DNA from: Sedimentisphaerales bacterium | GTDB taxonomy: Bacteria > Planctomycetota > Phycisphaerae > Sedimentisphaerales > Anaerobacaceae | NCBI GenBank assembly: GCA_016927855.1 | Contig: JAFGLV010000101.1 | Span: 1 to 64,000, forward strand | DNA: 64,000 nucleotides | Direction of reading: 5' to 3' | Shown here: positions 1 through 64,000 of the stretch, piece by piece | Layout of the letters: every line of letters begins with the position of its first letter | Position numbering within the stretch: position 1 is the stretch's first letter | Notes under the pieces: model-generated | Told to the model about the DNA's origin: nothing | Databases searched by the model: none | What the model saw: only the letters and a program-made list of their open reading frames with translations | Translations under genes and position numbers: made by a program

Positions 1-1974
1 AACCAAGGCGTCCTATCCATAGACTTCGGCACTACGAACTCGTACTTCTGCAAGTGCCCGAACGATCAGATCGCTCCGGTCGGCGTGGATTTCGGCACCG
101 GACGCGACGGTTTGCCCACCGCCATCCTCTACCGCCAGGACAAGGAACCCCTCGTGGGCGACCAGGCGCTGCACGAGTTCGGGGAGTCCTCGGCGCAGGA
201 ACGCAAGCGCTACCGTCTTTGCACGCAGTTCAAACCCGACATCGCCTCCAGTGCCGAGGCGGCGCAGACGGCGGTCGATTTCCTGCACGCGGTTATCATG
301 CAGGCGCAGCGCCAGCATATCGCGCTCGATCCGACGTTGCTGAACGTGATCTTCGGCGTGCCAAGCGAGTCCCAGGAGCCTTTCCGCGCCAAGCTGTCCG
401 AAATCGCTCAGACGGCCGGCTACGGTGGCGTCCGGCTGGTCGACGAGCCCAAAGGCGCTCTGCTGTACCATCTATGGCACCGGGACTTCTCGCCGGAGGA
501 GGCGCAGCGTGGTATTCTCGTGGTGGATTTCGGCGGCGGCACCTGCGATTTCGCCTTCCTGCGGAGCCTGCGCGTCTGCCACTCGTGGGGCGACATGGAA
601 CTGGGCGGACGGCTCTTCGACGACCTCTTCTTCCAGTGGTTTCTCGAACAAAACCCCAAGACCCTGGCCGAGATGGAGGAAGCCGGCGATACATACTATG
701 TCCATTCCTACCTCTGTCGCGAGGTCAAGGAGTTCTTCTCGCTGACCATGGCGCGCGATCGCGGCGAGACGCTGAACAAATCAGTGGGCCGTTACGGCAG
801 CCTGCGCGGCATGGACTGGTCCGGCTTCATGAAACGAGCGGGCGCCTACCAGCCCAGTGCGACGCTGGTAGGCCATCTACGCGACCTGGGGGTGGATTGC
901 CGCAGTATCACTCACGCCGACAAGCCGGTGGATCTGATCGAGTGGTTTCGCCAGTCCCTGACTGGCGTGCTGCGCGACAACGTCATCGCCGGCAGCGACA
1001 TCAGCCGGGTGGTTCTGGCTGGCGGCAGCAGTCAGTGGCCTTTCGTCTCTGACGTGGTTTCCGAGGCACTGGCTATCGATCCGTCGCGCCTGATGCGCAG
1101 CGACCGGCCCTACGCCGTGATCGCGCAGGGGCTGGCGATACTGCCGGCGCTACAGAGACAATTCGACCAGACGCGCGAGAAGCTCCGTCGTGACCTGCCG
1201 GATTTCTGTCGGTCGAAGGTGCGTCCGCTCGTCGAGCGGGTGACGGGCCGCTACATCTCGGAGGTCGCCACCGACGTAACGAACGAGCTGTTCGACAAGT
1301 CGATCCGGCCCGTCCTGGAGGATTTCCGCAAGGAAGGCGGCTCCGTCAATGGGCTCAAGGACAGCATCGGCGCCAGCGTGAGGGCCGACGAGGACAAGCT
1401 CAAGGAGATCATCGAAAGCCGGATGCGGACGCTGAGCCTGGGCCTTCCCGGCCAGCTCAACGAACTGCTGGCACAGTGGTTTGGCGAATACGGCCTCAGC
1501 GTTGGAGACGAACCGGTTCAGGGACAAGACGCCACCTCCGCGCAGCAGGAGATGGTCGGCGCCGAGGCGCCGGACCTGTACGGCGGCATCATGGAGACGG
1601 TCGGCTGGTTCGTGGTGGCGCTGGCAGCCAGCGTCGGCGCGATGATCTGCGGCGGGACCGGCACCGCGTTGCTGGCGGCCGGCCCGGCGGGATTGCTGGC
1701 CGGAGCGCTGCTCACCGCCGTCGTGGCATTCCTCGGCGTTCGGTATGGCAAGGTCAAGGCGCGAGAGTTGGCCGACAACTGGAATGCACCCGCCTGGGTC
1801 GTCAAGAGGGTCCTGACGCCCGCCAGGATTGCCAAAACCCGCAGGAGCTTCAAGACGCGGCTCGAAAACAGGCTGAATAAGGAGACTGCTGCCCTGCAGG
1901 ATCGGATGGAGTCTCGCATTCGTGAAATCACCCAGTCCCAAATCGAAGGCCTCTCCGAGATCACCCAGCTTTAG
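1..1974 (+). CDS. HSP70/DnaK-like ATPase with C-terminal membrane segment (5' partial)
   Basis: The open frame is already running at base 1 and reads IDFGTTNS, the phosphate-1 loop of the actin/HSP70 fold, within its first 15 codons, so only a few N-terminal residues are missing. A second phosphate loop, VVDFGGGTCDF, lies near 525-555 and an adenosine-type motif, VVLAGGSSQWPF, near 1010-1045. The second half departs from DnaK. After a charged, probably helical stretch comes a Gly/Ala-rich hydrophobic stretch at about 1585-1745 that could form two membrane spans, then a basic, helical tail. There is no canonical DnaK substrate-binding domain. This suggests a membrane-tethered HSP70-family ATPase rather than the housekeeping chaperone. 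Its substrate is unknown. The next gene starts about 150 nt later. Confidence 0.8.
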   Translation, partial: NQGVLSIDFGTTNSYFCKCPNDQIAPVGVDFGTGRDGLPTAILYRQDKEPLVGDQALHEFGESSAQERKRYRLCTQFKPDIASSAEAAQTAVDFLHAVIMQAQRQHIALDPTLLNVIFGVPSESQEPFRAKLSEIAQTAGYGGVRLVDEPKGALLYHLWHRDFSPEEAQRGILVVDFGGGTCDFAFLRSLRVCHSWGDMELGGRLFDDLFFQWFLEQNPKTLAEMEEAGDTYYVHSYLCREVKEFFSLTMARDRGETLNKSVGRYGSLRGMDWSGFMKRAGAYQPSATLVGHLRDLGVDCRSITHADKPVDLIEWFRQSLTGVLRDNVIAGSDISRVVLAGGSSQWPFVSDVVSEALAIDPSRLMRSDRPYAVIAQGLAILPALQRQFDQTREKLRRDLPDFCRSKVRPLVERVTGRYISEVATDVTNELFDKSIRPVLEDFRKEGGSVNGLKDSIGASVRADEDKLKEIIESRMRTLSLGLPGQLNELLAQWFGEYGLSVGDEPVQGQDATSAQQEMVGAEAPDLYGGIMETVGWFVVALAASVGAMICGGTGTALLAAGPAGLLAGALLTAVVAFLGVRYGKVKARELADNWNAPAWVVKRVLTPARIAKTRRSFKTRLENRLNKETAALQDRMESRIREITQSQIEGLSEITQL

Positions 1975-2126
1975 CCTTCGCTGCCGAAGCAAGACCATGA
2001 TAGTCCTTCCCTTCGCCTGCCGCTTCTGGTACAAATACGCTCGCCCACGCGGCTCAAGGCAGAGAGTCGCGAACGTGTGGATATGGCTTTGGGCTCGATG
2101 GCAACCAGCGAGAGCGTAGGTGCGCT

Positions 2127-3437
2127 ATGACGAACAACGTGCTCATCAAGAACGGACGAGTGATCGACCCGGCCAACAATCTCGACAAGACGTGCGACGT
2201 GCTCATTCTGGAGGGCAGGGTAGCCGAGGTGGGCAAGGCCAACCCGGCGGCGGAGAAATCCGTCGACCGCGTGATCGACGCGAGCGGCAAGCTGGTGGCG
2301 CCTGGCCTGATCGACATCCACGTGCACTTTCGCGAGCCGGGCGACGAAGAGGAAGAGACCATCGCGAGCGGCTCGGCGGCAGCGGTAACCGCCGGTTTCA
2401 CGTCGGTAGTCTGTATGCCGAACACCAATCCGACCATCGAAAACGAGACCGACATCGAGTACGTTCACCGCAAGGGCCGCCAGGCCCGCAAGACGCACGT
2501 CTATGTGATGGGCGCGATTACCAAGAAGCGCGAAGGGATCGAGCTGGCGGAGATGGGGATGATGGCGGAGGCGGGAGCGCGCGGTTTTACCGACGACGGC
2601 AGTGGCGTGCAGGACCCGGCCGTAATGCTCAAGGCGCTCAAGTACGCCAGGATGTTCGACCGTGTGGTGGCTCAGCACTGCCAGGAAGACCGCATTGCCG
2701 GTGGCGGCGTGATGAACTCGGGCTACTACTCGACGATTCTCGGCCTGCCAGGCCTGGACCCTTTGGCCGAGGAGGCGATGCTCTGGCGCGATATCCAGCT
2801 CGTCCGCAAGACGCAGGTCCGCTACCACGCTCAGCACATTTCTACGACCGGCTCGGTCGAGCTGATCCGCCAGGCCAAGCGGGATTCGTTGCCGGTGACG
2901 TGCGAAGTCACGCCGCACCACCTGTTGCTGACGGAAGAGTGCTGCTCCGACTACGACACGAACTACAAGGTCAATCCTCCGCTCCGCGCCCAGAAGGACG
3001 TCGAGGCCTTGAAGGAGGCGATTGTCGATGGTCTGGTCGACGCGCTGGTGACGGACCACGCGCCGCACCTGCAGAGCGAGAAAGAGCTCGAATTCCTTTC
3101 GGCTCCGTTCGGCATCGCCGGCCTGGAGTGCGCTCTGGGGCTGTACATCAAGGCCTTGATCGAGCCGAAGTTACTCGATTGGCTGGGGCTGATTCGGCTG
3201 ATGACGGTCAACCCCGCGGGGATCATCGGGATCGACAAGGGCACACTGAGCCAAGGCCGGCAGGGCGATGTGACCATCATTGACCCCGAGGCCGAGTGGG
3301 AGATCGACGTACAGAAGTTCGTCTCCAAGAGCCGCAACTGTCCTTACCACGGCTGGAAGGTCAAAGGCAAGGTCGAGAAGACCATCGTCGGCGGCGAAGT
3401 CCGCTTCGAAACCCAGAAGGAAGGTGTCGTTGTCTGA
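2127..3437 (+). CDS. pyrC: Dihydroorotase (pyrimidine biosynthesis)
   Basis: This 436-residue amidohydrolase would interconvert N-carbamoyl-aspartate and dihydroorotate in the cytoplasm. Visible zinc-site and catalytic motifs are DIHVHFREPGDEEE at about 63-76, FTDDG near 155, AQHCQED near 180, YHAQHIST near 233, CEVTPHHLLLTEE near 257 and LVTDHAPH near 307. These match the type I (long) dihydroorotase pattern, including the FREPG signature, and the active-site residues seem intact. The length is normal for this class. The ATG at 2127 was chosen because it directly precedes the typical N-terminal beta-strand (VLIKNGRVID). No other pyrimidine gene is adjacent. An aspartate-carbamoyltransferase-associated inactive form is unlikely because the histidines are present. 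Confidence 0.93.
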   Translation: MTNNVLIKNGRVIDPANNLDKTCDVLILEGRVAEVGKANPAAEKSVDRVIDASGKLVAPGLIDIHVHFREPGDEEEETIASGSAAAVTAGFTSVVCMPNTNPTIENETDIEYVHRKGRQARKTHVYVMGAITKKREGIELAEMGMMAEAGARGFTDDGSGVQDPAVMLKALKYARMFDRVVAQHCQEDRIAGGGVMNSGYYSTILGLPGLDPLAEEAMLWRDIQLVRKTQVRYHAQHISTTGSVELIRQAKRDSLPVTCEVTPHHLLLTEECCSDYDTNYKVNPPLRAQKDVEALKEAIVDGLVDALVTDHAPHLQSEKELEFLSAPFGIAGLECALGLYIKALIEPKLLDWLGLIRLMTVNPAGIIGIDKGTLSQGRQGDVTIIDPEAEWEIDVQKFVSKSRNCPYHGWKVKGKVEKTIVGGEVRFETQKEGVVV

Positions 3438-3497
3438 CCTGTCGCGGGTTGACGCTCCGCTGCACGAACGCTCGGACGACTTTCACGACGCGAATAC

Positions 3498-4127
3498 ATG
3501 GAAGTGATGGACGAATCAGGCCAGCAGCAGGAGCCGGTGGATGGAGTAGAGCAGGAGGACGCTTCCCCTGGAGGTGCTCCGCAGGCGGAAACGATGCAAT
3601 CTGAAGAAGTCGAGTCGCAGCCGTACGCGGACCATCGCGTACTCTCGTTGCTGTTCGACACGCGTGTCCCGGTCGGCAAGTACATCATCCGTGCGGGCGT
3701 GCTAAGTCTGGTCCCGAGCCTGGCAATTGCGTTCATCCTGTCGCTGATCGGTCTGGGTGGTGAGCAGGCCCTGCCTCAGTTCGAGCGGGAGGCGGGACCG
3801 GTTTTCCTGTTCGTCCTCATGGTCATCGTCGGGCCTGCGCTGGAGACGCTGTTTCTGGGGCTGGGACTCTGGCTTCTGTCCTTCGTCCTGCGGGACCCAG
3901 TGCGAAAAGCACTCGGGTCGTGCGCGATTTGGGCCGCGTTGCATTCGTCCCAGGCTCTGCTGTGGGGGCCGGTAGTCGTGTGGCCGTTCTTTGTGTTCTC
4001 GTGTGCCTACTTGGCCTGGCGCCGGAAATCACGGTGGCATGCGCTAGGGGTCGCTTGCGGCATTCACATGTTTCAGAATTTTCTACCCGGGGTGCTCATT
4101 GCGGCCGGCTTGCCGACGTCCGGATGA
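3498..4127 (+). CDS. CPBP-family membrane protein with a degenerate active site
   Basis: This 209-residue integral membrane protein has an acidic, disordered N-terminal region (1-45) and about four or five hydrophobic segments. The layout matches CPBP (CAAX-protease/bacteriocin-processing) proteins: a Glu motif (E116 in GPALETLFLG), a first His (H149 in AALHS) and a final HxxxN (H190, N194). The canonical EExxxR motif is reduced to a single Glu with no Arg at the expected position, so proteolytic activity is doubtful. ATG 3498 starts 60 nt after pyrC, and the NYN-domain gene follows 12 nt downstream, so the two are probably co-transcribed. Confidence 0.7.
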   Translation: MEVMDESGQQQEPVDGVEQEDASPGGAPQAETMQSEEVESQPYADHRVLSLLFDTRVPVGKYIIRAGVLSLVPSLAIAFILSLIGLGGEQALPQFEREAGPVFLFVLMVIVGPALETLFLGLGLWLLSFVLRDPVRKALGSCAIWAALHSSQALLWGPVVVWPFFVFSCAYLAWRRKSRWHALGVACGIHMFQNFLPGVLIAAGLPTSG

Positions 4128-4139
4128 CTGGGGGTTGTC

Positions 4140-4613
4140 ATGATTATCATCGACGGAACGAATCTGCTTTGCGCGGTTCAGGAATCGCCTGACGGCCGCG
4201 AGATCAGGACGGAAGTGCAGCTCTGCGAAACGCTGGACAGATACTTTGCACTGACGGGAGAGGAAGGCGAAGTGGTCTTCGACGGCGCTGGTCCTGCCGA
4301 CAAGGGAGTTTTCGGCCGGGTAACCTACCTGGAGATATTCTTCTCCGGCTTCAACAAGGACGCCGACACCGTCATCGAGGAGAAGCTCCTGGTCGCGACG
4401 GCCCCGCAGCATCTGACGGTCGTCAGCAGCGACCGGCGGCTGCGCCTGGCCGCAGCCGGCCGCAAGGCGGCGGCGCTCAAGTCGGAGCTGTTCTGGAGCC
4501 TGGTGCTCAGGGAACTGGCCAGCAAGAGATCTCGGAGGCAGGAACCCGAGGAAAAGCGGGATGGCTTGACCGACAGCGAAACCGATAAGTGGCTCGACGT
4601 GTTCGGCCTGTAG
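4140..4613 (+). CDS. NYN-domain (YacP-like) putative ribonuclease
   Basis: This 157-residue protein starts MIIIDGTNLL, the first conserved Asp strand of the PIN-like NYN fold. Further motifs are VVFDGAG near 42 and VVSSDRRLR near 97, which supply the other acidic residues of a PIN-type metal site. YacP (Rae1) relatives are ribosome-associated mRNA endonucleases, so RNA cleavage is a family-based expectation, not something shown here. A charged tail (SKRSRRQEPEEK) follows the domain. It starts 12 nt after the CPBP-like gene and ends before a 450-nt intergenic region that carries a dispersed repeat and a promoter. Confidence 0.75.
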   Translation: MIIIDGTNLLCAVQESPDGREIRTEVQLCETLDRYFALTGEEGEVVFDGAGPADKGVFGRVTYLEIFFSGFNKDADTVIEEKLLVATAPQHLTVVSSDRRLRLAAAGRKAAALKSELFWSLVLRELASKRSRRQEPEEKRDGLTDSETDKWLDVFGL

Positions 4614-4670
4614 CCGCCAGGATGCGGTGCATGATTGCAGGTAGATTCCTCGAACGATATAGGCCCGCAG

Positions 4671-4800
4671 TATTGTCATTCCGACCAAGGCCGAAGGCCG
4701 CGTGGAGGAATATGGGTCCGAATCGGGTTGTCCCTTGTTCTGGGCCAGATTCCTCCGCTCCGGACTGCCTTTGGTAGTCCTCCGGTCGGAATGACAAATA
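4671..4800. repeat. Mosaic terminal-inverted-repeat element, copy A
   Basis: The segment starts TATTGTCATTCCGACC and ends with its reverse complement (GGTCGGAATGACAAATA) with one base inserted. Inside, the right half reads CTCCGCTCCGGACTGCCTTT, and its reverse complement recurs with substitutions in the left half of copy C. It fills the gap between the NYN gene and the PFOR promoter. It has no ORF of its own and resembles a non-autonomous palindromic element. Confidence 0.75.
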
Positions 4801-4872
4801 TGTCATCCAGCTCAGGGAAGCTACCTGCGAACATGAGTTGCGCCCCAGCCGCGGCGCGGACGGAATTTTGTA

Positions 4873-4901
4873 TTGCCCCGCCCGGTCAAAACCGGTATAA
4901 A
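4873..4901 (+). promoter_or_regulatory. Putative sigma-70 promoter for the PFOR gene
   Basis: TTGCCC at 4873-4878 and TATAAA at 4896-4901 are separated by 17 nt. The site lies 165 nt before the PFOR start and downstream of repeat copy A. It was called by eye from consensus and spacing. Confidence 0.45.
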
Positions 4902-5066
4902 TGTTTGCCTTTAGTGCTGCCCTATGCCTTGCCAGAGGGGAGGGGCTCGCATTCGCGCGGGCCGCTATCTCCAAGGGGGCGCAGTGCAGGGTTTGAAGGC
5001 CGCTGGACGGAGGGGCTTGAGCTAAGTTGTGTTATGTTCATGATTTACCGGAAAAATGGAGAAGCT

Positions 5067-8660
<3,594 letters not shown>

Positions 8661-8715
8661 CAGGGACCCGGCGGACCGAGTCCCCGACCTTGAGCGTAGT
8701 CGACGGAGGTGGAGT

Positions 8716-9549
8716 ATGCGCACGAGGGTGGTTCGACGCGCGGTCCTGATTGGACTGACGATACTGATGCTTACCGGGTGTGGTCGGCAGATCGCCCAGC
8801 TACCGGGGGATGACCTGCTGGCCATCGGCCCGGACCAGACGGCGCTGGCGGCCGTGCGGCCGGACTATATCCTCGCCGCGGTCGAAGCCGCCGGCGGGCT
8901 GCCCACATGGTTACAATGCAGGCGGATCGATCTGAGCGGCGTTGTCGCCGCCTATCGGCCTGACAACAGCTACTATCTGACCGAACATACCTTCACCGCC
9001 TTTCCCTGGTCTGAGGCTCTCAGGATCACCGCCCACGAACCGCAGGCGGAGTTTACCTGGTTGATGGTCGTAGACCGGTTCGAGCTGTTGAAGGGCGACG
9101 CGAACCTGGACGTATCGCCACTTGCCGGCGCCTATCAGAACTATGCGTCTGCGGTGCTCCAGGTTGTCACCGCGCCGGCGCGCCTGCTGGACCGGCGCAC
9201 GCAACTGTCCCGCCAGCCCTTTACCGTGCAGATTCGCGGTCGCGCGTACGACCCGATCGACGCTCGCTTTCGAATTTCTTCGTCCGCCGGCGCAGGCACC
9301 GACGAGACGTCGCGTGCCGCCGCGCTCTACTGGACGAACGGCACGTACTACCTCAACCGCGAGAATTCCCTGGCCGAGATGGTGTGGCTGGCCAATCCGC
9401 TGCGGCAGGATTTCCTCATCGTCTGGGGATACGACTATGCTCCGGTCTCTGCCGACGGCGTCCGCGTGCCGACCAAGATCGAGATCTTCCGGTCCGACGC
9501 CGAAGCACGAATCGGGCCGCGCCTCGCCAAGATCGATCTCGTGATGTAA
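8716..9549 (+). CDS. Putative lipoprotein of unknown function
   Basis: This 277-residue protein begins with a basic n-region and a hydrophobic core ending in LTGC, a clear lipobox, so it should be lipid-anchored at Cys21 or nearby. The rest is mixed alpha/beta with many aromatic residues (for example NSYYLTEHTF) and no recognised catalytic motif. The pattern recalls LolA-like half-barrels only loosely, and I do not assign a family. A strong GGAGGTGG Shine-Dalgarno precedes the ATG. It is the first gene of the long redox block, 56 nt after PFOR and 150 nt before a membrane-anchored propeller gene. Confidence 0.7.
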   Translation: MRTRVVRRAVLIGLTILMLTGCGRQIAQLPGDDLLAIGPDQTALAAVRPDYILAAVEAAGGLPTWLQCRRIDLSGVVAAYRPDNSYYLTEHTFTAFPWSEALRITAHEPQAEFTWLMVVDRFELLKGDANLDVSPLAGAYQNYASAVLQVVTAPARLLDRRTQLSRQPFTVQIRGRAYDPIDARFRISSSAGAGTDETSRAAALYWTNGTYYLNRENSLAEMVWLANPLRQDFLIVWGYDYAPVSADGVRVPTKIEIFRSDAEARIGPRLAKIDLVM

Positions 9550-9698
9550 GGCGCTCGCGGCTTTCCCTCCTGTATGCGCTCGCTTTGCTCGCGCCGGCGC
9601 GTGGCGTTGCACCTTAGATGCCGGTGAACTATCATGTCGGCGCCGTCGTAAGTGCCGTGGGCCTACGGAATTCGGTTCAACGTGGTTGGGGCGCATCA

Positions 9699-10937
9699 AT
9701 GCAGACATCTGAGCGAACGGCAATCTGGGTAGCATTCATCGGTGTGTTGGCTCTCGCGTTGATTGTGTTCTTCGTGGTGCGTGCCGGGCGGCTGCCGAGC
9801 CGTTCCGGGACAGAATCACCGAGCGGCATCCCTCGTGAGTCGGCGCAGCCGACGGTCCTTGACGACAGAACCACTTGGCCTATGTTTGGAGGCGGACCGG
9901 GGCTGTTGGGCCGCGCTTCGACGACGCTGGGCGACTCGCTGGCGTTTCTGTGGCGCTTCAAGACGAACGCGGAGGTCAAGTCCTCGGCCGCGATCTACGA
10001 GGGGAGGGTATTCATCGGCTCCTCGGATGGTCATGTCTATGCCATCAATCTGCAAGACGGCACGAAGCTCTGGTCTTACGCCACCGAGGACGCGGTCGAA
10101 GCGGCGCCGTGCGTCGTCGAAGGTCGTGTGTATGTCGGCTCTTCCGACAACTGCCTCTATGCGCTGGACGCGGCGACAGGTGACCTCGAATGGAAATACG
10201 AGACCGAAGGCGAGATTCTCGGCGCCGCCAACTGGACGCGCAGTCCCGATGGCCAGGTTCTCTGGGTGCTGGTCGGCAGCTACGACAACAGGGTCCACTG
10301 CGTCAACGGCGCGACCGGCAAAGCCGTCTGGACCTATGAAACCCAGAATTATGTCAACGGCTCGCCGGCGCTGGGCGACGGCAAGTGCGCGTTCGGCGGC
10401 TGCGACGCCTTCATCCACGTCATCTCCGTCGCCGACGGCACGAAACTGACCGAGATTGATGGTGGCTCGTACATCGCTGCTTCCGGCGCCTTCGCCGAAG
10501 GCCAGGTCTATATCGGCAATTACGACAACGTCTTCATCCGAGCCGACGCCACGAAAGGCGAAATCGTCTGGAGGTACACCGAGAGCGACGCGCCTTTCTT
10601 TTCCTCGCCTGCGGTCACAGACGATCTCGTAATCGTCGGCGGTCGTGATGCGCTCGTCCACGCGCTACGCCGCGACAACGGAGATCGCGTCTGGACCTTT
10701 AAGACGCTGGGCGAGGTGGACAGCTCGCCGGCGGTGTGCGGCGACAAGGTGATCGTCGGCTCCAGCGACGGAAGGCTCTACATGCTGCGCCTCGCTGACG
10801 GCACCGAGGTCTGGTCGTACGAGATAGGACAACCGATCATCTCGTCGCCGGCCGTAGCGCAGGGCACTGTGGTGGTTGGCTGTGATGACGGGTACGTTTA
10901 CGCATTTGGCTCTGTGGGAGGGACCCCGGCGCAATGA
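9699..10937 (+). CDS. Membrane-anchored PQQ-like beta-propeller protein
   Basis: This 412-residue protein has one N-terminal membrane span (about 8-28) and a blade-repeat domain. The blades carry the repeating pattern VYVGSSDxxLYALDAxTGxLxWxY, seen at least seven times, as in BamB and PQQ_2 proteins. There is no quinoprotein dehydrogenase active site (no vicinal Cys pair, no catalytic Asp region), so it is likely a scaffold or binding propeller outside the membrane. ATG 9699 was chosen over the longer frame at 9618 because it places the membrane span at the N-terminus. Its stop overlaps the next start (ATGA). It is one of five PQQ-like paralogues within 20 kb. Confidence 0.82.
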   Translation: MQTSERTAIWVAFIGVLALALIVFFVVRAGRLPSRSGTESPSGIPRESAQPTVLDDRTTWPMFGGGPGLLGRASTTLGDSLAFLWRFKTNAEVKSSAAIYEGRVFIGSSDGHVYAINLQDGTKLWSYATEDAVEAAPCVVEGRVYVGSSDNCLYALDAATGDLEWKYETEGEILGAANWTRSPDGQVLWVLVGSYDNRVHCVNGATGKAVWTYETQNYVNGSPALGDGKCAFGGCDAFIHVISVADGTKLTEIDGGSYIAASGAFAEGQVYIGNYDNVFIRADATKGEIVWRYTESDAPFFSSPAVTDDLVIVGGRDALVHALRRDNGDRVWTFKTLGEVDSSPAVCGDKVIVGSSDGRLYMLRLADGTEVWSYEIGQPIISSPAVAQGTVVVGCDDGYVYAFGSVGGTPAQ

Positions 10938-12235
10938 GAATCGTCCAGATCAGTCCCGGTTCGGGAGACAACTTTTACTGCGAGAATTGCCTGCGTGACA
11001 TCGCGTTGGTGCGCGAGATGCGCCGGCTCGGCCATGATGTGCTGATGGTCCCGCTCTACTTGCCGTTGCACGCCGACAAGACCGAGCCGGTGGCCAATGC
11101 GCCGATCTTCTTCGGCGGTGTGAACGTCTATCTCCAGCAGAAGTTCTCGCTGTTTCGCAGGACGCCGCGCTGGATCGACAAGCTCTTCGATTCGCGCAGG
11201 CTGCTCGAATGGGCGGGGCGCAAAGCCGGCATGACCAACGCCCGCGACCTGGGCGAAACGACGATTTCCATGTTGGAAGGAGAGCACGGCCGCCAGGTCA
11301 AAGAGCTGGACCGCTTCGTCGACTGGCTTCAGGCCGAGGAGGGGGCTCCTGACGTGGTCTGCCTGTCCAACGCTTTGCTGGGCGGGTTGGCTCGGCGCAT
11401 CAAGGACAGGCTGAACGTACCGGTCGTGTCCCTACTCCAGGACGAGGACGGTTTTCTGGACGGACTGACCAGTCCCTACGCCGAGCGCGCGTGGGACATC
11501 GTGCGCGTGCGTGCGCGTGACATCAACGGCTTCATCGCCGTCAGCAGCTATTTTGCCGGCGCCATGAAAGAGCGTCTGGACGTCGATGACGATCGCATGC
11601 ACGTGGTGCGCATGGGCTTAGACCTTGGCGCGTACACGCCGGACCCGACCGGACCGACGACGCCGACGATAGGCTATCTCTCGCGCATGTGTCCCGAACG
11701 CGGGCTGGAAACGCTCATCGACGCGTTCATTCGGCTCAAGCAGAGCGACAAGCTTAAGTCCGTCAGGCTGAGGATTTCGGGCGGCCGCAGCGCGAGCGAC
11801 GAGCCTTTCGTTGAGCGTATGCAGAGCAAGTTGACGACGGCCGGTGTGCGTGACGACGTGGAATTCCTCGAATCCTTCGAGCGCGAGCCAAGACTCGAGT
11901 TCCTCAGGAGCCTTTCGGCGCTCTCGGTGCCCGAACGGCAGCCTGTCGCCTATGGTCTGTACGTACTCGAAGCGCTGGCGATGGGTGTGCCGGTGGTGGA
12001 GCCCGCCATCGGCTGTTTCCCCGAGACGATCAAGCTGACCGGTGGAGGCGTGCTGTACGAGCCGAACACCGCCGAGAAGCTCGCCGAGACGCTGGCGCCT
12101 TTGCTGCTCGACCGGCAGGCGGCACGCAAGCTGGGCGCCGAGGGGCGCAAGGGGATGGCAAAATCATTCAACGTTGAGCAGACCGCCGCCGCGATGCTCG
12201 GGACATTCGAGCAGGTGGCCCGGCAAACCAAGTGA
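10934..12235 (+). CDS. Glycosyltransferase family 4
   Basis: This 433-residue cytoplasmic GT-B enzyme starts with a Rossmann strand followed by a loop (ISPGSGDNFYCENCLRD). The C-terminal half has IGYLSRMCPERGLETLIDAF near 240 and EALAMGVPVVEP followed by a second Glu, the EX7E nucleotide-sugar motif of GT4. The acceptor and donor cannot be read from the sequence. The gene overlaps the propeller before it by 4 nt and is followed at once by an ABC exporter pair. This placement suggests modification of an exported or envelope molecule, not core polysaccharide synthesis, whose genes sit near 41-44 kb. Confidence 0.85.
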   Translation: MRIVQISPGSGDNFYCENCLRDIALVREMRRLGHDVLMVPLYLPLHADKTEPVANAPIFFGGVNVYLQQKFSLFRRTPRWIDKLFDSRRLLEWAGRKAGMTNARDLGETTISMLEGEHGRQVKELDRFVDWLQAEEGAPDVVCLSNALLGGLARRIKDRLNVPVVSLLQDEDGFLDGLTSPYAERAWDIVRVRARDINGFIAVSSYFAGAMKERLDVDDDRMHVVRMGLDLGAYTPDPTGPTTPTIGYLSRMCPERGLETLIDAFIRLKQSDKLKSVRLRISGGRSASDEPFVERMQSKLTTAGVRDDVEFLESFEREPRLEFLRSLSALSVPERQPVAYGLYVLEALAMGVPVVEPAIGCFPETIKLTGGGVLYEPNTAEKLAETLAPLLLDRQAARKLGAEGRKGMAKSFNVEQTAAAMLGTFEQVARQTK

Positions 12236-12243
12236 GGCAAGTA

Positions 12244-12933
12244 ATGGTCGAACTGGTCGACGTGACAAAGGACTATGGGCAAGCCGACCAGCCCGTCGGT
12301 GTTCATGTGCTCAAGGGAATCTCGCTCAAGATCGAGCCCGGTCAATCGGTCGTGATCGTCGGGCCCTCCGGTTGTGGCAAGAGCACGCTGCTCAATATCA
12401 TCGGCGCGCTGGACCATCCCACGAGCGGACGCGTTCTGTTCGACGGCCGGGACTTGGCGGGCCTGAATGACAGGGAACTTGCGCGCATCCGCAACCGCGA
12501 GATCGGCTTCGTCTTCCAATTGCATCACCTGCTGCCGCAATGCACCGTGCTGGAAAACGTCCTGATCCCGACCCTTGCCGGCGTGGACAATTCATCGCCA
12601 AAGGCCGCACACGAGCGGGCTGAGCAGTTGCTCGAACGCGTCGGACTGGCGGACCGGATGGTCCATCGGCCCGGTGAGCTCTCAGGCGGTCAGCGTCAGC
12701 GGGTCGCGGTGGCGCGAGCGCTCATCAACCGGCCCAAGCTGCTCTTGGCCGACGAGCCGACCGGGTCGCTCGACGAGGAAGCATCTAACGACGTCGCGGA
12801 GCTCCTGGTCGGACTCAATCGCGACGAGGGGGTGACGCTGATCGTGGTGACGCACTCGCAGAAGCTCGCGCAACGGATCGGACATGTGATGGAGCTTCGC
12901 GGCGGCACGCTCAACGATGGGGCGCAGGCATGA
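12244..12933 (+). CDS. ABC transporter ATPase, LolD/YbbA/MacB type
   Basis: This 229-residue ATPase has Walker A (GPSGCGKST), the Q-loop (FQLHHLLPQ), the LSGGQ signature, Walker B (LLLADEPTG) and the switch His (VTHS). The TGSLD D-loop and overall length fit the MacB/LolD/YbbA group, which powers lipoprotein extraction or efflux rather than solute uptake. I prefer the ATG at 12244 with GAGG upstream over the in-frame GTG at 12232, which overlaps the previous stop. The permease start overlaps this gene's stop by 4 nt, which confirms the pair. Confidence 0.92.
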   Translation: MVELVDVTKDYGQADQPVGVHVLKGISLKIEPGQSVVIVGPSGCGKSTLLNIIGALDHPTSGRVLFDGRDLAGLNDRELARIRNREIGFVFQLHHLLPQCTVLENVLIPTLAGVDNSSPKAAHERAEQLLERVGLADRMVHRPGELSGGQRQRVAVARALINRPKLLLADEPTGSLDEEASNDVAELLVGLNRDEGVTLIVVTHSQKLAQRIGHVMELRGGTLNDGAQA

Positions 12934-15900
12934 GCTTCTGGCGGCTGGTCACGCAGAGTCTGTGGTTCTACCGGCGGACGAACCTCGCCGTCCTGCTGGC
13001 GGTCATGGTGGCAATCGCCGTGCTCACCGGGGCGCTGGTCGTCGGCGATTCCGTTCAGTACACCCTGCGCCGCACGGTCGAGGCTCGCCTGGGCCAGACC
13101 GAGTACGCCGTGATTCCCCAAGATCGTTTCTTCCGCGCAGCTCTCGCTGATGATCTCCAAAAACAACTCGACAGGATGGTTGCGCCGGTCCTCCAAGTGA
13201 CCGGCATTATCACGAATGCCGACGGTTCAACGCGCGTCAATCGGGTCGATGTTCTTGGAGTGGATGAGCGGTTCTATCGCCTCGGGCCGGGCGCGAGCGT
13301 GCCTGCGCCGAACGGCGACGAGACCGTGACGCTCGGCGCGCCGGTCGCGGACCGACTGGCCGTGAGCGTTGGTGATGAGATCGTGCTGCGCGTCGAGAAG
13401 CCCGGCCTGATGCCACGCGATGTGCCGCTTGCTTCAGATGCCGACCGGACCGCGGCCTTCCGGCTGAAGGTGCAGGCTCTTGCGGATGATGAGGCGTTCG
13501 GGCGGTTCGACCTCAAGGCCAATCAGGCGGCGCCGCTGAATGTCTTCGTGCCTCTGGCCTGGTTGGGCGAGATGGTCGAGCATCCCGGCCAAGCCAATAT
13601 CCTGCTGGCCGCAGCCGGCGAGGAAGAAGCCTCAGTGGACCAGGTGAACGCGGCGCTGCAGCGTTGTTGGCGCCTGGCCGACGCGGGCCTGGAATTGCGA
13701 CCGCTGGCGCGGCCGGACGTGCTTGAGCTGCGCAGCGGCCGCATCTTCATCGATCAGACGCTCGCAGATGCCGCTCTGAAGGTCGATGCAGACGCCACCG
13801 GAATCCTGACCTACTTCGTCAACCAGATCGCTCTGGGCGATAAGGTGACGCCTTACTCGATGGTCGCGGCCATCAATCCGAACGGGACGAGCCTGATCCC
13901 GCGCAACATGAGCGCCGACCAGATCGTTATCAATCAATGGCTCGCCGACGATTTGGGAGCCAAGGTAGGCGATTCGCTGGAACTGACCTACTACCTCGTT
14001 GGTCTCAAACGCAACCTCGTTGAGAGGACGGACTCCTTCACCGTCGCGGGAATCGTCCCTCTCTCTGGCGCTGCGATAGACCCTAATCTGACGCCCGATT
14101 TTCCCGGTTTGGCGAACGTGGACAACTGCCGCGATTGGGAGGCCGGCATTCCGATCGACCTGGACAAGATACGCACCAAAGATGAGACCTACTGGGACGA
14201 CTACCGTGGGACGCCGAAGGCCTTCATCACGCTGGAGGCAGGCCAAGCCCTCTGGGGCAACCGCTTCGGCAACCTGACCGCCGTGCGGTGTCCGTGGCGT
14301 GAGGGGCTGACTGAGCGGATCACAACCCGCCTGACCGGCGACATCGACCCGGCGACAGTCGGTCTGTTCTTCCAGCCGGTCCGGCAACGCGGCCTCGCGG
14401 CCGGCCGGGAGGGGACCGACTTCGGGCAGCTCTTCCTCGGTCTGAGCATGTTCCTGATCGCGTCAGCCCTCATCCTGACGGGCCTTCTCTTCGTCTTTGG
14501 CGTCGAGAGCCGCAGCGAGCAGGTCGGCACGCTGCTCGCCGTTGGCCTGCCGTCGAAACGAGTGGGACGCATCCTGCTGGCCGAGGGAGGCTTGGTCGCG
14601 CTGGCCGGGACCATCGTCGGCGTCGCGGCGGGCTTGGTCTACACCCGCCTGATGGTCTACGGACTGTCCACCCTCTGGAGGAGAGCGGTCGCCGGCACCC
14701 AAATCGACTTCTTCGCCAAACCCGTAACGCTCTCGATCGGTGGCCTGCTCGGTCTGCTGGCCTCGCTGTTTGCGATCTGGATCACGCTGCGAAAGAAAGT
14801 AAAGCGTCCGGCCCGAGAGCTACTCGGCGGAGATTTGGAGGCACGCTACAGCCGCAAGGCCGCGTGGTCTCGGGGTCGATGGGGTCTTGCCGTGGGTATC
14901 GTGTCTATCGCCGGCGCGGTCGCTCTGGTGGCTTTCATGGGCGGCGGCAGCGGGCAGGATGTTGCGGGCGTGTTTTTCGGGGCCGGTTCGCTCTTGTTGA
15001 TAGGAGCGCTAGCCCTGTGTCAGGCCTTGCTGCGGATCGTCGGAGGCGGCTGGAACAAGCCTCTCGTGTCCCTGAGCGGACTGGGTTTGCGCAATTCGAC
15101 CCGTCGCAGCGGGCGCAGTCTGGCAATCATCGGGCTGCTGGCCTGCGGCGTCTTCTTGGTCGTCTCCGTCCAGATCTTTCGGCAGGGTCCTGTGTCAGAT
15201 CCCGAGAGACGCGATTCTGGCACAGGCGGATTTGCGTTCTACGGTGAATTATCTGTCGCGGTCCTGCACGATCTCAATACAGAGAAGGGACGCGTCGCAC
15301 TGGGTCTGAACAGCAGTGACCTCGACGGGGCTTCTGCGGTCCAACTCCGTGTCCGCGCCGGGGATGACGCGAGTTGCCTGAACCTCAACCGCGCCCAGCA
15401 GCCGCGCTTGCTGGGGGTGGAGACCAAGGAGTTGAGCCGGCGCGGGGCATTTACCTTCGTCAAGACCACCAAGAGCGAGAACGAACAGGGGTGGAACCTG
15501 CTGAAGGCCGACCTGGGACAAGGGGTTGTGCCTGCCGTGGGAGACAAAAACACCCTGGAGTGGGCGCTAGGCAAGAACATCGGTGACGAGTTGGAGTATA
15601 AAGACGAGGCTGGACGGGCTTTTTCTCTGCGCATCGTCGGCATGATCGCAAGTTCGATCCTGCAGGGCAGTCTGGTCATCGACGAGGCCCATTTCGTCGC
15701 TCGGTTTCCCTCCGAGGCCGGCTACAGCGCATTCCTGGTGGACGCTCCCGGCGCCGAGACTCAGGAGGTGGGTCGAACGCTAACATCCGGCCTAAGGGAT
15801 TTTGGCCTTGTCCTGACGCCGGCGGCGCAGCGTCTGGCCGCGTTCAGTGCCGTGGAGAATACGTATTTATCCATCTTCACGGTCCTTGGCGGCCTGGGCC

Positions 15901-16241
15901 TGATCCTCGGCTGCATCGGTCTGGGCCTGATCGTGCTGCGAAACATGCTCGAGCGTCGCGGCGAACTGGCGATGCTCAGAGCGGTAGGTTTCAGTCGCCA
16001 GAGGCTCGGGATTATGGTATTCTACGAGCATTGGGGTTTGGTGCTTTCGGGCTTGATCTGTGGTGTCGTCGCCGCGGCAATCGCTGTGATCCCGGCGGTC
16101 CAGTCGCCTGGAGGGCAGATCCCGTACTTTTCGCTGCTCCTGACCGTCGTCGCGATCGGTGTCAGCGGCGGCTTCTGGGTCTGGATCGCAGCGGCGCTGG
16201 CGCTTCGCGGCGAATTGCTCGACGCGCTGCGGAACGAATAG
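12930..16241 (+). CDS. FtsX-family ABC permease, YbbP-like, two FtsX cores
   Basis: This 1103-residue permease has about ten predicted spans: one at 15-35, three around 505-625, two around 655-705, one near 735 and three around 975-1085. Two large extracytoplasmic regions (about 40-500 and 755-970) separate them. The two FtsX-type three-span groups and the extra central spans match the YbbP layout better than four-span LolC/LolE or MacB. It should work with the ATPase whose last 4 nt it overlaps. The substrate is unknown. Setting among lipoprotein, glycosyltransferase and ferredoxin genes suggests maturation or export of an envelope component of the same block. Confidence 0.88.
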   Translation: MSFWRLVTQSLWFYRRTNLAVLLAVMVAIAVLTGALVVGDSVQYTLRRTVEARLGQTEYAVIPQDRFFRAALADDLQKQLDRMVAPVLQVTGIITNADGSTRVNRVDVLGVDERFYRLGPGASVPAPNGDETVTLGAPVADRLAVSVGDEIVLRVEKPGLMPRDVPLASDADRTAAFRLKVQALADDEAFGRFDLKANQAAPLNVFVPLAWLGEMVEHPGQANILLAAAGEEEASVDQVNAALQRCWRLADAGLELRPLARPDVLELRSGRIFIDQTLADAALKVDADATGILTYFVNQIALGDKVTPYSMVAAINPNGTSLIPRNMSADQIVINQWLADDLGAKVGDSLELTYYLVGLKRNLVERTDSFTVAGIVPLSGAAIDPNLTPDFPGLANVDNCRDWEAGIPIDLDKIRTKDETYWDDYRGTPKAFITLEAGQALWGNRFGNLTAVRCPWREGLTERITTRLTGDIDPATVGLFFQPVRQRGLAAGREGTDFGQLFLGLSMFLIASALILTGLLFVFGVESRSEQVGTLLAVGLPSKRVGRILLAEGGLVALAGTIVGVAAGLVYTRLMVYGLSTLWRRAVAGTQIDFFAKPVTLSIGGLLGLLASLFAIWITLRKKVKRPARELLGGDLEARYSRKAAWSRGRWGLAVGIVSIAGAVALVAFMGGGSGQDVAGVFFGAGSLLLIGALALCQALLRIVGGGWNKPLVSLSGLGLRNSTRRSGRSLAIIGLLACGVFLVVSVQIFRQGPVSDPERRDSGTGGFAFYGELSVAVLHDLNTEKGRVALGLNSSDLDGASAVQLRVRAGDDASCLNLNRAQQPRLLGVETKELSRRGAFTFVKTTKSENEQGWNLLKADLGQGVVPAVGDKNTLEWALGKNIGDELEYKDEAGRAFSLRIVGMIASSILQGSLVIDEAHFVARFPSEAGYSAFLVDAPGAETQEVGRTLTSGLRDFGLVLTPAAQRLAAFSAVENTYLSIFTVLGGLGLILGCIGLGLIVLRNMLERRGELAMLRAVGFSRQRLGIMVFYEHWGLVLSGLICGVVAAAIAVIPAVQSPGGQIPYFSLLLTVVAIGVSGGFWVWIAAALALRGELLDALRNE

Positions 16242-16265
16242 CTGCAACTGGTTAACGGGTCGTCT

Positions 16266-17666
16266 ATGAGGAAATCCGTTATCGCCGATATCATACCGAT
16301 GGCCGTCGCGGCCGCCGGGGTCTTCTGCGTCGCCTATCTGTGGATCAGCGCCGACGCGGCTCCTCAATTGGAGCAGCGTGTCCCTATCGCCTCGAATGTC
16401 TCTGCTGAGTCCGCAGGCGAGGAGGGGGACGTGCTGGCGCGCGCGGAACTGACGACCTACGGGGGAACGCCGAGCGAATTGCCGGGAGTCTGGCCTCACT
16501 TCCGTGGTCCGGACCGAGACGCGATCGGCAAGGTGGATGTGACGTTGTCGCGGAGTTGGTCGGCGCAGGGGCCGCCCGTGCTGTGGTCGCTCGATCTGGG
16601 TGAGGGATATGCGGGAGCGGCCGTATTGGGCGGCCGCGTTTTTGTAGCCGACTACGACCAGGACAAGCAGGGTGACGCGATTCGCTGCTTCTCGCTGGCC
16701 GACGGGCAGGAAATCTGGCGCTACTTCTATCCCGTGAAAGTCAAGCGCAACCATGGCATGAGCCGCACCGTTCCCGCTGTCACAGATCAGTCCGTTGTGA
16801 CCATCGGGCCCAAATGCCATGTGACCTGCTTGGACGCCGCGACCGGCGAATTGAAGTGGTTCCTGGACCTGGTCAAGGACTACGGCGCCAAGGTCCCGAA
16901 TTGGTACGCAGGTCAGTGTCCGCTCGTCGAGGAGGGCAAGGTCATTCTCGGCGTCGGCGGCGAGGCGCTGATGATCGCGGTGGACCTTGAGACGGGACAG
17001 GTCCTCTGGCGGACCGCCAACCCGCGCGGCTGGCAGATGACGCATTCGTCGATCGTTCCCATCGAGTTTGCCGGTCGGCGCATGTACGTGTGGTGCGCCA
17101 GCGGCGGTGTGGTCGGTGTCGCCGCTGACGACGGAACGCTGCTCTGGGAGGTGGACGAGTGGCAGATTCGCATGGCGAACGTGCCTACACCGCTGCCGGT
17201 CGGGGATGGCCGCATCCTTTTCTCTGGCGACTACAACGCCGGCGCCATGATGCTCGCGCTGTCCGAGGAGAACGGCCAGATCGTCGCGAAGCCCGAGTTT
17301 CGCCTGGAGCCGCAGGTGTTCGGCTCCCCTCAGCACACGCCGATTCTCTACGAAGGGCACATCTATGGCATACGCCCGGACAAGCAGTTGGTGTGCCTGG
17401 ACTTGGAAGGCAACGTGGTCTGGACCAGCGGTAGCGACCATACGTTCGGACTCGGACCCTATACGATCGTCAACGGTCTGATCTACCTGCTGGACGACCA
17501 CGGACTGTTAACGCTGGCCGAGGCGCAGAGCGGAAGCTACGTCCAACTGGCCCAAGCACAGGTCCTGCATGGTATCGACGCGTGGGGGCCGATGGCGGTG
17601 GCTGAAAATCGGCTGATCGTCAGAGACTTGACGAAGATGGTATGTCTGGACATCGCGGCCCAATAG
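16266..17666 (+). CDS. Membrane-anchored PQQ-like beta-propeller protein
   Basis: This 466-residue protein has an N-terminal hydrophobic anchor (about 8-28), a linker, then a WPHFRGPDRD entry motif near 77 that marks the planctomycete PQQ_2-type propellers. Blades follow with patterns such as VTCLDAATGELKWF and LVCLDLEGNVVWTSG. No quinoprotein active site is evident. It begins 25 nt after the ABC permease and ends 25 nt before the NHL-type propeller gene, so all are probably in one transcript. It is the second of the five PQQ-like proteins here. Confidence 0.82.
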   Translation: MRKSVIADIIPMAVAAAGVFCVAYLWISADAAPQLEQRVPIASNVSAESAGEEGDVLARAELTTYGGTPSELPGVWPHFRGPDRDAIGKVDVTLSRSWSAQGPPVLWSLDLGEGYAGAAVLGGRVFVADYDQDKQGDAIRCFSLADGQEIWRYFYPVKVKRNHGMSRTVPAVTDQSVVTIGPKCHVTCLDAATGELKWFLDLVKDYGAKVPNWYAGQCPLVEEGKVILGVGGEALMIAVDLETGQVLWRTANPRGWQMTHSSIVPIEFAGRRMYVWCASGGVVGVAADDGTLLWEVDEWQIRMANVPTPLPVGDGRILFSGDYNAGAMMLALSEENGQIVAKPEFRLEPQVFGSPQHTPILYEGHIYGIRPDKQLVCLDLEGNVVWTSGSDHTFGLGPYTIVNGLIYLLDDHGLLTLAEAQSGSYVQLAQAQVLHGIDAWGPMAVAENRLIVRDLTKMVCLDIAAQ

Positions 17667-17690
17667 GGTCGCCGCGTTACAGGAAACGGA

Positions 17691-18728
17691 ATGAACGAGC
17701 CGCAAGGCATGATAAAGACCCAGGTTCTCGTCGGCGTACTGATCGCAGTAGCGGCGGTGGTCGGCCTCGTGGCGGTTGTCCTGGTGGATACGACCGGCGA
17801 GCAGGGTAGCGGCCTGAGCCGCGCGTACGATCTCGATGTCGAAAGGCTGGCGCGGTTCGATCCGAACCTAATCCTGTACGAGGAGGCGCGTCCGCCGTTG
17901 GCGACGGGTTTCGAGTGTTCGCGCGCGATAGCGGTCGATGCCTCCGGCCGGCTTTACCTGGCCGGCGACAAGGTCATCCAAGTCCTGGATCGAGTGGGCG
18001 TTGTCGAGCGGCTCATTACGCCGTTGGGCGAGCCCTATTGTCTGGCCGTGACGCCGGAAGGCACGCTCTACGTAGGGCTCAACGATCACGTGGAGGTATT
18101 CGACGCGGCTGGGCAGTCCGTCTCGTCCTGGGAGTCGCTGGGTGAGAAGGCGGTCTTGACGAGCATCGCGGTCTCGGGCAACGACGTCTTTCTCGCAGAC
18201 GCAGGCAACGAGATCGTCTGGCATTATGCTGCGATGGGCAAGCTGATCGGTCGTATCGGTGAGAAAGACCCCGACAGAAACGTGCCGGGTCTTATCGTGC
18301 CGAGCGCCTATTTCGACGTCGCGGTTGGGCCTGATGGGCTGCTGCGTGTCGCCAATCCGGGGCGCACGCGCATCGAATTGTATACCTTTGGCGGCGACCT
18401 GGAACTCGCATGGGGACAGGGCGGTCTGACTATCGAGGATTTCTGCGGTTGCTGCAATCCCGCCAACTTCGCGATGTTTGCCGACGGAAGTCACGTCACG
18501 GCCGAGAAGGGGATCGTTCGCGTCAAGGTCTACCATCCGGACGGCTCGTTCAAAGGCGTCGTGGCCGGACCCGACCAACTGGTCAAAGGCGGGGCGACGC
18601 GCGTTTTTGAGAGCGTTGAGGATGCCAAGAGAGGCGGATTCGATGTGGCCGTCGATGCCGAAGGCCAAGTCTATGTGCTCGACACGATTGAGAACGTCGT
18701 GCGAGTCTTCGAGAGCAAGGGTGTCTGA
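17691..18728 (+). CDS. Membrane-anchored NHL-type beta-propeller with CGCCNP motif
   Basis: This 345-residue protein has one N-terminal span (about 8-28) and then six-bladed NHL-like repeats such as IAVDASGRLYLAGD, VTPEGTLYVG and VAVDAEGQVYVLD. Near residue 247 it has FCGCCNPANFA, three Cys in four residues in a predicted loop. This is unusual for a structural propeller and could bind metal or form a redox disulfide. That function is inference. It follows the PQQ-like gene by 25 nt and precedes the Tat/ferredoxin genes, from which it is separated by a double-hairpin repeat. Confidence 0.8.
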   Translation: MNEPQGMIKTQVLVGVLIAVAAVVGLVAVVLVDTTGEQGSGLSRAYDLDVERLARFDPNLILYEEARPPLATGFECSRAIAVDASGRLYLAGDKVIQVLDRVGVVERLITPLGEPYCLAVTPEGTLYVGLNDHVEVFDAAGQSVSSWESLGEKAVLTSIAVSGNDVFLADAGNEIVWHYAAMGKLIGRIGEKDPDRNVPGLIVPSAYFDVAVGPDGLLRVANPGRTRIELYTFGGDLELAWGQGGLTIEDFCGCCNPANFAMFADGSHVTAEKGIVRVKVYHPDGSFKGVVAGPDQLVKGGATRVFESVEDAKRGGFDVAVDAEGQVYVLDTIENVVRVFESKGV

Positions 18729-18748
18729 TGGAGTGACCAAGGTGATGG

Positions 18749-18801
18749 GTAGGGGCAGGCCCCCGTGCCTGCCCTGGGCAACCACAGGGGGTTGCCCCTA
18801 C
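18749..18801. repeat. Double-hairpin intergenic repeat (GTAGGGGCA family)
   Basis: Two adjacent hairpins, GGGCAGG/CCTGCCC and GGGCAAC/GGTTGCCC, are enclosed by outer ends GTAGGGGCA and TGCCCCTAC that are exact reverse complements. It sits in the 119-nt gap between the NHL-type gene and the small Tat gene, the only sizeable break in the first part of the redox block. It has no T-run, so it is not an ordinary intrinsic terminator, but it could process or stabilise the mRNA. Confidence 0.7.
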
Positions 18802-18847
18802 GACGTTCGTAGCGTGGTTGCTCTGATTGGAGCTGTAAGGAGAATCG

Positions 18848-19081
18848 ATGGGGTCTGAACGTAACACGAACCGGCGCGCGATGCTGGCCAGCGTGCTTCG
18901 ATGCACCGCGCTGGGCGCAGTCGCTGCCGCCGGCGGTGCGGCTATCGTCAAGAGACGCCGTCTCGTCGCAGCGGGCGTGTGCGTCGGCGATGGGACGTGC
19001 CGTGATTGCGGCGTGTGGGCCGAGTGTGGTCTGCCGCAGGCCCTAACGGCCAGGCGAGGTGACCATGCCCGAGCACAATGA
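18848..19081 (+). CDS. Small Tat-exported four-Cys protein
   Basis: This 77-residue protein has an AAGGAGA Shine-Dalgarno at 18837-18843 and an N-terminal Tat-like leader (NRRAMLASVL and an Ala/Gly-rich hydrophobic core), though it has RR without the full SRRxFLK consensus. After the leader comes CVGDGTCRDCGVWAEC (C-x5-C-x2-C-x5-C) and a short basic tail. Four closely spaced Cys in an exported microprotein beside Tat ferredoxins suggest an Fe-S, rubredoxin-like or other metal site, but no known family is recognised. Its last 17 nt overlap the next gene in another frame, so the two are translationally linked. Confidence 0.6.
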   Translation: MGSERNTNRRAMLASVLRCTALGAVAAAGGAAIVKRRRLVAAGVCVGDGTCRDCGVWAECGLPQALTARRGDHARAQ

Positions 19082-19631
19082 CAACGTCACACGTCGCCGG
19101 CTCTTGCGCGATGGGCTCTGGGGCGCCTGCCTGGCCGGCATTGGAGGCGTCGCCGGCTTCGCGGTCGCCAAGGGCCGTAAGAACGACTGGGTCTGGCAGA
19201 TCGATCCGTACAAGTGCATCGCGTGCGGCAACTGCGCGACGTATTGCGTGCTGGAAGAGTCGGCAGTCAAGTGTACCCACGTGCATGCGATCTGCGGCTA
19301 CTGCGAAATTTGCTTCGGGTTCTTCGATCCGGAGTCTGTCACGCTGGACGAAGGCGCGGAGAACCAGATGTGTCCGACCGGCGCGATCGTGCGCAAGTAC
19401 ATCGAGGACCCCTATTACGAATACACGATCGACGAGTCGCTCTGCAACGGCTGCGGCAAGTGCGTCAAGGGCTGCAACGCGTTCGGCAACGGCTCGCTGT
19501 TCCTCCAAGTCCGGCACGATCGGTGTGTCAACTGCAATCAATGCGCGATAGCGGCCGCCTGTCCCTCGCAGGCGTTCAAACGCGTTCCCGCAGATCATCC
19601 CTATATTCTCAAGACGGTGGATCACGCCTGA
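19065..19631 (+). CDS. NapG/NosG-like Tat-exported ferredoxin, four [4Fe-4S]
   Basis: This 188-residue protein has a twin-arginine leader (VTRRRLLRDGLWGA), so it should act folded outside the cytoplasmic membrane. Four cluster motifs can be traced: CIACGNCATYC, CGYCEIC with flanking Cys including QMCP, CNGCGKCVKGC, and CVNCNQCAIAAACP. Size, leader and four clusters match NapG/NosG, which pass electrons from the membrane polyferredoxin NapH/NosH to periplasmic acceptors. The next gene encodes just such a membrane partner and overlaps it (TGATG). ATG 19065 follows GGCGAGG. An upstream GTG at 19059 is possible. No nitrate or nitrous oxide reductase is present, so the acceptor is unknown. Confidence 0.85.
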   Translation: MPEHNDNVTRRRLLRDGLWGACLAGIGGVAGFAVAKGRKNDWVWQIDPYKCIACGNCATYCVLEESAVKCTHVHAICGYCEICFGFFDPESVTLDEGAENQMCPTGAIVRKYIEDPYYEYTIDESLCNGCGKCVKGCNAFGNGSLFLQVRHDRCVNCNQCAIAAACPSQAFKRVPADHPYILKTVDHA

Positions 19632-20935
19632 TGGCACGTTGGCGCTATATTCTCATCACCTTAGTCTGCCTGTTCGCACTGAACGTCGCGAGCCTGGCGC
19701 AAGAGCGATTCCCGCCGCCGGAATTCGAGACGGACTACGTCCGGCCCACCACCACGATGCCCCAGCCCGAGCAGGATATCTGGGAGTACGTCGCGGCCGG
19801 TGTGCTGATCGGGGCGTTGTTGCTGGCGGCGCATCTCGCGCTCAAGAGACGCAGCCGCAAGGCGATCTTCGCGCTGATGCTATTCTCGCTTGTCGCCTTC
19901 GGTTTCATTCGAAAAGGGTGTGTCTGCACCGTCGGCTCGGTCCAGAACGTGGCGCTCACCGCCTTCGATCCGGCATACGCGATCCCGATTGTGGTGCTGA
20001 TCTTCTTCGCGGCGCCGCTGGTGGTCACGTTGTTCTTCGGTCGGGTCTTCTGCGGAGCGGTCTGTCCACTCGGTGCGATTCAGGATGCGGTGTTGATCCA
20101 TCCGGTCAGGGTGCCGAACTGGCTGGAGAGCTCCCTGCGTCTGCTCGCCTACGTCTATCTCGGCGCCGGCGTTCTCTTCGCGGCCCTTGGCGCGGCGTTC
20201 ATCATCTGCCAGTACGATCCGTTCGTCGGCTTCTTCCGACTGGGCGGCAACTGGAACATCCTGGTTCTGGGCGCGTGTCTGCTGCTGATCGGGTTGTTCG
20301 TGGGCCGGCCTTATTGCCGCTTTCTTTGTCCATATGGCGTCATCCTCAGGCAATTCTCCCGCCTGTCGAAGTGGCGCGTGACGATCACTCCGAACGACTG
20401 CATCAAGTGCCGCCTGTGCGAGGACGCGTGTCCCTTCGGTGCGATTCGCGCGCCGACGGAGCCCTGGCCGGGCAAGGAGTACAAAATTGCCAAGGTACGT
20501 CTGGCCTTCTTGCTGCTGCTGTTTCCGATGTTGGTTGCAGGCGGCGCGTGGGGTGGCTACCTGCTGCGCGATTCGTTCGCGCGGATGCATCCCCAGGTGC
20601 GCTTGGCCGAACGCGTCCATCTGGAAGAGAGTGGAGAGGTTGAGGGAACGACCGACGCGAGCGACGCGTTCCGCACGACCGGCAGGCCCAGCCGGGAGCT
20701 CTACGACGAGGCGGCGCAAATCGGCAGGCGGTTTGCGATCGGCGGCGCCATCTTCGGCGGCTTCGTCGGATTCATCATCGGCGGCAAGCTGCTGGCGCTG
20801 GCGGTCCGCCGTCGGCGCAGCGACTACGAAGCCGACCGCGCGAGCTGTTTCGCCTGTGGGCGCTGTTACGAGTACTGCCCCAAGGAGCACGAGCGTTTGA
20901 AACTCGGAGAGAAAGCGGTGGTGGCACGCACATGA
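19631..20935 (+). CDS. NapH/NosR-like membrane polyferredoxin
   Basis: This 434-residue membrane protein has an N-terminal signal or first span (1-22), about five further spans, and several Cys motifs: GCVCTVGS near 97, CGAVCP and CRFLCP (paired CxxxCP of NapH/NosR), CIKCRLCEDACP near 257, and C-terminal CFACGRCYEYCP. NapH-type proteins oxidise quinol and deliver electrons to NapG. Here extra ferredoxin motifs at the C-terminus make it closer to the C-terminal half of NosR. The start at 19631 overlaps the NapG-like stop and restores a signal-like N-terminus. The much longer frame upstream is antiparallel noise within napG-like coding sequence. Its stop overlaps the next gene by 4 nt. Confidence 0.85.
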   Translation: MARWRYILITLVCLFALNVASLAQERFPPPEFETDYVRPTTTMPQPEQDIWEYVAAGVLIGALLLAAHLALKRRSRKAIFALMLFSLVAFGFIRKGCVCTVGSVQNVALTAFDPAYAIPIVVLIFFAAPLVVTLFFGRVFCGAVCPLGAIQDAVLIHPVRVPNWLESSLRLLAYVYLGAGVLFAALGAAFIICQYDPFVGFFRLGGNWNILVLGACLLLIGLFVGRPYCRFLCPYGVILRQFSRLSKWRVTITPNDCIKCRLCEDACPFGAIRAPTEPWPGKEYKIAKVRLAFLLLLFPMLVAGGAWGGYLLRDSFARMHPQVRLAERVHLEESGEVEGTTDASDAFRTTGRPSRELYDEAAQIGRRFAIGGAIFGGFVGFIIGGKLLALAVRRRRSDYEADRASCFACGRCYEYCPKEHERLKLGEKAVVART

Positions 20936-22665
20936 ACGAGACGACGAAACAACCGGATACTCCCCGGTCGAGCGTCGCCTTGCAGACGGCCCGGAACACG
21001 GCCAAAGTGGCCGGCGCGTTTGCGCTCATTTTCCTCGGGCTGCTCGTGGCCAACTTCATCGGCACGGCCGTCATCGGGCCGCGACGCGAAAACAAGATGG
21101 CCGCGATGCGAGCGTTGCTGCGCGAGGACCCGACTGACGAGAAGCTGCTGGCCGACATCCGCCAGTTGGACCTGAGAATCAGGCGTGACCGTCTCTGGAG
21201 GCTCGACTTCGCACGCAAGAGCAGCTACGCGCTGCTGGGCAGCGTGGCTTTGTTTCTGGCTGTCGGCAAGCTGGCCGGTGTGCTGGAGAGACAGGGTCCG
21301 AGGCCCGGACATGTCGCCGACCGAAGTGCCGAGCAGATTGCTGAATCCCGGCACGCGCGCTGGGGTGTTGCGGCAGGCGTGCTCGTCCTCGCAACCGCGG
21401 GAGCGCTCCTGCTCGGACTCCAGGGACCCCTCGCATTCGTGAAGGCGGAGGATTCGGGACCGCCGTATGCGACGATGGAGCAGAAGAACCACCAATGGCA
21501 CCGTTTCCGCGGACCCGGCGGCGGGGGTGTCAGCTCGCTGACCAACGTCCCGACCGCCTGGAACGGAGAGTCCGGCGCAGGCATTCTCTGGAAGACGGCC
21601 GTGCCGCTGCCGGGGAAGAACTCGCCGGTCGTGTGGGGCAAGCGCGTCTTCCTCTCCGGTGCCACCGAGGAAAAGCGCGAGGTCTTCTGCTTCGATGCCG
21701 ACTCGGGCCAGCTCCTCTGGCGGGGCGACGTGCCTGCCAGGGCGGCCGTGGCGGAAGCCGAGATCGAAGTCATGGAGGAGACAGGCTACAGCGCCTCGAC
21801 CACTGCCACCGATGGGCGGCGCATCTACGCGATCTTCGCGACGGGCGACATTGCGGCCTTCGACTTCAACGGCCGGCGGCTCTGGCACAAGAACCTTGGC
21901 ATCCCGGAGAGCATGTACGGCTACGCCTCCTCGCTCGATACGTACCAGGACCGCGTGATCGTTCAATACGACCAGGCGGACGCCGAGGCGGGCAAGTCCC
22001 GTCTCTACGCGCTGAACGGCCTGTCGGGAGACGTGGTCTGGGAGGCGAAGCGCGAGGTCCCGAACTCGTGGAGCTCGCCGATCGTCGTGGAAGTCGAGGG
22101 CCGGGTCCAGATCGTCACCTTGGCCGATCCGTGGCTGATCGGTTACGATGCGGCCACCGGTACGGAACTCTGGCGGGCCGAGGTCGCCAGCGGCGACGTC
22201 GCGCCTTCGCCCATCTATGCAGGCGGTCTCGTGATGGCGATCGAGCCTTACAGCCGCATGACCGCGGTCAAGCCCACCGGGCAAGGCAACATTACCGAGA
22301 CGCACGTCGCCTGGCAGTCCAGCGACCTGGCTCCCGACATCTGCTGTCCCGCCAGTGACGGTCGGTACGTCTACGTGCTCGACGGCGGAGGCCTGCTGCT
22401 TTGCTCTAATATCGCCGATGGGACGAAGGTCTACGAGCACGAACTGAGGGACAACTTCATGGCGTCTCCGAGCGTCGTCGGCGACAAGCTGTACCTGCTT
22501 AGCGAGGAAGGCGTCATGCACATCGCCCAGCTCGGACCCGAGTACCAGGAAGTCGCCAAGTGCGAGTTGGGCGAGGCATGTTTCGCATCGCCCGCGTTTG
22601 CCGACGGCCGCATCTACATTCGAGGCGAGAAGAACCTCTACTGCGTTGGAGGCGGCCGCCCGTGA
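20932..22665 (+). CDS. PQQ-like beta-propeller with three N-terminal membrane spans
   Basis: This 577-residue protein has spans near 24-44, 98-118 and 142-162, with a charged helical loop between the first two (about 50-90). A propeller follows and opens with WHRFRGPGGGG, the local variant of the WPxFRGP motif. Blades include VFCFDADSGQLLWRGD and YDAATGTELWRAE. No catalytic quinoprotein motif is visible. The multi-span N-terminus sets it apart from the other four paralogues and suggests a structural role next to the polyferredoxin whose stop it overlaps. Its own stop overlaps a GTG start of a microprotein. Confidence 0.82.
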   Translation: MNETTKQPDTPRSSVALQTARNTAKVAGAFALIFLGLLVANFIGTAVIGPRRENKMAAMRALLREDPTDEKLLADIRQLDLRIRRDRLWRLDFARKSSYALLGSVALFLAVGKLAGVLERQGPRPGHVADRSAEQIAESRHARWGVAAGVLVLATAGALLLGLQGPLAFVKAEDSGPPYATMEQKNHQWHRFRGPGGGGVSSLTNVPTAWNGESGAGILWKTAVPLPGKNSPVVWGKRVFLSGATEEKREVFCFDADSGQLLWRGDVPARAAVAEAEIEVMEETGYSASTTATDGRRIYAIFATGDIAAFDFNGRRLWHKNLGIPESMYGYASSLDTYQDRVIVQYDQADAEAGKSRLYALNGLSGDVVWEAKREVPNSWSSPIVVEVEGRVQIVTLADPWLIGYDAATGTELWRAEVASGDVAPSPIYAGGLVMAIEPYSRMTAVKPTGQGNITETHVAWQSSDLAPDICCPASDGRYVYVLDGGGLLLCSNIADGTKVYEHELRDNFMASPSVVGDKLYLLSEEGVMHIAQLGPEYQEVAKCELGEACFASPAFADGRIYIRGEKNLYCVGGGRP

Positions 22666-22835
22666 TTGAGTTCCGGGACGAATTCTTGAGTGAGGAAGAT
22701 CTGGATTTGCAGAACCTGACGGACGAGGAGCTGGACGCGCTATGGACCGCGTGGCTACAGCAGGCCCAGGTCACCAACGACGAGGATCGTTACACGTATT
22801 CGCACGGCGTGTTCGCCGAGGAGCCGCACGAATGA
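22662..22835 (+). CDS. Acidic 57-residue microprotein
   Basis: A GTG start at 22662 overlaps the propeller stop (GTGA), giving a 57-residue, highly acidic product (IEFRDEFLSEEDLDLQNL followed by TDEELDALWTAWL). It has no Cys, leader or membrane span, so it should be cytoplasmic and helical. The 4-nt overlap, sensible amino-acid composition and position at the end of the ferredoxin/propeller set support a real gene. Function is unknown. A small regulatory or assembly partner is only a guess. Confidence 0.55.
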   Translation: MIEFRDEFLSEEDLDLQNLTDEELDALWTAWLQQAQVTNDEDRYTYSHGVFAEEPHE

Positions 22836-22872
22836 GGCGCGTTGACAAAGGCAACCTGTGTGGAAATGGGTC

Positions 22873-22975
22873 TGTCATTCCGAGCGCAGTCGAAGAATCT
22901 GGTCGAGATCGGAGCGCCCTTCTCATTCGCAGCCAGACCCTTCGACTCCGCTGCGCTCCGCTCAGGGTGACAAAC
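22873..22975. repeat. Mosaic terminal-inverted-repeat element, copy B
   Basis: The left end TGTCATTCCGAGC and right end GCTCAGGGTGACAAA form an imperfect terminal inverted repeat. The inner arms CAGTCGAAGAATCTGG and CCAGACCCTTCGACT also pair imperfectly. The right arm (CTGCGCTCCGCTC) is almost identical to that of copy C. It fills most of the 182-nt gap before the HydC-HydB gene. Confidence 0.75.
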
Positions 22976-23017
22976 GTATACCTGAACACAATGCGATGAG
23001 CTCAAAATCGGTTGCGT

Positions 23018-25363
23018 ATGGAAGAACTGAATCTGACATTCGTGGATGAGACGGTCGAGAAGGTCGGCACCGGCGCCGAAAAGGTGTTGGAGATCTTGCA
23101 GGCGCTGCAGGGACACTACGGCTACCTGCCGCAGGAGGCACTGGAGCGCGTCTGCGAGCTGACCGAGATCACGCCTGCGGCCATTACCGGCGTGTCCTCC
23201 TTCTACGATCAGTTCCGCCATCGGCCTGCCGGGCAACACATCATCCATGTCTGCGTCGGGACCGCGTGCCACGTCAAAGGCGCCGAGCAGGTCTACGAGG
23301 CCTTTCGCAGCTACCTCGATATCCCCACCGACGACGATACGGACCCCCAGAAAGTCTTTACGGTAGAGCGCATCGCCTGCCTGGGCTGCTGCACGCTCGC
23401 GCCCGCGGTCCAGATCGACGGAGTCACCTACGGCCACCTGACGCGTGAGACGGTGCCGAAGGTCCTGAACGACTTTCTCAAACAGGCCGGGACCGCGCAC
23501 CGGACGCGCGCGCGGCGCCGAAAGGTCAGGACCGGCGCGGGAGAGATCCGCGTGGGCCTGGGTTCCTGCTGCGTCGCGCGTGGCAGTGGCAGGCTACATG
23601 AGTCCCTGAACAAAGCCCTTGTCGAGACCGGTGTGCGCGTTCCCGTCAAGCGGGTCGGCTGCGTCGGCATGTGTCACCAGACGCCTCTGCTGGAAATCGT
23701 CACACCCAGCGGCGAATCGTCGCTCTACGCGCGGGTCGAGCCCGAGGACGCCAAGCCCATCGTCCTGCGGCACTTCGGCGCGCGCGGGCCGCACCGAAAG
23801 ATCACCGGCGCCGTTTCGCGGACGCTAGATCGCCTGCTGACCGACGAAAGCTGGGGGCCGGTGACGCGATACTCGATCAACGTGCGCGACCGCGAGGTCT
23901 CGGACTTCCTCGGTCGGCAGATTCACGTCGCTATCGAGCATTGCGGGCACATCGATCCGACCGACCTGGACGAGTACGTGCGCCACGATGGGTTCAAAGC
24001 CCTCGAGAAATGCCTCAAAGAGCTCCAGGACGACGAGGTGATCGGCCAGATCGAAGCCAGTGGCCTGCGTGGCAGAGGCGGCGCCGGCTTTCCGACGCAT
24101 CTGAAGTGGTCGGCGGTCCGCGCCAGCGCAGGCGAGAAGAAGTATGTCGTCTGCAACGGCGACGAAGGCGACCCTGGCGCGTTCATGGACCGCATGCTGA
24201 TGGAGTCCTATCCCTATCGCATCCTCGAAGGCATGGCGATAGCGGCCCGGTGTGTCGGCGCGAGCGAAGGCTATCTCTACATCCGCGCCGAGTATCCCTT
24301 GGCTGTCAAGCGCGTGACGGAAGCGATTGAGAAGGCCACCGAGCGTGGTTTCCTGGGTGACAACATCCTCGGGACCGATTTCTCGCTGCGGCTCAAGATC
24401 GTTGCAGGCGCCGGGGCATTTGTCTGCGGCGAGGAGACCGCTCTGATGGCGAGCATCGAGGGCCGGCGGGGCATGCCCAAGCTGCGGCCGCCTTACCCGG
24501 CGCACAAGGGGCTCTGGGGTCGGCCTACGCTTATCAACAACGTCGAGACCTACGCGGCGGTGTCGTGGATCATCCGCAACGGCGCCGACGCCTTTGCCGC
24601 GATTGGCACGGGCCAGAGTAAGGGCACGAAGGTCTTCGCGCTGGCGGGCAAGATCGCACGCGGCGGGCTGATCGAGGTGCCGATGGGCATTTCCATTCGC
24701 CAGATCATCGACGAAATCGGCGGCGGCATCGCGGACGGTCGCAAGTTCAAAGCAGTCCAGGTCGGCGGTCCATCCGGCGGTTGCATCCCCGAAGGCTCCG
24801 ACAACCTGTCGGTGGATTACGAATCGCTCACCGCGGCGGGTGCGATGATGGGCTCCGGCGGTCTGGTCGTGCTGGATGAGACCGACTGCATGGTCGATAT
24901 CGCGCGCTATTTTTTGCAGTTTACGCAGAATCAATCGTGTGGCAAGTGTACGTTCTGTCGCATCGGTACGCGGCGGATGCTCGACATTCTCGACCGTCTC
25001 TGCGCCGGAGAGGGCAAAGCCGCCGACCTGGACGAGCTTCAACACCTAGCAGAGATCATCAAGAAGGGCAGCCTCTGCGGACTCGGCAAGACCGCGCCTA
25101 ATCCCGTGCTCTCGACGTTGCGCTACTTCCGCGATGAGTACGAGGCGCACATCGACAAAAGCTGTCCGGCGGGCAAGTGCAAAGCCCTCATCAAGTACAC
25201 GATCACCGACGACTGCATCGGTTGCACGATCTGCGCCCAGCATTGTCCGACCGACGCGATCGCGATGAGACCCTACGAGAAACACGAAATCGATCTGGAA
25301 AAATGCGTTCGTTGCGGGACGTGCAAGAGCGTCTGTCCCGCCGACGCGGTTCGAGTTGAATAG
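23018..25363 (+). CDS. Fused HydC-HydB (NuoE-NuoF) flavin/Fe-S NADH-binding subunit
   Basis: This 781-residue protein joins two subunits usually encoded separately. Residues 1-155 are NuoE/HydC-like with [2Fe-2S] ligands C79, C84, C121 and C125. Residues 175-255 are a second thioredoxin-like [2Fe-2S] domain (GSCCVARGS, CVGMCHQTP), a HydB hallmark absent from plain NuoF. Then follow the FMN/NADH site (RGRGGAGFPTHLKW near 351, NGDEGDPGAF near 380), an SLBB-type region, the NuoF [4Fe-4S] motif CGKCTFCRIGT near 641, and two C-terminal clusters (CIGCTICAQHCP, CVRCGTCKSVCP). This domain set is that of electron-bifurcating HydB-type enzymes. ATG 23018 was preferred to the TTG at 23012. The next gene starts 2 nt later. 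Confidence 0.9.
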   Translation: MEELNLTFVDETVEKVGTGAEKVLEILQALQGHYGYLPQEALERVCELTEITPAAITGVSSFYDQFRHRPAGQHIIHVCVGTACHVKGAEQVYEAFRSYLDIPTDDDTDPQKVFTVERIACLGCCTLAPAVQIDGVTYGHLTRETVPKVLNDFLKQAGTAHRTRARRRKVRTGAGEIRVGLGSCCVARGSGRLHESLNKALVETGVRVPVKRVGCVGMCHQTPLLEIVTPSGESSLYARVEPEDAKPIVLRHFGARGPHRKITGAVSRTLDRLLTDESWGPVTRYSINVRDREVSDFLGRQIHVAIEHCGHIDPTDLDEYVRHDGFKALEKCLKELQDDEVIGQIEASGLRGRGGAGFPTHLKWSAVRASAGEKKYVVCNGDEGDPGAFMDRMLMESYPYRILEGMAIAARCVGASEGYLYIRAEYPLAVKRVTEAIEKATERGFLGDNILGTDFSLRLKIVAGAGAFVCGEETALMASIEGRRGMPKLRPPYPAHKGLWGRPTLINNVETYAAVSWIIRNGADAFAAIGTGQSKGTKVFALAGKIARGGLIEVPMGISIRQIIDEIGGGIADGRKFKAVQVGGPSGGCIPEGSDNLSVDYESLTAAGAMMGSGGLVVLDETDCMVDIARYFLQFTQNQSCGKCTFCRIGTRRMLDILDRLCAGEGKAADLDELQHLAEIIKKGSLCGLGKTAPNPVLSTLRYFRDEYEAHIDKSCPAGKCKALIKYTITDDCIGCTICAQHCPTDAIAMRPYEKHEIDLEKCVRCGTCKSVCPADAVRVE

Positions 25364-25365
25364 CG

Positions 25366-26979
25366 ATGCCCAGGATTACCATAGACGGTCGTGAGGTTGA
25401 GGTGGAGGCGCAGGCGACGATTCTCGACGCCGCCGAGAAGCTCGGGATCGAGATTCCGACGATGTGCTATCTGCGCGGCCACGAGGCGACGACCAGTTGC
25501 ATGGTCTGCGTGGTGAAGGTCGCCGGCGCCGCGTCGCTCGTGCCCGCCTGCGGGACGTCTGTTCGCGACGGAATGGTGGTCGAGAGCGACTGCGATGAGG
25601 TCCGCGAGGCGCGAAAGGCGGCGCTGGAGCTGCTGCTCAGCGACCATGTAGGCGACTGCGTCGGGCCTTGCGCGACGGGATGTCCGGCGCACATGGACAT
25701 TCCGCTGATGATCCGCCAGATCGCCGCAGGCCAGATGCGCGGCGCCATCGCGACGGTAAAACGCGACATCGCGTTGCCAGCGGTCCTGGGGCGCATCTGT
25801 CCGGCACCGTGTGAGAACGTCTGCCGTCGGGCTCAGCACGACGGCGCTGTCTCGGTTTGCCTGCTCAAACGCTACGTCGCAGATATGGACCTGCAGACGG
25901 CCGAACCGTATTTGCCGAGATGTCTTCCCAAGCGGGGCAAGCGTGTTGCGATCATCGGCGCCGGCCCGGCAGGTCTGGCGGCGGCGTACTATCTCCAGCA
26001 GGATGGGTTCGATTGCACCGTCTTCGACGACCACGATGAGCCGGGCGGTATGCTCCGATACGCTGTTCCCGAGGAAGAGCTGTCGCACGATGTCCTGGCG
26101 GCGGAGATTGCCCAGATCAGAAAGCTGGGCGTCGAACTGCGGCTGCGTACCCGCGTTGGCGTGTCCGTCTCGATGGAGGACGTTCGCAGGGAATTCGAGG
26201 CCGTGTTCATTGCCGTTGGTGTGCTCAAACCGGGTGACGCCGAAGCGCTGAAATTGGCGGCCTCCGACAAGGTCAAGGTCGATGCGGCAACGTACGCCAC
26301 CGACCTGCCAGGCGTCTTTGCCGGCGGTGACGCGGTTCGCAGGCGCAAAATGACGGTACGCGCCGTCGCCGATGGGAAGGAGGCGGCGCGGTCGATTGCG
26401 CAGTACTTGCTGGGTGAGAAGGTCACCGGGCCGGCCAAGGCATTCAACAGCCGCATGGGAAAACTGCGGGACGGCGAAATGGAGGTCTTTCTGGAAGCAG
26501 CGTCTTCTTCTGCCCGGCAGACACCGGCTGACCCGGCGGCGGGATTCACAGCCTCCGAGGCGCGCCACGAATCGCTGCGCTGCCTGCGCTGCGATTGTCG
26601 CAAGGGTGACGTCTGCCTGCTGCGTCAGCACGCTCAGACTCACGACGCGCGCCAGACGCGCTACAAAGCCGAGCGCAGGCCGTTCGTCCAGGAAACGCAG
26701 CATCCGGACGTGGTTTACGAGCCTGGCAAGTGCATCGACTGCGGCATCTGCATCGAAATCGCGTCGCAAGCGCGAGAGAAACTCGGGTTGACCTTCGTCG
26801 GTCGGGGTTTCGACGTCCGGGTGGCAGTGCCTTTCAGTGCACCTTTGTCGGACGGTTTGCGGCTGGTCGGGGAACGATGCGTTGCCGCCTGTCCGACAGG
26901 AGCATTGGCGCGAAAGGACGCGCAGAACGGACAATCACCGAAAGAAGACGAAACGATTTGCGAAGGAGATGAGAGATGA
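25366..26979 (+). CDS. NuoG/GltD hybrid Fe-S flavoprotein lacking the NAD(P) domain
   Basis: This 537-residue protein starts with a NuoG/HydA-type [2Fe-2S] domain (C34, C45, C48, C62). A GltD-type module follows: CVGPCATGCPAHMDIP (98-113), CPAPCENVC (145-153), the FAD motif IIGAGPAGLAAAYYL (196-210) and a closing FAGGDAV (318-324). The second Rossmann domain of GltD/NfnB, with its GGGNxAMD NADPH motif, is absent: AVGVLKPGD (283-291) runs almost directly into the FAD-closing segment. The C-terminus returns to NuoG style (CIDCGICI near 456, VGRGFDVRVAVPF near 478, CVAACPTGAL near 505). It is probably the partner of the HydC-HydB fusion. No H-cluster domain is present, so it is not a hydrogenase subunit. 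Confidence 0.85.
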   Translation: MPRITIDGREVEVEAQATILDAAEKLGIEIPTMCYLRGHEATTSCMVCVVKVAGAASLVPACGTSVRDGMVVESDCDEVREARKAALELLLSDHVGDCVGPCATGCPAHMDIPLMIRQIAAGQMRGAIATVKRDIALPAVLGRICPAPCENVCRRAQHDGAVSVCLLKRYVADMDLQTAEPYLPRCLPKRGKRVAIIGAGPAGLAAAYYLQQDGFDCTVFDDHDEPGGMLRYAVPEEELSHDVLAAEIAQIRKLGVELRLRTRVGVSVSMEDVRREFEAVFIAVGVLKPGDAEALKLAASDKVKVDAATYATDLPGVFAGGDAVRRRKMTVRAVADGKEAARSIAQYLLGEKVTGPAKAFNSRMGKLRDGEMEVFLEAASSSARQTPADPAAGFTASEARHESLRCLRCDCRKGDVCLLRQHAQTHDARQTRYKAERRPFVQETQHPDVVYEPGKCIDCGICIEIASQAREKLGLTFVGRGFDVRVAVPFSAPLSDGLRLVGERCVAACPTGALARKDAQNGQSPKEDETICEGDER

Positions 26980-28235
26980 TGTCAAAGAAGCCGACGACCA
27001 GCAGACCCGTTTTGCACAGCCTCGTATGCGTCGTTGCATGCCTGTCCATCGTGGGTCAGGTCTGCGCGGACGACTGGCCCAACTATCGCGGTCCAAATCG
27101 GGACGGCATATCCAAGGAGACCGGCTGGAACACCACTTGGCCGGCGGAAGGGCCCAAGGTCCTCTGGAAGGCCTCGATCGGGATCGGGTTTGCCTCGATG
27201 GCGGTCGTGGATGGGCGGGTCTATGCGATGGGTAATCGCAACGATCAAGACACGCTCTATTGCTTCAACGCAGAGACCGGCGACGAAATCTGGAAGAAGT
27301 CGTATGCCTGTCCTCTCTACGACAAAATGCACGAAGGTGGGCCGTGCTCGACGCCGACGGTGAATGGAGATGCGGTCTATACGTTCAGCAAGAACGGCGA
27401 CGCGATTCGCTTCGACGCCGCGACGGGAACCATCGTGTGGCACAAGAACCTCGTCGAGGAGCTCGGCGTCAAGAACCTGATCTGGTACTTCGCCGGCTCC
27501 GTGGTTCCCGTGGGGGACCTGGTGATCTTCAGCGCCGGACCGTCGGGCACGGCGCTGCGCAAGAGCGACGGCAGTGTTGCCTGGACCAGTGGCACGGAAG
27601 TGGCGGGCTACGCGACCGCCGTGCCCGCGACGATCGACGGTCAGAAGTGCCTCGTGCTCGTCGGCGCCTACGAGGTCTTCGGCGTGGACCCGGCCGATGG
27701 GAAAGTCCTCTGGCGGTATCCCTGGGAGGGATACCAGGAGATCAACGCGGCCGATGCGGTCGTGATCGACGGCTCGACCGTCTTCGTCTCGACGGGGTAC
27801 AATAGAGGTTGCACTCTGCTGAAGATCGCCGACGGCAAAGTCACCGAAGCCTGGAAGAATAGGGAAATGAGCACTCAGCTCAACCCGGCGGTGTTCTGGA
27901 ACGGCTACCTCTATGGGTTCAACGGCATGATCGGCATGCGCGGACCAGGAAAAGGCATGCTCACGTGCCTTGATCCCAAGACCGGCGACGAGAAATGGGC
28001 GCAGCCGGGCCTGGGGACAGGTTCGGCCATGCTGGCCGACGGCAAGCTGATCGTACTGGGCGAGGCCGGCAAGCTTGCTATCGTAGAGGCCTCGCCTGAC
28101 GGCTACAAAGAACTGGCGTCCGCCCAGATCCTCTCCGGCAGGTGCTGGACCGTTCCCGTGCTAGCCAACGGCAGGATCTACGCGCGGAACGCCGCCGGCG
28201 ATCTCGTGTGTGTCGATGTCCGAAATCAGAACTAG
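26976..28235 (+). CDS. Secreted PQQ-like beta-propeller protein
   Basis: This 419-residue protein has a cleavable-looking signal peptide ending near VCA (residue about 29), directly followed by DDWPNYRGPNRDG, the mature-protein entry motif of this propeller group. Blades such as YCFNAETGDEIWKKS, VDPADGKVLWRYP and CLDPKTGDEKWAQ follow. It lacks an anchor, unlike the upstream paralogues, so it should be soluble in the periplasm. Its ATG overlaps the preceding stop (ATGATG region with a GGAGATGAGAG Shine-Dalgarno). It is highly similar in layout to the next gene, so the two probably arose by tandem duplication. Confidence 0.85.
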   Translation: MMSKKPTTSRPVLHSLVCVVACLSIVGQVCADDWPNYRGPNRDGISKETGWNTTWPAEGPKVLWKASIGIGFASMAVVDGRVYAMGNRNDQDTLYCFNAETGDEIWKKSYACPLYDKMHEGGPCSTPTVNGDAVYTFSKNGDAIRFDAATGTIVWHKNLVEELGVKNLIWYFAGSVVPVGDLVIFSAGPSGTALRKSDGSVAWTSGTEVAGYATAVPATIDGQKCLVLVGAYEVFGVDPADGKVLWRYPWEGYQEINAADAVVIDGSTVFVSTGYNRGCTLLKIADGKVTEAWKNREMSTQLNPAVFWNGYLYGFNGMIGMRGPGKGMLTCLDPKTGDEKWAQPGLGTGSAMLADGKLIVLGEAGKLAIVEASPDGYKELASAQILSGRCWTVPVLANGRIYARNAAGDLVCVDVRNQN

Positions 28236-28260
28236 CCTTCGAAGCGTGGAGACGTTGGAA

Positions 28261-29547
28261 ATGTTGAGAGTGTACCGGCGTGTAAAGACGTGTCTGCTGT
28301 TGTTGGCTGTTCCCGGCGTGGCGCTGGCGGCGGACTGGCCTCAGTTTCGTGGGCCGAATCGTGACGGCGTTTCCGCGGAAACCGGGCTGCTCCAGCAGTG
28401 GCCGGCGGATGGTCCGACGCCGCTGTGGGAGACGACCGGGCTCGGAACCGGCTACTCCTCGATGGCCATCTGCGAAGGCAAGCTGTATTCGATGGGCGAT
28501 CGCACCGTTGACGGCCAGAAGTCTCAGTTCGTCTACGCCTACGACCTGGATACCCATCAAGAGATATGGTCGACCAGAGTCGGACCGCCGCACCAGGACG
28601 GGCCACGCTGCACGCCGACCGTTGACGGCGGCTTCGCTTACGCGATCGGGACGAGCGGCGACGTCGTCTGTGTCAACGCCGCAGATGGAACGACCGTCTG
28701 GCGGAAGAACCTCCTGATCGATCTGGGCGGCGCGGCCAATCCGACCTGGAAATTCAGCGAGTCGCCTCTGATCGACGGTGACAGGCTGATCTGCACGCCC
28801 GGAGGCCATAAGGCGGCGCTCGCGGCCCTCGACAAGAAGACCGGTGACGTTCTCTGGCGGACTTCGATGCCGGACATCGGGCCCAATGGCAAGGAAGAGG
28901 CCGGCTACTCCTCCGTCATCATCAGTCGCGCCGCCGGCGTCAAGCAGTACGTGCAATTGACCAATGAAGGCGTGATCGGCGTCGCGGCCGCCGACGGCAA
29001 GTTCCTCTGGGGTTATAACCGGGTGGCCAACGACGTCGCGAACATCTCGATGCCGGTCGTGGACGGCGATTATGTCTTCACTTCGACCGCCTACAACACG
29101 GGATCGGCGCTGTTGAGACTCATAGGCGACGGCTCCGGCGTCAAAGCCGAAGAGGTCTACTGGCTCGACCGGCGAACCTTTCAGAGCCATCACGGCGGCT
29201 TCCTCAAGGTCGGCGACTATATCTACGGTGGGCACAACCACAATAAAGGCGAACCCGCCTGCGTCGAGTTGCTGACCGGCAAGGTCATGTGGCACGAGGC
29301 CCGTCAGCCCGGCGGCGGTTCCGGTTGCGTCACCTATGCCGACGGGTGTCTCTACTTCCTTTACGAAGACGGTCGTGTCGCGCTGGTGGAAGCCACGCCG
29401 CAGAAGTACACGCTCAAAGGCTCGTTCAAGCTCCCGTCGCGACCCGGGGCCGAGGGCACGGCATGGGCCTACCCCGTCGTCTGTGACGGCAAGCTCTACC
29501 TGCGCCATGCCGACGTGCTGTTCTGCTACGACGTGAGCGCCCCGTGA
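28261..29547 (+). CDS. Secreted PQQ-like beta-propeller protein
   Basis: This 428-residue protein has a signal peptide ending at ALA (about residue 20), immediately followed by ADWPQFRGPNRDGVSAETG, closely matching the paralogue just upstream. The blades include VCVNAADGTTVWRKN and LAALDKKTGDVLWR. No PQQ-dehydrogenase catalytic residues were seen. ATG 28261 with GGAGA upstream gives the cleanest leader. The frame is open from 28210, but that start lies inside the previous gene. It is the last gene of the redox block, and a 122-nt gap follows. Confidence 0.84.
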   Translation: MLRVYRRVKTCLLLLAVPGVALAADWPQFRGPNRDGVSAETGLLQQWPADGPTPLWETTGLGTGYSSMAICEGKLYSMGDRTVDGQKSQFVYAYDLDTHQEIWSTRVGPPHQDGPRCTPTVDGGFAYAIGTSGDVVCVNAADGTTVWRKNLLIDLGGAANPTWKFSESPLIDGDRLICTPGGHKAALAALDKKTGDVLWRTSMPDIGPNGKEEAGYSSVIISRAAGVKQYVQLTNEGVIGVAAADGKFLWGYNRVANDVANISMPVVDGDYVFTSTAYNTGSALLRLIGDGSGVKAEEVYWLDRRTFQSHHGGFLKVGDYIYGGHNHNKGEPACVELLTGKVMWHEARQPGGGSGCVTYADGCLYFLYEDGRVALVEATPQKYTLKGSFKLPSRPGAEGTAWAYPVVCDGKLYLRHADVLFCYDVSAP

Positions 29548-29669
29548 CGGGACCGGGCATTCTGCGCGATGACAATTGAGACAATTCCTTTGCGACATCG
29601 GCGCCGGCTGTTTGTAGATTGCCAGGGATTGGTTGCGCGTGCGTGAAGTCTATCTGAGGGGATACGGTC

Positions 29670-30704
29670 ATGAGAGCGGCAGTCATTCGCGAACATGGAG
29701 GGGTGGACGTCCTGCGTGTGGAGGAGGTCCCGGAGCCGAAGCCGGCGGCCGACGAAGTGCTGGTGAAAGTCCTTTGTGCCGGCCTGAACCATTTGGACAT
29801 CTGGGTGCGCAAAGGCCGACCCGGCGCGAAGTTCCAGATGCCTCACGTAATGGGCTCGGATGCCGTCGGTGTAGTCGAAGCCGTCGGCGCGGAGGTCACG
29901 CACGTCAAAGCAGGCGACGAGGTCGTGATCTATCCGGGTTTGAGCTGCGGTCATTGTGGCGCCTGCGCGAGGGGGGAGCGCAGTCTCTGTGCCTCGTTCG
30001 GCATCGTTGGGTTCCAGCGGCCGGGCACGTTTGCCGAGAAAGTCGCGGTTCCGGCGTATTGCGTCTATCCCAGACCGGTGCACCTGAGCCCCGAGGAGGC
30101 CGGTGGCTTCGTTTTGGCCTACCTGACCGCCTGGCGGATGCTGATGACGCGCGCTGAGGTCAGGCCTGGCGACTGCGTGCTGATTCATGGTATCGGAGGC
30201 GGAGTCGCCATCTGCGCCCTGCAGTTAGCCAAGCAGGCAGGGGCCGAGGTCATTGTGACGTCATCGTCGGACGAGAAGCTGTCCCGCGCGCGGGAACTCG
30301 GCGCCGACCATACGATCAACTACCGAAAGGAGGACGTGGCCGGACACGCGCGCGAGATCACCGGTAGCAGTGGGGTGGATGTCGTCATCGACGCCGTCGG
30401 CGCCGCCACGTGGCCCATCGACCTGTCCGTGGTCCACAAAGGTGGCAAGGTGGTGCTCTGTGGCATCACGACCGGTGCGATCGCGGAGACGAACCTGCAG
30501 GCGGTCTACTGGAATCAGCTTACGCTCATGGGCTCCACGCTGGGCTCGATGGACGATCTGCGTCGGATGGTCAAGGCGGTCGAAGTCGGCAACCTCCGAC
30601 CCGTGGTCGACGAGGTCTTTCCGCTGAAGAAAGTGCAGGAAGCGACGCAGAAGATGGAGGATGCCAGGCAACTGGGCAAGATCGTGCTGAAAGTCTCGGA
30701 CTGA
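29670..30704 (+). CDS. Zinc-type MDR oxidoreductase (alcohol dehydrogenase-like)
   Basis: This 344-residue cytoplasmic enzyme of the medium-chain dehydrogenase/reductase superfamily shows the N-terminal GroES-like fold, HVMGSDAVGVVEAVG near 50-65, and a structural zinc lobe (CGHCGACARGERSLC near 92-106). The Rossmann domain has HGIGGGVAICALQLAKQAGA near 172, and the downstream DEKLSRARELGADHTINY pattern is that of NAD(P)-binding MDR enzymes. The usual catalytic-zinc Cys/His pair is unclear (CAGLNHLD near 38 keeps Cys and Asn/His). It could therefore be a quinone oxidoreductase-like enzyme or an alcohol dehydrogenase. The substrate cannot be named. It is preceded by a 122-nt gap with no convincing promoter. 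Confidence 0.87.
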   Translation: MRAAVIREHGGVDVLRVEEVPEPKPAADEVLVKVLCAGLNHLDIWVRKGRPGAKFQMPHVMGSDAVGVVEAVGAEVTHVKAGDEVVIYPGLSCGHCGACARGERSLCASFGIVGFQRPGTFAEKVAVPAYCVYPRPVHLSPEEAGGFVLAYLTAWRMLMTRAEVRPGDCVLIHGIGGGVAICALQLAKQAGAEVIVTSSSDEKLSRARELGADHTINYRKEDVAGHAREITGSSGVDVVIDAVGAATWPIDLSVVHKGGKVVLCGITTGAIAETNLQAVYWNQLTLMGSTLGSMDDLRRMVKAVEVGNLRPVVDEVFPLKKVQEATQKMEDARQLGKIVLKVSD

Positions 30705-30794
30705 GCACTGCGGCGATTGCGAGAACATTCCGGCGCCAGCGGCATATAGTCAGAAGCGAAGGTGCAGCGATACTCCGTAGGAAAGGAGGTCTGT

Positions 30795-31373
30795 ATGGCC
30801 GCGACAGCTTCGACAATGTTGCCCTTGGGGACGAAAGCGCCTGATTTCAGCCTGCCCGACACCACGGGAAAGACGGTGTCGCTCTCGGATTTCAAGGAAG
30901 CCAAAGCGTTGCTGGTCGTGTTCATGTGCAATCATTGCCCTTTCGTCAAACACATCCTGAGCGAGTTCGTCAGGCTGGCGAAGGAATACCAGGACAAAGG
31001 CGTGGCGGTCGTCGGGATCAACTCCAACGACGTGGGCAACTACCCGGCCGACCGGCCCGAGATGATGGCGCAGGTGGCCGGCCAGAAGGGTTTCAGCTTC
31101 CCTTATCTCTACGACGAAATGCAGCAAGTCGCCCAGGCTTACCATGCGGCCTGCACCCCGGACTTTTTCCTGTTCGACCGGTCGCGCAAGCTCGTCTATC
31201 GCGGGCAGATGGACGACAGCCGGCCGGGCAACGGTCAACCTGTCACCGGCGCCGACCTGCGTGCCGCGCTGGACGCGGTGCTCGCGGACCGACCGGTCCC
31301 CGAAGCCCAGATGCCCAGCATGGGCTGCAACATCAAGTGGAAGGCCGGCCAAGAGCCCGACTATTATGCGTAG
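30795..31373 (+). CDS. Thioredoxin-fold peroxiredoxin/redoxin-like protein
   Basis: This 192-residue protein opens with APDFSLPDTTGKTVSLSDF, the AhpC-TSA/redoxin entry, followed by VVFMCNHCPFVKHI, a CxxC (C-N-H-C) at the place of the thioredoxin active site. A cis-Pro region (CTPDFFLFD) near 130 is present. There is no signal peptide, so it is probably a cytoplasmic thiol reductant or peroxiredoxin-like enzyme. The ATG at 30795 is preceded by AGGAAAGGAGG, a near-perfect Shine-Dalgarno, and was chosen over an upstream in-frame ATG. A YHS-domain lipoprotein gene follows 34 nt downstream. Confidence 0.86.
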   Translation: MAATASTMLPLGTKAPDFSLPDTTGKTVSLSDFKEAKALLVVFMCNHCPFVKHILSEFVRLAKEYQDKGVAVVGINSNDVGNYPADRPEMMAQVAGQKGFSFPYLYDEMQQVAQAYHAACTPDFFLFDRSRKLVYRGQMDDSRPGNGQPVTGADLRAALDAVLADRPVPEAQMPSMGCNIKWKAGQEPDYYA

Positions 31374-31407
31374 GCCGGCAGATAGCACAATCATGAGGGA
31401 GATCAAA

Positions 31408-31758
31408 ATGAGAGCCAAGCTCAATTCTATTCGTGCCTTCGGGGTCGTTTCGAGCATCGTCGTGGCTTCGCTGCTGGCTGCAAGTGGCTGTGGCCAGGAC
31501 GAGCAACCGACGACCCAAGAGAGCCAATCCGAACAGGTCATGGGCCGTTCCGAGCAGATGGCTGCCAACGCCAGCGACACGGCTATGGCCGCCATCGAGC
31601 AGAAGACCTGCCCCGTGATGGCAGGCAATCCGATCAACCCGAACATCTTCGTTGAGTACGAGGGTAAGAAGGTCTATTTCTGCTGTGCCGGCTGTCCCGA
31701 GAAGTTCAAAGCCGATCCCGAGAAGTACCTCTCAAAGCTGCCGCAGTTCCAGCAATAG
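31408..31758 (+). CDS. YHS-domain lipoprotein (putative metal binding)
   Basis: This 116-residue protein has a hydrophobic leader ending in LLAASGC, a lipobox, then a low-complexity linker rich in Gln, Glu and Ser. The C-terminal 45 residues form a YHS domain: TCPVMAGNPINPN, YEGKKVYFCCAGCPEKF and DPEKYL. YHS domains occur in metal-handling proteins such as heavy-metal ATPases, and the three Cys here suggest copper or another soft metal. Metal identity is inference. ATG 31408 with GGGAG upstream is preferred to the ATG at 31393, and the long frame starting at 31144 is a shadow of the redoxin gene. Confidence 0.82.
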   Translation: MRAKLNSIRAFGVVSSIVVASLLAASGCGQDEQPTTQESQSEQVMGRSEQMAANASDTAMAAIEQKTCPVMAGNPINPNIFVEYEGKKVYFCCAGCPEKFKADPEKYLSKLPQFQQ

Positions 31759-32210
31759 CCCCCTGGGGCAGTCCAGGCATCCAATCTCGACCTGGACGGG
31801 CCCACTCGAAGACCTCCTTGTGGCTCGCACGGCGCCACGGGACGAAGACACCCAAGCCGGCGGGCGGAACGTGAAGTGACGCCGGACAGAACAGGGTGGC
31901 AATCGGAGGCCATCCGGCTTGCCGAACCGTCCCGGCCGGGCCTGCGTAAGGGTGCGTGGACTGTCCGGACGAACGCGTGGACCGGTGATCTTTGCCAGAT
32001 TTTACCGGTCTGGTTCTTGTCGGGTCGCCTCCAATCGCGTACACTGATGTCACAGACCGGGTGTGTGGATTGACGAGCCGTGCGGTGCTTGCCATCTTGC
32101 GAGACCCGGACGGCGACGCGTGGAGGACTGGTGGAAGAGGGGAGAAAAACACAGCCTCTTCCCACGGATGGTACAGGTAGGGGGAAAAACCGAGTATTAA
32201 GGATGCCGGT
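31759..32210. other. Intergenic region, 452 nt
   Basis: No convincing ORF is present in either strand. It holds a short C/G-rich hairpin just after the YHS stop, one promoter-like site (32017-32045), and a GAAGAGG/CCTCTTC stem near 32134-32161 before the next gene. Nothing else stood out. Confidence 0.5.
32017..32045 (+). promoter_or_regulatory. Putative sigma-70 promoter
   Basis: TTGTCG at 32017-32022 and TACACT at 32040-32045 are spaced 17 nt apart, about 165 nt before the HEAT-like protein gene. The match is moderate and was called by eye. Confidence 0.35.
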
Positions 32211-32681
32211 ATGAAGCTGGAAAAGAGGAAACCTTCGGGGAGGGAAAAGGACGAGGCTGCGATTGAACTGCTGGACAAGTTGCGGGAAAGGCTTTTTGCC
32301 GAAAACGTCTCCACCGCCAGACTGGCGGCCTTCAATCTGTCGTGGATGCAGGAGGACGGGCTCGATATTCTCAAGGAGGTGCTGTTCGGCGACTTCCCCA
32401 GGACCGCCAAAAAGGCAGCCGCCTACGGCCTGCGGAGCATGCAAGGCAGGATGAAGAAGATGGCCACCGAGGTGCTTACGGAGGGGCAAAAACATGCCGA
32501 CCGCACGACCCGTGACGCCTGTGCGAAAGCCCTGTTCCTGATGAAGGGAGGCAAGGGCGCTAAGCCAGCCCCGCGCGGCAAGCGGCGGCCGGGCAAACCG
32601 AGAATTCAGGAGTATCGTAAGAAGAACGGGCCCAGGTCTCAATCCCCTTGGAAGAGAACGTCTTCGGGACCTCGGCAATAG
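32211..32681 (+). CDS. Small basic, helical (HEAT-like) protein of unknown function
   Basis: This 156-residue protein is predicted almost wholly helical through residue 115, with HEAT-like helix pairs (LAAFNLSWMQEDGLDILKEV, AKKAAAYGLRSMQGRM, TRDACAKALFLMK). A strongly basic, Pro/Gly/Arg-rich tail (GKRRPGKPRIQEYRKKNGP) could bind nucleic acid. No signal peptide or membrane span is present. It is convergent with the DEAD-box helicase gene, whose stop is 62 nt away. I do not recognise a named family. An RNA-associated role is suggested only by the tail and neighbourhood. Confidence 0.6.
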   Translation: MKLEKRKPSGREKDEAAIELLDKLRERLFAENVSTARLAAFNLSWMQEDGLDILKEVLFGDFPRTAKKAAAYGLRSMQGRMKKMATEVLTEGQKHADRTTRDACAKALFLMKGGKGAKPAPRGKRRPGKPRIQEYRKKNGPRSQSPWKRTSSGPRQ

Positions 32682-32743
32682 CGCGAGTTCTCGGTCGGAT
32701 TCAATCCGTGCCTCGGCTTCGTCTTGTGCGGACGTCTCGCGGG

Positions 32744-34006
32744 TTACCGTCTGGGAGCCTTCCGCCGACGCCGACGGGACGGACTCGCCTTGCGGCCTTT
32801 GAACGGCGCTCTCGCGGTTGTGTGTTGCCTGCCTGTGGGTTTGTCAGCCGGCCGGGGATGCGGAATGTCCGATGCATTGTGAGTGAAGCGGTCGTAGGGC
32901 TCCGGCGTGAGCTTGCGGCCGATGAATTCCTCGATCTGATGAAGGTGCTTGCGTTCGTCCGGACTGACGAAGGTAATCGCGTCTCCCTTGGCGGCGGCTC
33001 GTCCGGTGCGTCCGATGCGATGGATGTAGTCCTCGGCAAACGCAGGTACGTCAAAATTGATGACGTGCGAAATCCCTTCGATGTCGATGCCGCGAGCGGC
33101 GATATCAGTTGCGACCATCACCTGATAGCGACCCTTCTTGAAACCGTCCATGGCACTCTGGCGTCGGTTCTGACTGCGTCCCGAGTGCAGCGAAACAGAG
33201 ACCAGACCGGCGCGAGTCAGCCTCTTGTTGATTTTGTCTGCTCCGTGCTTGGTGCGGGTGAAAACCAGGACGCTGTACATCGGCTTGTTCTGAAGCATGT
33301 GCAGCAGCAGGTCGGTTTTCAGTTCTCTGGGGACGAGATGAACGTGCTGCGTGACGGACTCGATGGGATTGCGCGGCCGGCCGATCTGGATGGTGATCGG
33401 AGATTTCAGGGCATCGCCGGCCAGGGTTCTGACTTCGGGCGAGATCGTCGCGGAGAACAGCAGCGTCTGGCGCCGCCTGGGCAAAGTGGCGATGATCTTC
33501 CGAACGTCTTTGATGAAGCCCATGTCGAGCATGCGGTCGGCCTCGTCCAGGACGAGCACCTCGATCTGCCTGAGGTCGACGGTGCCTCGCTCCATGTGGT
33601 CCATCAGCCGTCCCGGCGTTGCCACGACGACGTCGACGCCATGACGCAGAGCGCCGAACTGGCCATTGATATTCACGCCGCCGTAGATCGCCAGCGTTCT
33701 CAGGTCCAGGAAGCGCCCGTAGTCGAGCATGGCTTTCTCGACCTGCGCCGCCAGCTCTCGGGTTGGCGTAAGGACAAGCGCTCGGATCGTCCGTTTCTTG
33801 CGTGGCGGCTCGTGGCTGATGCGATTCAGGATGGGCAGCGCGAAAGCGGCGGTCTTGCCTGTTCCCGTCTGGGCGCAGCCGATGATATCCTGGCCCTTGA
33901 GGGCGGCCGGGATGACCTGTGATTGGATTTCGGTGGGAGCGGTGAAACCGGTCGCGAGTATGCCTCGCACCAGGGGATCGGACAGTCCGGTCGTCGTAAA
34001 GGGCAT
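32744..34006 (-). CDS. rhlE: DEAD-box ATP-dependent RNA helicase, RhlE-like
   Basis: This 420-residue helicase shows the Q motif (GFTAPTEIQSQVIP), motif I (AQTGTGKT), Ia (PTRELA), II (DEAD in VLDEADRML), III (SAT), IV/V (VATDIAARGIDIE) and VI (HRIGRTGRA). The helicase core ends near residue 350 and a basic tail follows. This order and the RhlE-type GFTAPTEIQ start fit the RhlE group, which remodels rRNA and mRNA in the cytoplasm. The start has AAGGA upstream. It is transcribed divergently from Rho across a 393-nt region. The symbol reflects the group, not proven orthology. Confidence 0.9.
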   Translation of the reverse strand: MPFTTTGLSDPLVRGILATGFTAPTEIQSQVIPAALKGQDIIGCAQTGTGKTAAFALPILNRISHEPPRKKRTIRALVLTPTRELAAQVEKAMLDYGRFLDLRTLAIYGGVNINGQFGALRHGVDVVVATPGRLMDHMERGTVDLRQIEVLVLDEADRMLDMGFIKDVRKIIATLPRRRQTLLFSATISPEVRTLAGDALKSPITIQIGRPRNPIESVTQHVHLVPRELKTDLLLHMLQNKPMYSVLVFTRTKHGADKINKRLTRAGLVSVSLHSGRSQNRRQSAMDGFKKGRYQVMVATDIAARGIDIEGISHVINFDVPAFAEDYIHRIGRTGRAAAKGDAITFVSPDERKHLHQIEEFIGRKLTPEPYDRFTHNASDIPHPRPADKPTGRQHTTARAPFKGRKASPSRRRRRKAPRR

Positions 34007-34313
34007 TTCCCAGTCCTTACAAGCACATATTCGAGGTTCGAGCAGACAGCGGGGTGATCGAGGGATGTACCAAGAGTGGTTTTCGAGGATGCATCCGGCT
34101 TCGCGCGAGGCGGTCCCTGAACAAGACCCTCACCCGCGCACGTAGAAACAACTGTCTTCACACTACCGGGAGCGTATCACAGTGGTACATAGATAGCAAG
34201 GATCTATGTAGATTTGAAGGATTCCGCGCCCAGCCCGGCGTGGTATGAGAGAGTGCCGACGGTGCCTTGGCTTGAAAACCGGCGCGCGGCACAGTTTAAG
34301 TGCATAGTAGGGG

Positions 34314-34341
34314 TTGCCACAGGGCGGCAGTATGCTATGAT
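34314..34341 (+). promoter_or_regulatory. Putative sigma-70 promoter for the Rho gene
   Basis: TTGCCA at 34314-34319 and TATGAT at 34336-34341 are separated by 16 nt and lie 58 nt before the Rho ATG. Both boxes match consensus well (each differs at one or two bases). The rest of the 393-nt divergent region (34007-34399) shows no further clear element. Confidence 0.6.
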
Positions 34342-34399
34342 ACGGGGGGTGCCTTTATCCCCATTGGTTTCCTTTGCCATTCCCAGGGAAGATTTTTCG

Positions 34400-35518
34400 A
34401 TGGCTGATTTAACGACTGGAGTATTGAAGAAGGTCAACAAGGACCAGTTCGCGATTCGGACGGGACAGCGTTCCTACCGGCGCGAGCCGGGAGAGGTGAT
34501 GGTCCCGCAAGCTATGAATCGCCGATTCGGGCTGACCGAAGGCGCGGCGGTTGCGGCACTGGTGGATCGGAGCCAGGCTAAGCCCAAACTGGTGTCTATC
34601 GAATCGCTGGGCGGCATGGCGCCGGAGGATTTCCGCCAGCGGCCGCATTTTGCCGACCTGGTTGCGCTCGATCCGTATGAGCGCTTCGATTTGGGTGCCT
34701 GCGGCCAGGAGAGCATGCGGATCGTGGACCTGATTGCGCCGATCGGCAAGGGGACGAGACAGTTGATCGTCTCGCCTCCCAAGGCCGGCAAGACCATCCT
34801 CCTGGAGCAGATCGTCCAGGCGATTCACTTCAGCTCGCCCGAGGCCCGGATTGTCGTGCTCCTGCTGGACGAGCGGCCGGAAGAGGTTACGCACTTCCGT
34901 CGAGCGGTCGAGGGCGCCGAGGTCGTCGCGAGCACCAGCGACCACACCGCCGACGAGCACTGTGAGCTGGCGGAGTTCGTCCTGGCTCACGTTCAGACCG
35001 AGCTGGAGTGCGGCCGCGATGTCGTCTTGCTGATCGACAGCCTGACCCGCGTGGGCCGTGCGTTCAACAACCGCACCCGCCGCCGTGGGGCGCCGCGAGG
35101 CCACACGATGAGCGGCGGCCTGGAGGCCGGAGTAATGGAAATCCCCCGCCGGCTGTTTGGCCTGGCGCGAAGGATCGAGAACGGCGGCTCCGTAACCATC
35201 GTCGCCACCTGTCTGATCGATACCGGCTCGCGCATGGACCAGTTGATCTTCGAGGAATTCAAGGGGACCGGCAACAGCGAGGTCGTGCTCGACCGTTCAC
35301 TGGCGGAAGCGCGGATCTTCCCGGCCATCGACATTCCCGCCAGCGGCACGCGCAAAGAAGCCAAGCTCTACGGTCCGGGCGAGAACAAGGGCCTGACGAC
35401 TCTGCGCCGCGTGCTGTCCAGCTACGGCCCGCGCGATGCGGTAGGAGCATTGTTCAAGCTGCTCAAGCAGTATCCGACGAACGCGGAGTTCCTGGAAAGC
35501 ATGAGTTCTCAGGGTTGA
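34400..35518 (+). CDS. rho: Transcription termination factor Rho (short, atypical RNA-binding domain)
   Basis: This 372-residue hexameric RNA-dependent ATPase keeps the core: Walker A SPPKAGKT near 133, VLLLDERPEEVT (Walker B region), LIDSLTRVGRAFN near 211, the Q-loop segment SGGLEAGVMEIPRRLFGLARR, and the R-loop SGTRKEAKL near 316. It begins directly at the cold-shock/OB domain (TTGVLKKV) and lacks the N-terminal helix bundle of E. coli Rho. The OB-fold RNP motif, GFGFLR in E. coli, is DQFAIRT here, so primary RNA contacts may differ. ATG 34400 has AGGGAAG at about 8 nt; the extended upstream frame covers the promoter and is not coding. HemW follows 6 nt downstream. Confidence 0.88.
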   Translation: MADLTTGVLKKVNKDQFAIRTGQRSYRREPGEVMVPQAMNRRFGLTEGAAVAALVDRSQAKPKLVSIESLGGMAPEDFRQRPHFADLVALDPYERFDLGACGQESMRIVDLIAPIGKGTRQLIVSPPKAGKTILLEQIVQAIHFSSPEARIVVLLLDERPEEVTHFRRAVEGAEVVASTSDHTADEHCELAEFVLAHVQTELECGRDVVLLIDSLTRVGRAFNNRTRRRGAPRGHTMSGGLEAGVMEIPRRLFGLARRIENGGSVTIVATCLIDTGSRMDQLIFEEFKGTGNSEVVLDRSLAEARIFPAIDIPASGTRKEAKLYGPGENKGLTTLRRVLSSYGPRDAVGALFKLLKQYPTNAEFLESMSSQG

Positions 35519-35524
35519 CGACCT

Positions 35525-36676
35525 GTGGGCACGTATTCGGAACCCCTCCGCACTCAAAGTCTGGGCCTGTACGTCCACGTTCCCCTGTGCGACGGCAAGT
35601 GCCGCTACTGCGGGTTCTATTCCGAGCCGGCGGCGAATCACGATCTCGACCGTTTGGTCTCGGCTCTCATCTCGGAACTCGACCGCTATCCTGCAGACAC
35701 GCCGGTGCAGACGGTCTATCTGGGGGGTGGCAGTCCCACGAGCTTGCCCGTCGGATCGTTGGCCCGCCTTCTGGAGGCGGTCGCATCGCGCTGGCCTGGC
35801 GCGCGGGAATTCACCGTCGAATGCAATCCCGGACAGACTGATGCGAGGATACTGACGGTATTGCGCCGCTTCGGCGTGAATCGGCTTTCCTTTGGCGTCC
35901 AATCGTTCCACGCCCAAGAGCTTCTGTTGCTGGGACGCCGGCACACCGCTGACGACGCCGTGTCGGCGATTCGCCTGGCCCAGGAGTCTGGGTTCGAGAA
36001 CATCGGACTCGATCTGATCTTTGCGATTCCAGGTTCCACCCCGGACGCCTGGCACCAGAACCTCCATCGGGCCGTTGCGCTGAACGTCCAGCACATTTCG
36101 GCTTACAGTCTCACCGTCGAACCCGGCACGCCTCTGCTGCAGGCGGTGCAGGCGGGTGAACTGGACGCCATTGACGAGGACACCGATCGTGCGATGTACG
36201 AGATGGCCATCGACTGTCTGGCGTCGGCGGGTTTCGTCCAGTACGAGATATCGAACTTCGCTCGCGAGGGTTTCGCCTGCCTGCACAACCAGGGATACTG
36301 GGATAACCGCTCCTACATCGGGATTGGCCCGTCAGCGAGCTCTTACGACGGGGGCAGCCGGACGACGAACATCGCGGATATCCGCCAATATGTTCGTAGG
36401 ATCGAGGCGGGTCAGTCCCCGGCCGACGAGTCTGAACGCCTCAACGACGAGGATCGCGTCTGCCAGACGGCTGTTCTGAACTTGCGCACACGAAAGGGCG
36501 TCGATCTGGCTGCATTCCAGGCGACGACAGGGGCGGATTTCGCGGAGGTTTTCGCTTCGCCTCTGGAGCGCCACCGACGCTTGGGTCTGCTCGAAATCGA
36601 AGGCGGAAGGGTGCGTCTGGCCCGCGAGGCGCTGGGGATCGCGGATTCGGTCTTGTGTGACTTCTCGAGTTTCTAA
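35525..36676 (+). CDS. hemW: Radical SAM heme chaperone HemW
   Basis: This 383-residue protein has the radical SAM cluster motif CDGKCRYCGFYS near 23-34. Three Cys in C-x3-C-x2-C, with Phe/Tyr where coproporphyrinogen dehydrogenase HemN has another Cys, mark HemW instead of HemN. The GGGSPTSLP motif near 65 and QSFHAQELLLLGRRHT follow as in the family. HemW moves heme to cytochromes and binds heme through a conserved His region. The start is GTG at 35525, 6 nt after the Rho stop, with no strong Shine-Dalgarno, so translational coupling is likely. The LepA start is just downstream, giving rho-hemW-lepA as one operon. Confidence 0.86.
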   Translation: MGTYSEPLRTQSLGLYVHVPLCDGKCRYCGFYSEPAANHDLDRLVSALISELDRYPADTPVQTVYLGGGSPTSLPVGSLARLLEAVASRWPGAREFTVECNPGQTDARILTVLRRFGVNRLSFGVQSFHAQELLLLGRRHTADDAVSAIRLAQESGFENIGLDLIFAIPGSTPDAWHQNLHRAVALNVQHISAYSLTVEPGTPLLQAVQAGELDAIDEDTDRAMYEMAIDCLASAGFVQYEISNFAREGFACLHNQGYWDNRSYIGIGPSASSYDGGSRTTNIADIRQYVRRIEAGQSPADESERLNDEDRVCQTAVLNLRTRKGVDLAAFQATTGADFAEVFASPLERHRRLGLLEIEGGRVRLAREALGIADSVLCDFSSF

Positions 36677-36686
36677 AGGACTTCGC

Positions 36687-38483
36687 TTGGATACGAGGTA
36701 CATACGCAATTTCTCCATCGTCGCGCACATCGACCATGGCAAGAGCACCCTGGCGGATCGGATGCTGGAGCTGACCGGCACGATCACCAGCCGGGACGCG
36801 AAGGAGCAATTGCTCGACGACATGGATATCGAGCGCGAGCGCGGTATCACCATCAAGGCCTCCGCGGTGACCATGCACTACCGCTACAATGGCCAGACGT
36901 ATATGCTCAACCTGATCGATACGCCTGGGCACGTCGATTTTCATTACGAGGTCTCCAGGGCACTGGCGGCCTGCGAAGGCGCCCTGCTGGTCGTGGACGC
37001 CAGCCAGGGCGTCGAGGCCCAGACCGTCGCCAACGCGTACCTGGCGGTCGAGACCGGCGTCGAGATTATGGGTGTCATCAATAAGATTGACTTGCCGGCC
37101 GCCCAGCCCGAGGTAGTCGCCGAGGAGATGGAGCACGTGCTGGGGATCCGCCGCAAGGAGTGTTTCAGGATCAGCGCGAAAACCGGCGCAGGCGTCAAGG
37201 ACCTGTTGGATGCGATCTGCGAATTGCTGCCCGGCCCGGAAGATCGCAGCGCCGAAACAACCAAGGCGCTCGTCTTCGACAGCCACGCCGACCAGTATCG
37301 GGGGGTCGTCTGCTACGTACGCGTTTTCTCGGGCAAGCTCAGGGTCAGGCAGAAGATCAGGCTCATGCACTCGGGACGCAGCTATCTCGTCACGGAGCTG
37401 GGACAGTTCCGTCCGGCCATGGTGCCGGTGGAGGAGCTCGGGACAGGCGAGGTGGGCTACATCGTCGCCAACATTCGCAACCTGGCCGACGTGACCATCG
37501 GAGACACCGTCACCGATGACGCGAACCCGGCCGACGCGCCGCTGAAGAGCTATCAGCCTCCCATGCAGATGGTCTTCTCCGATTTCTATCCGGGCGACAA
37601 CACCGAGTACTCCAAGCTCCGCGCCGCTTTCGAGAAACTCGCGCTCAACGATGCCAGCTTCTCGTTCAGCCCCCAGAATTCGCCGGCTCTGGGTTTTGGG
37701 TTCCGTTGCGGTTTCCTGGGCCTGCTGCACATGGAGATCATCCAGGAACGCCTGGAGCGCGAAAACGACCTCGACATTGTCCAGACGGCGCCGACTGTCA
37801 CCTACGAGGTCGTGATGAGCGACGGGAGGGTCAAGCGGATCGAATCGCCCAGCGAGCTGCCTGACCGGACGCTGATCCGAGAGCTGCGCGAGCCGTTTGT
37901 CCGACTGGAGATCATCACCAGCACCGAGTCCATCGGCGGCATCATGAAGCTGGCGGAAGCGCGCCGCTGCAAGCTCATCAAGACTGATTACCTCAATCCC
38001 ACGCGGGTCATGATGGAATACAAAGGCCCACTGGCGGAGATCGTCTACGACTTCTACGACCAGATCAAGGGGATTAGCCGGGGTTACGCGACGATGGACT
38101 ACGAGCTGACCGGCTTCGAGGCTACCCACTTGGTCAAGATCGACATCCTCGTCAATGGCCAGCCCGTCGATGCTCTCTCGATTATCGTCCACCGCGATCA
38201 TGCCGAGCAGCGCGGACGCAAGTTGGTTACCAAGCTCAAGAAATCCATCCCCAGGCACCAGTTCGAGATACCTCTCCAGGTCGCCATCGGCGGCAAGATC
38301 ATCGCGAGAGAGACGGTCAAGGCCTTCCGCAAGGACGTAACCGCCAAGCTCTATGGCGGCGACGTCACGCGCAAGATGAAAGTCCTCAAGAAGCAGAAGG
38401 AAGGCAAGAAGCGGATGAAGAGCATTGGCTCGGTCCAGATCCCCCAGAAGGCGTTCATGAGCGTGCTGGACACCAGCGATTAG
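36687..38483 (+). CDS. lepA: Elongation factor 4 (LepA)
   Basis: This 598-residue translational GTPase has the typical opening YIRNFSIVAHIDHGKSTLADRM (G1 as AHIDHGKST), the switch region ERGITIKA (G2), DTPGHVDF (G3), and NKIDLP (G4). The LepA-specific C-terminal region with GGDVTRKMK... and a Lys-rich end is present. The start is probably TTG at 36687, because AAAGGA lies 6 nt upstream and the length (598) equals that of E. coli LepA (599) almost exactly. A GTG at 36657 gives a longer form that overlaps hemW. LepA back-translocates ribosomes and promotes ribosome assembly or fidelity under stress. Confidence 0.94.
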   Translation: MDTRYIRNFSIVAHIDHGKSTLADRMLELTGTITSRDAKEQLLDDMDIERERGITIKASAVTMHYRYNGQTYMLNLIDTPGHVDFHYEVSRALAACEGALLVVDASQGVEAQTVANAYLAVETGVEIMGVINKIDLPAAQPEVVAEEMEHVLGIRRKECFRISAKTGAGVKDLLDAICELLPGPEDRSAETTKALVFDSHADQYRGVVCYVRVFSGKLRVRQKIRLMHSGRSYLVTELGQFRPAMVPVEELGTGEVGYIVANIRNLADVTIGDTVTDDANPADAPLKSYQPPMQMVFSDFYPGDNTEYSKLRAAFEKLALNDASFSFSPQNSPALGFGFRCGFLGLLHMEIIQERLERENDLDIVQTAPTVTYEVVMSDGRVKRIESPSELPDRTLIRELREPFVRLEIITSTESIGGIMKLAEARRCKLIKTDYLNPTRVMMEYKGPLAEIVYDFYDQIKGISRGYATMDYELTGFEATHLVKIDILVNGQPVDALSIIVHRDHAEQRGRKLVTKLKKSIPRHQFEIPLQVAIGGKIIARETVKAFRKDVTAKLYGGDVTRKMKVLKKQKEGKKRMKSIGSVQIPQKAFMSVLDTSD

Positions 38484-38717
38484 CGCTGCGTCTATCGCAA
38501 CGGGATGGTTATCGGGTGATCCGGCGTCGATCGGTTGGGGTTGCGAGGCGCGTTTCAGTTGAGTCCCGCGTGGCGCGGTTCCGTTCGAGGCAACCGCGCG
38601 ACGAAACGCACCGCGCAACCGCGACCGACTGACGCGTCTTCAGGCACCACCCACCGGACCGGAGGAGACGAATCCCCAAGGGTTTTGCCTAATTCTCTCG
38701 GAATGGCCGGAAAGTCC

Positions 38718-38745
38718 TTGACTTCTCCGTGCGAGGTGATATAAG
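38718..38745 (+). promoter_or_regulatory. Putative sigma-70 promoter
   Basis: TTGACT at 38718-38723 and TATAAG at 38740-38745 are spaced 16 nt. The site lies 96 nt before the exported-protein ATG at 38842. The rest of 38484-38841 shows no other recognisable element. Confidence 0.6.
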
Positions 38746-38841
38746 ATGCCTCGCATAAGGACCAGGGACGCAAGGGCGACGTGTGCACCTTGCAGGTCCG
38801 CATCGTGTTCATCAGACATTTGCATAAGGAGGAGGCAAAAG

Positions 38842-39459
38842 ATGAACCCCGCATTGGTTTCACTTCTGTGGGCCTTGTCATTGACGGTTCCTATGGCACA
38901 GGCTTCAAACGCTCCGGCGGCGATCCCCTCTTCGGGGCCGGTGGCCCGGGTCCAGATCAAGATCAGCGCTCCTGACGACATCAAGAGCCAGATCCAGCAG
39001 CACCTGGCGCAGAGTCTGCAAGCGGTGGGCAACGTGGAGCTGGTCGAGGAGACGCCGCGCTGGACCATCGAGATTGTCACTTCGGTGCTTCAGGACAATG
39101 AAGGTCGCGCCCATGGTCTGGGCCTGTCCTTCGTCATCCTCGAACACGGTCCCCAGATGCAGATGCTGGTGACGATGGCTCAGGCATGGCGCTACGTGAT
39201 GGCCGCCGGCTTTCTGCAGGACAAGTTCATCGAGCAGGGGATGAGGCAATTGGTCAGTCGCGTCGATGTGCTGGCCAAGGCGGCGGATCTGACGGTGATG
39301 TCCGAGCATAAGATGTGCGTGATTCCTCTGGCCAAGGTGGGGGAGGCGTGCCGGGACATCGCGGCTACTCTGGATGCGCGGTTCCTGCGCGCGTCGGCGG
39401 CGAGCGATGTGGCAGCGACTCTTGGCTCTGTAGAACAGCCAACGGTAGCGAAAGAGTGA
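38842..39459 (+). CDS. Exported protein of unknown function
   Basis: This 205-residue protein starts with a clear signal peptide (MNPALVSLLWALSLTVPMAQA) preceded by a strong AAGGAGGAGG Shine-Dalgarno. The mature part mixes helices and strands: VQIKISAPDD, IQQHLAQSLQAVGNVELVEE, TPRWTIEIVTSVLQDNEG, LSFVILEHGP. The central strand-helix layout resembles small periplasmic domains of the Tol/Lpp-assembly type only in outline, and no family is assigned. It has its own promoter and is followed by a 405-nt gap before htrA, so it is probably monocistronic. Confidence 0.7.
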   Translation: MNPALVSLLWALSLTVPMAQASNAPAAIPSSGPVARVQIKISAPDDIKSQIQQHLAQSLQAVGNVELVEETPRWTIEIVTSVLQDNEGRAHGLGLSFVILEHGPQMQMLVTMAQAWRYVMAAGFLQDKFIEQGMRQLVSRVDVLAKAADLTVMSEHKMCVIPLAKVGEACRDIAATLDARFLRASAASDVAATLGSVEQPTVAKE

Positions 39460-39611
39460 GAAAGAGGATGAGATCGGCACCGTCGGCCGGCCATCGGTAA
39501 GATCGTGTCGGACTGTCCCGGGACAGCTTGCCTGTCGTCGGGACAGCGCCGTTCTAATTGTGCGCGGCAGGCCAAGGAGGGGTCGCTGTCTTACAGGTCC
39601 ATGGATGGACG

Positions 39612-39677
39612 AAAGGGCACTGCCTAGGCGGGCCATCCCGTGGGACGACAGGGAGCTGCCGTGGGCAGTGCCCTTTT
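39612..39677. repeat. Long hairpin with T-run on the + strand
   Basis: AAAGGGCACTGCC (39612-39624) pairs perfectly with GGCAGTGCCCTTT (39664-39676), with a 39-nt loop and a T at 39677. The plus strand ends in CCCTTTTG. It lies between the exported-protein gene and the htrA promoter and could act as a terminator or be a dispersed palindrome. The loop is long for an intrinsic terminator. Confidence 0.5.
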
Positions 39678-39759
39678 GTATTGGGGCCGCGTGCCGACTG
39701 CGCATCCCGGCCGAACCCCACCACGATCGACTCATCGCGCGAAGCCGAGCGACGGACCT

Positions 39760-39788
39760 TTGACAACCCGGCTTCCCACGCTTATCAT
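39760..39788 (+). promoter_or_regulatory. Putative strong sigma-70 promoter for htrA
   Basis: TTGACA at 39760-39765 (perfect consensus) and TATCAT at 39783-39788 are separated by the optimal 17 nt and lie 76 nt before the htrA ATG. This is one of the best promoter matches in the window. Confidence 0.65.
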
Positions 39789-39864
39789 CATGCGCACCCG
39801 GCTCGAGCGTGCCGGAGACGGCTGGCTCGGCCCCACTTGCAGATATGGAAACCGGAGCGCTCTG

Positions 39865-41010
39865 ATGGAACAGAACTTCGAACGTGGACATGCCGCTCAA
39901 AGACCGGATCACAGTCGTGGGCTGATTCTGCTCTTGCTGGCCGTGATCGCGGTGTTTGTCTTCTCCTTCTGGATCAAACCCTGGCTGACCGGGCCCTACG
40001 ACCGGGATGCAACCCCGCGCGCCGTGACTCCACGCGGCGACCTGGCCCAGGACGAACAGAGCACGATCGAGCTGTTCCGGCGGGCTTCCCCCTCGGTGGT
40101 CTACATCACCAGTCTGCGAGTGGGGCGGGATTTCAGCTTCAACGTCCTGAAGATCCCGCAAGGGGCCGGCTCGGGGTTCGTCTGGGACGCCAACGGGTAC
40201 ATCGTGACCAACTACCACGTGATCCAGAACGCCCAGGCAGCCGACGTGACTCTGGCGGACCACTCGACCTGGCCGGCGGAGCTGGTTGGGACCGAGCCCG
40301 ATAAGGACCTGGCGGTCTTGAAGATTCAGGCGCCGCCTGGGCGTCTTCCTGCCATCGCCGTTGGCACGTCCAGCGATCTGGAGGTGGGTCAGAAGGTGTT
40401 TGCCATCGGCAACCCATTCGGCTTCGATCAGACACTGACCACCGGCGTGATCAGCGGCCTTGGGCGGGAGATCGAATCGGTTACGAACCGCCCGATCGCC
40501 GGGGTGATTCAAACGGACGCCGCGATCAACCCGGGCAACTCAGGCGGTCCCTTGCTCGACAGCGCCGGGCGCGTCATCGGCATCAATACCGCCATCGTCA
40601 GCCCCTCGGGCGCGTATGCCGGTGTGGGCTTCGCGGTGCCGATCGACGCCGTCAATCGGATTGTGCCTCAGCTCATCCGCGACGGGCGCGTGCGAAAAGC
40701 CGGTCTCGGTATCACACCTGCCGAGGACGCTGTAGCCAGGCGCGTCGGCGTTCGGGAAGGGGTTTTGGTCTTGAACGTGGCACGCGCCAGTGCGGCCGAG
40801 CAGGCGGGCCTGCGACCCACCAGGGTAGACGCACGCGGCGCCATCGTGCTGGGCGATGTGATCGTCGCCATCGACGGGGATCCGGTGCGGGAGCTGCGCG
40901 ACCTCTACCGCATCCTCGATACGCACGAGGTGGGCGATATCGTGCGCCTGCGCTTGCGCCGTTCTGGCGGCGAAGTCAATGTGGACGTCACCCTGCAGGA
41001 ACTGCCGTGA
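39865..41010 (+). CDS. HtrA/DegP-family periplasmic serine protease
   Basis: This 381-residue protease has one N-terminal membrane span (about 23-42), then a trypsin-like domain with the catalytic His (TNYHVIQ near 115), Asp (DKDLAVLKI near 150) and Ser (GNSGGPLL near 225). One C-terminal PDZ domain follows (about 285-375; RVGVREGVLVLNV). This matches DegS/HtrA-type envelope quality-control proteases anchored in the membrane with one PDZ. The strong promoter and GGAG Shine-Dalgarno indicate good expression. The upstream frame starting at 39640 runs through the promoter and was rejected. An intrinsic terminator follows the stop. Confidence 0.9.
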   Translation: MEQNFERGHAAQRPDHSRGLILLLLAVIAVFVFSFWIKPWLTGPYDRDATPRAVTPRGDLAQDEQSTIELFRRASPSVVYITSLRVGRDFSFNVLKIPQGAGSGFVWDANGYIVTNYHVIQNAQAADVTLADHSTWPAELVGTEPDKDLAVLKIQAPPGRLPAIAVGTSSDLEVGQKVFAIGNPFGFDQTLTTGVISGLGREIESVTNRPIAGVIQTDAAINPGNSGGPLLDSAGRVIGINTAIVSPSGAYAGVGFAVPIDAVNRIVPQLIRDGRVRKAGLGITPAEDAVARRVGVREGVLVLNVARASAAEQAGLRPTRVDARGAIVLGDVIVAIDGDPVRELRDLYRILDTHEVGDIVRLRLRRSGGEVNVDVTLQELP

Positions 41011-41049
41011 GCGTGTCGACCGTTGTTCCGCCCACGGCGAAACGAGGGC

Positions 41050-41076
41050 AAACCCAGGCGTCAGGACGGGTTTTTT
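41050..41076 (+). terminator. Putative intrinsic terminator after htrA
   Basis: AAACCC (41050-41055) pairs with GGGTTT (41068-41073) around a 12-nt loop, followed by a T-run through 41076. The stem is short, but the T-run and place 40 nt after the htrA stop support it. Confidence 0.5.
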
Positions 41077-41077
41077 C

Positions 41078-41106
41078 TTGTCAGCGGGTCACCCGGATTT
41101 CATACT
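41078..41106 (+). promoter_or_regulatory. Putative sigma-70 promoter for the nucleotide-sugar genes
   Basis: TTGTCA at 41078-41083 and CATACT at 41101-41106 are spaced 17 nt. It directly follows the htrA terminator and precedes the UDP-HexNAc dehydrogenase GTG at 41229. The -10 box is weak. Confidence 0.4.
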
Positions 41107-41228
41107 GTGGGCGAACAGACTCGCAGGCGGACGCCCCGCCCAATGTCGGGCGTGGCCGGGACGTGCCCGCGTCTTGTGGCGGGAAGGTCTACCCCGACAC
41201 TCGGCTGATTCGTGACAAGGAGGTCTCA

Positions 41229-42548
41229 GTGGCGAAGCGCAAGAAGGCATTTACAGGAAAGGCCCCGTCGGCGTCTGTGGGCATCGTCGGCCTGGGGTAT
41301 GTCGGGCTTCCGCTGGCGCGAGAATTCTGCAAAGGCGGAGCCAAGGTCCTGGGTTTCGACATCAATCCTCGGACGGTCAAGCTGATCAACCAGGGCCGCA
41401 GTCCGATCAAGCACATCCCGCATGCGACCATGGCGGAGATGGTCAAGTCAGGCCGTTTTCGAGCCACGGACAACATGAGCGAGCTGTCCAAGCCTGACTC
41501 GATACTGATTTGCGTACCGACGCCGCTGACGGCGAACCGCGAGCCCGACCTCCAGTACGTGGAATCGACGTGCCGGACGATCGCGAAGTACCTTCGCAAG
41601 GGACAGCTCGTCGTACTCGAGAGCACCACCTACCCTGGCACGACGCGCGAGGTCATGCTGCCGATGCTGGAAGAATCGGGGCTCAGAGTCGAGAGGGACT
41701 TCTTCCTGGCCTTCTCTCCCGAGCGTGAGGACCCAGGTAACAAGAACTTCCGCACGGCCACGATTCCCAAGGTCGTCGGCGGCTATGGCCAGGAGAGTCT
41801 CCGCCGGGCGCTGGAGGTCTATCAGGTGGCGATCGAGAATCTCGTGCCGGTGGCGACGTGTGAGATCGCCGAGGCTGCCAAGATCCTGGAGAATACGTAT
41901 CGCTGCATCAATATCGCGCTGGTCAACGAGTTGAAAATGCTCTTCGACCGGATGGGCATCGACGTCTGGGAAGTCATCCGCGCCGCCAGCACGAAACCGT
42001 TCGGGTTCAATCCCTTTTATCCCGGTCCCGGCCTGGGCGGTCACTGCATTCCGATCGACCCATTCTACCTGACATGGAAGGCGCGTCAATACGGCTTGCC
42101 GACCCGGTTCATCGAGCTGGCCGGCGAGATCAACACGAGCATGCCGCAGTACGTGATCCAGCGCCTGACCGACGCGCTCAACGAGCGCAAGAAAAGCCTC
42201 AAGGGCTCGCGCGTCCTGGTTCTGGGCCTGGCGTACAAGCCCGACATCGACGACGTGCGCGAGTCACCTTCCCTGGAACTGATCGAGCTGCTGCGCGCCA
42301 AGGGCGCAAAGGTGGACTACAACGACCCCTATATCCCTCAGACGCACAAGCAGCGCCAACACGACCTGCGCCTCACGAGCAAACCGCTTACCGCGAAGAT
42401 GCTCGGCGCCTATGATGCAGTGCTGATCGCCACCAACCACAGCGAGTATGACTACGCGTGGATCGTCAAGCACGCCCGCCTGGTCATTGACACACGGAAC
42501 GCCACCGCCAAGGTCCGCGCCGGCCGCGCGAAGATCGTCAAGGCTTAG
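41229..42548 (+). CDS. UDP-N-acetylhexosamine 6-dehydrogenase (WbpA/WecC type)
   Basis: This 439-residue NAD-dependent four-electron dehydrogenase would oxidise a UDP-HexNAc to the uronic acid, a step in capsule or O-antigen synthesis. It shows [14 protein letters not shown] (NAD site), [17 protein letters not shown] and the active-site Cys in [16 protein letters not shown], the form typical of UDP-GlcNAc/ManNAc dehydrogenases rather than UDP-glucose dehydrogenase. The GTG at 41229 has AAGGAGGT 5 nt upstream and gives the standard length. The long frame from 41007 was rejected because it covers the terminator and promoter. The GDP-mannose genes follow. Confidence 0.9.
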
Positions 42549-42580
42549 CGGTCCTGCCGGCCCCGGGAGAACACCCAGCG

Positions 42581-44556
<1,976 letters not shown>

Positions 44557-44609
44557 TGCCTTCAAACAGCGGCGCTGCGATCCCGGTCGCATCCTCCTCG
44601 CCAGTCCGA

Positions 44610-45539
44610 CTAGCGCACACCCATGCGGGGGATGTAGAACGTGCCCTTGTGCGTGTCGTCGGGATAGGGCTCACCCGTTCGAGGGTTCAGGATGACTTTC
44701 ATCGGCCTGGTTTCTGCGGGGCTGTAGGACTCGACGTGCCCATCCACATAGGCGGCTTGCAGGCGGACCACGAAACCGTCCCTCTCCTTGGCAGTGTTGC
44801 TGCCGGAGCAGGACCAGTAGGCCGATGACATGCTCGTTCCATCCGCCACCTGGGCCCCGGGCAGCCTCTCGCAGCTTCCGTAAGCGGCCTGGCACCGCCA
44901 GCAGTCGTATCCGAAGTAATCCGTTACGACGATGCTGCTTTCGCGATACCCTCTGGCGGGCCCGCTGGGACCGATGAACAAGCTGTTGACGTCGGCGAGA
45001 AAACCCACATAGTTCCAGTAGAAGCAGTACGTCCCCACCACCGGGTCCGGCACGGCCGAGGTCTCCGGGTGGTCCCAGTCGTCGCCGGCGTCCCAAGCCT
45101 CCTGGCGATACTTGTACTTGGCCGGCGCGCTGGGGCAGAACATCACGTCAGCATCATCGATATACGCATGCAGATACGCACTGATGGATCGGTGCAGCGC
45201 CGGCGTCCGCTTGAGATAGCCCGTCAGCATGGTCGGTTCCTGCCAGTTCCAGCTCTCCGCCATGCCGACCGTCGCCACCGACGGCGGATAGCGCTGGGCA
45301 TTGTCGGAGGCGAACGTGCCTACGGCCGCGGTGATTTCCTTGAGGTTGTTCATGCTGACCAGCGCGCGCGCCTGGCGCCGAACGGTCGCTACGGTTGGGA
45401 TGAGGATGGCCGTCAGCAGAGCGATGATGCTGGTGACCACGATCAGTTCGACCAGGGTGAACGCACACCGCTGGCGCTTACCCCCGCCAGCGGTGTAGAC
45501 CTGCCTGCGAATACGACTCTGTCGCGCTGTCAGGAACAT
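44610..45539 (-). CDS. Pseudopilin-like exported protein (type II secretion/prepilin leader)
   Basis: This 309-residue protein has a basic leader of about 26 residues, then AFTLVELIVVTSIIALLTAILIP, the hydrophobic pseudopilin stem with Glu at position +5. The residue before Phe is Ala rather than Gly, so prepilin peptidase cleavage is uncertain. The long extracellular part carries CPSAPAKY, DCWRC and other Cys, and periodic aromatic motifs, as in the large planctomycete prepilin-like family. It has its own promoter upstream on the minus strand, and is convergent with the fcl gene. Confidence 0.82.
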   Translation of the reverse strand: MFLTARQSRIRRQVYTAGGGKRQRCAFTLVELIVVTSIIALLTAILIPTVATVRRQARALVSMNNLKEITAAVGTFASDNAQRYPPSVATVGMAESWNWQEPTMLTGYLKRTPALHRSISAYLHAYIDDADVMFCPSAPAKYKYRQEAWDAGDDWDHPETSAVPDPVVGTYCFYWNYVGFLADVNSLFIGPSGPARGYRESSIVVTDYFGYDCWRCQAAYGSCERLPGAQVADGTSMSSAYWSCSGSNTAKERDGFVVRLQAAYVDGHVESYSPAETRPMKVILNPRTGEPYPDDTHKGTFYIPRMGVR

Positions 45540-45578
45540 GTTGTCTTCCGCGCATCACCACTTCCGCTTGCGGAGGCG

Positions 45579-45606
45579 ATCATACCACCATTCTGACTCC
45601 CGTCAA
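45579..45606 (-). promoter_or_regulatory. Putative sigma-70 promoter for the 44610-45539 pseudopilin gene
   Basis: Read on the minus strand, TTGACG (45606-45601) and TATGAT (45584-45579) are spaced 16 nt, 40 nt before the ATG. A short inverted repeat (CCTCCGC/GCGGAAG) lies in the leader. Confidence 0.55.
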
Positions 45607-45680
45607 TCACTGCCCGAAAAAGCAATCCCTCGCAGGTGCACCGCCCGTTTGCAGGTTGAGTCTGAATCGATGGCCATGTT

Positions 45681-45803
45681 GGTCATTTCGACCGGAGGTC
45701 TGCCGCAGGCAGCCCGGAGCGGAGAAATCTGGCCGAGGACGAGCAGGCTGTTTCATCCGCAGCCAGATGTCTCGACTGCGCTGCGCTCCGCTCGACATGA
45801 CAA
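45681..45803. repeat. Mosaic terminal-inverted-repeat element, copy C
   Basis: The left end GGTCATTTCGA and right end CTCGACATGACAA pair imperfectly. The left arm shares CCGGAGG...CAGCCCGGAGCGGAG with the reverse complement of copy A, and the right arm shares GCAGCCAGA...CTGCGCTCCGCTC with copy B. It therefore links both other copies. It occupies the gap between the pseudopilin and beta-helix genes. Confidence 0.75.
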
Positions 45804-45917
45804 GAAAGCCTATCATCTGCCTTAGCTGCAAACGTGTAATGCACCCGGCACTTGCACGGGTCGGCCGGGGCAGCGGGGCGATCGCACCCTCCGCCTGGCG
45901 ATTGCCCCGCCACCGAC

Positions 45918-48449
45918 CTATTGTCCGACGCAGGGTATGCAAAGGCTCATGCTCGCCTGTGGTGTCCCTCCGAAGGCGCCCATATTGATCCTCCCGCCGT
46001 GAGGGGAACGTTCGGCCTCCACGTCCAGCGACGGGTCGCCGGCATCCACGCACGGACTCGTCACCGGGTCGAGCGACCACAGCCCATACGCGGCGACGTA
46101 TCGTCCACCCCGCGCGAACAGATGGTAATCGCCGTTGGCGGGATCTCCGAACAACGGGTCTTCACTGATATTGCCTTCACCTGGGGCCGGTCGCTCGATG
46201 CAACTGTATCTGGCGGTGCAGTCGAACAGGTCACCGGCGGCATTGCCCCAGAGGATGCAACTGCTGATATCGGGGTTCGATCCCGCATAGGCCGCGATGC
46301 CGAACTTGTTGTCCACCAGAGTGACATTGGTGATGGTCGGAGAGGCCCCGGCCAGGAAGATGCCGACGTCGCTGTGGCGAATCACGAAGTTCTTCAGCAC
46401 GCTGGCGCGTGTCTCCGCCATGAAGCACGAGACCGCGTAGCCGTCGGGCGCTTCGAGCAGCGGCGCGCCGCCGGAGCCCATCACGGTAAGCGCCTTGCCG
46501 GTGAAGTTGATCTCCTCGGTGTAGACGCCCGGCAGGACGATGACCCGGTATCCGCTGCGCGCGGTGTCGATCCCCTTCTGGATCGTGGCGAAGGCGACCT
46601 CCGGCGCCCAACCACCGTTGGTATCACTGCCGTTGACACCGTCGACGTAGTAATTGAGCGGGCCGTTGTACTCGTAGGCTCCCATGTCCACGGCGCTATT
46701 GACGATCCGTGGCTCGCCGTTCGGGTCCGTCGAGACATCCGGCGGCAGCGCGGCATCATCGCCGGCATCCAGGCAGGGAGACCCTAACGGCAGTCGCAGG
46801 TCGTCGTCGATCGTGCCGGCGACGCCGTCGGGACCCAGCGGGTCCAGGAAGAGGGGATCTGCGTCGATATTGCCCTCGCCGGCCCAGCCTCCCTGGATAT
46901 CGCAGTATCGGATCGTGGTGTCCTCGTCGCGGAGAAAGACCACTACTTCCTCCGGCGTGTTGTCCCAGAGAATGCAGTTGGCGAAGTCCGCAGCGCTGAC
47001 ACGAGCATAGTAGGCGCCGCCGCTGTCGAAGGCATGATTGGCGGTGAGCGTGCAGTTGGTTATCGACAGCGTCGCCGACAGTGCGCCGTAGAGCGCCGCA
47101 CCGCTCTCGGCCGTGTTTCCAGTGAAGATGCAGTTGACGAAATTGGGCTCACCTTCCTCGTAGACGGCCCCGCCGTCTGTTGCGGCGCCATTCTGCACGA
47201 AATGGCACGCGGCCGCACTGACGCTCCCGGCCGGGCCATTGTACAGCGCGCCGCCTCGGCCGGAAGGGAGCGTCCAGTTCCATAAGAAAACGCAGTCTGT
47301 CAGCGTCGGACGGCTGGCCACTGCGTTGTACATCCCCCCGCCGAGCAGAGCCGAGTTAGACTCAAATCTGCAATTGCCCAGGATGGCATTGCTGATCGTG
47401 TCATTGAAGACGGCGCCGCCGGCCATGAAGACTGTGGCGTCCTCGGGACCGAAGGCGCTGTTTCCTACGAACGAACAACCGACCAGCACCGGATTGCTCT
47501 GGAAATTCGCGATCGCGCCGCCGACGTACTGGCTATTCTGTCCGGTGGCCACGTTCCGGGTGAATGCGCAGTCGATCAGATTCGGCTCGGACTCAACGTT
47601 CAGGACGGCGCCGCCTGTACTGATGATTCCGTCCCCGAAGGCGATGTTTTCGATGAAGGAGCACTCGTGGATGGTTGCCTGGCTATACGCACACACCAGT
47701 GCCGGGCCTCCACACGTCTCCTCGCTCTGGGAGCGGGTAATGTTGCGAGTGAAGGTGCAGCGACTCACTGCGGGTCGGCCACCATTGATCCACACGGCGC
47801 CGCCCGCTCCGGCGGAGCGGCCACCCATCGCCGGGACGATGAAGCCGCCGGCTTCGTAGGCACCCCGACCTCTCTCACCATACGCACCGGTTACGGTGAA
47901 GCCGTCCAGCAGGGTGTCTTCCGACGCGCTCAAGAGCGTGACCACCGTATAGCTGTTGTCGTCGAGGAACGTCGGTTCCGTGAAGTCGGCCAGTGTCTGC
48001 CATTCCAGGTCCGTCAGGTTCGGATCGTTGCCCAGCAGATCGCCGCTGAGAATGCTCGGATAAGCCTCGATATCACGCGCGTTCGGATCGGGTGCCCCGA
48101 GCCCGGCGTAACCTCCCTTCATCACCACGCCCGAGCGCAGGGAGAAATTGGCACTGCGCGAGCCGCTCACGGTGATACCGTAGGATTCGCCGGAACGACC
48201 AGCCGGCGCAGCGTATCTGTCAGGCATGTACACACCTTGTGCTACGCGGATCTCGTCGCCTTCGAAGGCGTCCTGCACTGCCTCCTGCAGGGTGTTGTAT
48301 GCGGTCTCCCACCGCCGATGGTCGGTGGTGCCGAACGGCGCACGCAGGTCCACATAGAGGACCGTGCCGGCGACAACGGTGGTGGTCGTCAGGACCAGCG
48401 CGAAAGCCGCCAGCGCGTTTGCCAGCTTGGCCTGTTTCTTCTTTCTCAT
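45918..48449 (-). CDS. Secreted parallel beta-helix protein
   Basis: This 843-residue protein has a signal peptide (about 1-28; TTTTVVAGTVLYVD) and many right-handed beta-helix turns of roughly 22-25 residues, with Cys-rich rungs of the form ISRCTFTRN, IHECSFIEN, LIDCAFTRN, LVGCSFVGN. The DPNGEPRIVNSAVDMGAYEYNG segment near 590 and a related RINMGAFGG near the end match the conserved end of the choice-of-anchor-Q type helix proteins of planctomycetes. A second helix with FVIRHSDVGIFL follows. It should be a cell-surface or secreted protein, with a glycan as a plausible ligand. It lies 49 nt downstream of the sigma-factor fusion gene. Confidence 0.85.
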   Translation of the reverse strand: MRKKKQAKLANALAAFALVLTTTTVVAGTVLYVDLRAPFGTTDHRRWETAYNTLQEAVQDAFEGDEIRVAQGVYMPDRYAAPAGRSGESYGITVSGSRSANFSLRSGVVMKGGYAGLGAPDPNARDIEAYPSILSGDLLGNDPNLTDLEWQTLADFTEPTFLDDNSYTVVTLLSASEDTLLDGFTVTGAYGERGRGAYEAGGFIVPAMGGRSAGAGGAVWINGGRPAVSRCTFTRNITRSQSEETCGGPALVCAYSQATIHECSFIENIAFGDGIISTGGAVLNVESEPNLIDCAFTRNVATGQNSQYVGGAIANFQSNPVLVGCSFVGNSAFGPEDATVFMAGGAVFNDTISNAILGNCRFESNSALLGGGMYNAVASRPTLTDCVFLWNWTLPSGRGGALYNGPAGSVSAAACHFVQNGAATDGGAVYEEGEPNFVNCIFTGNTAESGAALYGALSATLSITNCTLTANHAFDSGGAYYARVSAADFANCILWDNTPEEVVVFLRDEDTTIRYCDIQGGWAGEGNIDADPLFLDPLGPDGVAGTIDDDLRLPLGSPCLDAGDDAALPPDVSTDPNGEPRIVNSAVDMGAYEYNGPLNYYVDGVNGSDTNGGWAPEVAFATIQKGIDTARSGYRVIVLPGVYTEEINFTGKALTVMGSGGAPLLEAPDGYAVSCFMAETRASVLKNFVIRHSDVGIFLAGASPTITNVTLVDNKFGIAAYAGSNPDISSCILWGNAAGDLFDCTARYSCIERPAPGEGNISEDPLFGDPANGDYHLFARGGRYVAAYGLWSLDPVTSPCVDAGDPSLDVEAERSPHGGRINMGAFGGTPQASMSLCIPCVGQ

Positions 48450-48498
48450 TTCTTGGCGCCCCTTTCTCTCAGCGTCGGGAGCACGGGTTTGTTCACTC

Positions 48499-50382
48499 TT
48501 ATCGACGTTCCGCCAGCCGTTTCAACCAGAGGATGCCGTCTGCCGGCTGGGCGCTCGAGCCCGATCTGATGTTGGGTGGAGCGGTGAAGACCTCCGAGAA
48601 CTCCGGCGCGTCCTGGTAATAAGTGAAGCGCAGCTCGCCCAAGGGATCGAACTCGTCGCCGGTTGTCGGCAGCAGCGTGATAGCCTCGACGACGTCCCTG
48701 GCCACATTCACCGTGTAGACCAGTCTGAAGCCCTCGGCGTAGACAGTAACGGTCCCATGACCGGTGTCACGATCATAGGCGGTGTCGAAACGCAGACGCT
48801 GCTCGGCGGCGTCCCGTCGAACCGTATCGAGCGTGTGCAGGCCCATCCAGGGTCGAGGCAGTCCCGCGAAGAAGCTTCCGGGCGCCAGCCGGGCTGAGAT
48901 ACGGCCGGCATCATCATAGATGCGGGCGCCTGCGGGAGTATCCACGAACGCAGGTCGCCCGCCAACGCTGAGTTTCAGCCACGGATAGTGCCCGCGGATC
49001 GCGGCATAGACCAGTGGCAGCCGTCCCGCGCCGGATACGATACGACCGGCGACCTGGCCGGCGATCTCAAAGTAGGCCCAGCCCTGCTGGTGCATCGCGT
49101 CACGCTCGTCGATCATTCGCACGCTGTCGGGCCAACTGAACAGGAAATACTCCTCGTTGAGGACGTTCAGATGCCGCTCGACATGCCAGAGAGGCCTGTC
49201 TCGATCGCGCTGCTGCTTGGCGATGACCAGCAATCCTCTTCGGTCGCTCGTTATCGGCTCGATATCGGTCGTGTGTCCTTCGACCTGCGACAGGAAATCG
49301 CTGAAAGCCGGTGGATCCGTCGGCAGGCGCATCACCGACAAGTCGGGTTTCCAGATGCGATGGTTGGTGATGTGGACGGTGGCGCCCCGCGCATCGTACA
49401 GGTAGTTGGCATACTGATTCTGCAGGACGCGACACGCGGGATTCTCGCCCGCCGGACCCGATTCCACCAGGCGCATCATGACCGGATCGCTGCCGCCGGA
49501 CGGGAAATAGTACCAACATTCTTGTTGAGCCGACGACTGCGATTGCCAGGGAGGCGCCGGCAGGACGTTGGTCCGGCTCGACGCCGCAGCCGGCGCGGAA
49601 GCGGCTCTCTCCCGGTCGGTCCCGATGGATGCCGGGATTCCCACCGCCAGTGTGCCTGCGGTCGCCAGTACGATCAGTCCCGTCTTTCCCCCGGCCGCTG
49701 CCAGCAGAGCCGCCAGTGGCCCGGCTTCCAGGGTGGCAGCGCTAACCGCGACCTGGGCAGCGGTTGCTTCGTTGGCCGCCGTGACCTTGCCAAAGACGAC
49801 CAAAGCCAGAACGAGCGAGCCCTTGCCCAGCCCATAGTCCGCCAGACGGCGGGCCAGAGACTTCTTGGCACGGCAGAACAGGGCGCGGGCGCCGATCTCC
49901 GAGCAGCCGACCAATCGGGCGATCTCGGCGTAGGACAGATGATCGTAGCACCGCATGGTCAGAACCGCGCGGTGCGAAGGCGACAGTTGCTCGACCGAAC
50001 GCAGGACGATGTGCTTGAGCTCGTCGGTGACCACCTCCGCCAGCGTGTCGTCGCGGGACTGCTTCTCAGGCTCGTAACCGGTCTCGGAGAAGGCGCGGGT
50101 CTTGCGGCGCCAGCTCTTGCCATAGTGATTGCGGACCTTGTTGAACGCGATGCCACAGAGCCAGGGCCAGAACTTCTCGGCCCGGCGGAGCTTCCCGAAT
50201 ATCCTGAGCATCTCCAAGATCGACTCCTGTAGAATGTCGCCGGTCAGGTCTTCGTCGAGAGTCAGGCGGAACACGTACTCGTGCAGGCGGACCCTTGCCG
50301 CTTCAGCCAGGCGATCGAGACTGCCGCGATCGCCGAGCTGCGCCTTCTTGACCAATTCGGCGTAGTCAGTCAGGTCACACAT
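48499..50382 (-). CDS. ECF sigma factor fused to a membrane-anchored extracytoplasmic domain
   Basis: This 627-residue protein has sigma-70 region 2 at about 8-90 (DLTGDILQESILEMLRIFGKL with FWPWLCGIAFNKVRNH), and sigma region 4 at about 122-182 (LSPSHRAVLTMRCYDHLSYAEIARLVGCS, a helix-turn-helix). A Gly/Ala-rich linker leads to one membrane span at 233-254, then about 370 extracytoplasmic residues that end in a mixed alpha/beta domain. A sigma factor held to the membrane could sense envelope state directly, without a separate anti-sigma factor; this is inference. The gene lies between the PhoPQ-type hydrolase and the beta-helix gene, both on the same strand. Confidence 0.85.
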   Translation of the reverse strand: MCDLTDYAELVKKAQLGDRGSLDRLAEAARVRLHEYVFRLTLDEDLTGDILQESILEMLRIFGKLRRAEKFWPWLCGIAFNKVRNHYGKSWRRKTRAFSETGYEPEKQSRDDTLAEVVTDELKHIVLRSVEQLSPSHRAVLTMRCYDHLSYAEIARLVGCSEIGARALFCRAKKSLARRLADYGLGKGSLVLALVVFGKVTAANEATAAQVAVSAATLEAGPLAALLAAAGGKTGLIVLATAGTLAVGIPASIGTDRERAASAPAAASSRTNVLPAPPWQSQSSAQQECWYYFPSGGSDPVMMRLVESGPAGENPACRVLQNQYANYLYDARGATVHITNHRIWKPDLSVMRLPTDPPAFSDFLSQVEGHTTDIEPITSDRRGLLVIAKQQRDRDRPLWHVERHLNVLNEEYFLFSWPDSVRMIDERDAMHQQGWAYFEIAGQVAGRIVSGAGRLPLVYAAIRGHYPWLKLSVGGRPAFVDTPAGARIYDDAGRISARLAPGSFFAGLPRPWMGLHTLDTVRRDAAEQRLRFDTAYDRDTGHGTVTVYAEGFRLVYTVNVARDVVEAITLLPTTGDEFDPLGELRFTYYQDAPEFSEVFTAPPNIRSGSSAQPADGILWLKRLAERR

Positions 50383-50407
50383 CTCTCGTCATACATAAGT
50401 CTGGCGT

Positions 50408-50442
50408 GTTCGCCCGATGTGACGCGGCGAACGAGTTTTTTT
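50408..50442 (+). terminator. Putative intrinsic terminator, antisense to local genes
   Basis: GTTCGCC (50408-50414) pairs with GGCGAAC (50426-50432), followed by GAG and a 7-T run (50436-50442). The T-run lies on the plus strand, but all neighbouring genes are on the minus strand, so it would stop antisense or readthrough transcripts. Confidence 0.5.
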
Positions 50443-50468
50443 CCAGTTCTCTCATGCAGACGCGTACG

Positions 50469-52352
50469 CTACTCCGCAGCGTCGTAGGCGTACCAGGCGA
50501 TCCCCTCGTAGGTCCACGTGTCCGGCCAGGTCGCCAGCACGTAGTCCCTCTCCGCGTCGTCGATGGTGTAGAAATGGCAGCCCAGAACGGGAGACCAGAA
50601 ACGATATACCGGTCTTGTCCCGTCCGGCTGTTGACCCTCCGGATAGGCGTAGAACACCGCGCCTTCGTAGGTCCAGATGCCGGGGTAGGTCGCCAGCACG
50701 TAATCGCGTTCACTCTCGTCAATCGTGTAGAAATGGGCGGTGTAGCGGTCGGACCAGAAGCGGTACACCGGGCGCAACCCCCAGTCGCATTCGCTGAGGT
50801 ACGCATAGTAGCCCACGGTCTCGTAGGCCCAGTAGTCGGGGTAGCGGCTCTGGACGAAGCTCTTCTCGTACGGGCTGATCGTGTAGAAGTGCCGTCCGCC
50901 CTGTGACGACCAGAACCGGTGAACTGGCGCCAGCATGACCTCGGGGAAAGGCATTGCCTTCGGCAGGACCTGCATCTCGGTCGTGAAGTGGTAGTCGAAG
51001 TCCCCGTTGGGCGAGTATTGCTGCGAGAAGGGATTGCTATAGACCAGCTCCACGAAGAACGCCGTCCAGCCGGCGCTTGGCGCTGGCACTTGGCCCACAT
51101 AGACCCCGTCTCCCAGGTTCGACAGGGCAGAGCCTGTCCAGGCGGCGCCGATGGTGGTCAGGCGGAAGTCTCTCGTGCTCGGGTTGGTTGCCTGCCAGAG
51201 CGTGACCGATTTGGGCGGATCGACCATCTCGACCCGGATCGAGCCATCGGCTTGGATCGTCCAGGAGAAACGGGGACGCTGGTAGCTGTTCAGGACCGCG
51301 TCGTAGTACGGTATCGTGCAGTTGACGATCTGATCGTAGGCTCCCGTCAGGTAGTGGTCGGTGTTGGGCACGTGGCGCAGGTACGTCTCGCCGGCCAGAT
51401 CGTTGATGTAGAAGCGGGCTGAGTCGGAGACGAAGAAATCGTCGCCGGCGGCGTTGATAATGAACTTGGGCATGGTCAGCCGGTCCCGGTAGGCGTAGGG
51501 ATCGACGATCTGGAGCAGCTTGGTGCCTTCGTCCGTTCCCAGGCGGTCGAAGATGCCGAGTTCCTCGTAGGGGCTCAAGGCCTCCGCCCAGAAGCCGTAC
51601 GACGCCCAGTGGTGCGCGAAGGAAACTGGCATGTTGAGCAAATCGCTGACGATCGGGCAAATGGCGCGGATGCGCGGATCGACCGCGGCGGTCAGCCAGG
51701 CAGTCCAGCCCCGCTTGGACCCGCCCACCAGGACGAACCGGTTGATCCCATAGCCATTCGTGCCGCCTACGAAGCTCTTGGTCGCGTCCATGGCGCGCAC
51801 GACCGCCTTGACCATCGGCAATTGCACGATCCAGGTCGGGTCGCCGGTCGCGAAGTACTTGTTCCACGAGTAGGCAATGATCTCGTCCTCACTGCGCGGA
51901 CTGGCTTCGTCCGTGAACAGCATAGGCTGGTTGGGCACCGCCGAGACGCGCACGACCACCGTTCGTGTCGCGGCCGATAGTTGACGCAGTTGTAGATCGA
52001 AGGCAATAGGGGGATCGGCAGTATCGCCACCTTCGATCAGCAGCAGCGCTGTGTCTTTGACGGGAGGGGCAAAGAGGTAGTGTTCAGGCACGATGACCGT
52101 CAGCCAATGGTGCCAGAGGGGTTGATCGACTTCGGTCTGCGTCCGCCAGGCCTGGCTGGTCAGGTCCAGCACGTAGCCTGTCGTGTAGGTGGAGCCGTCG
52201 AATTGTGAGGACCCGACCAGGCTGAAGGTGTAGTGTGAATCGGGCGTCGCGACGTAGTCGTCCAGCGCCGTGGCAAGCCCCCGATTCGCCAGAGCAAGAC
52301 TTACCGCCAGCCAAGTGATACATGCGGTCCGAATTCGCCTGCGGCCCAGCAT
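50469..52352 (-). CDS. PhoPQ-activated pathogenicity-related hydrolase with three C-terminal repeats
   Basis: This 627-residue protein has a signal peptide from the internal ATG (MLGRRRIRTACITWLAVSLALA) and an alpha/beta-hydrolase core. The nucleophile motif is VLVGGSKRGW near 211, the acid is in INAAGDDFF and the His is in PNTDHYLTG, as in the PhoPQ-activated protein (PqaA) family. Three copies of a roughly 48-residue repeat follow near the C-terminus: FWSSQGGRHFYTISPYEK, FWSDRYTAHFYTIDESER and FWSPVLGCHFYTIDDAER, each followed by YxWxYE. These match DUF5648-type repeats. The enzyme is probably an exported esterase or peptidase; the substrate is unknown. A longer upstream start (52409) is also open. 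Confidence 0.86.
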   Translation of the reverse strand: MLGRRRIRTACITWLAVSLALANRGLATALDDYVATPDSHYTFSLVGSSQFDGSTYTTGYVLDLTSQAWRTQTEVDQPLWHHWLTVIVPEHYLFAPPVKDTALLLIEGGDTADPPIAFDLQLRQLSAATRTVVVRVSAVPNQPMLFTDEASPRSEDEIIAYSWNKYFATGDPTWIVQLPMVKAVVRAMDATKSFVGGTNGYGINRFVLVGGSKRGWTAWLTAAVDPRIRAICPIVSDLLNMPVSFAHHWASYGFWAEALSPYEELGIFDRLGTDEGTKLLQIVDPYAYRDRLTMPKFIINAAGDDFFVSDSARFYINDLAGETYLRHVPNTDHYLTGAYDQIVNCTIPYYDAVLNSYQRPRFSWTIQADGSIRVEMVDPPKSVTLWQATNPSTRDFRLTTIGAAWTGSALSNLGDGVYVGQVPAPSAGWTAFFVELVYSNPFSQQYSPNGDFDYHFTTEMQVLPKAMPFPEVMLAPVHRFWSSQGGRHFYTISPYEKSFVQSRYPDYWAYETVGYYAYLSECDWGLRPVYRFWSDRYTAHFYTIDESERDYVLATYPGIWTYEGAVFYAYPEGQQPDGTRPVYRFWSPVLGCHFYTIDDAERDYVLATWPDTWTYEGIAWYAYDAAE

Positions 52353-52413
52353 CGAGCCTGCTGTTTCGAAGTCGATCAAGAACCACCTTCCTGCCACGGC
52401 GCGCGACAACGTA

Positions 52414-53244
52414 TCAGAAATCCTTGAAGTTCCTCAGCCATTGCGGCCACTTCTCCGGCAGCATCCCGCCGGCCGAGGTATAGCTGCCGGTCGTGTTATA
52501 CGACTTGTGCCACTTCAGCGTCCAAGGCTCTTTCAGTCCGACCCGGCGCGCCGAGAAGTCCAGGAACAACGCCGTGCCGAACCCGTCGTGACGATTCACA
52601 CAGTAACGCCCCATTTGGTCGTTATCGCTGCTGGACCAATTCACGCTATCCGTCGGCGGCGGGACGTCCGTCGCGAGCGGCCAGCCGTTATAGCGCAGCG
52701 CGTCGAGGAACACAGGAACATAGGCGGCGCCACGCACGTCGGGGCCGCGCCAGTGCTCCGCTGCCGAACGTCCGTGAGGAATGCCCGTACCGGGTGCGGG
52801 ATTGTTGCAATAGCCATTGATGCCATAGCTGCCCTTGACCGGCACCGGCCAGTTGTTCTGCGTGTAATAGCCCCAGGCGGTCGTCGAACCCAGCCAGGTC
52901 CCTTGGACTCCGAGACTGTTGCCGGCTTCGTCGTACCACTCCTTGGTCGCATTCGGGCAGCAGAACATGTCCATGTCCCACTTGTGATAGGCGGCCAGCG
53001 CACTGATCCAACGGTTGTTGCTTCCTCCGGCGCCTCCGCCCAGTCCGCCCATGAAACGCTGGTTGTTCTCCTGGGCGTACATGGAGAAGTACAGGCCCCA
53101 CTGCTTGATCTGGGCCAGGCAGGCGGCGGCACGCGCCTGCTTCTTGACCCGGTTCAAGGCGGGCATGAGAATAGCCATCAGCACGGCGATGATGGCGATG
53201 ACCACGAGTAGTTCGATCAGCGTGAAACCCCTGCGTCGAATCAT
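52414..53244 (-). CDS. Pseudopilin-like exported protein with canonical prepilin leader
   Basis: This 276-residue protein begins MIRRRGFTLIELLVVIAIIAVLMAIL, a short basic leader with Gly before Phe and Glu at +5, fully matching the prepilin-peptidase cleavage site. The mature part (LNRVKKQARAAACLAQIKQW) resembles the DUF1559-like planctomycete family, with a later Cys-containing extracellular domain. The ATG at 53244 has AGGGA about 8 nt upstream, and was chosen over an in-frame ATG 27 nt earlier because it gives the canonical leader. It could be exported by a type II-like secretion machine; the machine itself is not in the window. Confidence 0.86.
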   Translation of the reverse strand: MIRRRGFTLIELLVVIAIIAVLMAILMPALNRVKKQARAAACLAQIKQWGLYFSMYAQENNQRFMGGLGGGAGGSNNRWISALAAYHKWDMDMFCCPNATKEWYDEAGNSLGVQGTWLGSTTAWGYYTQNNWPVPVKGSYGINGYCNNPAPGTGIPHGRSAAEHWRGPDVRGAAYVPVFLDALRYNGWPLATDVPPPTDSVNWSSSDNDQMGRYCVNRHDGFGTALFLDFSARRVGLKEPWTLKWHKSYNTTGSYTSAGGMLPEKWPQWLRNFKDF

Positions 53245-53346
53245 GGTGCAGTTCCCTGTTGCAGCGATCATGACACCTCTTCGTCTCGTTGGATGCGTAA
53301 ACCCAGCCTGCTGTTCCCTGTCCTTACACGCGTTTTCGGTCCGAGT

Positions 53347-56300
53347 TCATCGGTTCTCCTCCGCAAAGCCGGGCGACCCTCCGGCATGCGCGCTGGCACG
53401 CCATGCATCTTTGCTACTCAGGGCGCTCGGGTCGGTTGCGAAGGGGTCGCTGACCGTTAGCGAATAACCCAGGCCGTCGGTCAGATCGTACCAGTCGTCC
53501 TCGAACCGGAAGTCCGCGATGACTTGCCCGGCCGCGTCGCTCAGCGCGATGCGTTCCCCGCCATTGCTCAGACTGCCGGCGTATTGGCCGGCCACGTTGA
53601 ACCCACCGCCATATCTGGCCTCGAAGGCATCCACATCCTTGACCACCAGGACGTTGTCCGCCGGCGCCAGCTCGACGTTGGGGAAGGTGAAGTCGATGCC
53701 GTCGATGAAGCGCACGAAGTTCAGATTGATGGTCTCGGCGCCGACGTTGGTCAGCTCGATATACTCGGTATTGGGATCGCCAGGCTGACCCGTTTCGATC
53801 GGGTGGTACATGATCTCGCTGATGCGCAGCCTCTCCGCCACCGGGCCGACGGCAAACGTTGCCTCGTGCAGCGCACTCCAGGTCGAGCCTCTCAGAACGC
53901 GTGCCTTGACCTGGGCGCTGCCTCCCAATGTCACCGGCGCGACATAGCGGAAGGCTGTGGAGGATACGCCGGTCGGAGTGCTGCTGCCTGCTCCTTCGGT
54001 CATCACTAACTCGACCGAGATCAGGAAATCGGAACTGGTTGTGGATTCATTCAAGCCTTGAATCGCCAGGAGGTTCCCTCCTTGACGCAGCGCACCGAGG
54101 TGCGGCGTGAGGTCGAACGTTTCGTACTCGATCGCGTCGATGTCCGAGTGGGTCCCGCTTGCCGTCGAATTCCAGGAAGGCGTTCCATTGAACAGGGCGC
54201 GCTGGATCTCGACGCCGTTGAGATAGGCCACGAATCCGTCGTCGTAGCGGACTTTCAGCCTCAGGGCACCGGCGTTCGCGACGTCACCGGCGGAGAGAAC
54301 GAAGGGGATGCGGATAAAGCACGTCGTATTGCGGCCGTACATCCGGCTCTCGACGTCGATGGCAAAGAACGGCTCGTAGCCGGAGCTGCGCTCGTAGCCG
54401 ATCCCTCCGGCGCCGCCGATCCAATCGGAATCATCGAACCCAGCGTCGCTTTTCCAGGTATTGCCGAGAGGGCCCGTTGGGACCAGCGCCCGTTTGGCGG
54501 CGGTCTCCGGGACAAGCACCAGTTCGCTGGTCGGACCGCTCGCAAGACTGGGTTCGCGCGGATCGCGCCCGTCGAGCGTATACCAGATTGTGCCTGCACT
54601 GGCTGACATCAAGATCGCAGCGCCGGAGGCGACGTGCCCACCATGCTGGCGGAGCCCGTCCACGACAAAGTCGGGCGCATCGACGTCGGGATAAAGCCCG
54701 GCGTTGCGCAGCCAGCCCAGCACCTGGTCCGAACGGTTCGGGAAGAAGCTCGCCAGCCTGTCGTTCTGCGTATTCAGCCAATCCTGGCGCGTATAAGGTC
54801 GCGACTGGCGGTTGTCACCCCATCGCGCCGATTCTCCCACGATGGCTCGGTCGATCTGGTGCATGCGCGCCTTGAACCTGTTGGCTGCCTCCGGGTAGCT
54901 GAGCGGACCGCCATGGTAGAACGCGCGATACACGAGGTCGGCGAACCGCAGGCGGTATTCGGGGCTCTGCGCCAGCTTGTCGTGAAGGCCTGAAGGACTT
55001 TCGCCTACGCTATTGGTCCCCTCGAGGGTGTGCTCGGCGTCCCAGGAGTGGAAGCGCCACTTGCCGTCGGGACCGTTGCGGTGCGTCGCATACCAGTTCT
55101 TGCTGGGCCAGTCGTGGTTGCCGCAGAACCAGTTGGCCAGGAGGTAGGAAATGAAGTCATCGACGTCGAGCCGCTCGCAGAGCGTCGCGTAGCGCGCGAC
55201 ATCGGTGGGGTTGGCCGCGACCGCGTTGGCGGCGCTGAGCATGGCGTTGTAGTTGGCGGTCGCATTGGCGCCGGTGCTGTGGTTGATGACACCGCTCGCG
55301 CTGTGCTTGATCGCGTCGTATTCGTCCTCGTCACCGCCGAAGATCTGGGCTGCCCAGGCATGGTCGGGACGCTCGTGGACGTAGTACATTCCCCAATACA
55401 GCCCGTTCAGGTAGAGGTGGGCGTAACCGCCGTGCGGCGAGTGTCCGCCGGTGGCGTTGTGCAAGTCGGCGACGTATTGGTCCTGGATGTAGGTGGCGGT
55501 GTTGCGCTGATCGCCGCCCGGGTGCAGCCAGGAGTGGTTAAGCACCGCGTCGAGGACGACGGTATTGAAGCGCTCGACGGGAGAGTCGGGAAAGAGCCCA
55601 AAGTCGAGCTTGGCCGGTCCGCCGGTCGGTGTGCCGTCGTCGGTCTGGGTCTTGAATCGGGGCCGCAGCGAGAGCTTGAAGGACTTCCACCGCTGAAGGC
55701 TCGTCCCGCCACCGGTGACGCCGCCGGCCATGGCCAGGGCGCAGTTGGCCTGCGCGGACCGGCCGGTATTCGGGTCGATGTACTCGAACGAGCACACCTT
55801 CTCGGGCGCTTCGGAGACGCGATAGGTCAGGTCCTCGTTGACATATATCCCCTCTGCGCCGAACAGATCGTCCCGGTAGAACGCCAGCGAGATGGTGGGG
55901 ACGGCTTCAAGATCGGCCGGTTCGAGCCGGTTACTCGGCGCCGCGTGGTCGACGATCTCCAGATCGACCTGGTAGTCGGCGAGTACGCTGCCGGAATACG
56001 ACCCGCCAGGCCATATACTCGGATAGCCGGACGGCGTCACCTGAGCGCCGGTGGCGGGATTCGTGGCTTGGCGCATGACGTCGTCGGGGAAGATATATGT
56101 GTGGGTGTCCACTTTCGTGGGTTGGCAGTCTTCTTTGAACGCCATGGCGCGGAGGCAGGTCGTCCTGGATATCGGGATCGGTCCGGCGTAGATCGTGCCT
56201 CGCCCCGGCGCCGGCGTGCTGCCGTCGAGGGTATAGACGATCGTGGCGCCGGCGGTCTCCGTCGCGATAGCTACGGCGAACGGTCCATCGTAGAAACCGC

Positions 56301-56487
56301 GCTGGTGGCTGAGCTGGATGTTGGTGACCGCCGGGTCGTCAGAGGCCGGATCTTCGGGGATGAACGACTTCCCGGCTTGCGCCGCGGTCACCTGGGCATG
56401 CCCGGCCCACTTCAGGGCCGACAGCAGGCAGAGTAGGCAGACCATGGTGGCGGTAAGCCGGCGTAATGCGTCCACGAATCTCGGCAC
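53347..56487 (-). CDS. CotH-kinase/lamin-tail domain exported protein
   Basis: This 1046-residue protein has a signal peptide (RRLTATMVCLLCLLSALKWAGHA) after a GTG start at 56487, chosen over a longer frame at 56538 because it has a Shine-Dalgarno-like GAGAAGAAG upstream. Domains in order are a chitobiase/hexosaminidase C-terminal-like strand domain (YDGPFAVAIATETAGATIVY), a CotH-kinase-like core with WGMYYVHERPDHAW and WRFHSWDAEHTLEG, a second chitobiase-like piece, a jelly-roll region (VRYDDGFVAYLNGVEI) and a C-terminal lamin-tail domain (LRISEIMYHPIETG). It is probably a cell-surface or spore-coat-like protein kinase or adhesion protein; activity is not shown. Confidence 0.85.
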   Translation of the reverse strand: MPRFVDALRRLTATMVCLLCLLSALKWAGHAQVTAAQAGKSFIPEDPASDDPAVTNIQLSHQRGFYDGPFAVAIATETAGATIVYTLDGSTPAPGRGTIYAGPIPISRTTCLRAMAFKEDCQPTKVDTHTYIFPDDVMRQATNPATGAQVTPSGYPSIWPGGSYSGSVLADYQVDLEIVDHAAPSNRLEPADLEAVPTISLAFYRDDLFGAEGIYVNEDLTYRVSEAPEKVCSFEYIDPNTGRSAQANCALAMAGGVTGGGTSLQRWKSFKLSLRPRFKTQTDDGTPTGGPAKLDFGLFPDSPVERFNTVVLDAVLNHSWLHPGGDQRNTATYIQDQYVADLHNATGGHSPHGGYAHLYLNGLYWGMYYVHERPDHAWAAQIFGGDEDEYDAIKHSASGVINHSTGANATANYNAMLSAANAVAANPTDVARYATLCERLDVDDFISYLLANWFCGNHDWPSKNWYATHRNGPDGKWRFHSWDAEHTLEGTNSVGESPSGLHDKLAQSPEYRLRFADLVYRAFYHGGPLSYPEAANRFKARMHQIDRAIVGESARWGDNRQSRPYTRQDWLNTQNDRLASFFPNRSDQVLGWLRNAGLYPDVDAPDFVVDGLRQHGGHVASGAAILMSASAGTIWYTLDGRDPREPSLASGPTSELVLVPETAAKRALVPTGPLGNTWKSDAGFDDSDWIGGAGGIGYERSSGYEPFFAIDVESRMYGRNTTCFIRIPFVLSAGDVANAGALRLKVRYDDGFVAYLNGVEIQRALFNGTPSWNSTASGTHSDIDAIEYETFDLTPHLGALRQGGNLLAIQGLNESTTSSDFLISVELVMTEGAGSSTPTGVSSTAFRYVAPVTLGGSAQVKARVLRGSTWSALHEATFAVGPVAERLRISEIMYHPIETGQPGDPNTEYIELTNVGAETINLNFVRFIDGIDFTFPNVELAPADNVLVVKDVDAFEARYGGGFNVAGQYAGSLSNGGERIALSDAAGQVIADFRFEDDWYDLTDGLGYSLTVSDPFATDPSALSSKDAWRASAHAGGSPGFAEENR

Positions 56488-56636
56488 CTTCTTCTCTCTT
56501 ACGTCGTCTGTATGGGCAGAAACACTTCGCGCCGCCACCGCCGGGAGCTGGCCAGACCTTTACCAGCCTTGTTCAGCTTAACATACTGACAGCCCACGAG
56601 TCAATATCCGAACGCGGCGGGAAATCGCCTTGTCAC

Positions 56637-59153
56637 TCACCAGGAGGGCAAAATGATGGTCCGGAGCATCTGGAATTGCAGTTCGTAGACCTGGCGCAAC
56701 TGCGGGTCCGGCAGCACGTCGCCGGTCCCGCCCATGTTGGTGTCGACAAAACGGGACCCGAATCCGACCACGGTAACGCTTCCATCCCCGAATCGCGCGG
56801 TCGCGGCCACCGGGCGGCCGTTGATGTGAACCAGGGGCCGCCCGCCTTCGATTTCGCAGGCCGCGTCGGCCGAGACGGTGGCAGGCCAGCCGACGGGTGT
56901 TTCCAGCGGGCCCGCCAGGCGAGTCTCGCGCGACACGCTCAGGCCGAAGGCGCCAAGCAAGGCGTTGGCGGTCGAGAAAGCGTTGGCGGGCGAATCGAGA
57001 ACCAGCACCTTGCCGCCGGCCGCGACGTAGTCGGCCAGTCGCTTGCGAAAGTCCGCCGAGACTTCGTGATTCGGATGCAGGAAGATCAAGGCGTCGCCGG
57101 TGAAGGCGTCGTCGGCTTCTCGGCGCGAGGTGAAGTACCCCAGTCGCAGGATCCACCGCTCGAAGATACCGAAGCCGTCGGGCCGGCCCGCGATGAACCC
57201 GCTCTTGGATAAGGGAGCGTCACAGACGGTTCGGTCGATGACTACGTGCGTGAAGGGACGTTTGGGTTTGGGCGCAGGCATCGAAGCACGATGCAACCCG
57301 TGGACGGTCAGAGTGGCGGCGCTGAGTCCGAGCGTCGCGGCGCTGAACAAGACGAGCAGGCCGCCGGTCCATTTCGAGGCCAGCAGCAAGGCCAGGAGAA
57401 TGAGCGCGGCGCCCAATCCCATGAGAAATGGTCGCGTGTCGGACGCAGGGCTGCGGTGGTTGAGCCATGCGAGCATGCCCAGCATCAACTCGGCTTTCCC
57501 AGGCTCGAAGACGGAGAAATTCGAGAAGATCGTCGAGTCGGTAAACGCGGCCACGCGACCGGCGCCGCGCGAGGTGGTCCAGAGTTGGATGAATGCGCCG
57601 TAACGCGATTCGGCGCGGTCTTCGACCTGAGGATAGTAGTTGCTCACGTGATAATCGGCCGGCATGCTCCGCAGTCCCGTCGCTTGAATCGCCGCACGAC
57701 CCTTGCTCGTTCCCAGAGCGATCGAGCATGAGACCGCGAAGTCCAGCGGCGGCATGTGCTGTACGGTGGGATGCGCCGCGAGTGGTGGGCGATAGACTTG
57801 GTTGAAGACGTCGTCGATATCGAACAGGCAGTCGTAGCGAAAGCGAAAGCCGAAACATGCAGCCATATCGTTGAGATAGGTCCCCGAGTTGAACACATTG
57901 GTGTGCTCGCCGATCAGGAGCAGCCCGCCGCCGTGCTCGACGAATCGCTCGATGTGCGCGATTTCCTGGGTGTCGTATCGCACGGTCGGGACCTTGACCA
58001 CGAGCACGTCGCACTCGGTCAGCGTCTCGGCGTCGATGGGCTGGGTGAGCCTGTCCATCTCGTAGAAGCGCGAGCAGTAGTCGTAGATACAGGCATAGTT
58101 GTATCCGGATTCCTGCCCGTACCAGTTGGGGTCGTAAGGCCGGTCGGTCCGCTCCCAGTTCGAGCGATGCTCGTCCACCCAGACACGCCCCTCTTTGGAA
58201 GGGCCCGAAGGTTCCCAGAGCAGCCCGGTCGCGAGAAGCAACGATCCTGCACACGCCAACGTGGCAGAGATCGCGCGCACCAGAGGGCTGAGGCTCGTCG
58301 CCTGCGTCTGTTTACGCGGAGGAACCGAGCCGGCGCGAAAACATCGCAGCGCCAGCAGGACCGGACCGGCCAGCAACGCGAGGTTGACCCACGGGTTCCA
58401 GAACTGGTTCATCAGGACCAGGGGAGCGTCGTATGCGGTCCGCAGGGCGCGGTGCATGTAGATGGCCAGCAGCAGGCCTGCACGCACAGGCAACCACAGT
58501 GCGACCAGGATTGCGAGGCCAAACGCCGACGCCAGCGCGCGTGCTATCCGTCTGGATCGTGACTCATGCGCGAGCGTAACGAGACAGAACATGGCGGCGC
58601 CGCCGGCGACGAACGCCACCGTCGTCGGGTCCAGCAGCAGCTCCCAGGTGGCGCCGAGTTGATGGACGCGACGAATCGAGCCCAGCGCGATCGTGTTGCC
58701 GTCAAGGGCAGCGTCCATACCCAGGAGCCTCGCGACGCGATAGACCAGGTGAGCAAGGAAACCGGGCAGTTCGTGAGATCGCGCCGTGAGCGTCTGGTAG
58801 GCCAGCAGCGTCAACGCCTGAGCGGCCAGTATGGCGCCTGAGGTCATGGCTGCAACACCGAGCCTGCGAGGCCAGGTCCTGGGGACCGGTGCCGCGGCCA
58901 ACAGCAGGCCTGTGAGTACCAGGATCGCGCCCGCACGATACGGCCAGGGAGCGACCATCACTGCCGGGACCAGCATGGCCGCGGCTATGACCGATTCGAT
59001 ACGCGTAGGTGTATAGACGGTTGCGCCGGTCAGAAGCCCTGTGCCGGCCAGAACGAGCACAGCCCACACGGGCCAGTTCGGGTCGTGGTAGTAACCGAGC
59101 CCGAAAAGCCACGAGGCACTCAGCAACGCCAGGCCGACCCACGCACGCTTCAT
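56637..59153 (-). CDS. Large membrane protein with ThuA/GATase-like domains, second of a pair
   Basis: This 838-residue protein has about ten N-terminal spans (through residue about 310), an extracytoplasmic GATase/ThuA-like domain (DVLVVKVPTVRYDTQ, IERFVEHGGGLLLIGEH), more spans near 575-625, and a second such domain (ALIFLHPNHEVSADF, LADYVAAGGKVLVLDS). The layout resembles DUF4350/GldG-like auxiliary proteins of gliding or ABC-2 systems, but no exact family is assigned. The ATG at 59153 has AGGAGGTG directly upstream and overlaps the previous stop by 4 nt, so it is translated with the paralogue. Confidence 0.75.
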   Translation of the reverse strand: MKRAWVGLALLSASWLFGLGYYHDPNWPVWAVLVLAGTGLLTGATVYTPTRIESVIAAAMLVPAVMVAPWPYRAGAILVLTGLLLAAAPVPRTWPRRLGVAAMTSGAILAAQALTLLAYQTLTARSHELPGFLAHLVYRVARLLGMDAALDGNTIALGSIRRVHQLGATWELLLDPTTVAFVAGGAAMFCLVTLAHESRSRRIARALASAFGLAILVALWLPVRAGLLLAIYMHRALRTAYDAPLVLMNQFWNPWVNLALLAGPVLLALRCFRAGSVPPRKQTQATSLSPLVRAISATLACAGSLLLATGLLWEPSGPSKEGRVWVDEHRSNWERTDRPYDPNWYGQESGYNYACIYDYCSRFYEMDRLTQPIDAETLTECDVLVVKVPTVRYDTQEIAHIERFVEHGGGLLLIGEHTNVFNSGTYLNDMAACFGFRFRYDCLFDIDDVFNQVYRPPLAAHPTVQHMPPLDFAVSCSIALGTSKGRAAIQATGLRSMPADYHVSNYYPQVEDRAESRYGAFIQLWTTSRGAGRVAAFTDSTIFSNFSVFEPGKAELMLGMLAWLNHRSPASDTRPFLMGLGAALILLALLLASKWTGGLLVLFSAATLGLSAATLTVHGLHRASMPAPKPKRPFTHVVIDRTVCDAPLSKSGFIAGRPDGFGIFERWILRLGYFTSRREADDAFTGDALIFLHPNHEVSADFRKRLADYVAAGGKVLVLDSPANAFSTANALLGAFGLSVSRETRLAGPLETPVGWPATVSADAACEIEGGRPLVHINGRPVAATARFGDGSVTVVGFGSRFVDTNMGGTGDVLPDPQLRQVYELQFQMLRTIILPSW

Positions 59154-61816
59154 CGCGACACCTCCTGCGCGGCGTCGTTTGGCGGCGCGCTCTGCAACGC
59201 CGGTGGAATCCACACCTGCTCGTCACGCAACAGCGCAATCAGCCAGCGCCAAAAGTCGGCGTTTTCTCGCAGACCCTCGAAAGGCGTTCCGTCCTCAAGC
59301 TCCAGGTTTTGGTTCGTCGCGAAGAAAGTGTCGCCGATGAGGACGACCTTGCCGCTCCCGACGCGACGCAGCACGACGACGGGCTGGTTGTCGCGTCCGT
59401 AGGCGATCACTCGTGCGTTCGGGTCGTCGCACCGAACCGGCCAGGCGGCGTGGAAGCGGACGTAGACGCGTTGGCCCTCTGCCTCAAGGTACGGCGACTT
59501 GAAGTGCCCCAGCGGTGCGGGTTCGGTGCCGTCGTCGGCTCCGATCCCAGACCCGAACCGTCTCAGTAGCGATTGGCTCGCACTTGCCCGATCGTATCCG
59601 ATGGTCAGGACGAGGAGGCCGCCGCGCTCGACGAATTGCTCGACGGTCTCGACCTCGTTCGCGGAGAACCCGCGTGAGCGTGCGCCGCAGATCAGCAGGC
59701 CCGCGCGTTGCAGTCTCGGTGGCGTCAATTCGGCCAGCGAAAGTGGCATATAGCCATTTCGCATGAGCGTCAGAGCCAGGCCGCCAGTGCCGTCGGGACG
59801 CCATGATTCGCCGCTATAGGCCGAGAGCCCCGAGGCGTCGAGGTATGCCAGGTTGTTCGGCGCTGTGATCCGTCCGTCGGGCAGCAAGTCCGCTGTCGTC
59901 GGAACAGCCGCCAGGCACAGCATCAGGGATACGCTCAGGCCGACGGCGACCAAAGCCGTCCGCCATGGGCTCGAGCGTCTGCACAGCAGCACGATCAGAA
60001 ACGCGCCGACCACGATTCCAACGAACTGGCGCCAGGCCGGATGCGCATTTCGTCGACCGGCCAGATAGGCGAAGAGTCGTGAGGTGAAGACGTGCGAGGA
60101 GACGTTGATGCCGTTGGACAGGCTCGACGTGTCGCCAAAGACGACGACACGGCCTTTGCCAAAGGGTTGCTCCGCGGCCAGCACGATGTCCCCGAGCTTC
60201 TCCGGAGTGTCGTAACGGCTGTTTCCCATCAACGCTCGGTCGCTGGCTTCGTCACCGTGATCGGCCCAGCCCCAACGTCCCACCAGCAAGGGGCGCGCGG
60301 GCCAATCGGCCTGGACCGACGCGCCGATGACGACTCCGAACTCGTTGCGATCGTCGTCGATTCCGGCCGTGGCAGGATGTTGGAGAGGCTCGTACGAGTG
60401 CAGCCAGCCACCGACGGCAAAGGTGGCCGAGTCGAACCGCACGCGCATCGCGGTTGGAGCCAGCACCTCGTTGAAGCGGTTGCTGCCGTTGGCGTCGACC
60501 GTGGTGTGCTCGCCCAGGACCAGGAGTGAGCCGCCTTGCCGAACGAAGCTGTGGATGCGATCGAGTTGGTCGTCGGACCAGGGTTCGTCGGGGAAGATGA
60601 GCACCAGCGCGTCGGCGTCGTTCAGGTCGGCATCCGACAGATCGGGTGAGACGACGCACCGTGCGCCAAGGCTCTCGACGAACGCAGGCAGCATCCCGTA
60701 CATGCCGCTCGCCAGACGGCCGTACATGTCATGCGTCGGCTTGAGCCAGTTCAGAAAGCCTTTTTCGTAAAAGACGATCTTCTTTCCCTCAAGGGTCAAG
60801 GGCCTGGGGTGGAACGCGGTCGTCACCGGCAGCAGCAGGGCCATCGCCAGCGCGGCGGCTCCCAGCGCCAATCGCGCCGCGGCCCAGGCAACGGGTCTAC
60901 CGGTCTGTTCGATCTCCACGAGAAAGCTCCACCGCGACCAGCGGAGCATGGCGGCGGCAATCACCAGTTGGATGGTGCAAGCCAGGACCGGGACATTCCA
61001 CGGCACCGCCTGGCGCAGGAGCCCAGCCAGGAACGAGGGGCCCGAGCCCTGAGCCAGGGTGGTTTCCAGGTGGGGGATATGTGACAGAACGATCAGATAG
61101 AGCACATGGCCGACGAGGATGGCCGCGAATCCGTACGCCGACCGCGCTGCTCGTGGTAGACTGGTAGACCGTGCGTACAAAGCCCACAGAACGGCCATAA
61201 CGATGAGGCAGTCCAGACCCGCGAAGGTTGCACCCAAGTACATGCGGCGCCCTATCGCCACGCCCACAAGCCCACCGAAGCCCTGACCGGCACGGTCGGC
61301 CGCCAGCCACATCCAGGGGATGGAGGTCCGACCGAAGTGGTACAAGCCCAGGACAGCTACCGCCACCGCGGCCGCCTGCAAAGCGTCCCTGTTCTGTTCC
61401 TTCGCCATGAGCGACAGAAACGCCAGAACGAGCGCCGGCGCCATGATATTGGCGGTGGGTGCCGCGAGAAAAACCAGATACGCGGCGACGCCGGCGACCA
61501 GCGGGGTCAGTGCCGTCCGCGGCCAGCACCGCGACGGACAGATCCCTGGCGCCAGCAAGGCTGCGCCCAGCGCCACGAGCGTCAGCGCGCGCCGGAGAGG
61601 ATGTGCCAGCAGCCCGATCGATCCGGCCGCAATCCAGGCAGCCATAAGACAAGCCAGCACCGCGATGACCGCGCCGAAGGCGACGGGAGCAGCCCCTTCA
61701 ACGCTGGGCTGCCCTGAGGGACACAGAGACTCGATTGGCCTTTCTTCAGGGTCGTGCACAGGCAGATTATCCCTGGGTTCCCGCAAATCGGCAACATGAA
61801 ACGGGCGCAACACCAC
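59150..61816 (-). CDS. Large membrane protein with ThuA/GATase-like domains, first of a pair
   Basis: This 888-residue protein has about ten spans in the first 350 residues and a GATase/ThuA-like extracytoplasmic domain (DALVLIFPDEPWSDDQ, VRQGGSLLVLGEHTTVD). Further spans follow near 610-650, then a second domain (RAGLLICGARSRGFSANE, VERGGLLVLTIGYDR). Domain order and size match the downstream gene, so they are tandem paralogues. The start is uncertain: a GTG at 61816 gives a 888-residue product and a GTG at 61762 with CAGGGA upstream would be shorter and more leader-like. The two probably form one complex in the membrane, with unknown role. Confidence 0.72.
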   Translation of the reverse strand: MVLRPFHVADLREPRDNLPVHDPEERPIESLCPSGQPSVEGAAPVAFGAVIAVLACLMAAWIAAGSIGLLAHPLRRALTLVALGAALLAPGICPSRCWPRTALTPLVAGVAAYLVFLAAPTANIMAPALVLAFLSLMAKEQNRDALQAAAVAVAVLGLYHFGRTSIPWMWLAADRAGQGFGGLVGVAIGRRMYLGATFAGLDCLIVMAVLWALYARSTSLPRAARSAYGFAAILVGHVLYLIVLSHIPHLETTLAQGSGPSFLAGLLRQAVPWNVPVLACTIQLVIAAAMLRWSRWSFLVEIEQTGRPVAWAAARLALGAAALAMALLLPVTTAFHPRPLTLEGKKIVFYEKGFLNWLKPTHDMYGRLASGMYGMLPAFVESLGARCVVSPDLSDADLNDADALVLIFPDEPWSDDQLDRIHSFVRQGGSLLVLGEHTTVDANGSNRFNEVLAPTAMRVRFDSATFAVGGWLHSYEPLQHPATAGIDDDRNEFGVVIGASVQADWPARPLLVGRWGWADHGDEASDRALMGNSRYDTPEKLGDIVLAAEQPFGKGRVVVFGDTSSLSNGINVSSHVFTSRLFAYLAGRRNAHPAWRQFVGIVVGAFLIVLLCRRSSPWRTALVAVGLSVSLMLCLAAVPTTADLLPDGRITAPNNLAYLDASGLSAYSGESWRPDGTGGLALTLMRNGYMPLSLAELTPPRLQRAGLLICGARSRGFSANEVETVEQFVERGGLLVLTIGYDRASASQSLLRRFGSGIGADDGTEPAPLGHFKSPYLEAEGQRVYVRFHAAWPVRCDDPNARVIAYGRDNQPVVVLRRVGSGKVVLIGDTFFATNQNLELEDGTPFEGLRENADFWRWLIALLRDEQVWIPPALQSAPPNDAAQEVSR

Positions 61817-61908
61817 GCCCCCGGCCGTCCCTCAACCCACCCGTGGGCCCGTTTCCGGAGGTCCGTCGCGGTGCATCGGGACCCCTTGCCGGTACGTCGC
61901 TCCATCAG

Positions 61909-64000
61909 CTACCGGGCGGCTGCGATCGTGACGTACTCCGCGACCGTGGGGCACTTGGCTTCGACGACAGGGCAAGGTGCGGCCGAAATCGCCGGCACGG
62001 CTCTCTGCAACACCGTCCCATCCGAGACCGATTGGCACGTGATCGGGCATTGGGTCACGGTCATCGGGCACTGCGTGGAAACCGCTGGACACTCCGTGTG
62101 GATCGGCGGACAGGCGGTAGAAGTTGCCGGACATCGGGTCTCCGTAACCGGGCACTGGGTCACCACGACCGGGCATTCGGTCGGCGTCGGCGGGCATTGA
62201 GTCTGCATCGGCGGACACTGGGTTACCCCGGCGGGACATTGAGTCGCGACCGCCGGGCACTCCGTCTTCATCGCCGGACACTGCGTAGCGGTTGCCGGGC
62301 ACTGCGTCTCGAAGACCGGGCATTTCGTCGCCGTCGTCGGGCAGCTTGTTTCACTTGGCGGACATGCGGTGTGCAGGGCCGGACACTGCGTCACTCCCGC
62401 CGGACATTGCGTTGACACCGCCGGGCACTGGGTCGTCATCGTCGGGCACTGGGTCGCCGTCGCCGGACAGCGGGTCTCCACCGGCGGACATTGCGTTACG
62501 GTGCTCGGGCAGGAGGTCTGGCCCGACGGGCATAGCGTCGTGACGGCCGGGCACTGCGTCACCACCGCCGGACACGTGGTCGCCACGGTTGGGCACAGCG
62601 TCGTAACGGCCGGACACTGCGTTTCCGTTGCCGGGCATTGGGTCTCCACCGCCGGGCAGTACGTGACTGAAGCTGGACGTGACGTGACTTGGTCGGGTGG
62701 GTCCGGCGTGAACAGCAGGCAGAACGCCAGATCGACGGAGTTCATCTCGAGATCGCAAGCCGGGTGGCCCTCCGGATACCGCAGTTCCTGCCACGGGCGC
62801 CGGGAGCTGCTGCCGATGTCCATCGTCGCGTCATCCAGAGAGTGGTCGGGCCAACGGCGCACGCGCCAGCCGAACTGGCCCTCGGTCGTCTCCACTGCAA
62901 CGGCCAGCCAGTAGACCCGTGGCTCTTCGGGTGAGCCCTCCTGGAGAAACGCTTCGCTCGGGTCCACCTTGAGGTCGAGCTGCCAGAGGTTGTGGTCGGC
63001 AGCGCCGATGAGATCGCCGGAACTGACGTCCCACCACCACTGGCCCGCGACGCGCGCAGCGTAGTATAGCGTTTCGTCGAACTGACCCGTAAAGAACACT
63101 TTATCCCACAGGGTCTCCGGAGCCGGTTTCGAGAACGGGTTGCTGCTATCCGGACCCGCCGAACCGGCCGGATCGTCCGGGTGAATACTCACGTGAATCC
63201 TCTTGATCTGGCCGCGCTGCCCGTTCTTCCACGAGCCCCACAGGCGGATCAGGGTCAGCCGATCCTGGCTGGTGCAGACGTAATCATCCGCCAGGACACG
63301 CGGCTCCGCGTTATTGCCATCGACACGAATGTCGATGCCTCCCGGCGTCATGTCCGGCCACTGGCACCATTTCGCGTCCCACGGCGCCGGTGGGCGAATC
63401 CACACCTCGTGGTCTTCCACCTCCCCATCGGGCGCGGCACCGTTCGGATCGAGGCCGCCGGCGGTGCTGATGCGCAGTCTGGCAAACGTGTGTCCCGTCA
63501 CCGCCCGCGACGGCATGTCGAACGGAACGCTGTGAACGCCGTCCGGCAGGAAGGCGTCCACGATCTGCTCGTCGCTTTGCCAGGTGAGGTCGCCATCGAA
63601 ATCGATCCAGCCTTGGACGACTCCGCCGCCTCCGCCGATCCTCAACGTGATCGAGACCGGCTCGCCCAAGACCAGAGGTGGAATCGACACGCCGTTCTCG
63701 TCGCTGTTGGCACTTCCATTGTCACCCAACGCCGCGGGGTGTGGCTGGCCGTCGGCCTCGGCATCGGGTTTATCGAGAGCGGTGCCGAACCAAGGCCCGC
63801 CGAGGACGTGGCTCGCGCCATCGTGAACCGCCAGGGTAGGGTAGCCGGCCGCGTTGGGCTCGTCGGGAGCGTCGCCCCAGTCGTAGACTGCCGGCTCACG
63901 CTCGTTTCTGGGCTCAATGAGGTAGTCCTCGGTTTCGCCGTACTGATAGCCACCCGCCGGGCCGGACCCTCCCGCGCCGGGATCTCCCGCCCAAGGGCGC
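61909..64000 (-). CDS. GEVED-domain exported protein with 30 Cys-Pro heptads (5' partial)
   Basis: The minus-strand frame is open from 61909 to the right edge, so the N-terminus lies outside the window; at least 697 codons are present. Two GEVED-type domains are visible, marked YGETEDYLIEP and PDGEVEDHEVWI, followed by a beta-rich module (ADDYVCTSQDRLTLIRLWGSW) that may bind a ligand. From 62658 to 62029, 30 consecutive heptads of the form C-P-x-x-x-T-x follow (for example CPAVETQ, CPATATQ), then a short tail with two more Cys-Pro units. The GEVED modules imply an exported or surface protein. The Cys density in the repeat is extraordinary, and its role is unknown. Confidence 0.85.
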   Translation of the reverse strand, partial: RPWAGDPGAGGSGPAGGYQYGETEDYLIEPRNEREPAVYDWGDAPDEPNAAGYPTLAVHDGASHVLGGPWFGTALDKPDAEADGQPHPAALGDNGSANSDENGVSIPPLVLGEPVSITLRIGGGGGVVQGWIDFDGDLTWQSDEQIVDAFLPDGVHSVPFDMPSRAVTGHTFARLRISTAGGLDPNGAAPDGEVEDHEVWIRPPAPWDAKWCQWPDMTPGGIDIRVDGNNAEPRVLADDYVCTSQDRLTLIRLWGSWKNGQRGQIKRIHVSIHPDDPAGSAGPDSSNPFSKPAPETLWDKVFFTGQFDETLYYAARVAGQWWWDVSSGDLIGAADHNLWQLDLKVDPSEAFLQEGSPEEPRVYWLAVAVETTEGQFGWRVRRWPDHSLDDATMDIGSSSRRPWQELRYPEGHPACDLEMNSVDLAFCLLFTPDPPDQVTSRPASVTYCPAVETQCPATETQCPAVTTLCPTVATTCPAVVTQCPAVTTLCPSGQTSCPSTVTQCPPVETRCPATATQCPTMTTQCPAVSTQCPAGVTQCPALHTACPPSETSCPTTATKCPVFETQCPATATQCPAMKTECPAVATQCPAGVTQCPPMQTQCPPTPTECPVVVTQCPVTETRCPATSTACPPIHTECPAVSTQCPMTVTQCPITCQSVSDGTVLQRAVPAISAAPCPVVEAKCPTVAEYVTIAAAR
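62029..62658 (-). repeat. In-frame 21-nt tandem repeat coding 30 C-P-x-x-x-T-x heptads
   Basis: The DNA repeats with a 21-nt period. Nearly every unit reads CPxxxT plus one variable residue, and Cys recurs exactly every seventh residue for 30 units. Units differ mainly at the three middle positions and at synonymous sites. It is part of the 61909-64000 coding frame. Confidence 0.92.

Follow-up and report, generated by a model that had tools for sequence, protein, structure and literature searches.

The window (the whole 64,000-nucleotide stretch of DNA that was analysed) ends within a minus-strand gene whose product carries a long array of Cys-Pro units, and the genes for two membrane proteins, A and B, lie directly downstream of it (Table 1). 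The array-protein gene is cut by the window end and its frame continues on the 78,257-bp contig, where the most likely start is the ATG at contig position 65343, giving a protein of 1,144 amino acids with a signal peptide predicted by eye and from hydropathy. Pfam analysis of the full protein gave the domain order DUF7901 - GEVED - GEVED - DUF7901 - array. With 81 bits against a Pfam cut-off of 24.4, the GEVED assignment of the preliminary description held, and DUF7901 was confirmed as well. The array is the C-terminal part of what is predicted to be a secreted GEVED/DUF7901 protein.

Table 1. Features of the array protein and its neighbours (window positions).
Feature	Position	Strand	Remarks
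Array protein gene, 3' part	61909..64000	-	Stop codon at 61911-61909
GEVED (PF20009), second copy	63403..63618	-	Pfam, residues 128-199 of the window part; two copies in full protein
DUF7901 (PF25470), second copy	62719..63372	-	Pfam, E 2.3e-38; two copies in full protein
Two Cys-less leading units	62659..62700	-	PPDQVTS RPASVTY; same register as array
Array, 30 Cys-Pro heptads	62029..62658	-	29 CPxxxTx, then CPITCQS
C-terminal tail	61912..62028	-	Two CP units and a predicted short helix
Protein A	59150..61816	-	About 10 predicted TM segments; two extracytoplasmic DUF4350/ABC_transp_aux/GIFT (GldG-like) domains
Protein B	56637..59153	-	Paralogue of A in layout; two DUF4350/ABC_transp_aux/GIFT domains

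Reading along the minus strand from 62658 down to 62029, Cys-Pro recurs 30 times at a spacing of exactly seven residues, with no slip of register. The preliminary description had counted 30 uninterrupted C-P-x-x-x-T-x units; its count and spacing of Cys-Pro stand, but only 29 of the 30 units fit CPxxxTx, the last having T at position 4 and an additional Cys at position 5. The two further Cys-Pro units that it had noticed in the tail are indeed present, i.e., CPVVEAK (61974-61954) and CPTVAEY (61953-61933), both lacking T at position 6. Homologues share the lead-in T..P...T.CP before the array, and orthologues have similar tails (CPTVEAECLTVADYLALASSTR and others). Array ends (L039, L040, L093, L115 and window positions 62029-62049) tend toward a CPxxC-like unit (CPITC, CPATC, CPPTC, CPSSSC, CPRC) and then a conserved CPxvEaxCxTvadYl-type tail.

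When the array composition was shuffled 5,000 times, the longest consecutive run of Cys-Pro heptads was four, compared with the 30 observed, and the array is therefore not due to chance. The DNA identity between units has a mean of 0.60 and does not fall with the distance between them. Agreement at codon third bases was 0.49 for Cys and 0.39 for Thr, i.e., near random synonymous use with invariant amino acids; Pro codons were mostly CCG (0.80), and His is rare in the array. A DNA identity between units of only about 60%, together with the scrambling of third bases, indicates that C, P and T have been held by selection rather than copied by recent duplication, and the array is, to judge from its codons, old and under purifying selection. 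The longest exact repeat within it is 15 nt, which makes assembly collapse unlikely, and there is no N run; in these respects, as in unit identity, the assembled sequence bears no sign of an artefact. The arrays of three relatives (L046, L101, L030) contain internal N runs with frame shifts afterwards, i.e., scaffold gaps caused by the repeats, and their unit counts are lower bounds.

Relatives were found with a four-unit DNA pattern applied to the GTDB genome collection, the matches to which represent a lower bound, and by searches of the relatives themselves. Such a pattern search had been proposed in the preliminary description. The same array occurs in at least 34 genomes, mainly of Planctomycetota and Verrucomicrobiota. 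Among the matches listed, the carriers labelled as Planctomycetota belong to Phycisphaerae, Sedimentisphaerales, Pirellulales and Brocadiia, and those from Verrucomicrobiota comprise L064, L049, L096, L107 and an Akkermansiaceae member (L029), with L091 from Victivallales; a few further bins among these matches bear other labels (Deltaproteobacteria for L102, Nealsonbacteria for L103), an assignment that may be wrong. In 1,601 seven-residue units from 33 loci, for which C at position 1 was fixed by construction, Thr6 was kept in 96% and Pro2 in 90%, and T-x-C was the best-conserved feature. The arrays range from about 22 units to over 140. Some array proteins have the GEVED/DUF7901 front in common (48-57% identity, alignment A2), and several are essentially a signal peptide and an array only (e.g., L110, L129, L090, L059). 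The strict heptad pattern is rare within the phylum sample, being present in 7 of 392 Planctomycetota genomes, some of which (G310, G105) are probably chance matches; within a set of 60 relatives, the array was convincingly present in four (G000, G018, G030, G034). Runs of Cys-Pro that DNA pattern scans picked up in actinobacterial, cyanobacterial and viral contigs were dismissed as chance, consisting of 3-8 units or of simple DNA repeats, e.g., CPALATA. The preliminary description had recognized no named family for the array, and indeed no Pfam or NCBIfam model covers it. A PDB sequence search returned weak ribonuclease A matches alone (E 0.24 and up), and literature searches on Cys heptads in planctomycetes yielded nothing relevant. 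The array is a genuine, conserved and unnamed Cys-repeat family.

The ATG of the B gene at 59153 (the ORF list has an alternative, earlier GTG at 59213) overlaps the stop codon of A as ATGA (59153-59150). Such stop/start overlaps are typical of coupled operon genes and a sign of translational coupling. Hydropathy gave about 9-10 hydrophobic segments for each protein, and DUF4350 or ABC_transp_aux matched above the Pfam cut-off in both A (E 1e-22) and B (E 4e-16). Neither reached the GldG equivalog TIGR03521, the best score being 53.8 bits, for a B homologue, against a cut-off of 389.85. An exosortase-like N-terminus, suggested by eye, was rejected when neither the whole proteins nor their N-terminal halves matched a Pfam or NCBIfam exosortase (EpsH-like) model. 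Neither an ATPase nor an outer-membrane component could be identified in the array-A-B cassette. By tblastn against the fetched loci, A/B were found beside arrays in Planctomycetota, Verrucomicrobiota and Victivallales, with up to 68% identity over a stretch. A CotH kinase-like protein with chitobiase-C and lamin-tail domains is encoded after B (window 53347-56538); a homologue lies near the array in L064 (5593-7179) but in none of the other loci, and the gene is not conserved at this position after B.

These two conserved neighbours, which the preliminary description had overlooked, are the strongest clue to function. Protein A is present in exactly the four of 60 relatives that carry the array and in no others, a coincidence with 1 chance in 487,635 if the two were unrelated, ignoring shared ancestry. 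Among the matches listed, 32 of the 34 long-array genomes have A/B, the exceptions (G442, G455) being bins of 1.5 and 2.3 Mb, and in 29 of the 34, the distance between A/B and the array is no more than about 5 kb. In G447, a transposase follows the array and A/B are on a different contig; in G445 and G446, A/B are located elsewhere, away from the array. As a background level, A was found in 17 of 392 genomes sampled from Planctomycetota and in 6 of 388 from Verrucomicrobiota. The association between array and A/B is strong, although shared ancestry keeps it from being a formal probability.

The heptad array is replaced at the same place by other periodic-Cys proteins or by RHS proteins. In the two phylum samples, A is accompanied by a periodic-Cys ORF at a distance of roughly 4 kb or less in 13 of the 23 genomes that have it. 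These are heptads in seven genomes (G000, G100, G109, G161, G448, G634 and G747, the last assigned from a short contig end with four Cys-7-Cys pairs), C[ND]GxxT hexads in G390, CxxTLDPNDPR 11-mers with 135 Cys in G404, CSV/CSx repeats in G092, G405 and G262, and, in G673, Cys pentads with which an RHS protein ends. The second A/B pair of G453 stands beside a 14-mer array (CQGGGYTSDPALPE). No periodic-Cys gene was found nearby in the other ten of the 23, three of which (G258, G313, G345) have RHS proteins without an array instead. When the same criterion was applied to 714 kb of control sequence, it returned, apart from the ORF of the window itself, two more, and the contigs of both had been selected for the CP pattern. 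That the repeat types are exchangeable beside A/B speaks for even spacing of Cys as the feature that counts, over heptad geometry, haem binding by Cys-Pro or a single fold. What these proteins share looks like evenly spaced Cys, and the heptad itself is not essential, giving way elsewhere to periods of 5, 6, 11 and 14 at the same position. The swapping of at least five unrelated repeats at one gene position suggests that periodic Cys is itself selected, which would aid the design of cross-linkable protein materials. In a Verrucomicrobiota locus (L250:4000-9000), an RHS protein with about 36 terminal Cys pentads of CxxSx type directly precedes A/B. An ORF at L196:9126-11633 contains two arrays of Cys hexads. 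Behind each comes a hydrophobic stretch and then an Arg-rich end, an arrangement that resembles a C-terminal sorting signal.

AlphaFold2 gave no secondary structure for the array, with a mean pLDDT of 39, both with and without a 16-sequence alignment. Such a score, which says little either way, would fit an extended chain without proving it. It lends no support to the ladder of thiols along one helix face envisaged earlier, and a beta-solenoid, considered for an alternating in/out pattern, was dropped as the models show no strands. The term 'stalk' is likewise doubtful for an array that is C-terminal here and makes up essentially the whole secreted protein in several genomes. Disulfide cross-linking would be the obvious use of the array Cys. 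The DsbA, VKOR and Thioredoxin_4 families were, however, not found in G000, G030 (99% complete) and G034, and were found only in G018, which weakens the case for classical, enzymatic disulfide formation. None of these four genomes has a haem-copper oxidase, leaving an oxic lifestyle unsupported. The Cys might instead be oxidized after export or by another oxidase, or be cross-linked through metal.

The best explanation, to which we give an even chance, is that the array protein is the secreted subunit of a cross-linkable structural polymer, which a membrane complex of A and B, with its GldG-like extracytoplasmic domains, would export, anchor or assemble. The protein would form a long, mostly unfolded chain with Cys at fixed intervals; outside the cell, these Cys would become cross-links between chains or to another surface component, and a tough surface layer or fibre would result. 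Cross-linking, put forward in the preliminary description, thus stays the leading idea. The array, its signal peptide, the selection on C, P and T, the conserved array-A-B gene order and the exchange of repeats at one position were all observed, as was the co-occurrence with A/B; a surface location, export, cross-linking and a role for A/B are inferred.

Planctomycetes have long been described as having disulfide-rich protein walls, with the YTV proteins as the suspected material in Planctomycetales. The YTV wall proteins (PF07639) are the known system closest in role to the arrays, being likewise secreted, repetitive, Cys-rich and planctomycete. They were recovered from planctomycete wall preparations and are reported only from Planctomycetales (PMC8567305; PMC10632474), so that a Cys-rich proteinaceous envelope has a precedent in the phylum. 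PF07639 did not match the array proteins, and nothing in G000, G018, G030 or G034 scored above its cut-off; the arrays differ in their repeat, in their link to A/B and in their range, which takes in Phycisphaerae, other Planctomycetota and Verrucomicrobiota. They make up a second Cys-periodic exoprotein family, unrelated to YTV, in lineages reported to be without it, and tied to two specific membrane proteins. For A/B, the nearest comparison is with GldG of gliding motility and the T9SS and with the predicted archaeal DUF4350/arCOG01314 secretion complex, where DUF4350, ABC_transp_aux and GldG-like extracytoplasmic domains likewise belong to membrane proteins whose genes adjoin those of large secreted proteins. 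DUF4350 proteins have been predicted from archaeal gene neighbourhoods to act in a GldG-related secretion complex, near secreted and S-layer proteins (PMC5898192), and A/B would fit as handlers of large exoproteins. They differ in that each has about 9-10 TM segments and a pair of such domains, and no counterpart of the archaeal AAA+ ATPase and vWA protein was recognized among those of the A/B neighbours that were scanned. GEVED domains are found in fibrillar adhesins (PMC10952558), and CshA-type adhesins resemble the array protein in carrying GEVED on a secreted protein; in the array protein, however, Pfam reports DUF7901 and GEVED only, with neither CshA NR2, the ligand-binding domain that partners GEVED, nor an LPXTG or OmpA anchor, and many array relatives have no GEVED. 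The RHS/YD-repeat exoproteins that replace the array protein beside A/B, one of them with C-terminal Cys pentads, have no sequence relation to the heptads. A weak match of the Pneumocystis major surface glycoprotein family (PF02349) to one Verrucomicrobia array (L064, E 1.4e-5) is probably due to composition; no single stretch passes, and the window protein has no match. Somewhat more tentatively than for the polymer subunit, we suggest that Planctomycetota and Verrucomicrobiota have a surface-assembly system not described before, in which a GldG-like polytopic pair would handle exoproteins that share only long, evenly spaced Cys repeats of independent types (period 5, 6, 7, 11 or 14), or RHS repeats, and, in anaerobes that lack DsbA/VKOR, would build an envelope with covalent or metal cross-links.

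The array might instead serve as an extracellular store of free thiols that bind soft metals or sulfur species, such as sulfide, in anoxic habitats. Thiols could stay reduced in the three of four genomes that lack both DsbA/VKOR and haem-copper oxidase, and some array carriers are labelled as sludge-digester bins. We consider such a store unlikely on account of the Cys spacings of 5, 6, 7, 11 and 14 without CxC or CxxC clusters, the scarcity of His and the lack of any metal transport or resistance gene conserved beside the array in the loci read. Cys spaced in this way are not known from metal-thiolate proteins.

The array could equally be mainly an attachment or recognition tail, in which A/B (or the wall) would bind the repeats and hold a GEVED/DUF7901 adhesin at the surface, the Cys mattering only locally. 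Its C-terminal position after the GEVED domains and its variable unit number are in keeping with such a tail, but several array proteins have no other domain to be attached and Cys retention is very strict; we judge it no likelier than the thiol store. Chemical modification is more doubtful again, i.e., Thr that carries O-glycans or that, after dehydration, is linked to Cys in methyllanthionine, or haem bound by Cys-Pro. The strongly kept Thr two residues before each Cys and a dTDP-rhamnose pathway gene upstream on the contig speak for it; against it, no lanthionine synthetase or haem-handling gene was seen among the neighbours read, the rml genes are not common to G018 and G030, and other repeat types beside A/B have no CP. 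Functionless expansion or assembly error is scarcely credible: tandem repeats expand easily and N runs interrupt the arrays in the assemblies of several relatives, but the units have diverged while keeping C, P and T, and the same array has the same neighbours in many independent genomes.

In G000, the dTDP-rhamnose-type genes flank the array gene on the side away from A/B (L022:8514-9122 onward, beyond the window; Pfam dTDP_sugar_isom); they were also seen by eye at L077:224-2891, and are not in G018 or G030; a link to glycosylation is possible. In several genomes, A/B are joined by a further gene, which encodes CarboxypepD_reg domains (L196:6330-9095, L197:6530-9151, L057:4755-6638, L200:10694-12001). 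Finally, in exported proteins of the cassettes (L031, L106, L196, L204, L237, L240, L241), the signal peptide is followed by a shared N-terminal motif resembling [DNS]SPLYxxxLxxA, which is possibly a recognition signal.
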